From: Bolinopsis microptera
Taxonomy: Eukaryota > Ctenophora > Tentaculata > Lobata > Bolinopsidae
DNA: 64,000 nt
Reading direction: 5' to 3'
Assembly: GCF_026151205.1 (NCBI RefSeq)
Contig: NC_087081.1
Span: forward strand, 10,107,113 to 10,171,112
The translations under genes were made by a program, and so were the position numbers. Under the pieces are notes generated by a model. That model was not told the origin of the DNA and ran no database searches. It worked only from the letters and a program-made list of their open reading frames with translations. Every line of letters begins with the position of its first letter. The first letter of the stretch is position 1. This document shows, piece after piece, positions 1-64,000 of the stretch.

Positions 1-118
1 TCCTGGTAGTGCTCTCCTGGTAGTGCCCTACTGGTAGTGTCCTCCTGGTAGTTCCCTCCTGGTAGTGTCCTCTTGGTAGTGTCCTCCTGGTAGTGCCCTC
101 CTGGTAGTGCCCTCCTGT
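1..118. repeat. 15-bp minisatellite at the window edge
   Basis: About eight imperfect head-to-tail copies of a 15-bp unit (consensus CTCCTGGTAGTGTCC) run from the first base. The left boundary is cut by the window edge, so the true length is unknown. Copies differ at a few positions, as in an ageing minisatellite. Confidence 0.9.
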
Positions 119-547
119 TATCATCAACACGCACTTGCAGCAGTATTACCATGGCAACACTACTGTTACTATGGCAACACCAGTACTCAATCGTAGCTAA
201 CTGGTCGAGACGTATTTAAAGGAAAAACCGGGGGGTTGTTACACGAACACTTTATAAGGTGTAATTTTCTCGCAACTTGCGGAACCCTAACGGATAACCA
301 TTTTCTTGAGCCCTATAAGAAAATACAGGAAATGAAATCTCATATTTAACTTAAAGAAAATGTAATCAGGCTCCAATCTCTGCATGGATAGTCAGTGGTG
401 GTTTTGCACAGTAAAATCATGATTTATTATAAATGCGTCCTGATTTACCGCAAACTTCGATATACTGTACAGTGTACAGTGTACCTGTTTCCTTTTCCAA
501 AAACTCCGCGGTTAATCGGGGTTTCATTGCATAAATGCGGTAAACAG

Positions 548-1228
548 AACCTGGAAACATAACATTATTTTCAGATTCACAGGCAACAATCCTAGCAGTC
601 ACACACCACACGGTCACATCTAACTTAGTTCTTGATACCATTAACTACCTTAAAAATCTAGGACAAACCCACTCAGTCACTGTCAGGTGGGTCCCGGGAC
701 ATGCAGGAATTCCAGGAAACGAAAGAGCTGACGAACTAGCCAGAGAAGGATAACTCACAATTGCCCTAGGTCCTGAACCAATCCAGCAATTAAGACGGCA
801 GTCTAGGAGTACTTACACGGAATCCATCTTCGTAGATACAGGAACACGGCACTGAGTGAGAAAGGGAAAATCCCACTAACAATCCTACTCACCAAATATA
901 AATACAGGAATCTTGGACTTGCAGGAAATCATCAAAGGTGGTTAACCTGTAGCTCTTCACAGGACATAGCCCCCTGGCCTACTTCCAATACAAGGCAAAC
1001 AATTTCACATCACCCCGCTGTGAACACTGTCCAGAAGAGGAGGAAACCTCGGAACACTTCATGTGTCACTGTATAGGATACATGACCATTAGGTTAAGGT
1101 TTGTTGGTAATATATTTCTAACCTGGGAAGACATAGTCACAGCTAGAGTCAGTACGGTTATAAAATTTATTGAGGCATCCAATAGACTATCAAAGAAGGA
1201 TCTTTTCGAGGATCCCATTAACAAATAA
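548..1228 (+). pseudogene. LINE remnant: RNase H domain and C-terminal tail
   Basis: The plus strand encodes the end of a non-LTR retrotransposon polyprotein. The first block reads FSDSQA, the catalytic-Asp strand of a LINE RNase H domain, followed by [20 protein letters not shown], the classic RNase H C-terminal block with its metal-binding Asp. After an in-frame stop (about 750) the reading frame can be followed with breaks through a Cys/His-rich stretch (CEHCPEEEE then EHFMCHC) to a stop near 1228. The RNase H domain places it among I/R1/LOA/Jockey-type elements. The endonuclease and reverse transcriptase are absent upstream, so this is a 5'-truncated, frame-broken copy. It has no host function I can see. 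Confidence 0.8.
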
Positions 1229-2540
1229 CACAACTAGGACAACTTGCAGATTAATAGGGATTGACCGTCCCTGGAAGTCCCTGTCTCCCCATCGTTAACC
1301 CGGAAGGGGTTGCACCAGGGGCGGTGGTAACGGAACTTCAAGACTCTCGGAGCCTGTTGTCGATATCTATGTATAACATGATTATGGTATATAACTTGGG
1401 AGTCTCTCTCTCTAGCAACAGGAGTTGGAAAATGGGGACGCGTTGTGAAAGCCACCGCAAGGAAGGCTTACAGTCGACGCCGAACAATCAAAAGAAAGAA
1501 ATGCGGTAAACTTAAGAACGGTAGAAAATATTTTGACTTTCAAGATACAAAATAAGGTCACTCATGAAATAATAAGCACGGGAGTTCAATAAAAAACGTG
1601 ATAATAATGATATGAAATAAAATCAAATCAAATGAAATATAGCATTTTTATCCGCTTATAAATCAGTAATCATAATCATAATTTTTTTTAAACTGCCGAT
1701 GTCGAAGCGGCTGGTTTTAAAAATATACTCCAAAAACTGAATACTTGATTTATGAATATGAAATTGAAAATGTAAAAAAGAAAGCACTTTATTTGACATT
1801 AAAAATAGTGTACACGCACACATACGATGATCATGAACACCTATGGATATGTATCATTAAATATTATAATACCCTCCAGGACGTTATAACAAATAATACT
1901 TTTGCACTTCTTTCGAGCCGCGCAAATACCATGACATATTCATGTCATTGTCACGCACCGTTCTCAAAGTTAGATTACGATCGAAAGTATTATCATATTA
2001 CCTTATCGGATATTAAGGCATTCATGATCAGTATTTGATTTAACTAGGTACCTTTTTGAACTTTATAATTATTTGTACGGACATTTAAATGAACGCTAGG
2101 GCCTCCAGCGTCCATCAATATCCGTTAAGATCAAATCCTGCTTGTTATATAAGTATAATATACGTAAACAGGATTAAACGTAATTTGGTCAACGGGAGCC
2201 CTATATGCACTCCCGACTTGCTAATACAAGAATACTGCAAAATACGAAAGGAAAATATATATATAATATGTATAATTCAAAGAAAAGAGGCACGTATATA
2301 AGATCCACGATGAATCTCAGTGTCAGAACCGACGCTGGCATTTGCATGATAAGTTCTCGGCACTTTCATTTGTTTGATTGCAAAAATATTTGTCAATATG
2401 ATCATGGCATGAAGAAACATGAAGAAACGAAATTAAGCAAGCAAAAAATAGTTATCCATGTTATATATTATCTGCACATATTATTATCATATCATCATAT
2501 CACGAGAATATGAAGTTATAGTATTACTATTAGTAGTGCA
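1229..2540. other. AT-rich DNA without recognisable genes
   Basis: Short ORFs of 60-100 codons occur on both strands, but their composition is low-complexity AT-driven and none shows a motif. The first ~250 bp may be 3' UTR of the LINE remnant. Confidence 0.5.
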
Positions 2541-3140
2541 GGGGGTTTGGGGGGTGGTTGGGGGGGGGGGGGGGGGGGCGGCAAGTTTCCATAAACAAAA
2601 TTTTATTATCGATTTTTTGAAATTATAAACGGTTAAAAAAAATCGCTTATAATCGACTATAATTGGTGTAATAATTCAAAAAAGCGCTTTTTGAATATAA
2701 AAGCGCTTATAAGCGCTTATAAGCGATCACAAGTCCCCATAAACCTTTTGAAAGCGATTTTCCAGTAGGATTGGCGGTAAAAAGTGGTGGATAAGCGGTC
2801 GGCCAGATAAGCGATTCGTAGCCACTTTTTTGAACCATTTATATGCGATTATAAGCGCTTATAAATGGGTTGCAATTTAGCTGTTTGTAAAGCGCTAAAA
2901 AAGCGCTTATAAGCGTTTTTTTAATTCAGTCAGGAAAACGCTATTTTACGTCTTATAACCGCTCATAATCGATTATAATCGCTTTTTAAAAAATCGCTTA
3001 TCACGGCTTATTCATCGCTTTTTTACCGCTTTTTACCGCTTTTCCTATCATCCACGGCCAGGTGGGCAGGAATTAAAAAGAGCCCCTAACCTGGTCGGAA
3101 CGGGGGAGTTCCCAGAATTAAAAAGCGCTTATAAGCAATA
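2541..3140. repeat. Poly-G tract and AAGCGCTTATAAGCG-rich palindromic repeat block
   Basis: An 18-20 nt G run (about 2558-2578) is followed by about 550 bp in which variants of the self-complementary word GCGCTTATAAGCG recur many times (for example 2700-2730, 2850-2920, 2980-3030, 3125-3135). The word GCTTATAAGC is a perfect palindrome, so the block can fold extensively. It has the look of a non-autonomous DNA transposon with internal palindromic repeats, but I could not define termini or a target duplication. Confidence 0.6.
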
Positions 3141-3640
3141 AGGCAACACTGCGGGCGCGCGCACGAAGCGTTACGGTAAGACAGTAAGTTGGTGGATATA
3201 GGTGATAATCAATAATTATTTTGTTTTTCGGATTTACAAATTTTTGGTACCATTAAGTAGGTATATATAGCTTCAAGCAAATCGTTTTAAGAAATTATTT
3301 TTCAAGAAAACGCACCAAGATGAATGAATTCATTTTTATTTTTCGGCTGCATTTTTAGAGGCATGAGCCATGCTCTTTCACAGAAATAATACATTAGTCC
3401 TAGTAATCAAAGTCGCCAAAAGATTGTTGTTTCGAAGAACACAACAAAGGAAAATAACATTCTTATTATATAAAACAGTGTTTGAGACAATAGAAACCTT
3501 AGTTATATCGCATCAAACATAGTTCACGTATTAGTTTTTATCGAAAAACTGGCCCTGGAACGTCGAAATAGCCAATAGGCTGAATGTGCCTCCTTGCACC
3601 TTGGAGGACTTTGCCGCTTCGACGCGCCGCGCGAACTAGC
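3141..3640. other. No recognisable gene
   Basis: AT-rich single-copy-looking sequence. I see no coding motif, splice-framed exon or repeat. Confidence 0.4.
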
Positions 3641-3650
3641 ATTCTTGCTT

Positions 3651-3702
3651 CCCATCGTCGATCGTTGCTCTGCATGCTTCGCAGAGCAACGATCTCGATG
3701 GG
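3651..3702. repeat. GC-rich hairpin
   Basis: The 14-nt arm GATCGTTGCTCTGC (3660-3673) is followed by a 7-nt loop and its perfect complement (3681-3694). CCCATCG/CGATGGG outside it extends the stem to about 22 bp with one asymmetric position. It is clearly richer in GC than its surroundings. It could be the tip of a small foldback element. Confidence 0.75.
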
Positions 3703-6700
3703 TTGACATCGTCAATCAAGTGCCTCCATGCACGGGTACAGAACAATACCGAAAGCTTGATCAAATACACAAATAAATAAATACATGGGCACATCAAAGT
3801 TAAAACCGCAGTATTGGGCATTGCAGCTGTCATCGATATATACTACGAGGAATAGAAGTCAATCTGCGAGCTTCATTTTTACAATACGGGCCGCCATATT
3901 TCTGCTTACTGTAATAATAAACTCTGGGGTGAAGAAAGGCTCATTTTTTCTTTGAAGAAATTGCAGGTTATCGAGATAATTAAAAACATGTACGGTATTT
4001 GTAAAAAATCCCTGATGTTTCTGAATCACTGCATATTATGTTGAAATGAAACGTAAAATGTGCTGCTCGTTGTACTTGTACTGTTGTAGTAAAGCAGTTC
4101 AACTTGATAGACAAAAAGTGAATTTACTTTCTGTTCTTAAAATTATCAGTTACAAATAAATTAACAGTACCCAAGTCATTAAAAGCCGAGACCTGACGTG
4201 ATACAGTATAACTATAAATATAACGACATATATGACCTGAAGTTTGATAATTGTACCGAGATATCTAGTATATAAAACGCTGGTCAACAGTAATATATGT
4301 GACTGTATTTCATAATTCATACATCTGATTCCCAGTGACATTATCCGACCCTATATAGCTAGACGCTTGTATCCAACGAACGCGTTGCGTTAGTCATCAC
4401 GTAATAAGGTATGTTTGCGTCACGTGATGCGTTATAGTGGTGCGTCACGCGCGTGATAGATACTTGTAATAGTCAGAAACGTAATGGTCAGACATGACAG
4501 ACAGCAATTTCATCAATATATGTTGGATAACTGTGCTTTTTTACCTGCAGTAAAACGATTTTGCTTATAATTATAAATCCTCGTTTTATATTTATAAGCA
4601 GTTATTACATTTCCAATGTAAACCAAAACCTGCTGCTCGACTGCACTCTCCGAAGGGAGATAATTATAATTACATTTATATAACTGTCAAGATAAGTCCT
4701 AAAATCCCTGCAAAAAGCAATAATGATATTAAATATAGTCTCATGAGAAAAAATCCTATGGATCAGGATTTGGGTAAATGGATGGTTATACTTATACTCT
4801 TATATATACTATATATTATATAATATAAGAGTATATCTTATAGATGATAGAGGTGGGATCAGACTAGGATCTCAAAACACTGTTATAAATTAGATGCAAC
4901 ATATAAAGATATAATTATAAGTGCGGCGGGTGCGGAATCCCTCTTTTAGCCGGTTCCCGCACATATTTGCACTTTAATCCGTTTCTCGCACTGTTTGGAG
5001 CTTGCCGCACAATTTTTCACAATTTAAGGTTTAAAAACCAACAATCTATCGAAAAACTGGGCCGAGTATGCCAGTTTTAGGTGAAAGCGGTGTAATTGTC
5101 CGTCATGCCGTCATGGTAGCCTCATAATCATATCTGGAGAAAGATCCGAAAAAATTATGTTTTTCATTTTAAATTAACTGAATTGTAAACGCTAAAATTA
5201 ATCGAAGCAGCAAAATAATTGTTTAATCCCGAGATGAGGGGGATAATGAGGAGATTGTTAAAAAACCTGCCTTATAAAAAGCATGTCCACATATGACATG
5301 AGTACTCAGCTTGAATCTATTTGTTATCTTTAGTAAACTTATATTAGCAGTTATAATCGATATCACGCACGTTTATATACTAAGTTGGCTCGTAACTCAT
5401 CAGACAATTTTCGGTTGAACTTAAGTTATAACTTACCTAAGCTAGTAAGCCATAGTCATTTGCGTTCGATCTGGTTCTCTCTATAATTACGGGTATATAG
5501 GACACGAGGGTGAATATTTATAGGACAAACGGCAAGACATTAGAAACGTAGAACAACGTCACGTATCGGATCCTAACAAAGCCTGAAAGACAAGTTTGCT
5601 TGCGTGCAATCCTCATTTGCACACAAACTAAGGTTCAAGATACATTTCAATAAATTTTGTTGCCAGAATTACTGCCAAACAAAACCCTCCACAATTAGGC
5701 GCTGATCAGACAGTTTATAATGGTTTTATTTATTTCTCTACTCCTGCAGTTAATGAAAGCCTCAGTACCTAAATTTGAAATGTAATTTAACGTCGTGAAC
5801 AATATTCCAATCCAATCTAAATATCAAGCAGGTGTTTTTAGAGCTTTTCAAAAATATGCATTTTGCAATTAATTTTGGTTGCATTCGAACAAGAATACAG
5901 CAAATCATGAAAAGTTTGTGGAAAACATAAAGGTATAAAAACGGCTTTAATTTAAAGTTTGAGTTGGTCAAATGCGAGGTTAGTTGTGTTATCCAAAATG
6001 AAAATTTGTTCAAAAGAAACCTAAAAAGTTGTAAGTTAAACATTTACAAAAACGACACCAATCTCACAAAACTTTTGCAATCAAACTTTAGCTTTAAAGA
6101 CCAAAGCACTACGCGATTAAAAAAGTACTATCTATACCGCTGCTACAACGGCGGTGTTTTAATTACAATTAACAATGCGTTTTCTTGCTGAATCAACTTA
6201 TTCACTAAAGATATTGACTACAAAATAGGCACCAATCCTTATCGAGACATTAAAAAATGCAGAGAAACTTCCAGGAAAGAAATTGTATTAATAGCTATTG
6301 AATTTGAATTTGAAGCCCTAAAACTGATCTAACTCGCTCGGATGATTCAGACTTGAACTCATGATTCTAGAAAAGCAAATAATATCACCATTTCTGTTAG
6401 TAAGCTATTTTCTGTTATTTTAGTGAGCGGATCAGGACTGACCAGCACTGCCCGGTATATGCCGGCGGTGCCAGTGAAGTTGATGAAAGTATGAAATTAC
6501 GATGAAATTTATGAGGTTTCCAGCGATGCAACGGATCTTGTAATGTTTCAGACTGTCATCCTGGAACATATTGGTAATGGTTGGCACTTCAAACTTTTAA
6601 ACAGTAAGATCAGCGATATGTTGTTAGCAATATTAATATTATGTACAAATTTAAAATTGTAAGAGATTTGATTTACTTGGATGATCAGGAGAGAAACGAA

Positions 6701-7130
6701 CTTACATGAAAGGCTCATAATCTGCGTCAATAAGATTAGGTAGTGCACCCCCTAATAAGATAAAAGTGAAATTAAAAGATGCTCGTACTTCTGTATACTG
6801 ATGATGAAGAGGGGGAACCCTTACATTCCAGTACGTGTAACTGTAACGTGATTTAGCACGCTGGCGCAGTCTAGAAGCGGAAACCTCAGGAATTGTAAAT
6901 TATTATAACCGAATAATTAGAATCAATAGAATTACAATAATTGCTGTAATACTTACCAATTACGGGAAAGTTACGACTGGCCGACGAAGATCAAGTACAA
7001 CGACCCTGAAAAGTGCGAAAACACGAACGCACAGGACACGCGAATTAAAATAATTATAATTAAGTAAAAGGACTGCCTAGCTGGCGCGCGCGGTACGTGA
7101 GTTATAATCGGAAACGAGGATGCTAACTAA
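3703..7130. other. 3.4 kb AT-rich stretch without recognisable genes
   Basis: No protein motif is visible on either strand. It contains an AT palindrome at 4793-4835 and a GC-richer patch around 6420-6480 with an acceptor-like TTATTTTAG before it; neither could be developed into an exon. Short ORFs at 5762-6191 overlap on opposite strands and look like chance. Confidence 0.4.
4793..4835. repeat. AT-rich hairpin
   Basis: Arms TATACTCTTATAT (4793-4805) and ATATAAGAGTATA (4823-4835) are perfect complements around a 17-nt AT loop. Confidence 0.6.
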
Positions 7131-7138
7131 TACTATAA

Positions 7139-7992
7139 CATTCCTGAAACAGTTTCCAGTCGTGACAATTTCAAAGTTCTAGACTGTTACTACCCAATTG
7201 TTGTTTGCCAATAACTGAAAGAGCGAAAACATACAAAATGTAGTTAATATTGGCATTAAGTACCTCTGAAAATTGAGCTCCTGCTACTTTACCCGGATAT
7301 ATGAGAACTCTTAAAAGTGAGAAACATGCAGAAAACATGCAGAAACATGCGGAATTTCAAACTTTCAGAGTAGAAGAGTAACACTCAAACACTGTTAGCT
7401 TGTTATGTATCCGCTTAGCACAGAAGCACTTTGTAACAAATAATTAAAACACAAAGTAAGCTTCTGACGTTGGTATCTCAGAATTATCGGTCTGCATGAC
7501 GAAGAGGACCCAGGTAGTCTATACAGTGTTTCTTTAAGGTTCCCTAGTAACGGTCACCTAGTTAACAGGGTGCGACTCTGAACTCATCTATACAATTGGG
7601 AAAAGATTTTAAAAGTCTGCTAGATATTTATTTCACACGAAGTTTGAGAAAGCTTAATGGGTAAGAAGTTCCTGTCATTACCCATTTTAGCCAGAATCTC
7701 TACAATTATAAATGTTAAAGTTAAACAATTAGCTTCAGACTTCGGACAATTTTGTTTGTATTCGGAACTTAAGAAGAATTAGTGATCAGCTACGTTTATC
7801 ACGTACCTCGGCCTCAATAACAATTTGAGGTACGTGATGAAGTTGACTGTTCAGTAATGCTTGTTTAGTTCCCGAGTTCCGATTACAAACAGCCGAGAAT
7901 CAAATTTAGAGCTCAGGAGCCAGGAATTTGATATCTAAGTCGTAAGGAGCGCTTCTGCCACTCTTTTATTAATGCGCTATATAACTTCGATG
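7139..7992 (+). repeat. Left arm of long inverted repeat around Penelope fragment
   Basis: About 850 bp matching, in reverse orientation and with scattered differences, the segment 9651-10650. Landmarks are TTCCTGAAACAGTTTCCAG (7141) against its complement at about 10630, and ATAACTTCGATG (7981-7992) against CATCGAAGTTTTAT (9651). This arm is uninterrupted. It therefore preserves the empty site, GATCAGCT near 7784, of the MITE that sits in the right arm. Confidence 0.85.
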
Positions 7993-8010
7993 TTCCGTAT
8001 ATACTTCGTG

Positions 8011-8320
8011 ATTATTACCACATATTACCACATCTTACCACATGTTACCACATGTTACCACATATTACCACATATTACCACATATTACCACATATTACCA
8101 CATATTACCACATATTACCACATCTTACCACATGTTACCACATATTACCACATCTTACCACATGTTACCACATATTACCACATATTACCACATATTACCA
8201 CATCTTACCACATGTTACCACATATTACCACATATTACCACATAATACCACATATTACCACATATTACCACATCTTACCACATATTACCACATATTACCA
8301 CATATTACATCATATTACAA
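8011..8320 (+). repeat. 10-bp minisatellite (CATATTACCA)n
   Basis: Thirty-one copies of a strict 10-bp unit, CATATTACCA with variants CATCTTACCA, CATGTTACCA and CATAATACCA, with no length variation. It begins about 20 bp inside the left inverted arm. It opens periodic reading frames on the plus strand (ITTYYHILPH-type repeats) that I regard as artefacts. Ten bp is close to one DNA helical turn, so every unit presents the same face. Confidence 0.95.
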
Positions 8321-8921
8321 CATGGGCCAACTTTTGCTTCATGAAGACAACTGGGTGTTATAATTTGGTTTCAACGGAGCGATTATCTAAACATCCTCAA
8401 AGCCAATACATATAAAACACCATGTAACGTCTGTAACCGGGGCGCGGCATGGGGTGATCAGCAACTAAATTAGTATGACAGTGGTTACTTAGCAACTTGG
8501 TGGATTAAACACATGGTTACCAAATAAATATGTTGTCATCATTGCACACTCTACGATCATCATAACTTGACTTTGAGCCCCTTAGATTATTATGAACTGG
8601 ATTGATGCAACAAAGTTTTCATAAATGACGTAATAGATTGTTAAACAAATTAAAGTTAAGTCTTAAATTAAATTATAATTATGTTCGTGATGTAGCGTCA
8701 ATTTTAAACGTTAACGTTGAGACTGAGTGGAGTTGGGTTAAAAACATATAAGAGATACGATGATTTAACTTGTAGAAGCTTTCAATAAACATGTGTTAAT
8801 CGTCGTCAGCTGAATGTGATGTGGTGGACAATGCTTATATGTGATTGAGTGGTGTCAGGGATGGAGGGTGGGGGAGGTGTGGGTGGGAAAGTGAAAATTA
8901 CAGTACAATGTCAATAAAAAT
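8321..8921. other. Interior of the Penelope-arm structure, non-coding
   Basis: AT-rich sequence then a G-rich strand run (GGAGGGTGGGGGAGGTGTGGG near 8860-8890) just 3' of the Penelope ORF stop; probably the element's 3' UTR. No gene is visible. Confidence 0.5.
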
Positions 8922-9650
8922 TTAGTCTTCTGTTGAGGTTGAGAAGGAAATGCCAGATGGTCTGGACTTTAAGGATTTGGCAATTTTAGGAAGAATGGGG
9001 TCCCAGAGGGAACTACATTTGGGTGCGCGGTCTGTTCTGTTCATAGCTGGTTGTCGTATTTGTATAGCTGCGTGTTCTGTGAGGTCAAGTTGGGAGCGTG
9101 AGGTGAGGGATTTGAGGACTTCGATGTTGTTCCAGGAGATGGTGTGGCCGGTGGTCAGGGCATGATGTGCAGGGGCTGATTTGATTCTGTCTGTGGATTC
9201 GTCGATGGCGTTGTTGAGTCTGTAACATCGTTCGTGTTCTTTCATGCGGTGGACCAAGGGTCTGTAGGTCTGTCCGGCGTATTTGGAGGGGCACTGTGAG
9301 CAGGAAATTTCGTAGATGGTGTTGGGAGTGAGGTGAGTAGGGGGGGTGGTCTTCGTTTTGGTGAGGAGGTTGCGGAGGGAGGTAGCAGAGGAGTGGGTGA
9401 CTTTGATGTCGTGTTGTCCGAGTATCTTGGAGATGGGTTTGGATAGGGAGGGATGGAAAGGAAGAGAAACACTAAGGGCATGTTCACGGGTCTGTCGGTT
9501 GAATGAGGCTAGGGATTGGTGGCGAGAGGGGTTGGTGAATTTCCGTTGTACTTCGTCCATGATGGTGGTGATGCGGTGAGGAGGGAAGCCGTTCTGGAGG
9601 CAAACGTGTCGTACTGTCTGGAGTTCGTCGTCAACGTTGAGGGTTAATTT
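8922..9650 (-). pseudogene. Penelope-like element: GIY-YIG endonuclease C-terminal fragment
   Basis: An open frame of about 240 codons on the minus strand encodes the C-terminal half of a Penelope-like retroelement protein. The endonuclease signature is visible in the order Y-E-I-S-C-x2-C, then K-Y-A-G-Q-T (the GIY...YIG equivalent, with the Cys pair typical of Penelope endonucleases), then the helix with H-R-M-K-E-H. A downstream H-x3-T-G-H matches the conserved family block before the last catalytic region. The frame is open upstream of the first Met (about 9560) right up to the inverted-arm boundary near 9650, where similarity to the family must stop: the reverse transcriptase is missing. 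I therefore read it as a 5'-truncated copy. GC content is higher than the flanks. It is bounded by inverted arms rather than direct LTRs. Confidence 0.85.
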
Positions 9651-10650
9651 AACATCGAAGTTTTATAACGCATTAATAAAATAATGGCAGAAGCGCTCCT
9701 TACGACTTGGATACCCAATTCCTGGCTCCTGTGCTCTAAATTTGATTCTCGGTTGTTTGTAATCGGAACTAAACAAGCATTACTGAACAGTCAACTTCAT
9801 CACGTACCTCAAATTGTTATTGAGGCCGACTTACGTAATGAACATAGCTGATCCAAGGTTGTTAAATACGTCAAATTTTCGTGAAATAATACGACGTATT
9901 CGGTTCTAATAAAGAATACGTCGTAATACGCCGTAATACGGTAATTTCTATGGATTGTTAAATACGTCCACGAATACGCCATAATACGCCGTAATACGCT
10001 GATTTGTCAAAATTAAACAATAACATTACAGCTGCGCGCCACCCTCATCATTGATCATGCATTAAAGGAGTGCAGTTATACATGATAACTTAAATTAGTA
10101 ATCAAATTTCATGGATAATCCGATAAGCTAACATTTTTTGCGAAATTATCAATTACATATTAATACATATTTAATGATTTTGATGTTCAGAATTTAAAGA
10201 CCGTCCGCGATCAATTTCAACTTCAAGCCACACCTTTTCGTAATACGTCAATTTTCGAGGATTAATACGTATTCGTATTCCAATACGTATTCCCTCCTAA
10301 TACGTATTTAACAACCTTGAGCTGATCATTCATTTTTCTTAAGTTCTGAATACAAACAATTGTCCGAAGTCTGAAGCCAATTGTTTAATTTTAACATATT
10401 TTATAAATGTAGAGATTCTGGCTATTGGGTGATAACAGGAACTGCTTACCCATTAAGTTTTCTCAAACTTCATGTGAAATGAATATCTAGCAGACTTTTA
10501 AAATCTTTTCCCAACTGTATAGATGAGTTCAGAGTCGCACCCTGTTAACTAGGTAGGCCGTTATGTATGTTTTCCCTCTTTCAGTTATTCGCAAACAACA
10601 ATTGGGTAGTAACAGTCTAGAACTTTGAACTGGAAACTGTTTCAGGAATA
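9651..10650 (-). repeat. Right arm of long inverted repeat around Penelope fragment
   Basis: Reverse-complement partner of 7139-7992, interrupted by a 466-bp MITE at 9854-10319. Outside the MITE the match is continuous from 9651 to about 10650. Confidence 0.85.
9846..10327. mobile_element. hAT-type MITE with 8-bp target duplication
   Basis: The element spans 9854-10319. Its ends are perfect inverted repeats CAAGGTTGTTAAATACG and CGTATTTAACAACCTTG, flanked by the 8-bp direct repeat AGCTGATC (9846-9853 and 10320-10327). Eight-bp duplications are typical of hAT transposons. The interior repeats AATACG/CGTATT words many times and has no ORF. The opposite inverted arm carries the unoccupied target (GATCAGCT), confirming the boundaries. 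The mobilising transposase is not in the window in intact form. Confidence 0.9.
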
Positions 10651-11680
10651 TTTACGGTATTTACCTCGTTAAACAGCCTCGTTTCTATAGTAACATGGTG
10701 AGTTATAGTTGAGTTAAATTGTTAAGTTGTTAAATAACAGCAATCAAGAGCTAAGATTTTGGTCAATTTCTGTAAAATATTAATAGCACGATTATATCCA
10801 TCTCACACGAAACGGTTTAAGTTAACTATTATAAACTGTTAATATTAATAATGCGCTCGAATGTAGTTAAAAAGTTAAAAGGATTTGCTCAAGATATTGC
10901 TTAATCCACACTGTTATAAATATAATTACAACGGATACTTTTGCATAGAAAATGTTTAACTTAACTCCTAAACCTCATAACATGAATCGCAAAAGTTGTA
11001 AAAACAAAAGTTCCTGGATTTCAGACTCGTTTGGTTCATAAAGTCGGACGTCGGTACTCGGCCCGCTTATAGTTATAGTAAATGGTACAACGTTAGTATT
11101 TAATCAAGACTTCAAGACTTTACCAATAATATTTAAGAGCTGCTGAGTACAAAGTTAACTTATTAAATATTCAGTCTTTCGAAATGATTTGTGGCTAAAA
11201 GGTGTTTAAAGATAATCACGTTGGGTTAACAACTTGATAAGAAGTACCCTGCAGAAGTGAGTTTATATTTTCTATACTTTGAAGCAGATATTATGATTCA
11301 ACGTTATATAGTACGATATATGCTTTTAAATCTGCAATGGCAGCTTGAAATAAATATAAGGATTGCAATCACTGAAAGGAGTATTAAACAAACGCACGTA
11401 ATATCACGAAGGGTTAGCTAATATGCAACTCTGCAAGAGATTGTGAATTAAGTCCAGACTTTCCACTTACTTTACTATGCGTCCTATATTCAGGATTTCC
11501 CATGGACAGTTAACACGTTTATAGAACGGTTAAAATGACTTGCTCGTGCACGCGGACAATCTGGGTCATGCTCTTCTATTTCTGTACTAAAACCTTAATT
11601 ACCTTATATCTGCCCTTGATCTCTGACGTCATGATGCTACACGTGGGGTCGGTTAAGAAGGGCGAGGTAGAAATGGTGTA
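10651..11680. other. No recognisable gene
   Basis: One kilobase of AT-rich DNA between the Penelope structure and the 15-bp minisatellite. I see no motifs, and both strands are densely stopped. Confidence 0.5.
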
Positions 11681-12603
11681 ACCTAGTAACAGTCACCTAG
11701 TAACAGTCACCTAGTAACAGTCACCTAGTAACAGTCACCTAGTAACAGTCACCTAGTAACAGTCACCTAGTAACAGTCACCTAGTAACAGTCACCTAGTA
11801 ACAGTCACCTAGTAACAGTCACCTAGTAACAGTCACCTAGTAACAGTCACCTAGTAACAGTCACCTAGTAACAGTCACCTAGTAACATTCACCTAGTAAC
11901 AGTCACCAAGTAACAGTCACCTAGTAACAGTCACCAAGTAACAGTCACCTAGTAACATTCACCTAGTAACAGTCACCAAGTAACAGTCACCTAGTAGCAG
12001 TCACCTAGTAACAGTCACCTAGTAACAGTCACCTAGTAACAGTCACCTAGTAACAGTCACCTAGTAACAGTCACCTAGTAACAGTCACCTAATAACAGTC
12101 ACCTAGTAACAGTCACCTAGTAACAGTCACCTAGTAACAGTCACCTAGTAACAGTCACCTAGTAGCATTCACCTAGTAACAGTCACCAAGTAACAGTCAC
12201 CTAGTAACAGTCACCTAGTAACAGTCACCTAATAACAATCACCTAGTAACAGTCACCTAGTAACAGTCACCTAGTAACAGTCACCTAATAACAATCACCT
12301 AGTAACAGTCACCTAGTAACAGTCACCTAGTAACAGTCACCTAATAACAGTCACCTAGTAACAGTCACCTAGTAACAGTCACCTAGTAACAGTCACCTAG
12401 TAACAGTCACCTAGTAACAGTCACCTAGTAACAGTCACCTAGTAACATTCACCTAGTAACAGTCACCTAATAACAGTCACCTAGTAACAGTCACCTAGTA
12501 ACAGTCACCTAGTAACAGTCACCTAGTAACAGTCACCTAGTAACAGTCACCTAGTAACAATCACCCAGTAACAGTCACCTAGTAACAGTCACCTAGTAAC
12601 AGT
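11681..12603 (+). repeat. 15-bp minisatellite, about 61 copies
   Basis: Uninterrupted array of ACAGTCACCTAGTAA with sparse point variants (ACATTC, CCAAGT, CTAATA, AACAAT). Variant units recur in the same order in places (ACATTC followed by ACCAAG), showing that blocks of several units were amplified together. The flanks carry the same words, GAGGTAGAAATGG, on both sides (about 11665 and 12610). Single copies of the unit also lie at 7550 and 13715. Confidence 0.97.
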
Positions 12604-12671
12604 AGATAGAGGTAGAAATGGTCGTAAAAAAATGGGCGCCCATTAAAGTTGTGTAATTGATCTCTGTCTCA

Positions 12672-12674
<3 letters not shown>

Positions 12675-12744
<70 letters not shown>
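12675..12744. repeat. (CT)35 microsatellite
   Basis: Seventy bases of pure TC/CT dinucleotide, directly downstream of the 15-bp minisatellite. The perfection suggests a young or hypermutable tract. Confidence 0.97.
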
Positions 12745-12747
<3 letters not shown>

Positions 12748-13893
12748 GGGGTAGTGCTGAAGAACTTGGAAAAGCACGAGATTTCAAAGAGCTTCCTCAG
12801 CGACTGTTAATTGTACTATTGACCCATGGTAAATAGTACAATTAAAATCTTGGACCTCGTTTTTTGATGGTTTTTCGAGGTCCACGATTTTCAAAATCGA
12901 ATAAAAAATTGTAAAAGGCCTCTCTCAAAATTCTGTCAGGCTCATCTCTTCTAAATGATCCGTAAAACATATCCTGAAAGTTTCAGGGTGATTGCTCAAA
13001 AAATGTAGGAGAAGATAGATTTTTAGACTCGATTTTCAGGGCACGCGATTTGAGAACCCCATTAGGACGAATTTACGAATTTTTGGAAAACTGGAAATTA
13101 GAATCAAATGAGAGGCAAGAATGAAGTTTGTTACGTTTATGAATTGATAGCAATTCACCTTTCAAGATTTGCTCCTTCATAAAAAATGTTATCGATTTTT
13201 ACATTTTACATACTATTTTCAACTCACCCTGTATATAAAGTTGATTGCTTTGATTTTCCTACTTTTCTACTACTACCAGTGGCTACAGCTTCAGTTAGTA
13301 AAGGGATCAGTTTAAATACTGGTACTTTGTACAGACAAAATAATATGGATTTGCGCAGAAACAAAAAGTGGCCTTAAGACAAAGGGCACCCAATGGAACT
13401 AAAAAACGTGAAAAATCGTTAGAAAGCTTGGTGTGTCGGCAAATAAATTTGTTCAGATGGTTTACTCTGTACTAGCTGAGTAAATTAACGACAGGATATA
13501 TTATGTAGTTTCTATTTTATAATTAATTATGATTTTAATTTGTTAGCTATGCAGATTCTCTGACGTCATAATTAATCACACCTGTAGTTAACTAGTCTTA
13601 GGCAGTTGGGCGAGGTTAAATATGGGAACAATAAATCACTACATCATGCAATCAAGATTCAAGAGGCAACCTTGTGACGAATTTGTGGCATGACCTATAG
13701 GCGGCACTCACATAGTAACGGTCACTGGTAGGCGAAATTTGAAAAATTATCATTGGATAGGTAAATCACGAGAGGATATAAAAGTACAAAGAGGATATAA
13801 AAGTATAAAGTAGTAAAAATGTGATTTCTCAGTAAGTAGCCAGGTCGGTAATATTTCTAGCTAACCAGTTGAAGTCACCCTCATTTCCTCAGT
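12745..13893. other. Non-coding interval between the two large minisatellites
   Basis: It holds one clean hairpin: AATTGTACTATT (12809-12820) pairs with AATAGTACAATT (12832-12843). A 63-codon ORF at 13186-13377 has no recognisable motif. Otherwise I see nothing. Confidence 0.5.
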
Positions 13894-15302
13894 CCAGCCC
13901 TACACTGATAGCATCAGTTTCGCCCTAGACTGATAGCATCAGTTCAGCCCTACACTGATAGCATCAGTTCAGCCCTACACTGATATAGCATCAGTTCAGC
14001 CCTACACTGATAGCATCAGTTCAGCCCTACACTGATAGCATCAGTTCAGCCCTACACTAATAGCATCAGTTCAGCCCTACACTAATAGCATCAGTTCAGC
14101 CCTACACTGATAGCATCAGTTCAGCCCTACACTAATAGCATCAGTTCAGCCCTACACTGATAGCATCAGTTCAGCCTTACACTGATATAGCATCAGTTCA
14201 GCCCTACACTGATAGCATCAGTTCAGCCCTACACTGATAGCATCAGTTCAGCCCTACACTGATAGCATCAGTTCAGCCCTACACTGATAGCATCAGTTCA
14301 GCCCTACACTGATAGCATCAGTTCAGCCCTACACTGATAGCATCAGTTCAGCCCTACACTGATAGCATCAGTTCAGCCCTACACTGATAGCATCAGTTCA
14401 GCCCTACACTGATAGCATCAGTTCAGCCCTACACTGATAGCATCAGTTCAGCCCTACACTGATAGCATCAGTTCAGCCCTACACTGATAGCATCAGTTCA
14501 GCCCTACACTGATAGCATCAGTTCAGCCCTACACTGATAGCATCAGTTCAGCCCTACACTGATAGCATCAGTTCAGCCCTACACTGATAGCATCAGTTCA
14601 GCCCTACACTGATAGCATCAGTTCAGCCCTACACTGATAGCATCAGTTCAGCCCTACACTGATAGCATCAGTTCAGCCCTACACTGATAGCATCAGTCCA
14701 GCCCTACACTGATAGCATCAGTCCAGCCCTACACTGATAGCATCAGTCCAGCCCTACACTGATAGCATCAGTTCAGCCCTACACTGATAGCATCAGTTCA
14801 GCCCTACACTGATAGCATCAGTTCAGCCCTACACTGATAGCATCAGTTCAGCCCTACACTGATAGCATCAGTTCAGCCCTACACTGATAGCATCAGTTCA
14901 GCCCTACACTGATAGCATCAGTTCAGCCCTACACTGATAGCATCAGTTCAGCCTTACACTGATAGCATCAGTTCAGCCCTACACTGATAGCATCAGTTCA
15001 GCCCTACACTGATAGCATCAGTTCAGCCCTACACTGATATAGCATCAGTTCAGCCCTACACTGATAGCATCAGTTCAGCCCTACACTGATAGCATCAGTT
15101 CAGCCCTACACTGATAGCATCAGTTCAGCCCTACACTGATAGCATCAGTTCAGCCCTACACTGATAGCATCAGTTCAGCCCTACACTGATAGCATCAGTT
15201 CAGCCCTACACTGATAGCATCAGTTCAGCCCTACACTGATAGCATCAGTTCAGCCCTACATTAATACTTTAATAGCATCAATTCAGGCCTACACTAATAG
15301 CA
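13894..15302 (+). repeat. 25-bp minisatellite, about 55 copies
   Basis: Array of a 25-bp unit containing GCCCTACACTGATAGCATCA plus GTTCA. The most common variant units carry an extra TA (GATATAGCATC, 27 bp) or ACTAATAG; a block of three CAGTCCAGC variants sits at about 14690-14760. The array ends about 100 bp before the start codon of the LINE ORF1 remnant, so it may be the tandem 5' region of that element. Confidence 0.97.
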
Positions 15303-15398
15303 TACGTTTGTTTAATTCGCTCTCTTATCTGCTTTTTTATCTCGCCTTGTTTAACGGCGATATTTTGTGCCTCTCACTTTGTAGCTTAGCTTTACATC

Positions 15399-16270
15399 AT
15401 GGCAGCTGTGGACGACACGGAGATTGACAGTATTATGTTTAAGGCTGAGGATTGGATGGCAAAAGTTATGAATCAGTTCGGTTGTGAAGCACCAGTTGAC
15501 ATGACTTCTGTACAGTGCAAACATTTTTTGCTTAAAAGGTCACATAGTTTATCGGATAAAGAAAAGTTTGCAGCGTTTCTGTCAGATTCTTTTCATTTGG
15601 TTTGCTTTCAAAATGACAAGTTAAAGAAGATGAAAAACGTACTGAGCTCAATCAATAATCAGTTGATCGAGAATCAGGAATTGGTTATTAGCGCTCAGGA
15701 ATCAATAATTGACTGCAAAGAAAAACTTAAAACAGTTGCAGGCAGTGCAGACCGTCGTTAAAGACACGGTAGATAGTCAGTTTAAATCGTACAGCGATGC
15801 AGTTCAGGAAAACGTCATGGTTTGTCAACCTGTAACTATGTAAGTTCAGTTACCCCCGAGACTTTGAAGGAAGTAGTCAAGTCTGTGGTGCAAGCAGAAG
15901 ACCGGAGCAAGAACATCATGATTTTCGGTTTGCCTGAAGATTCCAGTAAAGACTTGAGCAGAACTGGCGGAGACATATTTGAGGTGATTGGACTGAAACC
16001 AGCAATGGAGCTCAGTAGAGTTGGTAAGTTGAAGGAGAAGACTACTCGGCCAGTCAAGGTTACTCTGTCCAGTTCCAGTACAGCCTATGAGATACTCAGT
16101 CAAGATTAAAAGCTGCGACAGTCAGCGAAGTTTAGTTCAGTCTTCATTAGTCCAGACCGCTTAATGGAGGATCGAGTTGAGCATAGACTTCTTTTTCAAA
16201 ACTTGCAAAAAAAAGAAGAACGCTGAGCCAAACAAGAACCACTACATCAAAGGAGGGACAATTCATACTG
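15399..16270 (+). pseudogene. LINE ORF1-like RNA-binding protein, frameshifted
   Basis: The first frame begins at ATG 15399 and encodes about 115 residues, rich in charged heptads (K-M-K-N-V-L-S-S-I-N-N-Q-L), consistent with a coiled coil. A shift near 15745 and another near 15835 lead into a second block: V-V-Q-A-E-D-R-S-K-N-I-M-I-F-G-L-P-E (an RRM-like strand typical of LINE ORF1 proteins), then S-R-V-G-K and R-P-V-K-V-T-L-S-S. A further break near 16105 leads to V-F-I-S-P-D-R and the E-D-R-V-E-H-R tail that ends most ORF1 proteins of CR1/L2/L1-like elements. No endonuclease or reverse transcriptase follows; the next 300 bp is a short-repeat tail. I read it as a decayed ORF1-only derivative. 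The family level is inferred from pattern memory. Confidence 0.7.
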
Positions 16271-16329
16271 AAGACAAATCAGTGAAATGAGTGTGGCTTT
16301 TACTAAAGTAAATTTGTTCAATGCCTTGC

Positions 16330-16405
16330 TATTATATTATTATATTAGTGTCTATTATATTAGGGTCTATTATATTAGGGTCTAGGGTCTATTATATTAG
16401 GGTCT
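16330..16405 (+). repeat. Short tandem repeat (TATTAGGGTCTATTA-type)
   Basis: Three to four copies of a ~15-bp unit containing TATTATATTAGGGTCT follow the ORF1 remnant, in the position where LINE 3' tails carry simple repeats. Confidence 0.8.
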
Positions 16406-17199
16406 AAGGACGATAGTGTTCGTAAGAGGATGGGGACTTGTCCCGTTGTGATAAACAATTTTATTTGTTGAGTTATTCTTTCTGGTCGTTGGAGCATACA
16501 AAACTTTAAGTTTTCGCAATATTTGTCAGATGATGTTTAAATTCCGTTCGTAAACTTGCTGATCTACACAGTGTGGCATTTTACTATTTGCTGTTTAAAA
16601 TCGATTTGAAAAGTTGTTATTTTGTCAAAAATCAAGTTTTAAAAACACCTAACTTGATGACGTCATCAAGTGATGATGATGACGTTAAATTATTTTTCGA
16701 TATAATGTAAACTAAAGTATAAACGATTATCTTTAAAACCTGTGGTTCGAAATGACTGTATCTTTTATACTTTTGAATCTACGGACACTTTATAAATGTA
16801 GGCTACAATTGACTGCCAAAGCGTCTATACATCTATATACTTATATATACATCTATATATACATATATATAATATTATATACTTCACGACAATCTGTTGT
16901 AAAACAGGGATTCCAGAAAACCAACTTCCCGATACTCCTAAAACATGACATTTTTTTACAGTCGATTTGGACAAGGTCTAGACGCCTTGCAAAGTTTCAG
17001 ATCTCTAACTCAATTTTAAGGCACCTGAATAATATGGCGATTTTGGGTTTTTTACCTAATTTCGTATAACATGCTGGCGCGTATTTTGCGCAAATTTCTT
17101 AAAAACCTCCACATAACTATTTCTTATTCCTGTCATCTTTAACATTGAATTAGAATGTTTTTTACTTATATATACCTGCTGAACTACTTTCGATGAGTC

Positions 17200-19881
17200 T
17201 TAACCCATTAGGGACGATAGGGTCGTTTACGACCCACCTTTTCTAGAGGCTATAGAGGACAAACCATAATACTAAACGCAACGAATCTTTCGCACATATG
17301 CTCAAAATTTATTGGGCTACATTATTGGCTTTCCAGTCGAGACCCAATTAATTACTAACAACTAAATAATTAGGCTAATTAGTCGTCATAATTGGAAAAT
17401 ATTTCACTTTACTTCTTGCCTTGATTGGGACATTAAAACTTTATGTAGGCTTATTTTGTTGAGGTCAAAATAGTTGCGGGCAACGATTTCCTTGAGACAT
17501 ATGAAAAGCCCGTGATAATCAGATGTTCACAAACAGAGCTAGACGCTGTTTACTAACTGCGGTCGCATACGACCCACTCGTCCGGGTCGCAAACGACCCA
17601 TCACGGTTTTTCGGCTTTAACTTCTGAAACAAAGACGTTAAGATAAAATAAAATAAAAAGCATAAGTTAAAAACATATGGTCCATACTGTGTAACTCTAA
17701 CCTTTTAAAAATAAAGAATTTGGGTCATTAACGACCCACTCGGCTCACTTGCTTATTACTACATATGTCCATGTAACTTCTTGAATTCAGCCTAAAGCAT
17801 GACATCATAAGTTCAAAATCACCTCTCAGCAAGTGATAATCATCATAAACTGCGAAAAATCGGTTAAATGGGTCATTAGCGACCCACTAGGACCACAAAA
17901 TTGATTAATTAAATATAATGTTGTCAAACTTTTACAAATATTAGTATAAAAACATGTTATATCTTGGTCATTACTCCTGTACGTTGATTTAACTTTTAAA
18001 ATCGATCAACTGGGTCAATAACGACCCACTCGGAAGTTGAACCACCTCATCAATTATTATCAGTATCATGCTGTTCCACCATCAAGAAAGACACTCGTAG
18101 GTCTTAATTCCACGCAAACCACGGGTGGCTGACTAATAGCCCTTCTGAGATCCAGGGCCAACTGAAGGGCCGTCATCACTCATCAAAGAGCTGCGAGAAT
18201 AACACTACTGCATATGCCTGGAGTTGCGTCCTGACTATAATACTATGGTGCGTGGAAATCTGTACCGAAAGGACCGTGGCCGTGCCGCAAAAGAAAAGGA
18301 ATCGGCCCTCGTTCCTAACTTGCTAGGTAATAGCCATGCTGTTGTTGTTGCTTATTAGATTCTGTTACCTTTTTCGTCAATTTCGAATCTTGGTAAACGA
18401 CCTGCTACAACCCACCGCTTGAGACCCAGGGTCCCACGGTGATCAGATCATGTCACTCAAGAAAAATCCCCTGAACGAAGTATACGAGATATCATGTAAC
18501 CTTGGGTAAATACTGAAAGACGAGTGGTCAAATTGCATATTCTAATCCAACATGCCAATATGTTTTTTCATTCCTAGAAAGTACGAGAATAACTAAACAA
18601 CTGCTGCATTCAGATGGCTACATCTACAGCTCTGTGAAGAAGGACAAGGAAAAAGCCCCCCCCCCCCCCCCCCCCCCCATTTGGCTGGCGGTGCTGCAAC
18701 CTGCAATCTCTCAGACAACTACCTCGTTTTGGGTAACAAACCCCGCAACAACGAGGCAGCTTTCAAAACGAAAACAAGTATTACGTAATCGGCCGAGAGG
18801 GAGGGGAGTTTCAAAATGATTAAGCTTGTGTAATTTTGACATAATAGCTATGTGGTGGGGGGGGGGGGCGTAAAAATTGTCCAATAAGTGATTACGTAAT
18901 ATATGAACGGCCCCTAAGAAGTAAAGAAAGGGAGCTGCGAAGAGAGTAGATGCAGCCATCTGAAATCTGAATCCAGCAGTTGTATAGTTCTTCTTGGACG
19001 TTCTAGGAATCGGGAAAAGATAGGCATGTTGTTTGCTGTCTCACGACATTACGGTCGTGTACTAACAGCTGATAAACTCACCTACCTATCAATCCAATTC
19101 TGCCCATTATTCGTCAGTCATTGGGTGACGTGATCTGCAGATTACCGTGAGACTCCAGATCTCAGAAGGGCTAGTAGTCAGCCACCCGTGGTTTGCGTGG
19201 AATTAAGACCTACGAGTGTCTTTCTTGATGGTAGAACAACATGATACTGATAATTAATGTCGTGGTTCAACTTCCGAGTGGGTCGTTATTGACCCAGTTG
19301 ATCGATTTTAAAATTTAAATCAACGTACAGGAGTAATGACCAAGATATAACATGTTTTTACACTAATATTTGTAAAAGTTTGACAACATTATATTTAATT
19401 AATCAATTTTGTGGTCTTAGTGGGTCGCTAATGACCCATTTAACCGATTTTTCGCAGTTTATGATGATTATCACTTGCTGAGAGGCGATTTTGAACTTAT
19501 GATGTCATGCTTTAGGCTGAATTCAAGAAGTTACATGGACATATGTAGTAATAAGCAAGTGAGCCGAGTGGGTCGTTAATGACCCAAATTCTTTATTTTT
19601 AAAAAGTTAGAGTCACACAGTATTGACCATATGTTTTTAACTTATGCTTTTTATTTTATTTTATCCTAACGTCTTTGTTTCAGAAGTTAAAGCCGAAAAA
19701 CCGTGATGGGTCGTTTGCGACCCGGACGAGTGGGTCGTATGCGACCATAGCTGTATCTTTTAAAGTAAACGAGATACAGATTAGCTTTTTTGGATATCTC
19801 ATTTTTGCTGTAAAGTGACCTAGTGTGTTAAACGGCATCAAAATCGGCAAACTTTAAAACTCGTCGTCCCTAATGGGTTAA
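17200..19881. mobile_element. piggyBac-like non-autonomous foldback element, TTAA target
   Basis: The element (17204-19877, 2674 bp) is flanked on both sides by TTAA (17200-17203, 19878-19881) and has inverted termini CCCATTAGGGACGA / TCGTCGTCCCTAATGGG. TTAA duplication and CCC...GGG ends fit the piggyBac superfamily. Long internal inverted arms of about 600 bp (roughly 17560-18158 and 19150-19747) surround a unique centre containing a poly-C tract (18657-18679), a G run (18856-18867) and no transposase ORF. Copy 2 of the host repeat has an uninterrupted GTCTTAATGCC at about 35254, which is the empty site. The autonomous partner is not present here. Confidence 0.85.
17220..19747. other. Mirror-spaced GGGTCR-N4-YGACCC palindromes
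   Basis: Sixteen-bp palindromes lie at 17220, 17560, 17584, 17722, 17870 and 18012 on the left, and 19280, 19422, 19570, 19708 and 19732 on the right. Successive left spacings from 17584 are 138, 148 and 142 bp. The right side gives 142, 148 and 138, the exact mirror. These resemble sub-terminal protein-binding repeats, for instance for a transposase. That role is inference. Confidence 0.8.
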
Positions 19882-20204
19882 TGCCTGGAAAACAATAAAG
19901 GGGATATAATAGTATAATTATAGGGGGTAAATAGTATTGTGAATATAACGGCAACAGTAATGCTTGCCAGCATTGTGATTAGCACTAAAGTTTAAGGTGA
20001 AGCGACAATCGAATAATTTGAATCATTGAATTTAAAGAATAAGGAAGTGTCACTCACCTTGATATCAACTTTAACAGCATTTATAAAATCATTTATAATA
20101 ATTTTCGAATTTTATGAAACCAAATTAACTGACATGGTCATCAAGTTAGATACTATTAGTGTTAGAGCTGTCGTCTGCTGTTTTATACCCGTGTGATTGT
20201 TAGT

Positions 20205-20365
20205 AGACGTTCACCGGGCGTATCACGTGTTTCACCGGGCGTATCACGTGTTTCACCGGGCGTATCACGTGTTTCACCGGGCGTATCACGTGTTTCACCG
20301 GGCGTATCACGTGTTTTACCGGGCGTATCAGTCTATCACGTGTTTCACCGGGCGTATCACGTGTT
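20205..20365 (+). repeat. 21-bp minisatellite carrying E-box CACGTG
   Basis: About seven copies of a 21-bp unit, TCACCGGGCGTATCACGTGTT, with one variant (TTTTACC) and one shortened unit. Each unit contains the palindrome CACGTG, the canonical E-box. Since 21 is divisible by 3 the array leaves open frames on both strands (PGVSRVS / PVKHVIR repeats) that I do not regard as genes. Confidence 0.93.
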
Positions 20366-20379
20366 AATATCAAGTTATA

Positions 20380-21790
20380 TTTGAAACAAGATAAATGCTG
20401 CACATGCAGTTTTGGCGACACAGTGAGGATTAGGAGTGGTCCTTAAATATGGTATTATACAAGTATGTACTGCAACATAGACTCTGACGATAAGTTCAAA
20501 CGTTCGTTTTGGGAACGATAACATTGTAACAAAAAGAATTATGATGAGAAGATATTGGGATTTTGCAGTGGTTAATTTATTACCAAATTACATTTGCTTT
20601 GGAGATATTATGATATTTTATGATTTATTATTGTGCAATATATTTAACCGGGTAATCTAGCAGTGCTCGCGGAAATTATTAATACTAATTTATTGAGGAA
20701 GCGATATAATAGAGTTGATATACTTTAATGTTGCCATGAGGTGGCAAGTCCCCATTCATCGCAGTCCGATAGTTTCACTGCATCTAAATATTATATAAAA
20801 ATGCTTTTAACTGCATCTTTGTTATTAGCTCAGTGGCGTTCTTAAAACAGAATTGTAGACGAAAAATAATAACTGCATCTTAATATATAATTACACATGT
20901 GTGTGAACACGATTGTGAGGGGTATAAATACTTAATTTAAAAGTATAAAATTATAAATAGTATAGTAGAAACACGGTCCGACAAACTTCAATTTAATTAT
21001 ATATATAAACAATCTAAACATGCTCATTACTCATTGTAACTTTATAACTTTATAACATTATAACACACATAACGCCGGTACGCTCAAGGATTATATTTCA
21101 TTGAAATTTTCAACTTATCCCGCAGCGATTCCGAGGGTTACGAGAAATGCATTTCTTATGACTATGTGGATGGCCGATTCATGATTGATGATGGCGTCTA
21201 ATATCATATCATAGTTTATTATCTGATTATATGAAATATTATGGAAATTATTTCTATTTCTATGCAACCCTATGCTTATTATCGCTTATGCATGTTAAGA
21301 GTTTATAATTTGCTTGACCAGTTTAGCGCCGCGCACCAACAGTAACTTAATCCAGAATATCGTGCAAATATAACTTAGCGAATATTACCATTGCAACTAT
21401 AAAAGCGACAACTGAGCCAGTGACAACTGAATATCAAACAAGTCGGCTTCAAATACAAGTTCCATAATTGATAACAGGTCCAATGGAACTATAATCTCTA
21501 TAATAGGAAAATAATATTGTCTCTCTTGAACAGTCAAAACCCGTTAATTGCTATAAGAAATTTTTTTCTGTAGCTTAATTAAATTACCGGCGGTATAATA
21601 GTGGTGAGTGATACCAGTGGTATAACCATCTAACCATGACAACCAGATATTCACGACAGGAATGTAAACTAACTAGTTCCACCTTCATTTCCCCGGTACA
21701 CAATAACTTTAATAATTACAGTTCATGGTCGGAGACCTTTATACTGAACATAAAGTGAGAACTGGGTCATTAAATCCTGTTAAACATTAA
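20380..21790. other. AT-rich DNA, possible short coding-like patch
   Basis: Mostly featureless. A 40-codon open stretch around 21075-21204 (S-R-S-D-S-E-G-Y-E-K-C and D-Y-V-D-G-R-F) has balanced composition and an acceptor-like CCCGCAG at its centre, but lacks a matching donor and I cannot name it. Confidence 0.3.
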
Positions 21791-21794
21791 TCAG

Positions 21795-22268
21795 CGTGCT
21801 AAGCAGTGCAGCTAGTTGCTAGGCTAGTTGCTAAGCAGCGCTACTAGTTGCTAGGCTAGTTGCTAAGCAGTGCTACTAGTTGCTAGGCTAGTTGCTAAGC
21901 AGCGCTACTAGTTGCTAGGCTAGTTGCTAAGCAGCGCTACTAGTTGCTAGGCTAGTTGCTAAGCAGTGCAGCTAGTTGCTAGGCTAGTTGCTAAGCAGCG
22001 CTACTAGTTGCTAGGCTAGTTGCTAAGCAGTGCTACTAGTTGCTAGGCTAGTTGCTAAGCAGTGCAGCTAGTTGCTAGGCTAGTTGCTAAGCAGTGCAGC
22101 TAGTTGCTAGGCTAGTTGCTAAGCAGTGCTACTAGTTGCTAGGCTAGTTGCTAAGCAGCGCTACTAGTTGCTAGGCTAGTTGCTAAGCAGTGCAGCTAGT
22201 TGCTAGGCTAGTTGCTAAGCAGCGCTACTAGTTGCTAGGCTAGTTGCTAAGCAGTGCTACTAGTTGAC
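21795..22268 (+). repeat. 32-bp minisatellite, about 14 copies
   Basis: Array of a 32-bp unit made of two related halves (GCTAGTTGCTAG and GCTAGTTGCTAAGCAGTG). Two unit types, ending GCAGCTA or GCTACTA, alternate with AGTG/AGCG variants in runs, as expected from higher-order amplification. Confidence 0.95.
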
Positions 22269-23862
22269 ACTTGACCTCAGCTTAGTGGTCTGCGATATAC
22301 CAGGTGCTATTAGTCTATAAGTATAACGTAGCGTAATCCTTTCTACCCAGTACCATCGAACATTTCCAAGTATTAAATAAGAATTCCAAGTATTAGATAA
22401 AAATTCCTAGTATCGTTATAACAATGGTAGTTATTTAAAAAGAACACCAGTAAAAGCTAGAAACCATATGTTTACCACATTTAATTGTTGAAGACTGCAT
22501 AAAGATATCTCAGTCACTAATTCATTAACTAGTGGACCTGTTTAGAATGCCATGATAAAGGGTAAAAATCTTTGGAAATTTGTCCACACTTGATACTTTT
22601 ACCATAATTTATAGTTATACATGCACAAATTTGTAAAACAACTTATAACCAACAAATTGTAACAAACCGAATACGTTTTACTCTACAGGCCATAATTATA
22701 GCGGTTTTACGACCCAAATACGAGTTAATTAATACTTTTAAATTGAACGTATATAATATAATATAATCCAACTTAGATTAAAAACCAACACATGTGTCAT
22801 GGCGAAATTAAATGCCACATTAAGGCGCAAAAATGCAAGTAAAATTAATTTATCATTATTACGATAGCACAATAACTAAATCACTGGGACGTTGTGTTAG
22901 ATATTAAGGTATTTAAATTCAATAAAGAATCATTGTTGCATACCACTTGGCAAAAAGAAATCGTATTTATACCATTAAAATATGGACAGTGCACTATCCA
23001 TCTCAAGGCACATGTTGAGCGTTAAGGAAACCTTATTCGATCTCGCCGTCTCTTTGATCATATCTACGGTTGTTTGATCTTAACAAAGTAACAAGGTACA
23101 CTTACCTCACCCCGCTCTGGTATAATGAACGTTATACAGGTGAGGGTACGACTGAGTGGACCTTTAAAGCTTTAACAACCTTCATACTTTCATAGATTGT
23201 AGATGCCAATATATACTTATATAGAGTACAGAATGATAAGTACTACCAGATGATGGTGAAACTCATTTTCTCCATGATATTATGACATGTCCTACCGTAG
23301 TGTTTCAGCTGGTCATCCTACTAAACAATTATATAAAGCGAGACGATATATTTAATGTTTCAATATTTTAACCCACCATACCAATATACTATGCTTTATA
23401 CTCATTAACTTATTAATTATATACTATGTGTTTTGATTCTTAGACCTTAGAAGGGTAATCTATTATCAGTTTTTGACTGATTTGAATGTCCTGCACAGCA
23501 TGGATCGAAGCTTCTTTAAATTATTTACTATTTTTATTGTATTGCTGTGTAAATTTGATTTTAATTATAATTCTAATTAGATCTGTTTCCATTTTACTGG
23601 GGTCGAATGTTTTTATTGCCATTTGACCACTATTATAACCAGTATGGAGAAATAAAAATATTGGTCAAAGTCCAAGGAATAAGAACTTTGGGTTCCAAAA
23701 TTTGGACCCCAAGCGGTGTAAAAATTACAAAATAAATAAATATTGTTGTCACCTGTCTTCAGAGTTAGTGAGCATGATTGAGAGAGAAAATGCTATTCGA
23801 ACATTGTATTCCAGTTCCACACGTCTCGCGAGGTAAACTATCATATGTTTTTGGGTATATAC
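22269..23862. other. No recognisable gene; old Penelope-arm relative
   Basis: AT-rich. At 23330-23350 it has GCGAGACGATATAT, and at 23615-23735 a diverged relative of the arm repeat seen at 46180-46330 (shared words CCAAAATTTGG and GGTGT). Otherwise I see nothing. Confidence 0.5.
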
Positions 23863-24048
23863 TATATGGACACGTTCATTGAAGTTTGAGGAAATTGGTA
23901 AATTTCTAAAACAGCGTTTTTGACGATAGTGGTTTAATTTTAACATATATTAATCTAGCGTGTTCATAAGTTCTGAACATTAGCCACGTGACCCATACTC
24001 CCATATGCACTGCTCAAAAATAAAATGTATTGCCTTTAGGCACTATTA

Positions 24049-25157
24049 TGTAAAGAATGTCACATTTTTGTGACATTGTTTACCATAGCTGCCCAATTAG
24101 CATTTTTTGGTCTAAAATATAGTAGATTAGGTCAATCTAACAATTATGATACAATGTAGGCCTAAAGGGCAGTGATCGAACGGCTTTAAGGCAACATTTC
24201 GTAAACTTTGTCACACTCAGAATACGAGACCTCTTTTCTACTGTGAGGTGTCCTCAAAACCCTTTCAACTCATTATTTGATAGTTCTTCTGCCAATCATA
24301 GCCATAAAATATGTTGTTTTGAAAAGTTAACAAATACATGCACTTGGCTATTGGGAAATGATGTAAATTCTGTCACATTATATGGAATTTGAAATTCTGG
24401 GTGAATTTCCGAAATCATTTATATCTGATTTTGGTTTGGAAGGCGGGAAAACTCTATATATGAGGACGATACACGGATACAGTTGATTGAAGTATAGGGC
24501 AGTTGATGTAAACATCGTCACAAAATGATACGAAATCGTAAATGGACACGTTCATGTTGAAGTTTAAGGATATTGGTAAACCAAAAAATATAGCGTGTTC
24601 AGAAGTTCTGGACATTAGCCACGTGACCCATACTTCCATATACACGGCTCAGAAATACAATTTATTGTTTTTAGGCACTATAATGTAAAAAATGTCACAT
24701 TTTTGTGACTGTGTTAACCATAGCTGCCCAATTAGCATTTTTTGGTTTAAAATATAGTAGATTAGGTCATTCTAACAATTTACAATTATGATACAACATT
24801 TGGCTAAAGGGCAGGGATCGAACGGTTTTAAGGCAATATTTCGTAAACTTTGTCACACTCAGAATACGATACCTCTTTTCTACTGTGAGGTGTCCTCAAA
24901 ACCCTTTCAACTCATTATTTGATGGTTCTTCTACCAATCATAGCCCTAAAATATGTTGTTTTGAAAAGTTAGCAAATACATGCACTTATTGGGAAATGAT
25001 GTAAATTCTGTCACATTATATGGAATTTAAAATTCTGGGTGAATTGCCGAAATCATTTATATCTGATTTTGGTTTGGAAGGCGGGAAAACTGTATATAAG
25101 GACGATGCACGGATAGAGCTGATTCAAGTTAAGGGCAGTTGATGTAAAAATTGTCAC
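24049..25157 (+). repeat. Motif array, orientation 1: GTAAA-N4-GTCAC
   Basis: Copies with constant 4-nt spacer begin at about 24050, 24201, 24363, 24508, 24685, 24843, 25001 and 25144. Two partner copies in the opposite orientation are at 24070 and 24705. Spacing is 143-177 bp. Confidence 0.85.
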
Positions 25158-25216
25158 AATAATAATAAGGGCAGTTGATATGAAAAAAAATCTATCTAAC
25201 TAATGCAATGGCTGAT

Positions 25217-26178
25217 GTGACGAAATTTACATTTCTTGACCCTATTTTGAAGAAACATGCCTCGATTAGAATTCAATATTCTTCCAGGAATTATTAGTAG
25301 GTTATTATTCAGCAAATCAGAACTCAAGTTTAACAATTCTGAGTTTAATTTTACTAAGTTACCGAGATGTGACGAAATTTACATTTCTTGCCCCTATTTT
25401 GAAGAATCATACATCAATTAGTATATAATGTCACTTTATCACCATCACTATGTCGATAAATTAGTTATTTTGCCAACACGGAGCAAATAAAGTTGTAATA
25501 TTTTTTTTGTGACGAAATTTACAAATTTTTACCCTGTTCAGGTGTTGAAATTTATCCAATGTTAACATATCACTGCCATATAATAATTTATATGACCGGC
25601 GTATGGTTGAAATATTGTTAATTGATTCATAGTACGTAATATAGGGTGTTTAAGTTGGTATACTAATATTTACTCAATTTCACACATGTTGAGATATCAT
25701 ACAAATTTATGTGACTAAATTTACCTATTTCTGCCTTCTGTATTTGTATTTGCCTATAACAATGAAATATGTGAACAATTCCAAACACATTCAGCTCACA
25801 AAATAATGCTAGACTATTCGGCATTTCTTGTCAGGATGTCATAAACATCCCTCATATAAATTTCTTAAATGTGTGACGGAGTTTACATGGTGCTACCATT
25901 TAAGGAAAAAAGTCGCTAAATATGTAGATAATAGTCATATACAGCTACTCTATGAATTGGAAATTCGAAAATTTGGTCAAACACGGCAACAAGGGGTCCA
26001 TATAAACTCCGTCACGTTTTTATAGTGTGACAAAGTTTACAACTCACTGCCGGCCGCATTTAAGCGATATCTTATCGTCTGATAAAGATATCGTTATGCG
26101 ACAAAGTTTATCTAGAGGATGAAACGATTATCTTAGGGTTAGAGGGTTTATATAGTTTCATAGTGTGACACATTTTAC
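25217..26178 (-). repeat. Motif array, orientation 2: GTGAC-N4-TTTAC
   Basis: Copies begin at 25217, 25369, 25509, 25711, 25873, 26027, 26099 (degenerate) and 26165; one opposite copy is at 26002. Spacing is about 150 bp or about half that. The orientation switch falls between 25157 and 25217. Confidence 0.85.
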
Positions 26179-26329
26179 ATCATCGTGCCATTCAGTAAGG
26201 TCACTAATATTTACCAATATCCTCAAACTTCAATGAACGTGTCCATATATAATTATTGAACTGTGACGAACATGAAGCTAACATTGAAAAAAAATGAGAA
26301 GGTTATGTCCAATGTTGTTCAACATCAAC

Positions 26330-26410
26330 ATGGGTCATGACACGTATCTATTATATATATTATAATCGTATATATTATATATATATCTATATATGATCTA
26401 TAATAAGACA
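26330..26410. repeat. AT-rich simple sequence
   Basis: TATATATTATA-type low-complexity tract separating the foldback element from the next ORF. Confidence 0.7.
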
Positions 26411-26501
26411 ATAATATGTCTAATCGTGTAGTAATTCCAATCTTGTCTTAATTACAATCTTGTTTTTATAAGTATAACGGTATAAAAAATAAAGCAGGAA
26501 A

Positions 26502-26933
26502 AATGTCTACAATCTCTTTGGTGGCTTTGCTTCTCACAGTGACTGCAGCAAGGACAGCTAGCTGTATTACCACGAACCTCTGATATAGATAGCTACAAAG
26601 TTCTACTGAAGGACATGAGCCCCAGGGCCCAGACTCTCTGTATCCAAGGGTTCTAAGTTGCTCTGGGATACACTTCGAGTGGTAGCAACGTATCTGCGCA
26701 GTGTTGATGCCAGTGATTGTGAAGCGCTGAAAGAATACCTTGAAGAGGAGGATTTGGATGAGAAGAAATCTGCTGACGAAGAAGTCAAAGATGGCTTGAT
26801 CTCTAAAGCTGATTTTTTTATTGAAATCTTTCAATTATTATCATCAGAATTTATTACAATATCAATGTTGTATAGAATTTCTAAAAATGGACTAGAGAAA
26901 CCAAAAAATGCCTTGACAAGTGTTCAGCGATGA
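26502..26933 (+). pseudogene. Unrecognised broken ORF (acidic, helical)
   Basis: I do not recognise this protein. An ATG at 26503 opens a short frame beginning MSTISLVALLLTVTAARTAS, which looks like a signal peptide, ending at a stop near 26579. A second frame (about 26540-26655) reads S-D-I-D-S-Y-K-V-L-L-K-D-M-S-P-R-A. It ends at a stop immediately where a third frame continues with L-W-D-T-L-R-V-V-A-T-Y-L and a strongly acidic stretch (E-E-E-D-L-D-E-K-K-S-A-D-E-E-V) to a stop at 26933. The junction looks like a single frameshift. Codon composition is balanced, unlike chance ORFs nearby. It could be a decayed TE-encoded or host exon. It has no AATAAA signal close by. Confidence 0.4.
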
Positions 26934-27199
26934 TAACAATCAGGGGACACCAATACACCCAAATAACCAAACAAAAGGCCTCGAGAGACCTGATGAAAAG
27001 TCGAGCAATTACATTGGGCCCCAAGTGCAGAAGGAGAAAAATGGGCAAATAATCTGAGCTGTGAACTTAGGAGGCATTTCTAGGTTTTTAAGAATAATTG
27101 CCACAACCCAAAAATTCTCAATTACAATTGGCTGATTTGTAATATTTCCAAGGAATGAAGTTTTAACGATAAAATTTAAATAATTGAATATAAAAGACT

Positions 27200-27282
27200 A
27201 AATCAAAATTGTATCCGAATAAAGCAAAAATGCGTGATGAGTACCTCAAAAAAAATAAAAACAAAAATAATAGAGAAATACA
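27200..27282 (-). other. 3' UTR of the CR1/Jockey-like LINE
   Basis: AT-rich tail downstream of the minus-strand LINE stop codon. It is A-rich on the plus strand. The precise 3' end of the element is not obvious. Confidence 0.4.
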
Positions 27283-29679
27283 CTACCCGTAGTCAGGAGA
27301 AAAAGAATTGTCAGGATCTGAACTAGGGTCAATATCTACAGATGCAGTACAAACATGTTCCTTCCAGATGTGTTTAATAAGTTCTGTTTTAAACACACCA
27401 GGTCTGATAATCTCTCGAAGGGAAAGAGGAAGTCGGTTCCAAGTGAGATGAGCTCGATAAAAGTAAGATTTAGATATAGCTGAGCCAGGTGGAATTGAAG
27501 ATATTACTGATAAGTGATCAAGATGTGAGCTTCTCAGTCGGCTTGACCCGGAGAAGAAAGTAAGGTACTGAGGCAGAGTGGTGCATGGGTGGTATTGATG
27601 CACTAGGGAATGAAAGAACTTGAGATCATGGTAATCAAACCTGTACTTTAGGGGCAGAATATTTAACTGTTTACAATGGGCATTATAGATTTCCTCTACA
27701 CTATAGCTTACACCGTAATCATTACGAATCCATTTGAGGGCCCTTTTCTGCAATCCTTCAAGCCTATTGATAGTGCTACTGGACGCTGGTCGCCAAATGA
27801 TGGGACAGTGTTCGAATATTGAGCGTACAAGAGTAAGATACAAGACTCTTCTCTTGTTCAGATCATTAATAAAATGACAATTTCTCTTAAGCATGCCAAA
27901 TTTTTGGTTAGCTTTACCATATAGAGCATCGGCCTGGCTATTAAAATTTAGATTAGACGTCATGATTATGCCTAAATCTTTTTCAGAATCTGTATAATCA
28001 AGAAGAGTTTGGCCCATAGAGTAAGTGTAACGTGTAAATGGTAAAATGCCATCTAAGGGAGACCACCTCTTAAGTATACCTAAGACCTTACATTTATCAG
28101 GATGAAACTTCATCTTATTAGTTCTTGCCCATGTCATGAGATAATTAATATCGCTTTGAAGTATATGGTGGTCTTCCTCTTGGGATATCTCTCTCCACAT
28201 TTTAGTATCATCAGCGTATAAAAGGATATTAGTGCCCTGAGAAAGTCCAGAATATATATCATTTATGAAAAGAACAAAAAGTGTTGGTCCGATTATTGAC
28301 CCTTGAGGAACACCTGACAACACCGGTAAGGTTGCAGAGATAGCCCCATTAACAACTACACATTGCTGACGTCCGGAGAGGTAACTTTTCATAAATTGGA
28401 GAAGCATTCCATCGATGTTATAATAAAATTTTAGCTTGTATAGTATTAAGTCGTGGTTAACGGAATCGAATGCTTTGGCAAAATCGAAGTAAACAATATC
28501 AGATCTAATGTTCTTGTTAAGAGAGAGGGATAGGCTATCGCAGAATTCAACCATCTGAGTTGCACAAGATTTGTGAGGCAGGAAACCATGTTGACGAGGA
28601 TCAATTTTACCATAACATCTACTCAAAAGTTCATCTCGAATAATTCTTTCCATGACTTTCATAACTAAGCTAGTCAAAGATATTGGCCTATAATTCTTAA
28701 TGTCATTCTTGGAGCCTTTCTTGTGTACTGGAACAACAATTGCATATTTCCAATTTGAAGGTAGGAAGCCGGATACATAGCACTTTGTGAAAAGAATCTC
28801 CAGTGCTGGGGCTAACGTAAAGGCACATTTTTTAAGAACTTCACCATGGATTTTATCCGGTCCCATAGCTTTTCTAGTATTCAAATTCTTGAGAATATCT
28901 ACTATCCTAGACGAACTGAAAAGGGTAGATACATAATCAATATCATCCTGTGTGAGTGTGTTATCAACATGTACATCATAATCACTAGGCGATGAGAACT
29001 GTTGATGAAAAAAGGTATTAAATACGTTTGCTTGGTCAGAATGATCACTTTTGTGTACATCTTCTAGGTGAATTTGTTCATGTATGCGAGTATTCTTAGA
29101 TGTTGCTTTTACATAGGACCAGAATTTCTTTGTAATTAGATTCGAATCATCCTCGTCCTCAAAGCTAGATGCCATCTTATTGGAGGCAATTTTCTTAAAA
29201 TCGCTTCTGCTTTTAGAGAACTTAAAGTACTTCTCAGCCTTGCAGGAAGGGTCCGTGGTTTCTTTATAACTTTTGTGTAGCCTTTCTTTTTCTAGGCAGG
29301 CCTGATGAGACTCAGCGTCAAACCAAGGAGGTTGAGCCCTGCCTCCAATTTTAATCTTTGGAATATGTTCATTGGTTCTTTGCTCTAAAACTTCCTTAAA
29401 CTTGTTCCATGATGTTTCCATATTACCAGTGAACTCTGCCTGCCAGTCAATATCTGCAAGGTCTGCATTAAGTGCATCCCAATTTGCTCTTTTAAAATTT
29501 AAAGATTCCCTCTTTTGCGATTTGATGCGCTTCACCTTTGATTTCAAAGTAAAGGAGACTGCAAAATGGTCGGACTTACATGGAATATTATGTTCTGAAA
29601 TTTTTATATCGGAGATTTTACCAAAACCCATAATCATGGGTAGAGTGGACCGCTGCCAGTGTCTCTCTTTCCCAAACAA
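27283..29679 (-). CDS. CR1/Jockey-like LINE polyprotein, 5'-truncated, RT intact
   Basis: A single uninterrupted frame of 798 codons on the minus strand encodes the C-terminal end of an apurinic endonuclease (residues about 1-50, with the S-D-H-F-A-V block), a linker, and a complete reverse transcriptase. RT landmarks in order are N-Y-R-P-I-S-L-T-S, D-P-R-Q-H-G-F (about residue 365), Y-F-D-F-A-K-A-F-D-S-V, S-G-V-P-Q-G-S-I-I-G-P (about 455), and the catalytic L-L-Y-A-D-D. The C-terminal region has the R-R-V-L-Y-L-T-L-V-R-S-I and R-L-E-G-L-Q-K-R-A-L blocks typical of CR1/Jockey polymerases. The endonuclease N-terminus is missing and the 5' end runs into an inverted duplication (29615-30132), so it is dead on arrival as an element although the RT frame is intact. 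The intact frame suggests recent insertion. Confidence 0.9.
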   Translation of the reverse strand: MFGKERHWQRSTLPMIMGFGKISDIKISEHNIPCKSDHFAVSFTLKSKVKRIKSQKRESLNFKRANWDALNADLADIDWQAEFTGNMETSWNKFKEVLEQRTNEHIPKIKIGGRAQPPWFDAESHQACLEKERLHKSYKETTDPSCKAEKYFKFSKSRSDFKKIASNKMASSFEDEDDSNLITKKFWSYVKATSKNTRIHEQIHLEDVHKSDHSDQANVFNTFFHQQFSSPSDYDVHVDNTLTQDDIDYVSTLFSSSRIVDILKNLNTRKAMGPDKIHGEVLKKCAFTLAPALEILFTKCYVSGFLPSNWKYAIVVPVHKKGSKNDIKNYRPISLTSLVMKVMERIIRDELLSRCYGKIDPRQHGFLPHKSCATQMVEFCDSLSLSLNKNIRSDIVYFDFAKAFDSVNHDLILYKLKFYYNIDGMLLQFMKSYLSGRQQCVVVNGAISATLPVLSGVPQGSIIGPTLFVLFINDIYSGLSQGTNILLYADDTKMWREISQEEDHHILQSDINYLMTWARTNKMKFHPDKCKVLGILKRWSPLDGILPFTRYTYSMGQTLLDYTDSEKDLGIIMTSNLNFNSQADALYGKANQKFGMLKRNCHFINDLNKRRVLYLTLVRSIFEHCPIIWRPASSSTINRLEGLQKRALKWIRNDYGVSYSVEEIYNAHCKQLNILPLKYRFDYHDLKFFHSLVHQYHPCTTLPQYLTFFSGSSRLRSSHLDHLSVISSIPPGSAISKSYFYRAHLTWNRLPLSLREIIRPGVFKTELIKHIWKEHVCTASVDIDPSSDPDNSFSPDYG

Positions 29680-30132
29680 AAGGAAATGATATTAATTTGA
29701 TTGATCGTTCTCAAATGCAAAATGATACCGAGAATGAAATCGGTCGCTCGCTTTTCCCATTCATTCACGGCTTACGAATTGTATAAATAAGTTTCGATTG
29801 ATTACATCAATCAGATGCTGTAAAAATCTCTTTGGGTTGCGTTCGGGTCGATACCTAGTATTTCGGGGTAAGGGACAAGGGTGGTAGTTATTACTTATTG
29901 AACAAGTTGAAGTTTATTGAATCTTCATTGCCGAGTACAGCTGCCTTTGGGTAGTTCTTCTTAATCTATTATACAATTGTAAATGAATGGGAAAAGCGAG
30001 CGACCGATTTCATTCTCGGTATCATTTTGCATTTGAGAACGGTCAATCAAATTAATATCATTTCCTTTTGTTTGGGAAAGAGAGACACTGGCAGCGGTCC
30101 ACTCTACCCATGATTATGGGTTTTGGTAAAAT
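29615..30132. repeat. 150-bp inverted duplication at the LINE 5' end
   Basis: Segment 29615-29764 (including the first ~20 codons of the LINE frame) is repeated almost perfectly in reverse at 29982-30132, with a spacer of about 217 bp. Only a few substitutions are visible (GATCGTTCTC versus GAGAACGGTC). Confidence 0.9.
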
Positions 30133-30914
30133 ATCATATCTTTTTGATTATAATGTCAGGGTACTTTATAAAGTCGAAATATAAACTGATATCTTCATTA
30201 ATAAGGAGGAAGTTTCAACGATTTCGAAATTTTTCCTTTAAAAACATTTCCTTGTGTTTAGGGAAGCATATCGGTCGATCACTGACTGAATATGCCACTT
30301 AATACTCATTCAAGTTGGCATTAAATTCATATATAATGACATTAAACTGTCGTGGCAAAGCAGAATTTGTTGGAAATCATGAATGAGCAAAATTCTCACC
30401 TTTCGCACGTGCAAACTTTGAGCGGACGTTGCGTGCGCATCCAATACTGAATCGCTGTAAAATTTTGCATGTAATTGTTTTATATATAGCTTGATAAGCA
30501 TGCAAAGTTTCAAAGTATTTCAAGAAGAACTGTAATCACAACGGCACTCTAAAGTTGACAGAAAATGACGAAAACAGCAATTTTCAGTGATTTTAGTAAT
30601 TTTCTATCAATTTGGGCGTGTCCCCACGTGTGCAACTTTTCGATTTTCAACTTTAAAACTAGCCTAATGCACAATTTATACCTATAGGAAGCAGAACTGA
30701 GCTCCACAAGCCAAGGCATGGCCCAACACCAGAGAATACTAAATCGCAAAATTGACGTTTTTATAAAATAATTCTTCAAAAAAGCACAAACTTCAATGAC
30801 GAATATCTTTATGAAGGAGCAAGCTAGAAAAACTTTCCGGTAGATTTTCAGAATGCTTGAACAATTATCTAAGGTGAAAATTTCCTCAGATTTTGAATAA
30901 AATTACTCCTTAAT
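30133..30914. other. No recognisable gene
   Basis: AT-rich sequence between the LINE inverted duplication and repeat family R copy 2. Opposite-strand ORFs of 67 and 76 codons show no motif. Confidence 0.45.
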
Positions 30915-31167
30915 GGTTTAAAATTAATTTTAAAAGTTATTACTTTGTCAAAAATCAAGTTTTAAAAACGGTTAACTTGATGACGTCATCAAGGGGTGTT
31001 TATGACGTCAAATAATTTTTGTATACAATGTAAACTAAAGTGTAAACAATTATTTGCAAGACCTGTGGTCGGAAATGGCTGTATCTTTTATACTTTTGAA
31101 TCTATGGACACTTAAATACAGGCTACAATTGACTGGCAAAGCGTCTATCCCTGAATATGTATATAGA

Positions 31168-31211
31168 AATTAGAAATTAGAAATTAGAAATTAGAAATTA
31201 GAAATTAGAAA
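31168..31211. repeat. (AAATTAG)n LINE 3' tail
   Basis: Six copies of a 7-bp unit, AAATTAG on the plus strand, abut the 3' end of the minus-strand LINE. Microsatellite 3' tails of this sort are usual for several non-LTR retrotransposon clades. Confidence 0.85.
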
Positions 31212-31345
31212 GATCATTACAAAATTACATGTGTCAGATCCCAATCAGTTAAATGAAAGTTATACAACCAAACAATAAAAAGAACATAATATCTTAAATA
31301 AATAATTAAAAGGTTTGAAAGTGTGCACGAAATAAGGATACTAAG

Positions 31346-34300
31346 TCATAGCTTACTTTTAGGAAATCTTTCACGAAATAGATTATAAACAAAATTTCTG
31401 GTCTCCAAAATGTAATCCTCATGAAATAATTTACTGAATTGACTATTTGTGAGTATGTTGTGAAGGTCTGTGCTGTTTCTTTGTCTGATCTCCTTGTAGA
31501 CAGGACATTCTTTAAGCAAATGGACTTCGTCTTCTTTAATGATGTCACTAAACGGGAGCTCGTTCAGGAGGTCTATGGTGATTCTGTCTGAGCTGCAGCA
31601 GAAGTGGCAAGCTCTGTAGAAGATGCTTGAGTTTTTCCAGCCATATCGCCCCGTCTCGATATTAAGTTTGTGGGAGCTTGTCCTCAGCCATGTGGTACAT
31701 CGGGTTTTCTTGTGATTGGGTAGAGACAGGTATGGTTCTAATCCAAAGCTGCTTTTGACTTCGTTGTAGAATGTAAGCTTTTTGTTTTCAAGTCGAGCTT
31801 TTTCCCACTTTTCTTGGAACCAATTTCTCATTCTACTCCGAACGAGTTGGCTGTTCGGCATGGGAACATTCTTCGAGACAATTGTTCGTTTAATTGCTCC
31901 TGGGTCAAATGCGTCGGTCAGCGCTCTCGATGTTCGGAACCAGGTCAGCTCTAGGTTTCTTTGCTCTACAAAAGCATGGCGAACAATCTGTGGTGAGTTT
32001 TTTCTGTCAAGGAGGACGAGCCTGTTGTGGAAGTCAAGAAAGAGCTTACTCAGTTGTATTCCAAGGGGATATCTTCCTGTGTCTCCCCATATCGGGATAT
32101 TTGAAGTTCTCTTGTTGACCCCAGTCGTCCATTTTAGCAGCGAGAGATGCAGGCGCTCGATGCTGTCGTTCGCTAATTGACTGAGTGTGTCTTTGTCAGA
32201 CTGTGTTTTCTTCTGGCAGATGTTGCTGAGAATGTTGGTATAGGGGAGCCACACCTGACTACCGTATGAGACGACAGGAAGTATAAGGGCATCGAAGAGT
32301 TTGAGCACAGCCTCTTTAGAAATTGAGGAGAGATCAACCGTCTTTTTCAGGGAGAAGTATGCTCGAAGTCCTTTGATCCTGAGCTGCTCTTGGTTAAGCT
32401 TCATACTGCCACATATTGTGAAATGAGTACCTAGGTAGCAGTAGCTTTTGACCGAGGGGATTACAATACTTCTGCCGTAGGTAAATGTTTTACTCTCGAG
32501 TAACTGCCTTCCTGAGGGATTGAAGATGATGACCGCAGTTTTCTTAATGTTAACAATCAATCCCCAGTTAGTGCAAAATATGTGGAGTTGGTCAATCATT
32601 AGCTGAAGACTGACCTTGTTAAGGGCTAGCAGGACCAGATCGTCCGCCCAAAGCAGGTGAGTAATCTGTTGGTTGTTGAGTTGGGGACTTTCCACTCCGG
32701 TTAGGGTGTTAATCTGGAGGGAGAGTTCGTAGATATAGCATTTGAAGAGTTCTGGGCTCAAGGGGTGGCCCTGTTCCGTTCCTGCATTAACGTCAAAACA
32801 AGCCGAGAGCTTTTTAACCATTTTAAGCCTTGCTTTTGAGTTTCTGTACATGTATTGGAGCTCCAATACAATAGGCAATCAAAAAACCGCCCCTGCATAC
32901 CAAGCTTATTTAATTTGTACAATAGTGCTTCTCTTGATACCGTGTCGAACGCTTTCTGAAAGTCTACAAAACAGCTGTAGATTCTTTTCCGTTGGACTTT
33001 TACATATTTTTCAATACAGGTGTTAAGTGTGAAAATATGATCAGAGGTTTGTGCCCCCTTGCAAAATCCTCTCTGGTTCTGTGATTCGGGGCAATGTACA
33101 GCTCTGAATTCGAGAAGTCGACTGAGCAAAATATTTGAAAATAACTTGCCTAAATTGCTGCCCACGGCGATTGCTCGATAGTTATCCGGGTCATGTGGAC
33201 AACCTTTTTTGTGGAGAGGGGTAACGATAGTGGTGTTCCAAGGGTATATACCAAACTTAAGACATTCATTAAAGAGTTTTTGAATGAGTTTCACAACTTC
33301 GTCCGTCGATGTTTTGAGGAACTCATTAAGAATTAAGTCGATACCCGCTGCCTTTCCATTTTGTAAGCATTTGATGCCTTTCTTCATTTCTTCCTGGTCG
33401 ATATCTCTGTTAAGGATTTCAGTGTCGATGATGATTTCACTTTCATCATTCAGTTTCACCAATTCGTTAGGTACTGTTTTGGTCTTGTACAGATCTTTAA
33501 AGAATTTATAAAAGTTCTCTATATCGAAGAGGTCAAGTACCGATTCTTCTTTATTGGCATCTTTAAGTTTATTGAAGTCCTTCCATGAGATATGCCCGTC
33601 TTGCAAGATGTCTTCATTGATTTCTTTGTAGAATAGGTATTTTTATGCTTGATGAGACGCTTGTATTCCTTTTTCTTAGCGTAGTACTCAATGCGTATAA
33701 CATCGTTTCTAGGCTGTTTTCCGTATTTTCTGGCAAGCTTGTTGACTTCTCGTTTCAGTATAATGCATTTTGCATCGAACCAGCGATTTTTGGCCTGAAT
33801 TCTTGGCTTGCGTTTCTTGGTGATATGATTTTTTCGGGGACCCTCTACATCTTTGTTGATGTCCACAAGGAGTCTGGTTAATCTAAGGTTAAGACTGTGG
33901 ACGTCTTCTTCAGAATGACATACTTCGTCAACAAGGTCAGAGATAGTTTTAAGCGTACTTAGCTTAAGGAGCCTTGCTTTGTATTCTTTTGCTGATTGCT
34001 CACCATTCCACTGCACATTTTCTTGTACATCATCGTAAAGGTTGAGAGCTGATTCTGAGTCTATTATTTTCTGAGTTGATTTCAAAGAGCACAGCAGCGG
34101 CCGATGGTCTGATAGGTCGGAGAGCTCAAGGACTTTGAAATGTTTGATTACATGTCGTGTGTCGTTTGATAATGCCATATAGTCCACAATACTAGTTCCA
34201 TTGTATTGGTGTGACGTCGACTCGCCAAATATGTCACCTAGAGTGGATCCATTTAGGATAGACATATTACAGCTCTGAATTAAGTCTAGGAATTTTTTAC

Positions 34301-34889
34301 CCCGGTCATTGATGACAGGGTCCCTGCTTGCTCGTTGTTTGTGGTAAGAAGGGTAGGACTCGATTTGACCTGTTGTGAATTCCTCATTGCAGGGTTGAAC
34401 CGCTTCATCTGCGTTAAGGTTACCTGTTCTTGCGTTGAAGTCCCCAACTAGAAGTATCGCTTTGGTCTTAAGTGACGCAATGAATTCAAGAGTATGCCCC
34501 ATTGTGTCTACATCCGAGCCCAAGGCGAGCTTTTTTATTTTGTAAGATGAGTTGGGAGGAGAGTCATACACATTTATAAGCATTAGGTCCTTGCTGAGCC
34601 CAGTAGCTGTAGTTGAGATATTTACAGCCAAGATGTCTTGTGATTCACACATAATAGGCCTCACAAATTCACTAATAGATCTGTGAACACCGATACAGAG
34701 ACCGCCTGATCGTGAGTCAGACCTTAGTTTGTTAAAACATTTATACTGGGGAAGCTCGACATTCCCTTTTGTTTCTTGGAGGCAGAAAATTAAACTGCTG
34801 GTTAGAGTTCTGGTGAATTCATTTTGATCCGTTTTCTTCCCAAGGGTTTGGTGATTAATGTCGTGAATATTCCAGGAGAGGATCGACAA
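31346..34889 (-). pseudogene. Near full-length APE-type LINE, two frameshifts
   Basis: The reading frame starts at ATG 34889 (M-S-I-L-S-W-N-I-H), the N-terminal strand of an AP-like endonuclease. It continues through F-C-L-Q-E-T-K, L-L-V-G-D-F-N-A-R-T-G and S-D-H-R-P-L, which are the catalytic Glu, Asp/Asn and His blocks. The first frame is lost near 33645 beside an A5 run. The second (to about 32880) carries F-V-D-F-Q-K-A-F-D-T-V. It is lost at a T6 run, and the third frame holds Q-G-H-P-L-S-P-E-L-F and the catalytic W-A-D-D-L-V-L-L. The C-terminus ends with a Cys/His block (C-H-F-C-C ... H-L-L-K-E-C-P). Restoring the frame at both points gives about 1,180 residues. It sits in a TA-rich target within repeat R copy 2; ATATGTAT on both sides is a possible target duplication. 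Confidence 0.88.
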
Positions 34890-35274
34890 ATCACAGATTT
34901 TGTATTCTACCTCACTATATATGTATCACGACAATCTATCGTAAAACAGGGGTTCTAGAAAACCCATTTCCCGATGCTCCTGAAACCTGAAACTTTTTTT
35001 GCAGTCGATTTGGTCAACGTCTAGACGCCCTGAAAAATTTCAGATCTCTAACTCAATTTTAACATGGTTTTTAAGGCACCTGAATATGGCGATTTTGGGT
35101 TTTTTACCGAATTTCGTATAACACTGCTGGCGAGTATTTTATGCAAATTTCTTTAAAATCTCAACATAACTATTTTTTATTCCTGTCATCTTTGACATCA
35201 AATTAGAATGTTTTGAACTAAAAATAAATCTGCTGAACGACTTCCGATGAGTCTTAATGCCTGGAAAACTCCTG

Positions 35275-35316
35275 CCGGAGGCCGCCGCTTCGGCCGCCGC
35301 TTCCGGCCGGAGTGCA
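35275..35316. repeat. GC-rich palindromic patch
   Basis: GCCGGAGGCCGCCGCTTCGG and its near-complement make a GC-rich self-pairing block, in sharp contrast to the AT-rich surroundings and absent from repeat R copy 1. A similar block lies at about 50540-50575. Confidence 0.7.
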
Positions 35317-35349
35317 CTCTTCGCGTGCACAAAAGAGGCTTGTAACGTG

Positions 35350-35428
35350 TACCAAAGGGGGTATAATAGTAAAGGGGGTATAATAGTAAAGGGGGTATAA
35401 TAGTAAAGGGGGTATAATAGTAAATGGG
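35350..35428 (+). repeat. 17-bp minisatellite (GGGGGTATAATAGTAAA)n
   Basis: Four and a half copies. A single diverged unit lies at the equivalent place of repeat R copy 1 (about 19900). Confidence 0.9.
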
Positions 35429-35768
35429 GAACATAGTATACCCACAATAAATGCAACGGTCGTGCTTGCCAGCACTGTGATAAGATGGGGTTTATCGGTT
35501 AAAACTAGATCAAGAAAACTTTTTGATGCTGGATTCGATCAGGCTTGTTCTGATCGAATTGATTTGTAGCAGCGAACCAGGGGAGTACGAATTTTGGAGG
35601 TTAGAAACGGGCCACTCACAATAAATGCCACTGTTTTGAAGTTCTTATCACTATCAGTCAAATTAGCGAACATGAACATTTTCACAGACTATATCAAATT
35701 TTGACTTATCCACTAATACTCCTTGAAAGTGTTTATTTAATCTTATTACTAGATCTTCTTTATTTCAG

Positions 35769-35830
35769 GTCATACGAGAAAGATGCTGAAAAGTGGGAGG
35801 ACACTGTTCAGGACCCTACAAAAATTCTAA
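35769..35830 (+). other. Possible orphan exon fragment
   Basis: A strong acceptor (CTTCTTTATTTCAG) precedes an open stretch reading S-Y-E-K-D-A-E-K-W-E-D-T-V-Q-D-P-T-K-I-L with good coding composition. It runs directly into a palindromic repeat at 35829 and no donor is found. It could belong to the plus-strand gene ending at 38938, or be a relic. I do not recognise the protein. Confidence 0.25.
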
Positions 35831-35995
35831 GACGGCTAGCGCGCTCTAGCTGTCTTAGGACGCACTTTCTAAAACAGCTAGAAATGAGGGTTGCTGCGCG
35901 CCAGCTGTCGTAGCTAGCTGTCTTAAAAAACTGAGCTAGCTAAGATAGCTGGCTACGACAGTTCAACTCTCGTTAGAATGGGAGTTTTGAAACTT
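35829..35995. repeat. Palindrome-rich CTAGCTGTCTTA block
   Basis: Several overlapping inverted repeats: GCTGTCGTAGCTAGCTGTCT (about 35903) pairs with TAAGATAGCTGGCTACGACAG (about 35941-35961), and CTAAGACGGCTAG with CTAGCTGTCTTAG at 35829-35858. This is probably a small MITE. Confidence 0.6.
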
Positions 35996-37680
35996 TGCGT
36001 CGCGCAAATAATGCCACGTATTTTGTTGTCAATTTCACTTCCACTTAAAAAATTATCAATTTTTTAGGCCCGATATCCTTTATTTTGTTTATAAACTGAG
36101 TTCGATTTGCTTTGGTATGATAGGTGGCATATGAACTAACCTTTCCAGCCAGTTTTGAAGGATTTTAGGTCTCTTTGCCTAACTGGCCTAGCGCCTAAAA
36201 CCATGAATTAGGCCATAAGACCAGTTAAGACAGGCGACCGTTTGGGCTCTAATACTACTTTAAATTGAAGTTTAACAGGCCAAGTCCAACAGTCCACCTT
36301 AAGTCGCTTGGCCTTACTGGACTGACGGGCTACAGTGTGATGATCAGACCCGCGTACGTGCACCGTTTTACTCACCATGAGCTGACAAAGTATGCTATAT
36401 GAGCCCGATGACGTGCTTCGACGAGTAAGTGGCCATGCTGAAGTGATCCATGCCTATATCTCTCATCCATTACAGAGCTCGTTAGCTCACACATACACAA
36501 GGGAATCAACTGTTTTCAGGGGGATCACCAATTCCTGGACGCTGCGCTGGATCCAAAAGGACCCTTTCCTCAACGGCTATATATTTATATAATATGTACT
36601 TGACTAATTAATTTGGTCCATGTCATCGAGCTCGGATAGCATGCTCTGTCAGCTCATGTTAAGAGCAATACAGTGCACATACGGGTCACATCACTCAGTA
36701 CAGTTAGGCCAGGTGACCTAAAGTAGACTATCGGCCTAAAATCTGCCTTAAGTTAGGAATAGGCCATCCGTCCGTTTGTTCAGTATACTATTACTTGTTA
36801 GGCCATTAGTCAAGTTAGGAGGTGCACGATAAAAATAAACTTGCTCGGATTTTAAAAATTTTTGTACCACTGTTTTCTAGAGATTGTGAGAATTTCCCCA
36901 ATACTAAATTTGTCATACCTTTTTGGAAAGATCAGTGAGTTTCGCCTAGGTGCCATATTTGATGGTGCGCGGCTTTTGGAGCAAAAGTAGCTGTAAAAGT
37001 CGCGTAATTTGACCAAATTCGTCCAAATTTGACCATTTTTGTCGTATTATTCGGATTTATCTTCAGTTCCTTAAATGAGATCATTCTGGAAATTGGCGAC
37101 GACCTTCCAATAGGGCTTTCACAACTGTCCGAAAAATTTGGTGGATATCGGAGTTGATATTGTGATAAAAATGGGGCAAAATACGCTACTTTTAGCTGTA
37201 ACATAATGTCTGATGGTTGGATATGCTTTAAATTTTTCGGACACTTTCCTTGTAAGTCTTTAAGTAAGCCTACCAATATTTGTTGCAATTGGAGCTCGGG
37301 AAGGATACTCAATATCTATTTGTTTGAAGAAAATTGTGCTGGCCGAAATTAGCGCTAAAAAACCATCCTACAGTCGGCACGCGCGGCTTACTGTCGATGG
37401 CGCACTACCTAGTCAAGTTAGGCCAAGCGTCCAGTTAAGCCAACAGACCGGGTACCCTCCCTACCATGCCAGATCGATTACAAGTCAGCCCTGGCATACC
37501 TATTGCCTCCAATTTCTGTCCCAAATTTGTCTCAATGTGCCAAAATCCGGGATTTCTGTCGCGGCCAAAATTGCGACAGAAAGTGGCCGCCAGTCACCGT
37601 TGAAATAGTAACACGGTTTCAAATACCTGACTGCATGAATTATACTTCTTATTGTAAATCAGATACAAGCCACTTTCCAT
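35996..37680. other. Non-coding stretch with TAGGCC-type repeats
   Basis: Scattered repeats of AGGCC/TTAGGCCA words occur at 36170-36320 and 36700-36810 and again at 37410-37440, suggesting a decayed element. A short frame near 36525-36570 (H-Q-F-L-D-A-A-L-D-P) is faintly reminiscent of hAT transposase but too short to call. Confidence 0.35.
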
Positions 37681-37682
37681 CT

Positions 37683-38232
37683 ATTCATTACGGTACCGCG
37701 ACAATTGACCCCCCGACAATTGACCCCCCGACAATTGACCCCCTATGTAATTACACTGGGGTCAATTGTCGCGAAATCTAAGGTTTAGTACGACAATTGA
37801 CCCTCCGACAATTGACCCCCCGACAATTGACCCTCCGACAATTGACCCCCCGACAATTGACCCCCTATGTAGTTACACTGGGGTCAATTGTCGCGAAATC
37901 TAGGGCTTAGTACGACAATTGACCCCCCGACAATTGACCCCCCGACAATTGACCCCCCATGTAATTAAACTAGGGTCAATCGATCGGGTTAGGGTTAGGG
38001 TTAGGGTTAGGGTTAGGGTTAGGGTTAGGGTCCTGGGTCAGGGTCAGGGTCAGGGTCAGGGTCAGGGTCAGGGTCAGGGTCAGGGTCAGGGTCAGGGTCA
38101 GGGTCAGGGTCAGGGTCAGGGTCGGGGTCAGGGTCAATTGTCGGGGGTCAATTGTCGGGGGTCAATTGTCGGGGGGTTAATTGTCGGGGGGTCAATTGTC
38201 GGGGGGTCAATTGTCGCCCACCCATTCATTAC
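37683..38232. mobile_element. Mutator-like MITE with TTAGGG/GGGTCA core, copy 1
   Basis: The element (37692-38223, 532 bp) is bounded by a perfect 9-bp duplication ATTCATTAC (37683-37691 and 38224-38232), the length most typical of Mutator-like elements. Its terminal core GCGACAATTGACC is inverted at the other end. Inside are multiple 14-15 bp repeats of CGACAATTGACCCCC, seven tandem TTAGGG hexamers (37986-38030), then about 14 GGGTCA hexamers, then the terminal repeats in reverse orientation. There is no ORF of its own. Confidence 0.88.
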
Positions 38233-38719
38233 TTCCGATACAGTAACCCAAATGATGGAATACAAATTAAAATGACAATCAAATTATATGAAATAATATT
38301 CGTGGGCATTTCAAGTTTCAACCAATCCGACAACCAACTATGCTATCATAATAATAATCAGTTTCTGTATTATATGCCATGATTTGAGGATATATTGTGT
38401 AAAATTAACCAATCTGAGGCCGATGATAATAATACGACATTCTTGCTCGTTGAGAAGCTAATTTTCAGCTTCTTTTGATATTTTGTAATGCTTGGACGAA
38501 AACGCTTTTATATTTCAATTTTCAAAGTGAATGTTATTTATAAAGAAGTACACAGGAGTTCCGAATCTCAAAATGTCAAACTTTAAATATTATACGTTCT
38601 GTAGATATCGCCAGTCTTGTAATTGGCTCTTAAAAATTGACTGATATTCAAAATATCCAATATGTAACTCATTTTTTGTTTTCAAATAATAGTCCTTTTA
38701 TCCTAATATCACCATTTCA

Positions 38720-38938
38720 GCTGTCGTCTGCGACCATTTGTTCAGAGGAACATCACGTTTCTCGGCTGCCACTCTTTATAACTTCGTAACCTGGATAAAA
38801 AGGTGGATTAATTGTGGTTTATCTGATTCTGTTCTATCCATGATTGTTTCATATCTAAAAAGTTCAAAGGTGGACACTGAGGTTGATCCAGCGACCAATC
38901 AAATATGGAGGGCAAGAGCCAAGAGGAAGCAAATTTAA
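38720..38938 (+). CDS. Terminal coding exon of an unidentified host gene
   Basis: A canonical acceptor (pyrimidine-rich stretch ending CACCATTTCAG) precedes an open frame of 72 codons after two leading nucleotides, ending at TAA. The sequence has balanced host-like composition: a helical stretch with F-V-T-W-I-K-R-W-I and S-V-L-S-M-I-V-S-Y-L-K-S-S, then a basic C-terminus R-A-R-A-K-R-K-Q-I. An AATAAA signal follows 256 bp later (39194). I do not recognise the family. Preceding exons are not found; the upstream 1 kb holds the MITE at 37.7 kb. The K2P gene on the other strand converges on it. Confidence 0.55.
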   Translation, partial: AVVCDHLFRGTSRFSAATLYNFVTWIKRWINCGLSDSVLSMIVSYLKSSKVDTEVDPATNQIWRARAKRKQI

Positions 38939-39193
38939 GTAATATTGACAAACCAGTTGTGTCGCTGTCCAGTGTCTTTGCTGCGTGAATTTATCTTGTC
39001 GACACAGCGGTTCGTGTCAAATTGACCACATTTGTGAACGCTGAGCTGAGGAATTAAGGGAATTCGGATTACAAATTTATAATAAGGTAGTACGGCTCTT
39101 TATAAAGATATGAGTTAGTAAAAGTAATTGCTAAATCAGCAACACAATGAAAATGTGCATTGTATTGTAGATTGTATTTAACTGCAGTCAATG

Positions 39194-39199
39194 AATAAA
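39194..39199 (+). promoter_or_regulatory. Polyadenylation signal AATAAA
   Basis: Canonical hexamer, 256 bp after the stop of the plus-strand terminal exon, in AT-rich UTR-like sequence. The assignment follows from position only. Confidence 0.5.
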
Positions 39200-39601
39200 A
39201 AAGTCTGGTTCGTAGCTGAAACTTTTTCCGCTATAGTAAATGTTTTTAAATCGGATAGAATATTTAAGGGGGAAGCCAAGGGGTATTTTGGGGGATTTCA
39301 TTCTGGGGGATTTCGAAGGCATTCATAGGCTATCCATTATCGGTATGAAATCTTTTATCTAGATAAACAGATAAAGATTTAGGTTTTATCTAGATATAAC
39401 CGATAATTTTTCTGCTGAAGGCCAAAGCCAAAATGTTATCCAAATTTCATAAAAAAACTAATTGTCGACTTTAAACATTGTTTTACCAGTAATCTTGGCC
39501 AATAAAAGTAACACTTCCTTTCTTTTGAAAATAGTAAAGCACCAGTTTTCATCTCCTAAGAACAGTAGTGCACCATTTCTCTTCAAAACAATAGACCAAC
39601 G

Positions 39602-39659
39602 GTTTCCTTCTTCCGAGAACATGAACAGTATACTGTTCATGTTCTCGGAAGAAGGAAAC
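39602..39659. repeat. Perfect 58-bp palindrome without spacer
   Basis: Arms of 29 nt (39602-39630 and 39631-39659) are exactly complementary, centred on GTATAC. Key words are GTTTCCTTCTTCCGAGAAC and its complement. Related but non-palindromic copies of the same words flank it at 39540-39600 and 39660-39730. Confidence 0.95.
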
Positions 39660-40135
39660 TATAGTGCACCAGTTCTCTTCAATACAGCTAAGCATTAAGT
39701 AATTCAGTAAACCGTTTCCTTATCCTGTGGATAACTTGGAGCAACAGATTCCTTCTCCTGGGAACAATGTTTCACGCCCAGAACACTTATGGAATACAAT
39801 TGAGTGCCCTGCCGGTATTTTTGACTCTTGTTAACAGTAACATGCTCGTGCCCGTCTCCAGAATGGTTACAAGGTAAAACGCCAGCACCCTCAAGAGAAC
39901 AATATCAATAACCATCTCTGGATTTCTACAGTTCATACAGTTCTACAGATCCATTGATATATAAAATTAAATGTAAATAAACCTCTTAAGAACACATCCA
40001 AGTAAAATGACATCCAAGGAATGACATAAAGATCTCCTCTCTGTGGGGTAGTCAAACAATACGATGGCCCTATTAAAGCTGAACGAATTACAACATAGTT
40101 GAACGAATTACAACATGAGTTGGGTAGAGCAAAAT
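39660..40135. other. Intergenic, nothing seen
   Basis: AT-rich interval between the palindrome and the 36-bp minisatellite; only degenerate relatives of the palindrome words (TTCCTTCTCCTGGGAAC at about 39750). Confidence 0.4.
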
Positions 40136-40138
40136 GTC

Positions 40139-40690
40139 AAAGTTACACCCCCCTCACCCTGAGCTGTATTTTAATAAGCTAACAGTCAAACCCTGCCCCT
40201 GTGTTACACTAAGCTAACAGTTACACCCTGGCCCCTGTGTTACACTAAGCTAACAGTTACGCCCCGGCCCCTGTGTTACACTAAGCTAACAGTTACACCT
40301 TGACCCCTATGTTACACTAAGCTAACAGTTACACCCTGGCCCCTGTGTTACACTAAGCTAACAGTTATACCCTGGCCCCTGTGTTACACTAAGCTAACAG
40401 TTACACCCTGGCCCCTGTGTCACAATAAGCTAACAGTTACACCCGGCCCCTGTGTTACACTAAGCTAACAGTTACACCCTGGCCCCTGTGTTACACTAAG
40501 CTAACAGTTACACCCTGGCCCCTGTGTTACACTAAGCTAACATTTACACCATGCCCCTGTGTTACACTAAGCTAACAGTTACACCCTGCCCCTGTGTTAC
40601 ACTAAGCTAACAGTTACACCCTAGCCCCTGTATGACACTAAGCTAACAGTTACAACCCGGCCCCTGTGTTACACTAAGCTAACAGTTATC
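40139..40690 (+). repeat. 36-bp minisatellite, about 15 copies
   Basis: Array of a 36-bp unit (core CCCCTGTGTTACACTAAGCT followed by AACAGTTACACCCTGG). Units differ by small indels in CCTGG/CCTG. Two diverged copies recur at 41874-41947, so the array was probably split by later sequence. Confidence 0.95.
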
Positions 40691-40945
40691 AGGATTGTGC
40701 GCAGTTATCAATACAGAAGGTTCAAAGCTTAAGCAGTTACTTAAGTACTTAGACACTTGGTTTTTTGAAATATTTTGAGGGACAGGGGAAGGGGGTTCAG
40801 CCCCTGGAAAATGTTGAAACTGGATTATATGCTAAACCAATAGGATATCAATACATGCAGCAGTTGATTAGACACTTGGTTATTAGTAATATTTTGAATT
40901 TAAAACATTGGACAAATTAAAATTAAAGATGGCACGAATTTTAAG

Positions 40946-41028
40946 TTATTTTGGATATTTCCAGTCTGAAGAGTTGCCGTATGGCTTAGCGTACGCTTTT
41001 TTGTACTGGATCGTGATGTCCCATGATT
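40946..41028 (-). CDS. K2P channel gene, candidate last exon (I)
   Basis: On the minus strand an acceptor (ATTATTTCAG) precedes 83 nt that continue the frame left by exon H (two leading nucleotides completing a Glu codon). They encode 26 residues (S-W-D-I-T-I-Q-Y-K-K-A-Y-A-K and D-W-K-Y-P-K) and end at TAA. Phase agreement and aromatic/basic composition favour a real C-terminal tail. I see no good polyadenylation signal in the next 250 bp. The tail has no motif I recognise. Confidence 0.5.
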
Positions 41029-42600
41029 CTGAAATAATGATGTTTTTTGACCCTTCTGATTAAGACTGATGCTGATCCTCAGTGCTTTCCAGTTATATTA
41101 ATCTGCCAATCCCAAATCTCTTTTGAGCCTCATCATACCCACTCAACTATGAGGATTGGCTACCTAGATTTAGGGGCAGCCAACCCATGGAAAATATATG
41201 CACAAGGCATGTGTATCGACCTAATTAATTCAAACCTACTATATTCGTTTAAAAATAAAACTTGTGCATATCATGTCATTTAATCTTAGTTTGTGAAAAT
41301 TTTTATAAAATTGTTTATAAAATTGTTGCTCTGTAGAAGGCAATTAAAAAAATTCTAGGTCAACATTTCAAAAAGAGCCAGGGGGGCCGGCGCGGGGGGC
41401 GACCGCCTACATCTGACATCGCCACCCGCCTGCGCACCAGGCCTCCCACTCTTATAATTTATAAATTCCCTAAAATCCAGGGTTTTAAAGGTGGTTTTCT
41501 TGGTTTTCAAACCCTTTTCAAGGTTTTCAGATAGCCATTTTCAAGGTTTTCACGGTTTCTTAAGACGAATATGTATGTTTGCACTACGAAAACTTGTTAA
41601 TTTTATCTATTTTCTCAAAACTAATGAATGAAATAATATAACCTGGAAGGTTGGGATTGCTCAAAACATAAATGAGGGGACTGGGGGGGGGGGGGGGCAA
41701 GGCTGTGATTTTAAGCAAGAAAACTGATGGAGGCGAAATTTTTAGTTGAAATTCAAGGTTTTCAAGCGATTTTGTGAAAATCCAAGGTTTTCAAGGTTTT
41801 TGATTCAAAATATAAGAAATCAAGGTTCTCAAGGTTTTCAAGGTTGGCTGGGAGGGCTGCTGCGCACGCCCATGACAGTTACACCCCGGCATCTGTGTTA
41901 CAGTTAGCTAACAGTTTCACCCCGGCTCCTGTGTTACAGTTAGCTGTATGCAATGTCTCTCCAAATTGATTTTACAGTTGTTCCTGATAGAAGGGAATGA
42001 TATATCTGTGTTGTACCAGTAATACTGTTTGTATTTAAATATGCGATAAAATTGCACCAATCCTAAAGGAGAAGTTGGTTGTTCAACAAAATAAACCCAT
42101 AACTTCAATTTAGTGGATAGTCACAACCCCTTATCATCTTCAACCTCAATACATCTTCAGATACCTTGAAGGCGGACAAGTGCAAGTTATTTTGTAAAAC
42201 TTACTATTTTATTTGTTACAGTAACGCTTGTCGGCTTGTAGTTGTAAGTGTATTGTTTTAACATAGTGCCAAAGCCACGCAAATAAATAGGTAAGTTTAC
42301 TCACGAGATGTAGTAATGTCAGTATAATTGTAATTTGTAAATAAATAAACTGATTATAAAGGAAGGTTGAAATCCGCAAAAAAGAAAATTATGATTTTTA
42401 TGTGTCAATAAAATGAAGCTATCACATGCAGCTGATGCAGGTGCCAACAGCCAAAATCTGAAAATCGTATTGTCAGTGGAGCTTGTAAATTGTAGAATCA
42501 CCATTGATAATCATAAGCATTGTAGAACTATTTGTTCAATTTTAAATCTTAGACAGTGGATATATGCGGTGATCGTATTATAGATAAGCACCAGTTTTAC
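41029..42600 (-). other. K2P intron (H to I) with repeats
   Basis: It contains a block with recurrent AAGGTTTTCAAGG words and a G run (41460-41860), two stray 36-bp minisatellite units (41874-41947) and, at 41950-42125, one copy of the ~205-bp repeat found in tandem at 62.8-63.4 kb. Confidence 0.6.
41950..42125 (+). repeat. Single copy of the 205-bp repeat family
   Basis: It shares TGTACCAGTAATACTGTTTG, TTTAAATATGCGAT, AGAAGTTGGTTGTTCAACAA and CTTCAATTTAGTGGATAGTC with the tandem units at 62794-63385, in the same orientation. Confidence 0.85.
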
Positions 42601-42783
42601 CTGAATAATAACAGTAAGAGACAAGAGCTATTTTTCGTATCAGCATTTTTGTTAATCTTAAAAGATGAGCAGCCAAATCACTCGATTCCCTAGTTATTCC
42701 CATAGAAAATGCTGTTAAGAGTATTTTCAACTTATCAAGTATCAGAAATTCGAAATTCTCTGAAACACTTGCACTTTCAATTT
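42601..42783 (-). CDS. K2P channel gene, candidate cytoplasmic exon (H)
   Basis: An excellent acceptor (twelve pyrimidines then CTTCTTCTAG) and donor (TTATTCAG|GTAAAA) bound 183 nt with an open frame. The exon begins with two nucleotides that complete the codon left by exon G (phase 1) and ends in phase 1, as exon I needs. The encoded 60 residues (S-E-N-F-E-F-L-I-L-D-K-L-K-I-L-L, then D-L-A-A-H-L-L-R-L-T-K-M-L-I-R-K) are amphipathic. I do not recognise a named domain; by position it would be the channel's C-terminal cytoplasmic region. Confidence 0.55.
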
Positions 42784-43249
42784 CTAGAAGAAGAAAAAAA
42801 AACACCCATACAGCAATATATTTCATTTCTTTTCATGTATACTGAAAAAGCTGTTTGCTTTATCAAAAAACTCGACACTTAATTCATGAATTCCTGTAAA
42901 GTGAAATTCTCAGACAGAAGAAGTGACTTTGATCACCATGGAGCTTAGCAAATTTATCAATTATCTTTCCTTCACGTTCAGGGATTGGTCAACTTCATAA
43001 GGGAGGAAGTGTTTAGCGTCAGAAATACTGATGATTTTTGCAGAAACTCCAAGACTGGCGGTACTGATGACAGTGATGTTTTTTTCGATTGAGAGAGATC
43101 GTCACAGATTCTAACTGAAATATATAATGTTAATGATGTGCCTGTTTACGTGTTAATTGTATATGAACAAGGTTTCAATGCCAATTTCCCCATAATATTC
43201 AGCACGATCAATGAGCACTCGGTTTGTGTTTGTGATACTTGAACAATGG
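42784..43249 (-). other. K2P intron segment, nothing recognised
   Basis: Between exon H and the 43.26-kb MITE. No exon or repeat was identified. Confidence 0.4.
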
Positions 43250-43671
43250 ATATTTCACGGGTGGGCGACAATTGACCCTGACCCTGACCCTGACCCTGAC
43301 CCTGACCCTGACCCTGACCCTGATCCTGATCCTGACCCTGACCCTGACCCTGACCCTGACCCTGACCCTGACCCTGACCCTGACCCTGACCCTGACCCTG
43401 ACCCTGACCCTGACCCTGACCCTGACCCTGACCCTGACCCTGACCCTGACCCTGACCCTGACCCTGACCCTGACCCTGACCCTGACCCTGACCCTGACCC
43501 TGACCCTGACCCTGACCCAGGACCCTGACCTTAACCCGATCAATTGACCCCAGTGTAATTACGTGGGGGTCAATTGTCGGGGGTCAATTGTCGTACTAAA
43601 CCCTAGATTTCGCGACAATTGACCCCAGTGTAATTACATAGAGGGTCAATTGTCGCGGTACCATATTTCAC
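43250..43671. mobile_element. Mutator-like MITE with TGACCC core, copy 2
   Basis: Same family as 37692-38223 but inverted. The element spans 43259-43662 (404 bp) and is flanked by a perfect 9-bp duplication ATATTTCAC (43250-43258, 43663-43671). One end reads GGGTGGGCGACAATTGACC and the other GGTCAATTGTCGCGGTACC. The core is about 42 tandem TGACCC hexamers, with a pair of TGATCC variants. The hexamer run creates long artificial frames in all phases (DPDP, LTLT, VRVR). Confidence 0.9.
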
Positions 43672-43719
43672 ATATTGACACATGTCACATTATCAAAGGA
43701 TCAAAATCTGGCATACGCT

Positions 43720-43850
43720 ATCTTACTATATATAAAGCGAGACGATATATATATATATTTTGTAGCTGTACTCCTACACATTAAAAGTCGGTGTTGATTA
43801 GATCTTCGAAATAAGTCTTTGCATCATTTTATTAAACATCGTTATCTCAA
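43720..43850 (+). repeat. Outer arm block X of the second Penelope structure
   Basis: Contains AAAGCGAGACGATATATA and GATTAGATCTTCGAA. Its reverse complement is at about 45998-46105 and partial copies are at 23337, 50690 and 50920. Confidence 0.75.
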
Positions 43851-43889
43851 ATTATTTGTTATATAGTAGTGTTGAAAGTATTATATATA

Positions 43890-44170
43890 CTAGCAGGAAC
43901 CCGTATTACTCTAAAGTGGTGTCAAGACTCAAGAGACTAAAATAATTATTACTTATTTAATTCGCGTTTTTGACACCACTTGGGGGTCCAAATTTTGGGC
44001 ACTAAAATAAGTATTCCTTAGCCAATTTTTTATTTTGTCATGCTGATTTGAAAAGCATAAAAGCATTTGACTCAGTCAACAAAATTTCAGTTGTATATCT
44101 TTTACGGTTTTTGCGGAAAGTTGCGTTAAAGTTGATGCCGTGGTGTCAGTAAAATGGCACAGATAAATAT
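43890..44170 (+). repeat. Arm block Y, left of the Penelope element
   Basis: Begins CTAGCAGGAACCCGT and ends GGTGTCAGTAAAATGGCAC. Its reverse complement lies at 46109-46388. Fragments recur at 23615-23735, 49803-49905, 50625-50685 and 50827-50895. Confidence 0.85.
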
Positions 44171-45679
44171 ATATATATATTTTTATTTGAACGAGTCTAG
44201 CATATTGTTGGGAAAGGAGGTTATACATGTTGCCATCGATATATCTAACATGTTTACCAACATTCCTAGGGATATGGGGATCCAACAATGCACTAAGCAC
44301 CTGAATAAAAGGAGTAGTGGTGATCAATTGTTTAGTACAGAATGCATTATTAGTGCACTAGAAATTACTCTTGATTACATCATTGCTTCATTTAACGGTA
44401 TAACATACCGCCAGGAGCGTGGAGCAGCGATGGGTCCTAAGAACTCATGTGAGTATGCTGATTGTGCTATGGATAAGATTGATATTTTAGTTAACGAAGG
44501 AGATCTAGAATATGGCCCGCCTCATAGACCAGCATTCTGGGGTAGATTACGTGATGACATTTATATGGCTTGGCCCGGTACTGTTGAGGAATTATTACAA
44601 TTCATGGAATGGCTCAATAGTATCCACCCAAACCTTTTGTTTACTTACGACTACTCTAGGGACGGCGTTGAGTTTCTAGACACCCATGTCTATGCTGTTG
44701 GTGATGTTGTCCACACCAAACTCTACTCTAAACCTAGTGACACCCACTGCTACCTTATCCCCACGTCATGCCATAGGAACCATGTTGTAAAAAACATACC
44801 TTTTGGAGTGGCGAGGCGGGTGAGACAGAACAACAGTGAAGACACTAACTTCTTGGAGCAGAGAGAGGTCTATACACGTTACCTTCTAGCCAATACCCAT
44901 GGTGATGGATCAAAATCCAGCACTTCCCAACATGGGGGGCATTATCCATAAGTATAAGCACCTTCTCAACCTTGATCCGGCCCTGAAGAAGCTGGTACGT
45001 GCGGACAGTGTATTCGTGAGTCATCGAAAGAATCAAACTATCGGTGGCATGCTTGTACACAAGTGGAACTTTAAACTGTGATAATGAGAGAGAAACAACT
45101 GCAAGCCAGATCCAGGAACCAGACTCCGAAAGTCTAAGGGCGGTTCCCGGGGCTGTCGACCCAGGGTGCCATGCTTGTGGTAAATGTTATGTTTGTAAGC
45201 AAAATTTCCTGTCCCCCTGTTCCAATTTTAGTAGTCACCATTCTAAACAAGTTTTCCCTATAACTAAGTATATATCTTGTCAGAGTTATAACCTCATTTA
45301 TTTAATGGAGTGTAAGACTTGTAAACAGTCGTATGTCGGTTATACTACCTCAAATCTCCCTAAGAGATTCTCTAACCATAAGAGTCACATAAAGAAAGGT
45401 ATAAGAAGTTGTAAATTAGTTAACCATTTTTTAGATATTGATCATGATTTAGATTTTAGTACCATAGCCTGCTATAATTCCTCACTTAGTAAGCACCTTT
45501 CTGTCATTATAGTAGACGCTTTAGTATTTGAGCCTAATATTAGTAAAGCAGACAAAGAAGAAAAGGCTATGGAAGCTAGAGAGGGGTTCTACCAGACCCA
45601 ATTGAAAACCCTTGAACGGTTTGGGGGTATGAACACCCTTGATAGTAACCATCTACTTTTTAAATCTGCCGGAGCTTAG
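44154..45679 (+). pseudogene. Penelope-like element: RT and GIY-YIG endonuclease, frameshifted
   Basis: The first frame (to 44951) carries Penelope-type reverse transcriptase blocks: D-I-S-N-M-F-T-N-I-P, the palm block E-R-G-A-A-M-G-P-K-N-S, R-D-D-I-Y in place of the usual Y-x-D-D, and G-V-E-F-L-D-T. Breaks near 44900 and 45050 shift the frame twice. The last frame (45044-45679) holds C-H-A-C-G-K-C-Y-V-C, then Y-L-M-E-C-K-T-C-K-Q-S-Y-V-G-Y-T, which is the GIY-YIG endonuclease with its Cys pair, and ends at TAG. The N-terminal part of the RT is absent, so the copy is 5'-truncated. It has inverted arm repeats on both sides. It is a different subfamily from the copy at 8.9-9.6 kb. Confidence 0.85.
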
Positions 45680-46108
45680 TTTTAGTTTTAGTATATTTTG
45701 TAGATTTTATTTAGTTATACCATTATTCCAGAGACGTGCATATTACATTTTTTACTTAAGTATAAATTTTACAGGTTTTTGTTGTGATTTTAAGTGATTT
45801 TCCGAGAATCAGTTATCAGTATTTAGATAAGAGATAAGATAAGAGTACATTTTTAACGGCTTTCAGTTTCTTTTTTAAATTTCAGTTCATCAGATTTTCC
45901 CACTGCTTTTAGTTTGTATTTATTCTCAATTGTATATGATTCGTATTTGTTGTAGTTACTTTAATGATATAATTTCTCAGAATTGATGTAAATAAACGAT
46001 GCAAAGACTTTCGAAGATCTAATCACAACCGCTTTCTTTTATTGTGTAGAAGTCCAGCCATGAAATATATATATATATATATCGTCTCGCTTTATATATA
46101 GTAAGATT
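45680..46108 (+). other. Penelope 3' region and inverted block X
   Basis: AT-rich 3' UTR-like sequence; the last 100 bp is the reverse complement of block X, ending ATATATCGTCTCGCTTTATA. Confidence 0.7.
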
Positions 46109-46388
46109 TATTTATCCGTGCCATTTTACTGACACCACGGCATCAACTTTAACACGAATTTCTGCAAAAACCGTGAAAGATATACAACTGAAACTTTTTT
46201 GACTGGGTCAAATGCTTTAATGGCCTCCAAATCAGCATGAAAAAATAAAAAATTGGCCAAGAAATAGGAGTTTTAGAGCCCAAAATTTGGTAACCCAAGT
46301 GGTGTCAAAAACGCGAATTAAATAGGTAATAATTGTTTTAGTCTCTTGAGTCTTGACACCATTTTAGGGTTAGACGGGTTCCTGCTAG
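46109..46388 (-). repeat. Arm block Y, right of the Penelope element
   Basis: Reverse complement of 43890-44170, with about 10% visible differences. On the plus strand the order is X-Y on the left but inverted X then inverted Y on the right, so the arms are permuted, not a simple mirror. Confidence 0.85.
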
Positions 46389-46456
46389 TAAATATAATAT
46401 GTAAACTGTCTCTTATGTTATCTTGATAAGTAAAGATAAGGTGAGAAGTGACTCAC

Positions 46457-46605
46457 GGCTGTTTTCGGGATCAGGTTCTTCTTGAAAAACAGTGCCAAGT
46501 TCATCCCTAATCGTTTTATCGTTAATTTCTCTCGGATCTGAACTCTTTTTAAGATCCTTTGTTGTCTCCCTGACTGATCTTTTTTCTGATACCCTTCTCA
46601 GCCAC
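46457..46605 (-). CDS. K2P channel gene, post-TM4 cytoplasmic exon (G)
   Basis: The acceptor TTATTTCCCAG and donor AGCC|GTGAGT bound 149 nt. The first base completes the Glu codon left by the TM4 exon. The frame then reads W-L-R-R-V-S-E-K-R-S-V-R-E-T-T-K, closely resembling the segment just after TM4 of TREK-type K2P channels (W-L-R-V-I-S-K-K-T-K-E-E), where the proximal C-terminus controls gating. The rest is polar and acidic (F-Q-E-E-P-D-P-E-N-S), ending in phase 1. The upstream intron is about 12.8 kb and filled with mobile elements. Confidence 0.75.
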
Positions 46606-46637
46606 CTGGGAAATAATATAAGTGCTGGTCAAAACGT

Positions 46638-46765
46638 TTAGCTTCTGAACATGCTAGATTAATAGATGCTAAAATTAGGCCACTATCGTTGAAAACACTA
46701 TCTTTGTTTGTTTACCAATATTGAATATCCTTAAACTTCAATGAACGTATCCTTAAACTATAATG
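46638..46765 (-). mobile_element. End fragment of the 23.9-26.2 kb foldback family
   Basis: Matches the left end of that element in reverse: CTTCTGAACATGCTAGATTA, then ACCAATATTGAATATCC and AACTTCAATGAACGTATCC. Only the terminal ~125 bp is present and it lies just upstream of exon G in the intron. Confidence 0.75.
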
Positions 46766-47255
46766 AGTGTTTATCACTTTTATGTGTCCGAATTGGTTAA
46801 GCTTAATGATATTTGGTAAATAATGTGGTAGTGGTGGTCCCATTAATCAAAATGTAATGCATATAAACAAAACACGAAGTATAAAGCATAATCTGTGCGG
46901 ATTGTACGAATACTAATATTTCAAAGCTATTTTAATTTCGCTACTTCTACTTCTACTTTCACTTTATATTTATAAAGTTATGAGACTACTCACACTTGAG
47001 TTTTCTTCATTAAGTGGTTTGGAAATAACAAACGAACGAATGAACAAACAGACAAACTTTTCACTATTATCAAAGATATCTTTTTGATAATTAAATCTAT
47101 CTTATAGCTTTATAGGATTCTATTTTGTTTTAAAAACATATTACCTCATGCTAGCTCGTCTCACTCTATTCGCATTTGCTCTGGTGATGAAGTATGTGGC
47201 TGCTTGCATTTTCACCCTCTATCTATTCACCACTCTGAGAAATACGATTAGCATT

Positions 47256-47396
47256 TTGCTACTAGGTGTTGCTAGGTGTTGCTAGGTGTTGCTAGGTGTT
47301 ACTAGGTGTTGCTACTAGGTGTTGCTACTAGGTGTTGCTACTAGGTGTTGCTAGGTGTTGCTAGATCTTGCTAGGTGTTGCTACTAGGTGTTGCAG
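47256..47396 (+). repeat. GCTAGGTGTT / GCTACTAGGTGTT minisatellite
   Basis: About twelve units of 10 or 13 bp (TGCTAGGTGT with optional GCTACT) in an irregular alternation. Confidence 0.9.
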
Positions 47397-47799
47397 GCCT
47401 GTAAATATCCATTGAAGATGTTACCAGAAGGAATTGAACTAGTCTCCTGAACACTTTAAAAATTTGAGCTGTTAATCACAAAGATTATGTAGATTTTTAT
47501 TTAATTATTGGTATTTTATCAATTTGGTATTTTAAATATTGGTATTTTAAATATTGGTATTTTACCAATTTATGGACTGTAATAGTGTAATCTATCAAAA
47601 TCTGGTCGCACCGTTTTTAATCATAATTCATAACTTTTGATGTATCGGAAGTTGTTACGGTTTTTTTCAAACCTACATGGTTAAAATGTAGCAAGTATCC
47701 AAATTTTGGTCGGAAAATTATCCCAAGACCGTTGTCTTGTGCAGTACCAATGCACATTATCAGAACTTATTATAGAACCATGCTGTCTGCTGACGAGTA

Positions 47800-48440
47800 T
47801 GCCTTATCGGACCTCATTTGGACGGACATTACTTGAACGCTGGAGGCCCTATAGCGTTCATTTTAATGTCTGTTCAAATAAAGTCCGTTCAATTAATGTC
47901 CGTCCAAGTTAAAGTCCGTTGAAATTTTTTCAAAAATATTTCCGCAAGGGTTGCTTGCTATGCGGAGATGTGATGTATTATTTAGTATATTAACGCCTGT
48001 AGTCACTAGTCAGTGTATGCGCGGCGCGAGTGTATTTTAAAATTAATGTATTATGCGATATTATACAGATAAAAATTAAGCTCTACGGCAATTGAATTCA
48101 ATCACAAGTGTTTCCCTATTTAAAACATAATGTTCATATTATGAAGTGAGCTGATTAGAGCTTATAATTGAAATGAACGGAAATCTAGCGTCCGCCACAA
48201 CGAAACAACGGGCGCAATTCTTGTTACTGCTTAATGACTGCGTTTCTTACTTACTGTATAAAAAATGGATCTAAAAATCATTTGCTGAAATTTATAAAAC
48301 GTCAAAAATATTGGAAAAAATTCGGATTTTTGATGGTTTTAAATGCCTTCGAGCGTTCATATTATAAGTAATGTCCGTTCATAATTGTGTCCATTCATGT
48401 AATGTCTGTCCAAATAAGGTCGTCCGTCCAATTAAGGTCG
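47800..48440. mobile_element. MITE with TGTCCGTCCAA inverted termini
   Basis: The left end (CGGACCTCATTTGGACGGACATTA, near 47808) and right end (TAATGTCTGTCCAAATAAGGTCGTCCG, near 48415) are imperfect inverted repeats. Further GTCCGTTCA/GTCCGTCCAA words flank both. The interior has no ORF. No target duplication could be assigned with confidence. Confidence 0.6.
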
Positions 48441-49800
48441 TAAAAAACGTAATCTAATTTGAGCGATGGTTTGTCGGAAGGTGAAATGACAGTTGATGCA
48501 TGATCAAAAGTCTGGTCTGAACTCTAATTTAAAGACTTAACTTTCTATCCCTTACCATGCACATGCCATGAACATGCTGGGATATTAAAACACTGACAGA
48601 TTGGACGGTCAAATGACAAAATTTTGGCGCAGGGTCACGGATTGGCAGGTATAGTGTTTCCCACCTACACTTTATTTCACGATTCAAATTCTATTCACGA
48701 TTTGATTCTGCAGTGTCAATATAAATTACATGAACACTGCGCGAAACGTGGCACTCCCATGCAACATTAGAAGAGTGTGTCACGTGCAAGGTTGACGGTT
48801 CACTTTTCCGCCTCTCTACCATGATAATAATATAGTTCCAGTAAGAGACGTCAGAATTTAGCCTCCGAATATTGTTTTGATAGAAAAGGAGTGCCAGTTC
48901 CACTTAAATGTTGTGTGGAGTATGGTTAAAAAAGCAACTACAATTAGACATATACCTAACTACATACCTTACTACAAACCTAACTACATACCTTACATAC
49001 CTCACATGAACCGGTACTAAATTATTTTGTGAGCTAGACATGGCTAAGGTTTAAGAACAGAGGATGACTCTTTCGTATATAGTTTCTTTCGGTGTCAAAT
49101 TGTTATAGTTTCTTTGATTATTATATTATCATGGAAAAGACAGTTCGAAAACATAAAGAATGGGCGCTCACTAAGCATTAAATCAGTGTCATGCGTCAAC
49201 AAATTAATAATTTGACTAAGTTATTCAATAAGTAGGAAGCTAAGTTATCGGACATAAAATAGTCAATAATCTTACCGTTTTTTGGAAGCTATCGAGTGTC
49301 TCAGAGCGTTAAAGACGGCAGTTACTAACGTTAGCCCTGTGGAATTTAAGTACTATCTCTTATTTTGGAGCTGGTTTAAGCATGAAATTATAAGTTAAAA
49401 CAGCAATTCGTCTTTGATTACTTAGTAATTACCTGATTTTTGAATTGGAAGGAGTTGATTATCACTAAAATAATCATTAAAGCTGTATTTCGTCGGAATC
49501 GTTTAACTCGCATGGCGAGCGTCTTCCGATCCCATGATGTACTAAGACGTCAGGATTTTTCCCCACCAAGCTCTACAACATCGCTATTTGTTAGCCAGTG
49601 GCTTTCGCTAAGAGTAAGTTTTTTTGAGCGGAGGCCGAAAGTCAGAGACAGCTTGATTGCTTATTTAAATTTAAAGCCGGTGGTATTTACTAAATTTACA
49701 AGTTAATACCGTGTCAGCATCGATGCTAGTGGCAGTGCAGTATAAGTTACAATTACTTATATCAGCGGTAGGTGGAATTAGTATAAATATCTAGCAGCCA
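48441..49800. other. K2P intron, no recognisable gene
   Basis: AT-rich. A patch at 49483-49530 (CGTCGGAATCGTTTAACTCGCATGGCGAG) recurs at 51597-51625 and so belongs to a dispersed repeat. Confidence 0.45.
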
Positions 49801-49802
49801 GC

Positions 49803-50700
49803 AGGAACCCGTTTAACCCTAAAGTAGTGTCAAGACTCAAGAGATTCAAATGATTATTACCTATTATGCTGATTTCAAGGCCATTAAAGCATTTGAACCA
49901 AGCTGGCTCTTACACTGCCGTTAACCGTAGCGCGAGTGCTGAGCGCAGTTTTTCAAAACTTAAAATTGTTAAGAATCGTTTACGGAACTCAATGGCAGAC
50001 AACAGACTGTCAAACTTATCAATCATGTCGATAGAAAAAGACATAATGGACAAACTAAATGTAAATGATGTGATTGATCGATTTGCTTTAAAGAAAAATA
50101 GAAGAATAAATCTCATTTACAAACAGTAAACAAAAATCATAAAGAGTTTTTTTGACTACATATCGATGGAAATTGGAAAATGTAAATTGCCCATGTCATA
50201 ATGTCTCCTACTGTCTATGGTGTCTTGTGTCCATAATGTCAAGTCTTGTGAGTTTAAAGTCTGTAATTTTTTCCTATTTGCATCAAAGCTGTCATTTTAT
50301 TCGATAACTGTCAATCTGCCAGATCCTCAAGCTGAGCTATCCGATTGTGCAGTGCTTATGAACAAACCCAGGTTGCTGCTCAACCTGGGTTGCAACTTCT
50401 CACTGCGGTATTTTATTCTGCAATTTCGAAAATCAAAAATTACCCCCGAAAATGTTAACAATTACTCTGATCGAAAACCTCGCTGAATTCCACTTTAACG
50501 TGAATTCAGTGGCCTCTGGTGCGTTCTAGACCCCCTAAAATCGCCGGGCGGCGCCTTCGGCGCTGCCTCCGGTGAACCAGTCAAAACAGTTTAAGTTGTA
50601 CTTGTATATATCTTTTACGGATTTTGCGGCGGAAAATCGTTTTAATAAGTTGATGCTGTGGTGTCAGTAAAATGGTACGGATATATATCGTCTCGCTTTA
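49803..50700 (+). mobile_element. Arm block Y copy split by a hAT-bearing insert
   Basis: Block Y begins at 49803 (CAGCAGGAACCCG), stops at about 49905 (GCATTTGAA) and resumes at about 50605, running to GGTGTCAGTAAAATGGTAC at 50680. The intervening ~700 bp includes the hAT fragment and a GC-rich palindromic patch (50540-50575). Confidence 0.65.
49892..50129 (+). pseudogene. hAT transposase C-terminal dimerisation domain fragment
   Basis: The frame reads S-A-S-A-E-R-S-F-S-K-L-K-I-V-K-N-R-L-R-N, then R-L-S-N-L-S-I-M-S-I-E, then I-D-R-F-A-L-K-K-N-R-R, and a stop. This is the well-known hAT C-terminal block found in ZMYM-type transposases. The preceding L-T-L-P-L-T-V is in another frame, separated by a single extra base. 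No catalytic domain is present. It is a fragment only. Confidence 0.85.
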
Positions 50701-51160
50701 AGATTTGATCAACCTGTCAAATTAGATTGAGAAGTCTGCTATTAGGTTTATAATGTATCATCCGCCAAATCAGTAAATCCTCAAGCTCTGATTAATCATA
50801 TCCCGTCTGAATATTAACAATATTCAGATATCTTTTACGTTTTTGCGGAAAGTCGTTTTAAAGTTGATGCTGTGGTGTCAGCAAAATGGTACGGATATAA
50901 TTCATAATTATATATCGTCTCGCTTTAAGATTTGATTAACCTGTTAAATTAGATTGAGAAGTCTGCTATTAAGTTTATAATGTATCATCCGCCAAATCAG
51001 TAAATCCGCCAAGTTCTGATTAATCATATCCGTCTGAATATTAACAACCTAATAGTAATACTAGACTAATCACTATCAGTCACCAACTTAAAATTTAACT
51101 ATCAAATATACACTAATTATGAGTAACTGCATTACAGAACGAATTACAGTGAGGGAGACT
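50701..51160. repeat. Second tandem piece of X/Y arm repeat
   Basis: Segment 50827-51010 repeats 50627-50770 (TATCTTTTACGGATTTTGCGG-type, then ATATCGTCTCGCTTTAAGATTTGAT) at about 200-bp distance. This is a two-copy direct duplication. Confidence 0.75.
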
Positions 51161-51165
51161 GGTTA

Positions 51166-51565
51166 AAACATATGGTCATAGAACAGACAAGGCACTAGGA
51201 GTAGGTCGGGCGCCGGTCGGAGGTCTGTCGGGCGCCGGTCGGAGGTCTGTAGGGCGCCGGTCGGAGGTCTGTAGGGCGCCGGTCGGAGGTCTGTTAGGCG
51301 CCTGAAGGTGAGCGCCGGTCAGACTAGAGGTCGACCGGCGCCCGACCAGGGACAAAATGAAATCGCGGCATGCGTACGGAATCGCGATTTTTCCCATTAT
51401 GTGCGACAAATTTTATGTATAGTTTAATGTATAGCCTGTTAAATTACGCGGTATCGCGATTTTTGGCCAAAATAATCGCGAAATCCTTTTGTCCCTGCGC
51501 CCAACCGATGCGACCTCCGACCGGCGCCCGACCGAACTGCCTTGTCTGTTCTATGACCAAACATA
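51166..51565. mobile_element. Foldback element with GGCGCCGGTCGGAGGTCTGT repeats
   Basis: The ends are inverted: ATGGTCATAGAACAGACAAGGCA (about 51171) and its complement ending near 51562. Inside the left end are five 20-bp units GGCGCCGGTCGGAGGTCTGT (51207-51305); a single inverted unit is on the right (about 51515-51535). It is strongly GC-rich against the background. It has no ORF of its own. Confidence 0.7.
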
Positions 51566-51599
51566 TTGATACAAGTGATACGAAAAGTTTTGTATTTCG

Positions 51600-52745
51600 T
51601 CGGAATCGTTCAACTCGCATGGCGAGCGCCCTCCAGTTCTTTCTTGGACGACCCCTAGGGCCTAGATCTTCTCCCATGCGCAGGGGTTCAGTAAAGCAGA
51701 TACTTAGGAAGCCTAGTGTCTGGCATTCTGGTGACAGGGCCAAACCAGCGCAGGCGGTTTGCTCCTATGTACGTCTCTACTGGATTTATCCTTGCACTCT
51801 CCGGCCCTTCTGTGTTTCTAACCCGGCCGATCTTATCTGCTATCCTAAGTATTCTCCTAAAGCAAAGCTGATACAACACCTCAAAGCGATGTGGCTGCTT
51901 TTTGGTTGTGTTCCAAACCTCGCTACCGTATAACAATATTGTCAAAACTGCTGCCTTATAAATCCTTATCTTTGTATAAGACTAAGTCTTATGTTGCGGT
52001 TTTTTCCATATATTACTGAGTTGGTTGAAGGCTACGGAAGCTTTCTGAATCCTAGCAGATAGCTCACGGTCGATAGTGCCGATAGTGCCGTCGCTGGAAA
52101 TAATTGTACCTAAGTTATAATTAGTACGTAAAGTCACTAACTTGCTGCTGGCGTGTCTTAGACAGTGGTGTTCACTGTGGCTTCTTTCGTGTATGGCCGT
52201 TGAGAGGTTGATTTACCAATTACCATAGTCTCAGTCTTTTTACCATTGATTCTCAGACCTCCCTGGGCACCATACATACACAAAAGGTCAGTTGTTTCTT
52301 GAAGACCTTCCTCGTTGTTATCTAGTACTAGTAGTAGTACAGCCATGTCATCTGCAATCTGCATAATCCGTATAATTATATAGCACAGTGATAATTTATA
52401 TCATCTACAAGCGGACTGATAGATCTTTAAAGAACCGCTCCGTGAGACACCACTTTGTTGCTTTCTGTTCTCTCAGCAGCCACAGTGAGGCATACATTAA
52501 AAGTGGGGGACCCTGAATGTCTCCTTGGCCACTGCCAGAACTTACTTCAAAGTTCAAACCATTCTGACAATTCACCGTTGTGTCTGGCAGCACTGACAGT
52601 AATTCCATTAACGTTCCATTAAAGTTCCATTAAAGTTCCATTAAAGAATGCCTGTTTAATTCGGATGTATTTACATGGCAGGCCATAATGATCGAAAGCT
52701 TTCCAAACAAAATTCCTGTCGATTGAATCAAAAGATGCCTGTCAT
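51600..52745 (-). pseudogene. Degenerate LINE reverse-transcriptase fragment
   Basis: On the minus strand, in order and in several frames: S-F-D-S-I-D-R-N-F-V-W-K-A-F (RT block), then S-G-S-G-Q-G-D-I-Q-G-P-P-L, then A-D-D-M-A-V-L-L and the C-terminal L-L-Y-G-S-E-V-W ... R-L-R-W-F-G-P-V-T-R-M-P-D. These match RT blocks of RTE/Jockey-type LINEs. GTTCCATTAAA is tandemly triplicated at 52600-52645, adding in-frame residues. The ORF is broken at several points and both ends are missing. Confidence 0.8.
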
Positions 52746-53045
52746 AGTGACATCCAATGAATTGAAAACGTGACTACAGTTGGAGACTAAAGTGCGTTAC
52801 TCCGAACTCTCCCAATTTTGCCGAATTCCATGAATTCAAGACAATTATGGTAGTGGTAGTCTCCATTTATGGAATTGGATGTGCTCTTTATAATTTCATA
52901 TTGAGTATTTGTACCAAGCTACCAGTAATAAAGTGGCGACTGCCAATGCGTCGTCATGACGATTTTTGAATGGCCGCGGAGTGCTGCAGAGTGCAGACGT
53001 CGCGTGGGTACTGCGTGAGTTACCCTTTTTAAGGGAGCTTCAAGT
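52746..53045. other. No recognisable gene
   Basis: Short interval between the LINE fragment and the telomere-like array. Confidence 0.4.
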
Positions 53046-53049
53046 TATT

Positions 53050-53292
53050 TTTCTAACCCTGACCAGTAATCCTAACCTTAACCCTTACCCTAACCGTAAC
53101 CGGCTAACCGGCTAACCGGCTAACCGGCTAACCCTATCCCAGTAACCCTAGCCCTAACTCTAACCCTAACCCTAACTCTAACCCTAACTCTAACCCTAAC
53201 CCTAACTCTAACCCTATCCCAGTAACCCTAACCCTAACTCTAACCCTAACTCTAACTCTAACCCTAACCCAAACCCCCCCCCCCCCCCCCCC
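53050..53292. repeat. Interstitial telomere-like (CCCTAA)n array
   Basis: CCCTAA hexamers interleaved with CTCTAA variants, plus four CGGCTAAC units and two CCTATCCCAGTAAC units, end in a 20-nt C run (53273-53292). The variants (CCCTAACTCTAA dimers) indicate decay or local re-amplification and not a terminal telomere. Confidence 0.9.
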
Positions 53293-53615
53293 ATTACCAA
53301 CCTCTCGTGGCCGGGGTCTGGCCTCTAATAAGAATCTACTGCAGTGGGGTGCCATATAATGTTTTCGTAATTCTGATAATGACAATACAAACAGTTTTAA
53401 ACTACAAATTTCCATTACCATAACTACGTTTCTGGACCACCGATTTACGAAATTGTACACTTCCTGTGATCACGAATCTGCTCATTTGATTAATTGTACC
53501 ACAAATTGTTTTTTTATTTTAATCAAAAACCAATGATCTCAAGTTATGAACATCTCGAGGCTTTAAAGCTTTAAGAAGGTCGAGGAACTGGAAGTAGATT
53601 TAATGATTGCCTTAT

Positions 53616-54707
53616 TAGTCCAGTCATTTATGGACATTTATGGACATTTATGGAAATGAACCTGCAAATTTGCAGATACTCACGAAACTTTGCACAGACC
53701 TTCCCAAAGGTATGAATAAACAATTTTCGGTTGGAGACATTTTTTTACCGTGGGGAAAACCCAGGAGGGCCACGCCCATATTGACCCAATAACGTAACTG
53801 ACCCCTTGCTTCTGAAGGTCGTAGAGACTTCAAAATAGGCTTAAACGAAGCCGCATATGCATGTTTATATAAGAGTTATTGATCAACACATGGCCTAAAA
53901 TCCTTACTTTTCGAGAAATTCGCCAAAAACCATTTTGGGCGTGGCGCTGAGCCCATTTTACTAACTTTTGATAGGATTGTGATAGAGTCTTTGAATAGCG
54001 TGCAAAAGAACCGCAATTGGCATATTTATGTATGACTTACGAAGAAACATATGCCTTAAAGTGCTTACTTTTTCAGTTATTGGCGAAAAACTGATTTTCG
54101 GTTCCAGAAATCATGCAAAAATATGGGTATCTGGTAAATTGGGCTATAAAGGCCCTAGAGATTTTTGAATGAGTGCAAATTGTGCAGAATGGCCATGTTT
54201 ATATACAACTTATGAAGCAATATGCACCCTAAAATGCTTACTTTTCGAGTTATTTGGGGAAAAAACAGAGAAGATTTGCACAAAATAGAGCAAAATTGGT
54301 TATATCAGCCATTTTTGCCTCCCGTTCTACGTTAATAACTCGAAAAATTTAAAGACTCTATCACAATCCTATCAAAAGTTAGTAAAATGGGCTCAGCGCC
54401 ACGCCCAAAATGGTTTTGGCGAATTTCTCGAAAAGTAAGGATTTTAGGCCATGTGTTGATCAATAACTCTTATATAAAACATGCATATGCAGCTTCGTTT
54501 ATGCCTATTTTGAAGTCTCTACGACCTTCAGAAGCTAGGGGTCAGTTACGTTATTGGGTCAATATGGGCGTGGCCCTCCTGGGTTTTCCCCACGGTAAAA
54601 AAATGTCTCCAACCGAAAATTGTTTATTCATACCTTTGGGAAGGTCTGTGCAAAGTTTCGTGAGTATCTGAAGATTTGCAGGCAGCTGTCCTTAAATGAC
54701 TGGACTA
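53616..54707. mobile_element. 1.1-kb element with ~370-bp inverted arms
   Basis: The termini TAGTCCAGTCATTTA and TAAATGACTGGACTA are exact complements. Long arms follow (53640-54005 and 54355-54690; shared words GGGGAAAACCCAGGAGGGCC and TTGATCAACACATGGCC). The arms open mirror-image frames on each strand that are not genes. The centre (54006-54354) is unique and non-coding. A TA target is possible. Confidence 0.8.
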
Positions 54708-54828
54708 TATATGATACAAAGAAAACTCCATTTACGGAAGTGAGGAGAGTTAGGACTCCTCCATAGTCCATAACTACATTAAATACATTCCTTCTAGTTA
54801 GGGACAATTAACATTAATACAGGACCAT

Positions 54829-57357
54829 CTGGGAAAAAATTTGCAACAAGCTGATTTTTACAGGAATGTGTTGTCCATAGTGTCAGGAACCACCCCAAAG
54901 AGTTTCCAATCTGGATCTGTTGAGCAAAAAAAGTTACAGCCAATTTTCTTCAGGCGCGTATGTCAGCCTGAGGACCGCACTTGAAAAACTCGTAACTATC
55001 GTAATAAAGACCCCCAGGAGCACCATAGGGAGTGCAAAATGACCGCAATAGTGACATTATGTGGGGCGAATCAGTGTTTTAGGGTCGACAGATCTTTACT
55101 TATTGAGATAATTTCATTTTTATAGGCTAACCTCTCAAAAATTTACTAAAATTTTACTTAAATTTGGAAATTTAGCAAAATTGTTGTACAATTAAAACAT
55201 TGTCTAGTTATCAGTATTCAAATTCTAAAATTTACTTTCAATTGTCAATTGATCCTTATATTAGTATAGTAAATAATATACATATCACATCAAATTCTGT
55301 AAAAAAAAGGTCCTGAATTATTAGCATGGTGTCTTTGATTGGCAACTATTAGGTCACTTCTGGCTATCCCATTTCCTCAGAGTTGTTTGATTCTTCTGAA
55401 TCGTCCTGTCTTTCGGGTGCATTAGTGCAACTTAATCCGTGACATTGGCCACATGCCGGTAGATCGCAGCTTTAGTCGGGATTGGCCGGTAGTATCCTTC
55501 AGAACTCATCTCCCATCCATAATGTAGTGGATTTAGACTTGCAGTGTCGAGTGTCACCCAGTTATGGTACTGAAGATATGATCTTAATATATGCTCAGTT
55601 GCAGAGAATGTAGACGGTGGTAGCCTTGATGGGTTGAGTTTTTTCTTTGCTATCATTCTACTGTAGCTGAGAAATCTGAGAGTTTCAAGTGCCTTGGTTT
55701 TATCTCCATAGATATGTTGAAACAAGGAGTTAGGAGAGGCCAGCTTCAATTACTTCATTTGTTGAAACTCTCACAGTGAGTAATGATGCTAAATGACCCT
55801 CCTCATGAAAAGAAACTACCTTTTTCAATATCTTCACCTTACCAAAGCCATGTATACTGCTGACCGTGTCACATCCTGGGAAACTGTGAACAAACAGTAA
55901 TATGCGTTTTATGTTGGCATCAAGAGCATTTACTATTTTACTGATCGAGTGTGAGCCGTTTCTGGTCGTCATCACAATTTCATTGTCATTCTCAGTAAAA
56001 TGATGAATAAGGAGGCAAAGTATATCAGTATCCTCTGCTTTTACCTCAACATCTTCGTAGAAGGACAAGTTTTAAAGCTTTACTATCTACCATGGTATCA
56101 GCATCATCAGTAGCTACATGTACTTCAATTCCATGTTCTGTAAAAACGTTCGACAGAAGCTTTATAAGCTCATGGTTGTTTTTTGAGTTGCTGAACAGTT
56201 TTTTCATCGGAACTGTGCACACAGTAGTACTTTTAATAGCTATATCAGAGCAGTATGTCTTGATTCTTCGCTGATGCTCATGATCTTTTGTTGATCGGGC
56301 ATAGCCATCAAACACAACAATCACTTTCCGCTGTTCGGATTTCGGAACTAGCTTAAGGTATTCATTAGCTATGTCGCCGTATGTTTCAAAGCCTGTGAAC
56401 GAGGTAACTTGATAGAGTAGCCATCCACCATCAATTATTAATGGAGAGGATGGGTTGCTAAATGTCACAGTACAATCAACAACATTCTTGAGGTATTGCC
56501 CAAGGGCTGCCTTGTTTGCTTTTCTCATCATCTGCTCATTGTTAAAAAGACTCATCGGCATTGCTGTGAGCTCATATTGGAAGCTTTCCTCCAGTGTAGA
56601 CTCTCGTTCTGATGCGAAGACAGATGAGTTCTGAAGGATACTACGGCCAATCCCGACTAAAGCTGCGATTGCCCCGGCAGGGATGCTCAACCTCATTTGC
56701 TGCAATTGCTCGGTGGAGGTTGAGAACCCTTGTAAGTACTTAAGGTGTTCCTGACGGAAGTATGGCTTTAAATGTCTACCTGCATGTGGCCAATGTCATG
56801 GATTAAGTTGCACTAATGCACCCGAAAGACAGGACGATTCAGGAGAATCAAACAACTCTGAGGAAATGGGATAGCCAGAAGTGACCTAATAGTTGCCAAT
56901 CAAAGACACCATGCTAATAATTCAGGACCTTTTTTTACAGAATTTGATGTGATATGTATATTATTTACTATAATCTAAGTAGAATTTGATGTGATATGTA
57001 TATTATTTACTATAATTTAAGTAAAATTTCAAAATTTTAGTAAATTTTTGAGAGGTTAGCCTATAAAAATGAAATTATCTCAATAAGTAAAGATCTGACG
57101 ACCCTAAAACACTGATTCGCCCCACATAATGTCACTATTGCGGTCATTTTGCACCCCCTATGGTGCTCCTGGGGGTCTTTATTACGATAGTTACGAGTTT
57201 TTCAAGTGCGGTCCTCAGGCTGACATACGCGCCTGAAGAAAATTGGCTGTAACTTTTTTTGCTCAACAGATCCAGATTGGAAACTCTTTGGGGTGGTTCC
57301 TGACACTATGGACAACACATTCCTGTAAAAATCAGCTTGTTGCAAATTTTTTCCCAG
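54829..57357. mobile_element. 2.5-kb long-TIR element carrying a PIN/FEN-like gene
   Basis: Inverted arms of about 580-630 bp (54829-55456 and 56780-57357) end in CTGGGAAAAAATTTGCAAC and its complement. They enclose the broken nuclease-like gene below and nothing resembling a transposase. Arm sequences differ by scattered substitutions plus a local duplication in the right arm (56950-57010). No convincing target duplication flanks the ends. The ORF's last codons and stop lie inside the left arm. Confidence 0.8.
55432..56790 (-). pseudogene. PIN/FEN-like nuclease-family protein, two frameshifts
   Basis: The minus-strand frame starts at or upstream of ATG 56705; it is open without a Met to about 56788. 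Blocks in order: L-I-I-D-G-G-W-L-L, V-V-F-D-G-Y-A-R-S-T-K-D-H-E-H-Q-R-R, A-T-D-D-A-D-T-M-V-D-S-K-A-L, then after a frameshift near 56060 A-E-D-T-D-I-L-C-L-L-I-H-H and P-G-C-D-T-V-S-S. A second shift near 55745 leads to a frame ending V-A-N-V-T-D before TAA. The spaced acidic residues (DGG, FDGY, DAD, DTD) fit a metal-dependent PIN/FEN-like nuclease fold. The S-T-K-D-H-E-H-Q-R-R block occurs in a repetitive protein family of corals, spiders and molluscs as I recall it. The biochemical role is inferred, not shown. Confidence 0.7.
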
Positions 57358-58084
57358 ACATTTTACATTATTCCCTAACTATTCTGTATCATCCTCAATA
57401 AATGTAATAGATTTGTAGAGTTGTAATATGTTCAATGTTCATGACAGGCAGATTCTGATAAGTCCACAATTAGTTAACCCATTCGGGAATGCAAATCTTA
57501 AGATATATTATCTTGGTAAATTTGAGATCAACGCTAACATTAAGAGTAGCCATGAAAAATACCTTTTTAGACATATTCTACTAAGAATTTTAGTACTTCT
57601 GTCTAGACATATCTCGAAAATTATCGATCGTTTGAAAGTCATAAACTTCCGGTCACGATATATTGAAAGCTATAAAGTGGTTATTAGGTCATATCTGGTT
57701 GACTACCAATGATGACTAGACATCTGAACCGTTAAATATAACATCTAGACACTAGACAGTATGGACTACTTCCTTAGTTCTTTACAGTTAGAGGGTCTAG
57801 CTACTTATCTTAAAATTTATCAAATCAGCTGATTCTGACAGACAGATTCTAAAATCGTCAAGCGTCCGAAACCCACAAGCTCACGGTCACGATATCTAAT
57901 ATCTTGAATTTGATTTTTCAACTATATTTACTGGGGAAGTAAAGCTTATCTTATCATACGATCTAATCTGACAAGTATTTTAAGGGACCGGTTAAGCTGC
58001 TATCACGTTCATATCTGGTTTACTAGTTTGATCCGTTTCATATATCATCTAGACGTCAGTATCTATGGATTACGTTCCGTCTAG
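57358..58084. other. K2P intron, no recognisable gene
   Basis: AT-rich. TCTAGACATC/AGACAT words repeat at 57710-57800 and 58030-58100 and probably belong to the foldback that follows. Confidence 0.4.
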
Positions 58085-58775
58085 CTATAGGGTCTAGCTA
58101 GAGTTTAAGTAATCACTCCCTGCATGATATTTTAAAGTCAAATGAACTGAGGTTTTATCAAGTCAGCATCATACGGATGATACAATGCTGAAGAGCTTGT
58201 CTCCCCAAGCAAGCAGCAGCATGGGTAATGCTAAAAGGCTCGCCAAATCCAATGCGCAGTGGTTCTGGATGTAGTTAGAGGCTTTCAAATTTCCTATGGT
58301 GAAGAATATTGAAAAGAGTGGTCCGAAAAGAAGACACAAAATACTTGTACAGGTTACAGGTTGAGACATCATTTTCATCCAGATTGGACAAAAAATTGCT
58401 GAGTAATGAGCCAAAAACAATACACCCAATTTTGAATTTTGCTGGGCAAATTTTGGAAATTGGCTGCCAAATTTTTTTAAAGGCCTAACTCAAAAATCCG
58501 GCTCAATAAATAAGGCCCTGAGGCAGTTCTACACCTACCTTTTACGTTTTATTGGAAAATATTAAAAATTGTAAAAGCTTTAGGCTTTTCGATGAAGTCA
58601 CTTTCACGAAAATCACCTACAGAGAAGTATTTCGTGTCTTTTTTCGGACCACTCTTTTCAATATTAATCAACAAAAATAAATGAAATTTGAAAACCTCTA
58701 TCTTCATCCAGAACCACTGCGCCTTGGCAATCAGCCATCTAGCAGGGAGTGATAACTTAAACTCTAGCTAGAACA
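58085..58775. mobile_element. Foldback element around TM-like ORF
   Basis: The outer arm CTAGCTAGAGTTTAAGTAATCACTCCCTGC (about 58089) pairs with its near-complement at 58748-58776; the inner segment 58247-58336 pairs with 58632-58725. An 86-codon frame in one arm (58169-58429) looks hydrophobic but is explained by the foldback. Confidence 0.65.
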
Positions 58776-58910
58776 CATCTAATGGGACTCCAACGATACG
58801 ATTATAGGTAGTTATAACCACTGGTACTGTTCATTTGATACCTTACCTTTGATCATAAAATCATAAAATCAATCATCACATCCAGTCAAATTTGTTATTT
58901 CATTTAATAC

Positions 58911-59238
58911 GCCAAGAGCGAGCTGTCTGAAAGACACGTTTTTGTAATGAATATTTTAAAGACATGGTTATAATATAAGGATAGGGATGTTTATTGTTGT
59001 TGTATCAATAAATGCAACTTTATACCAGTAAACCTTTTAACGAGGCCTTTTAATTTCATCAATCCCGAAGACATGACCAAGCTCAATTTGCATTTGTTGA
59101 GCTTGGTCATGCCAAGAGCGAGCTGTCTGAAAGACATGTTTTTGTAATGAGTATTTTAAAGACATGGTTATAATATAAGGATAGGGATGTTTATTGTTGC
59201 TGTATCAATAAATGCAACTTTATACCAGTAAACCTTTG
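58911..59238 (+). repeat. Direct duplication of 128 bp with a hairpin junction
   Basis: Segment 58911-59040 is repeated at 59112-59238 with five or so differences (starts GCCAAGAGCGAGCTGTCTGA). Between them lies a perfect 15-bp stem hairpin, CATGACCAAGCTCAA (59072-59086) and its complement (59097-59111), loop 10 nt. Confidence 0.85.
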
Positions 59239-59404
59239 ACCAAGCTCAATTTATGCGATTTCACAAGCCTCAATTAACGCGATTTTATATTACTAGGCAT
59301 TATCTGTTATCAGCGCATTAATATTGATGAATTATTACGTCAAAACATCATTATTTGATATAAATTATCTAAAGTGTAAACTTACCAGTTTGTGACAAAC
59401 TTAC

Positions 59405-59418
59405 TCATACTGCAGCAG
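59405..59418 (-). CDS. K2P channel gene, TM4-end exon (F), boundaries uncertain
   Basis: The donor TATGA|GTAAGT is excellent and leaves the phase that exon G needs (GA + G = Glu). The best acceptor in phase with the pore-2 exon is GGTTTTGTCTCAG at 59419, giving a 14-nt microexon encoding L-L-Q-Y-E. However, the 40 nt upstream in the same frame (59419-59458) encodes G-L-L-C-I-M-L-T-V-V-L-S-Q, a convincing second half of TM4 that aligns with TREK channels. Including it needs a ~32-41 nt intron whose phase fails at the consensus donor of exon E. Which form is used cannot be settled from the sequence. Confidence 0.55.
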
Positions 59419-59498
59419 CTGAGACAAAACCACAGTCAGCATGATACATAATAAGCCACTAATTATCCAATTATCCAATTACCTAATAACTTACTCAC

Positions 59499-59642
59499 AC
59501 AGAAGACGAGTAATATTCTTATGAGGACGTAGGGAAGCGCCTCAGTCATGGCCATGTCCCCCAGCCCGACTGTGCTCAATGTTATTGTGTAGAAGTAAAA
59601 ACATTGGACCAAGCTGTCCGTTGAGTCGGTTGCTGTCATGAT
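59499..59642 (-). CDS. K2P channel gene, second pore-domain exon (E)
   Basis: The acceptor GATTTTTCAG and donor TTCTGT|GTGAGTAAG bound 144 nt (48 codons, phase 0 at both ends). The encoded segment is the second pore loop of a two-pore K+ channel: helix D-S-L-V-Q-C-F-Y-F-Y-T-I-T-L, selectivity filter S-T-V-G-L-G-D, then the start of TM4 (L-P-Y-V-L-I-R-I-L-L-V-F-C). Leu replaces the aromatic of the filter, as is usual in K2P second pores (G-F/L-G-D). In the assembled channel two subunits, each giving two pore loops, make one K+-selective leak pore in the plasma membrane. Confidence 0.88.
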
Positions 59643-60095
59643 CTGAAAAATCACAAGTGATGTTTTTTTAAAAAGAGAGGCTGGGCCTGGTTGGCTCACG
59701 AGAGGATAGCATATGGATGCTTTGCATACCTCTGGGGTATGGCAGTCCTGTGGGAGGATGCCAGTGGAATCAAGATGTGTAATCAAGGATGATGGTAAGT
59801 AAAATGATGTTTTTGTACGCTTTTAAAATGCCTTAAAGTACGCTAAGATACTCAAAAATAAAATGTGGAAGTGGCGCAAAATTTGAAAATTTATAATGCA
59901 TTATAGGTATACGTTGCCAAATACAAATTCAGAATTTTTTAAGAATTAAACATTATGGCTGAAAGAAAACATCAGCTAAATTTGTATCTTTACATAGAAG
60001 CAGGCGAACCAGTGAAATATATAACTAAAATGAATTGAACCAAATAAATGATCAATAGAAAATGTAAAATTAGTAAAAGTAGAAGTTAAACCCAC

Positions 60096-60182
60096 GTAGC
60101 TAAGAACTCCTATGTAAGTCCCGAGCAGCAGGGTTAACACAAGGAGGGATAAAATACTGATCGTAGTAGACGCTACCTCCAG
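60096..60182 (-). CDS. K2P channel gene, TM3 exon (D)
   Basis: The acceptor CTCTTTACTACAG and donor AGCTAC|GTGGGT bound 87 nt (29 codons, phase 0 to 0). The encoded peptide is one transmembrane helix, I-S-I-L-S-L-L-V-L-T-L-L-L-G-T-Y-I-G-V, with the small Gly residues expected in K2P TM3. It joins the pore-2 exon in frame. Confidence 0.78.
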
Positions 60183-61380
60183 CTGTAGTAAAGAGTTTTA
60201 AGTGAGGTTCTCACTGTTTTAATACTTTCAACACTACTATATAACAGATAATTTGAGCATGAATACGAAGTTGTTACTTTGAAACGTTGTTTATCCTAAC
60301 AGTGCAGTATCATTTGTCGCAAGAAATCAGAATAATCAGAAATTATTTGGAACTCCCAAAAACACTCTGTTCTCATTGCTGTTAGATAGACTGTTTAAAT
60401 GATAAACTGTATTGTCGATTGACTGTGTCATGGTTGCCGAAAGTATTAAATTTGTTTTATACTTTTAGCACTACTATATAACAAATAATTGGAGAACATG
60501 AATAATAAGAATATAATGTCGTGACATTGCAATGTCGACCAATTTCGTTCGCCTAAAAACAAGAGAATTTTAACCTTGCCGCAATACACGGAATCATCAG
60601 AAATTTCCATCAGAAGCATCACAACGATGCGAATCATGAAAAATGTTCCTATCCGGATAGTATACTAAGATACTAGTTATACTGTTTGTATTTAAATATG
60701 CGATAATATTCCTCCAATCCTCTCAGTGACACTGGTTGTTCAAAATTATGAACCCCTAACTTGAGTTTACTAGTTTATATTTACTGTTTTCTACCAGTTA
60801 TACTTATACTGCTTGTAGTTCAGTATTTAAATATGCAATCATTCCTCACGGCGAAGCTGGTTGTTCGGAAATATTAACTCCGAATATATATATCCTTATA
60901 ACTTCAGTTTCTTGGAAAATCGTAGAACCTTATGATCATTTTCATTTGCTTGATGAAATATAAACAGTATAGGACATCGCTGTATAACTATGAGTTATAT
61001 TGTTAGTATTTACCGACGCAATAATGTTCCAACCCATGGAGTAATGCTGATTGTTCCAAAATGATAGATATATACTTACTTCTAAGTACTACTTATCACT
61101 CTAAATTCAACTTGATAAATATTTTCATGAGGTGCCAAGTCTTATTTCGTTAAAATAGTGAACAGCTTTGGACATAAATCGTTAAACTAACAGACATCCA
61201 TGTCGCCAAATTTCTTTGGGCATGAATCCTGAAAGAAACTGTCTTTTCTCTCTAAATTTAGCACATGTCTTAAACAGCGCAGCGTAATCAATTGAATATG
61301 TCCACTCTCCGTATTAGTATAATTATTATAATCTTCGACCTTGAAAAGCTACAACATTCATGTTATTTATAAGGACCTAC
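60183..61380 (-). other. K2P intron (C to D)
   Basis: It contains diverged relatives of the 205-bp repeat (60670-60970; words ACTGTTTGTATTTAAATATG and GGTTGTTC). No further exon is needed: the phases of exons C and D agree. Confidence 0.6.
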
Positions 61381-61442
61381 GTGTATTCTCTTAAGACAGT
61401 TGACACAGTATCGAATAAACACTCTTGACAGGCGGTAGATTC
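61381..61442 (-). CDS. K2P channel gene, TM2-TM3 linker exon (C)
   Basis: The acceptor GATATTTTTGCAG and donor ATACAC|GTAGGT bound 62 nt. Its two leading nucleotides complete the codon left by exon B and it ends in phase 0, as exon D requires. It encodes I-Y-R-L-S-R-V-F-I-R-Y-C-V-N-C-L-K-R-I-H, a basic intracellular linker like that following TM2 in other K2P channels. Confidence 0.75.
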
Positions 61443-61576
61443 CTGCAAAAATATCAAGATTATATACCTCAAAATTTTACACCTCGCCGTCATGTTCAAT
61501 TCATTTGGACCTGGGTAAAACAAATTTAAGACAAAAAATTAATTATAAATGTTTTATTAAAATACTAAACCTTTAC

Positions 61577-61678
61577 TGAAAAGTGCTAGGTACATTGCCA
61601 TACGAGGTATTCCAACAGAGGAGTACGCCACAGTAAAGAGTCTCCCGGCACTGGTTCTTGGCGACATGTTTCCATACC
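61577..61678 (-). CDS. K2P channel gene, filter-to-TM2 exon (B)
   Basis: The acceptor CTAAATTTCCAG and donor TTCA|GTAAAG bound 102 nt. Joined to exon A it completes the first selectivity filter T-T-I-G-Y-G-N, with the intron splitting the Gly codon after its first base. It continues M-S-P-R-T-S-A-G-R-L-F-T-V-A-Y-S-S-V-G-I-P, the hallmark K2P segment (P-x-T-x-x-G-+-x-F-x-x-x-Y-x-x-x-G-I-P) leading into TM2. Codon and motif agreement is excellent. Expected role: background K+ conductance. Confidence 0.92.
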
Positions 61679-61980
61679 CTGGAAATTTAGATTCCAAGCA
61701 TTTCTAAATTATTCAAAATTGAATGGTTCGTGATGCCAACAGAAATCATGTACAATCAATATCATGCATTACGGCCATTAGTGACACAATACAGCAGCAT
61801 TTGTTATTCAGCAAAATATTTCCGCCTAGGAGGAATTAACAAAATAGGTAATATCCATTATCAGGGAGGGTGCAGTGGAGAATAACTTAATGGTTGGTAG
61901 CATCATTGGTTTAGAACTTTAAAGAAACGTTACAAAGTCCGAAAAACATGAAAACCTCAATACATTCGGTAGAAAGTAGA

Positions 61981-62258
61981 GTGCCACATACCAATAGTGG
62001 TTAGTAGGGTGGCACATACCAATAGTGGTTAGTAGGGTGGCACATACCAATAGTGGTTAGTAGGGTGGCACATACCAATAGCGGTTAGTAGGGTGGCACA
62101 TACCAAGTGGTTGGTAGGGTGGCACATACCAATAGTGGTTAGTAGGGTGGCACATACCAATAGTGGTTAGTAGGGTGGCACATACCAATAGTGGTTAGTA
62201 GGGTGGCACATACCAATAGTGGTTAGTAGGGTGGCACATACCAATAGTGGTTAGTAGG
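61981..62258 (-). repeat. 28-bp minisatellite copied from the end of K2P exon A and its donor
   Basis: Ten units (nine of 28 bp and one of 26 bp). Read on the minus strand, each contains the last ~24 nt of exon A (CCCTACTAACCACTATTG) directly followed by the splice donor GTATGTGCCA. The exon-proximal unit (62231-62258) is shared with the real exon end at 62242. The ninth and tenth units outward carry small variants (GTGCC for GTGGC; AGCGG). Confidence 0.93.
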
Positions 62259-62382
62259 GTGGCACAAAAGTCAAGGGACGACCAGAAATTCCACAAGTTG
62301 TTCTCAGTATGACGGTTGTTGATCTGATGGCATCTCGGTCTGTGGAGGTCCGCTAGAGCTCTCCAGTAACTTTCGTTCATAC
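62242..62382 (-). CDS. K2P channel gene, cap and first pore-helix exon (A)
   Basis: The acceptor CTCTGTCCCTCTATCAG precedes 141 nt; the donor is ATTG|GTATGT. After two leading nucleotides the frame encodes a polar extracellular segment, M-N-E-S-Y-W-R-A-L-A-D-L, then N-L-W-N-F-W-S-S-L-D-F-C-A-T-L-L-T-T-I-G, the first pore helix and start of the selectivity filter of a K2P channel. It joins exon B in frame to give TTIGYGN. The preceding exon (TM1, start codon) must end in phase 1 and is not found between here and the window end. Confidence 0.9.
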
Positions 62383-62793
62383 CTGATAGAGGGACAGAGG
62401 GAATAATGCAATAATGCAGAGCCACTTTAATGACTGTCAATTGCTTAGTGGGTTTCGAACGTTTTTAAAAGAACTCTTAAATATTTCCTGCACTATTTCC
62501 TAGGACTTTATATACCACTGATTTCGCTCACCTTTTATATAGTTCTCACTGTATGATCAAGCTATATAAAAATGTTAGAAACCAATTTCATAAATTGTCT
62601 TAGTGCATAACTTTGAAATATGTAGGTATAAATATTCATTCACTTTCTATAGCGATTATGATAGTTCAAGATTAAACCTTTTGATCGGTTCAATAGAGTG
62701 TTAGTGATCCGGTTATTCTTTACGTAAATTCGTTTCCCATATTTACAAACTGCTTAAGCGTACAACTAAAACCAACTCATACATGTAGTTATC
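62383..62793. other. K2P upstream intron, nothing recognised
   Basis: AT-rich, no exon-like segment with TM1 character on the minus strand. Confidence 0.4.
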
Positions 62794-63385
62794 TGTGTTG
62801 TACCAGTAATACTGTTTGTATTTAAATATGCGATCAAATTCAACCAATCCTAACAGAGAAGTTGGTTGTTCAACAAAATAAACCCATAACTTCAATTTAG
62901 TGGATAGTCACACCCCCTTATCATCTTCAATCGCTTGATGAAATATAAACAGTATAGGTGTATAAATATGAGTTATACTGTTAGTATTAAGGATATGTGT
63001 TATACCAGTAATACTGTTTGTATTTAAATATGCGATCAAATTCAACCAATCCTAACAGAGAAGTTGGTTGTTCAACAAAATAAACCCATAACTTCAATTT
63101 AGTGGATATTCACACCCCCTTATCATCTTCAATCGCTTGATGAAATATAAACAGTATAGGTGTATAAATATGAGTTATACTGTTAGTATTAAGGATATGT
63201 GTTATACCAGTAATACTGTTTGTATTTAAATATGCGATCAAATTGCACCAATCCTAACAGAGAAGTTGGTTGTTCAACAAAATAAACCCATAACTTCAAT
63301 TTAGTGGATAGTCACACCCCCTTATCATCTTCAATCGTTCGATGAAATATAAACAGTATAGGTGTATAACTATGAGTTATACTGT
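62794..63385 (+). repeat. Tandem array of ~205-bp repeat, three copies
   Basis: Units start with TACCAGTAATACTGTTTGTA near 62797, 63003 and 63206 and are over 95% alike by eye. Each holds AGAAGTTGGTTGTTCAACAA and CAGTATAGGTGTATAA. Related single copies occur at 41950-42125 and, more diverged, 60670-60970. Confidence 0.92.
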
Positions 63386-64000
63386 TAGTATTTACGATCG
63401 CGCGATAATGTTTCAACAAGCCGGATAATGATGATTGTTCCAAAAATATAGATTAATACTTACTTCAATCTGATTCTAAACTCAAATCAATAAATGAAAT
63501 TGCGCAGGTTCCTCAACATTCATAAACGGTTATAAAGAAGAGATGAAATAGAGTCGAAATAATATTTCAATGTTGCCATGAGGTGTCCAGTGTCAAATCC
63601 TATTCATCACAACCCACTAGTTTACTGCCACTTAATATAATATAAGTTTATAACGATGCGATAAAGTCCCTCCACTCTTCATGCTCACTTAACTCAATTT
63701 AATAAATGAAATTGTTCAGATTCCTCAACAATTTACATCGGACAGTCAATCATAAATGGTTATGATGAAGCGATGAAATAGAGTCGATATAATATTTCAA
63801 TATTTTCATGTCGCATCCATCACAACCCACCAGTTTCACTGATTCTTAATATAGTGAGGTGATGAAGTTCCTTCACTTTTTATGCTGAATGGACCAACAA
63901 AAAAAATCCCAACTTTTCTTTGGTTTAAAATAGTCACAGGTACACTCATTCTTATTAACTTAATGAACTTATTAACTTAATGAACTTATTCATTCTTGAA
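63386..64000. repeat. Diverged ~230-bp direct repeat to the window end
   Basis: Two loose copies, about 63480-63620 and 63695-63850, share CTCAATTTAATAAATGAAATTG-, AGAGTCGATATAATATTTCAAT- and CACAACCCACCAGTTT-type words. A similar segment is at 20690-20780 (TTGCCATGAGGTGGCAAGTC). No gene is seen. Confidence 0.6.

Follow-up and report, generated by a model that had tools for sequence, protein, structure and literature searches.

The K2P channel gene and its paralogs

The window analysed here is a stretch of 64,000 nt from the genome of the ctenophore Bolinopsis microptera (C10:10107113-10171112; the genome comprises 264.65 Mb in 232 contigs, and the large contigs C1-C12 measure 15-26 Mb each). 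Near its end lies a two-pore potassium channel (K2P) gene, gene A, which like all its splice donors is placed on the minus strand of the window (Table 1). Exon A codes for NESYWRALADLHRPRCHQINNRHTENNLWNFWSSLDFCATLLTTI and contributes the first base of a glycine codon, its protein ending in FCATLLTTIG. Exon B was placed by the acceptor TTTCCAG/GGTATGG at 61678 (here and below, a slash marks the splice site). Spliced in silico, the two exons yield TTIGYGNMSPRTSAGRLFTVAYSSVGIPRMAMYLALFSK, where the TxGYG filter of pore 1 is present as TTIGYG once donor 1 is used. The joined exons match Pfam Ion_trans_2 with an E-value of 1.9e-17, which bears out the earlier note's identification of a K2P pore-1 exon.

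Downstream in the same gene and on the same strand, a second pore domain with the motif TVGLGD scored 27.2 bits in the genome scan, above the cut-off; the joined piece of TM3 and pore 2 reaches 19.7 bits, below the cut-off of 22.5. Segments corresponding to TM2, TM3 and TM4 were recognised by eye in the translations. A TM1 exon was not found when ORFs upstream of exon A in paralogs C and D (described below) were compared with gene A (11.5 kb) and gene B (1.5 kb). Upstream of exon A, at 62794-63392, the window also holds three copies, 97% identical, of a 202-bp unit. A repeat adjoining the pore-2 segment (59674-59800) has a 97.6% identical copy in paralog B, inverted and more distant; it is probably a mobile element.

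Table 1 Features of K2P gene A, in window coordinates.
Feature	Position	Strand	Description	Basis
K2P exon A	62242..62382	-	141 nt, coding for pore helix 1 and TTIG; phase-1 intron on each side	translation, tblastn, Pfam with exon B
Donor 1, exon-proximal GT	62240..62241	-	sole donor restoring TTIGYG	in-silico splicing
Intron A/B	61679..62241	-	563 bp measured from donor 1	
Complete intronic units, nine in number (28 bp in eight, 26 bp in one), with the ten donors bounding them	61991..62241	-		
Decayed last unit GTATGTGGCACTCTACT, downstream array edge	61975..61991	-	identical in paralog B	
K2P exon B	61571..61678	-	(G)YGNMSPRTSAGRLFTVAYSSVGIPRMAMYLALFSK	
Probable TM3 coding segment	59985..60182	-	66 aa, gapless alignment to paralog B	
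K2P pore-2 coding segment (...TVGLGD...)	59466..59666	-	67 aa, gapless alignment to paralog B	

Three paralogs lie on the same contig. Paralog B (C10:8940090) is found 1.2 Mb from gene A on the opposite strand and is 93-96% identical to it, with BLAST pieces of 96% over 1.5 kb (extending downstream from the array) and 94% over 1.0 kb (extending upstream from it). Paralogs C (C10:6566176) and D (C10:10196879) are more distant, exon A being 60% and 58% identical, respectively. Both have a phase-1 intron at the same position.

A minisatellite made of exon-end copies

From the last bases of exon A into the intron, TRF delimits an array at 61975-62266 with a period of 28, 10.5 copies, 96% matches and a score of 542. 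Its unit consists of GTA followed by TGTGCCACCCTACTAACCACTATTG, and TGTGCCACCCTACTAACCACTATTG is the final 25 nt of exon A. As GTA are the only intron-derived bases of the unit, positions +4 to +6 of each array donor (TGT) copy a Cys codon of the exon. The motif TTG/GTATGT occurs ten times, counting the exon's own donor at 62241, with successive spacings of 28, 28, 28, 28, 26, 28, 28, 28 and 28 bp. The earlier note was right that the array copies the exon end and offers a potential donor in every unit. Its ten tandem 28-bp units come down to nine complete ones, one of them of 26 bp, plus a decayed partial tenth, and the repeated segment, given there as the last ~24 nt plus the donor, is indeed an exon-end copy but takes 25 nt from the exon and only GTA from the intron.

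We searched the whole window for an 18-mer core, allowing up to 3 mismatches, and repeated the search in 100 dinucleotide shuffles. Against 0.03 expected, nine matches were found, all inside the array, the last of them in the end of the exon itself; none of the 100 shuffles reached nine and the maximum in any of them was one. Chance is therefore ruled out, and the array is confirmed as real. TRF arrays scoring 80 or more, with a period of 10 or longer and 3 or more copies, make up 8.5% of the window. The region is rich in minisatellites, and the array is a real and neat feature that is ordinary in kind. Elsewhere in the window, at 37699-38216, lies an inverted pair of minisatellites, in which CGACAATTGACCCCC arrays are followed by arrays of the reverse complement GGGTCAATTGTCGGG. 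The open-access literature that we searched does not name the K2P array, and Bolinopsis combined with tandem repeats returned nothing, which does not by itself prove its absence there.

Gene B has the same array with both edges as in gene A; its donors are spaced by 28 throughout, and four of its units carry a C-to-G variant. The array thus predates the A/B duplication. Its length changed afterwards, since the two paralogs of this one genome carry 10 and 11 donors, respectively; both genes nevertheless kept open frames over the 215 codons compared. In C and D the intron is present and the array absent, so the array is younger than both the intron and the split from C and D.

GTATGT is kept in all donors of both genes (10/10 in A, 11/11 in B). 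We dropped selection on the donors as an explanation: few units differ anywhere, and homogenisation suffices. A role for RNA structure was likewise considered. The strand carrying exon A and the array folds with a z-score of -2.61 (1 of 100 shuffles folds equally well), and neighbouring donors can pair, as UGGUAUGUGCCA is self-complementary when G-U pairs are allowed; the two-donor hairpin has -13.0 kcal/mol. With two of the C-to-G units of gene B this hairpin is replaced by a weaker fold (-7.7), the donors of B remaining paired otherwise. In a version collapsed to one donor, the mean unpaired value of the donor is 0.16, versus 0.17 for donor 1 in the full array. The idea that the array hides donors by RNA structure was dropped, the single-donor version being equally paired.

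Outcome of each donor

For every donor we modelled in silico the junction with the 61678 acceptor and followed the reading frame. In gene A, only donor 1 is productive (1/10). The extra 28 nt gained through donor 2 throw exon B out of frame, so that translation would stop where that exon ends. From donors 3-10 a TAA is read in the second unit, directly after MCHPTNHYWYVPPY; it stems from the exon-end CTACTAACC in an out-of-frame reading. Donors 4, 6 and 9 add multiples of 3 (+84, +138 and +222), yet meet the same in-frame TAA. This overturns the expectation that the frame would be safe with three added units (84 bp) or with the 26-bp unit included. Gene B behaves alike: one of its 11 donors is productive, the first one, and the in-frame donors 4, 7 and 10 also meet TAA. 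Any distal donor is predicted to give a truncated product.

Exon-end arrays elsewhere in the genome

We ran a TRF check at the match edges of 75 K-channel domain hits in 70 distinct places, a non-random sample examined in two sets (54 loci, and 20 loci with 21 hits); the test does not see an array whose exon end lies outside the match, and long open frames contain many of the hits. Arrays copying an exon end were found at 3 of the 70 places, namely A, B and exon B of paralog D, which amounts to two independent events. In D the array sits where exon B ends and has a period of ~49 (L065 2371-2734, C10:10193371-10193734). It counts 8 copies of the putative donor ACAG/GTTGGTA and 7 copies of TTCAGTAAAGGGATTTACAG, the exon's own included. 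Its units are copies of the exon end but for a 5-nt difference, and the frame continued from the exon reaches a TAA.

Two other arrays touch a match. The one in paralog C lies, by our reading, inside the intron after exon B, the match overrunning the donor. The other, a 62-bp x 5 array (L075 559-866, C1:21995924-21996231), abuts a Kv-type pore exon at its start; the adjoining IPHYSWW codons may be coding, so that the array may extend into the exon. Three more arrays lie 17-48 bases beyond the matches, at L085, L087 and L093; we read the last as in-frame coding repeats, and inspection of the arrays at L085 and L087 gave no sign of donor copying. Places on C11, C6 and C9 that resemble the K2P array were set aside: the three inspected are unrelated minisatellites, 65-70% identical.

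Tandem repetition of another kind is seen at the photoprotein loci. The genome (G000) contains 55 matches to aequorin-like photoproteins, L068 and L069 among them, with loci at C5:17.012-17.026 Mb, C13:11.08-11.09 Mb, C1:22.00 Mb and C3:3.415-3.427 Mb. Many of these matches form near-regular tandem gene arrays with steps of ~939-1030 bp and open single frames. For one such ORF the PDB matches below E 1e-20 are berovin (4mn0) and mnemiopsin (5vp3) only, both ctenophore photoproteins, in line with the ctenophore source of the DNA.

Discussion

We now propose that the array is most probably a junction-spanning minisatellite, tolerated as an intron passenger in two K2P genes whose first donor would be the one used. 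A 28-bp segment across the junction of exon A and its intron (25 exonic and 3 intronic nt) would have been tandemly duplicated, and would have expanded by slippage or unequal exchange in the ancestor of A and B. Because the TTIGYG filter, and with it the channel, comes from donor 1 alone, the spliceosome presumably takes this exon-proximal donor; use of a distal one would lead to a truncated and probably decayed mRNA.

The array appears much like the known repeat of human factor VII (F7), for which Borensztajn et al. (2006) is reportedly the primary paper. According to a review (PMC6627357), IVS7 of human F7 carries variable, highly similar 37-bp repeats, with the real donor within the first repeat and similar sites in the downstream ones; normal splicing there relies on the most upstream donor alone. 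In both cases the first repeat holds the real exon end and donor, and the further repeats copy both. However, the gene and the animal differ, the unit has 37 bp there and 28 bp here, and 25 of the 28 nt of the K2P unit are exonic; moreover, the K2P array is common to two paralogs and was examined at the level of DNA. PMC2423196, on tandem donors lying close together, refers to the F7 paper; the passages of PMC3778950 that were consulted make no mention of the F7 repeats.

A second likeness comes from human recent paralogs with internal tandem repeats at exon-intron boundaries (Genome Biol 2009, PMC2812944). The minisatellites described there have units averaging ~30 bp and share the boundary location with ours, and their number is not the same from one recent paralog to another. 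Unlike the human transcripts with altered intron boundaries reported there, the distal K2P donors are predicted to yield no intact protein, and the K2P array gives no indication of a new intron. As in intron gain by tandem duplication, a duplication across an intron/exon boundary has copied splice signals; here, in contrast, the intron predates the array and AG is not copied (gene A). Since C and D have that very intron without the array, and AG is uncopied, the array forms no new intron.

For duplicated donors in mammals, a preference for the upstream copy and one for the downstream copy have both been reported, so the choice of donor does not follow from position alone. The frame outcomes, for their part, predict use of the most upstream donor only. 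Working in the manner of F7 is the most likely mode for the K2P genes, provided that the F7-type donor rule extends to ctenophores.

Other readings give the extra donors a function or deny one to the whole gene. The earlier note suggested that distal donors might produce pore-loop protein isoforms, for which donors 4, 6 and 9 of gene A, adding multiples of 3, would be the candidates. We regard this as extremely improbable: each of them runs into a TAA in frame within the second unit, as do their counterparts in gene B, and every other distal donor ends in a stop or a frameshift, so that the sequence contradicts such isoforms unless the TAA is read through. Alternatively, the distal donors could act as decoys through which some transcripts acquire stops, the number of units setting the output of functional K2P in the way of an alternative-splicing/NMD rheostat. 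It would fit that the nine extra donors all keep the 9-mer TTG/GTATGT and all lead to an early stop or frameshift, and that the array of gene A lacks AG and therefore contains no competing acceptor. Yet homogenisation of the array by itself predicts identical donors, the number of units has drifted between A and B, and for the repeats of human F7 only first-donor use is reported (PMC6627357); we find the decoy reading unlikely. A broader version treats exon-end copies as in-cis decoy donors whose number determines what fraction of the channel transcripts is productive. It would build on at least two origins within a single K2P subfamily (at exon A in A/B and at exon B in D), possibly as recurrent tuning of channel dose; we hold it to be very unlikely.

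Genes A and B could also be decaying duplicates and the array pseudogene noise. Over the 215 codons compared there are 2 synonymous changes at 146 sites and 9 non-synonymous changes at 499 sites, giving a dN of 0.018 and a dS of 0.014 from few changes. As dN is not below dS, purifying selection is not evident and constraint may be relaxed in one copy or in both; the TM1 exon that was not located points the same way. Against this, both frames are open across all the compared coding segments, the splice signals of the exon A/B junction are intact, and coding sequence has diverged less (11/645 bases) than the intron past the array (10/312 aligned bases, with a further 7 gap columns). Decay of the genes thus appears quite unlikely to us.

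With the passenger minisatellite as the preferred reading, the locus offers a natural test of the rule, reported in a review for the human F7 repeats, that splicing takes the first 5' splice site it can accept, as its ten donors share the same nine-base site and differ mainly by position. The pattern of stops makes for a clean readout, in which donor 1 would give a channel and all others a truncated product. The lineage concerned is possibly among the earliest-branching animals. Otherwise, the array would be a good example of the tolerance of minisatellites that span exon edges.
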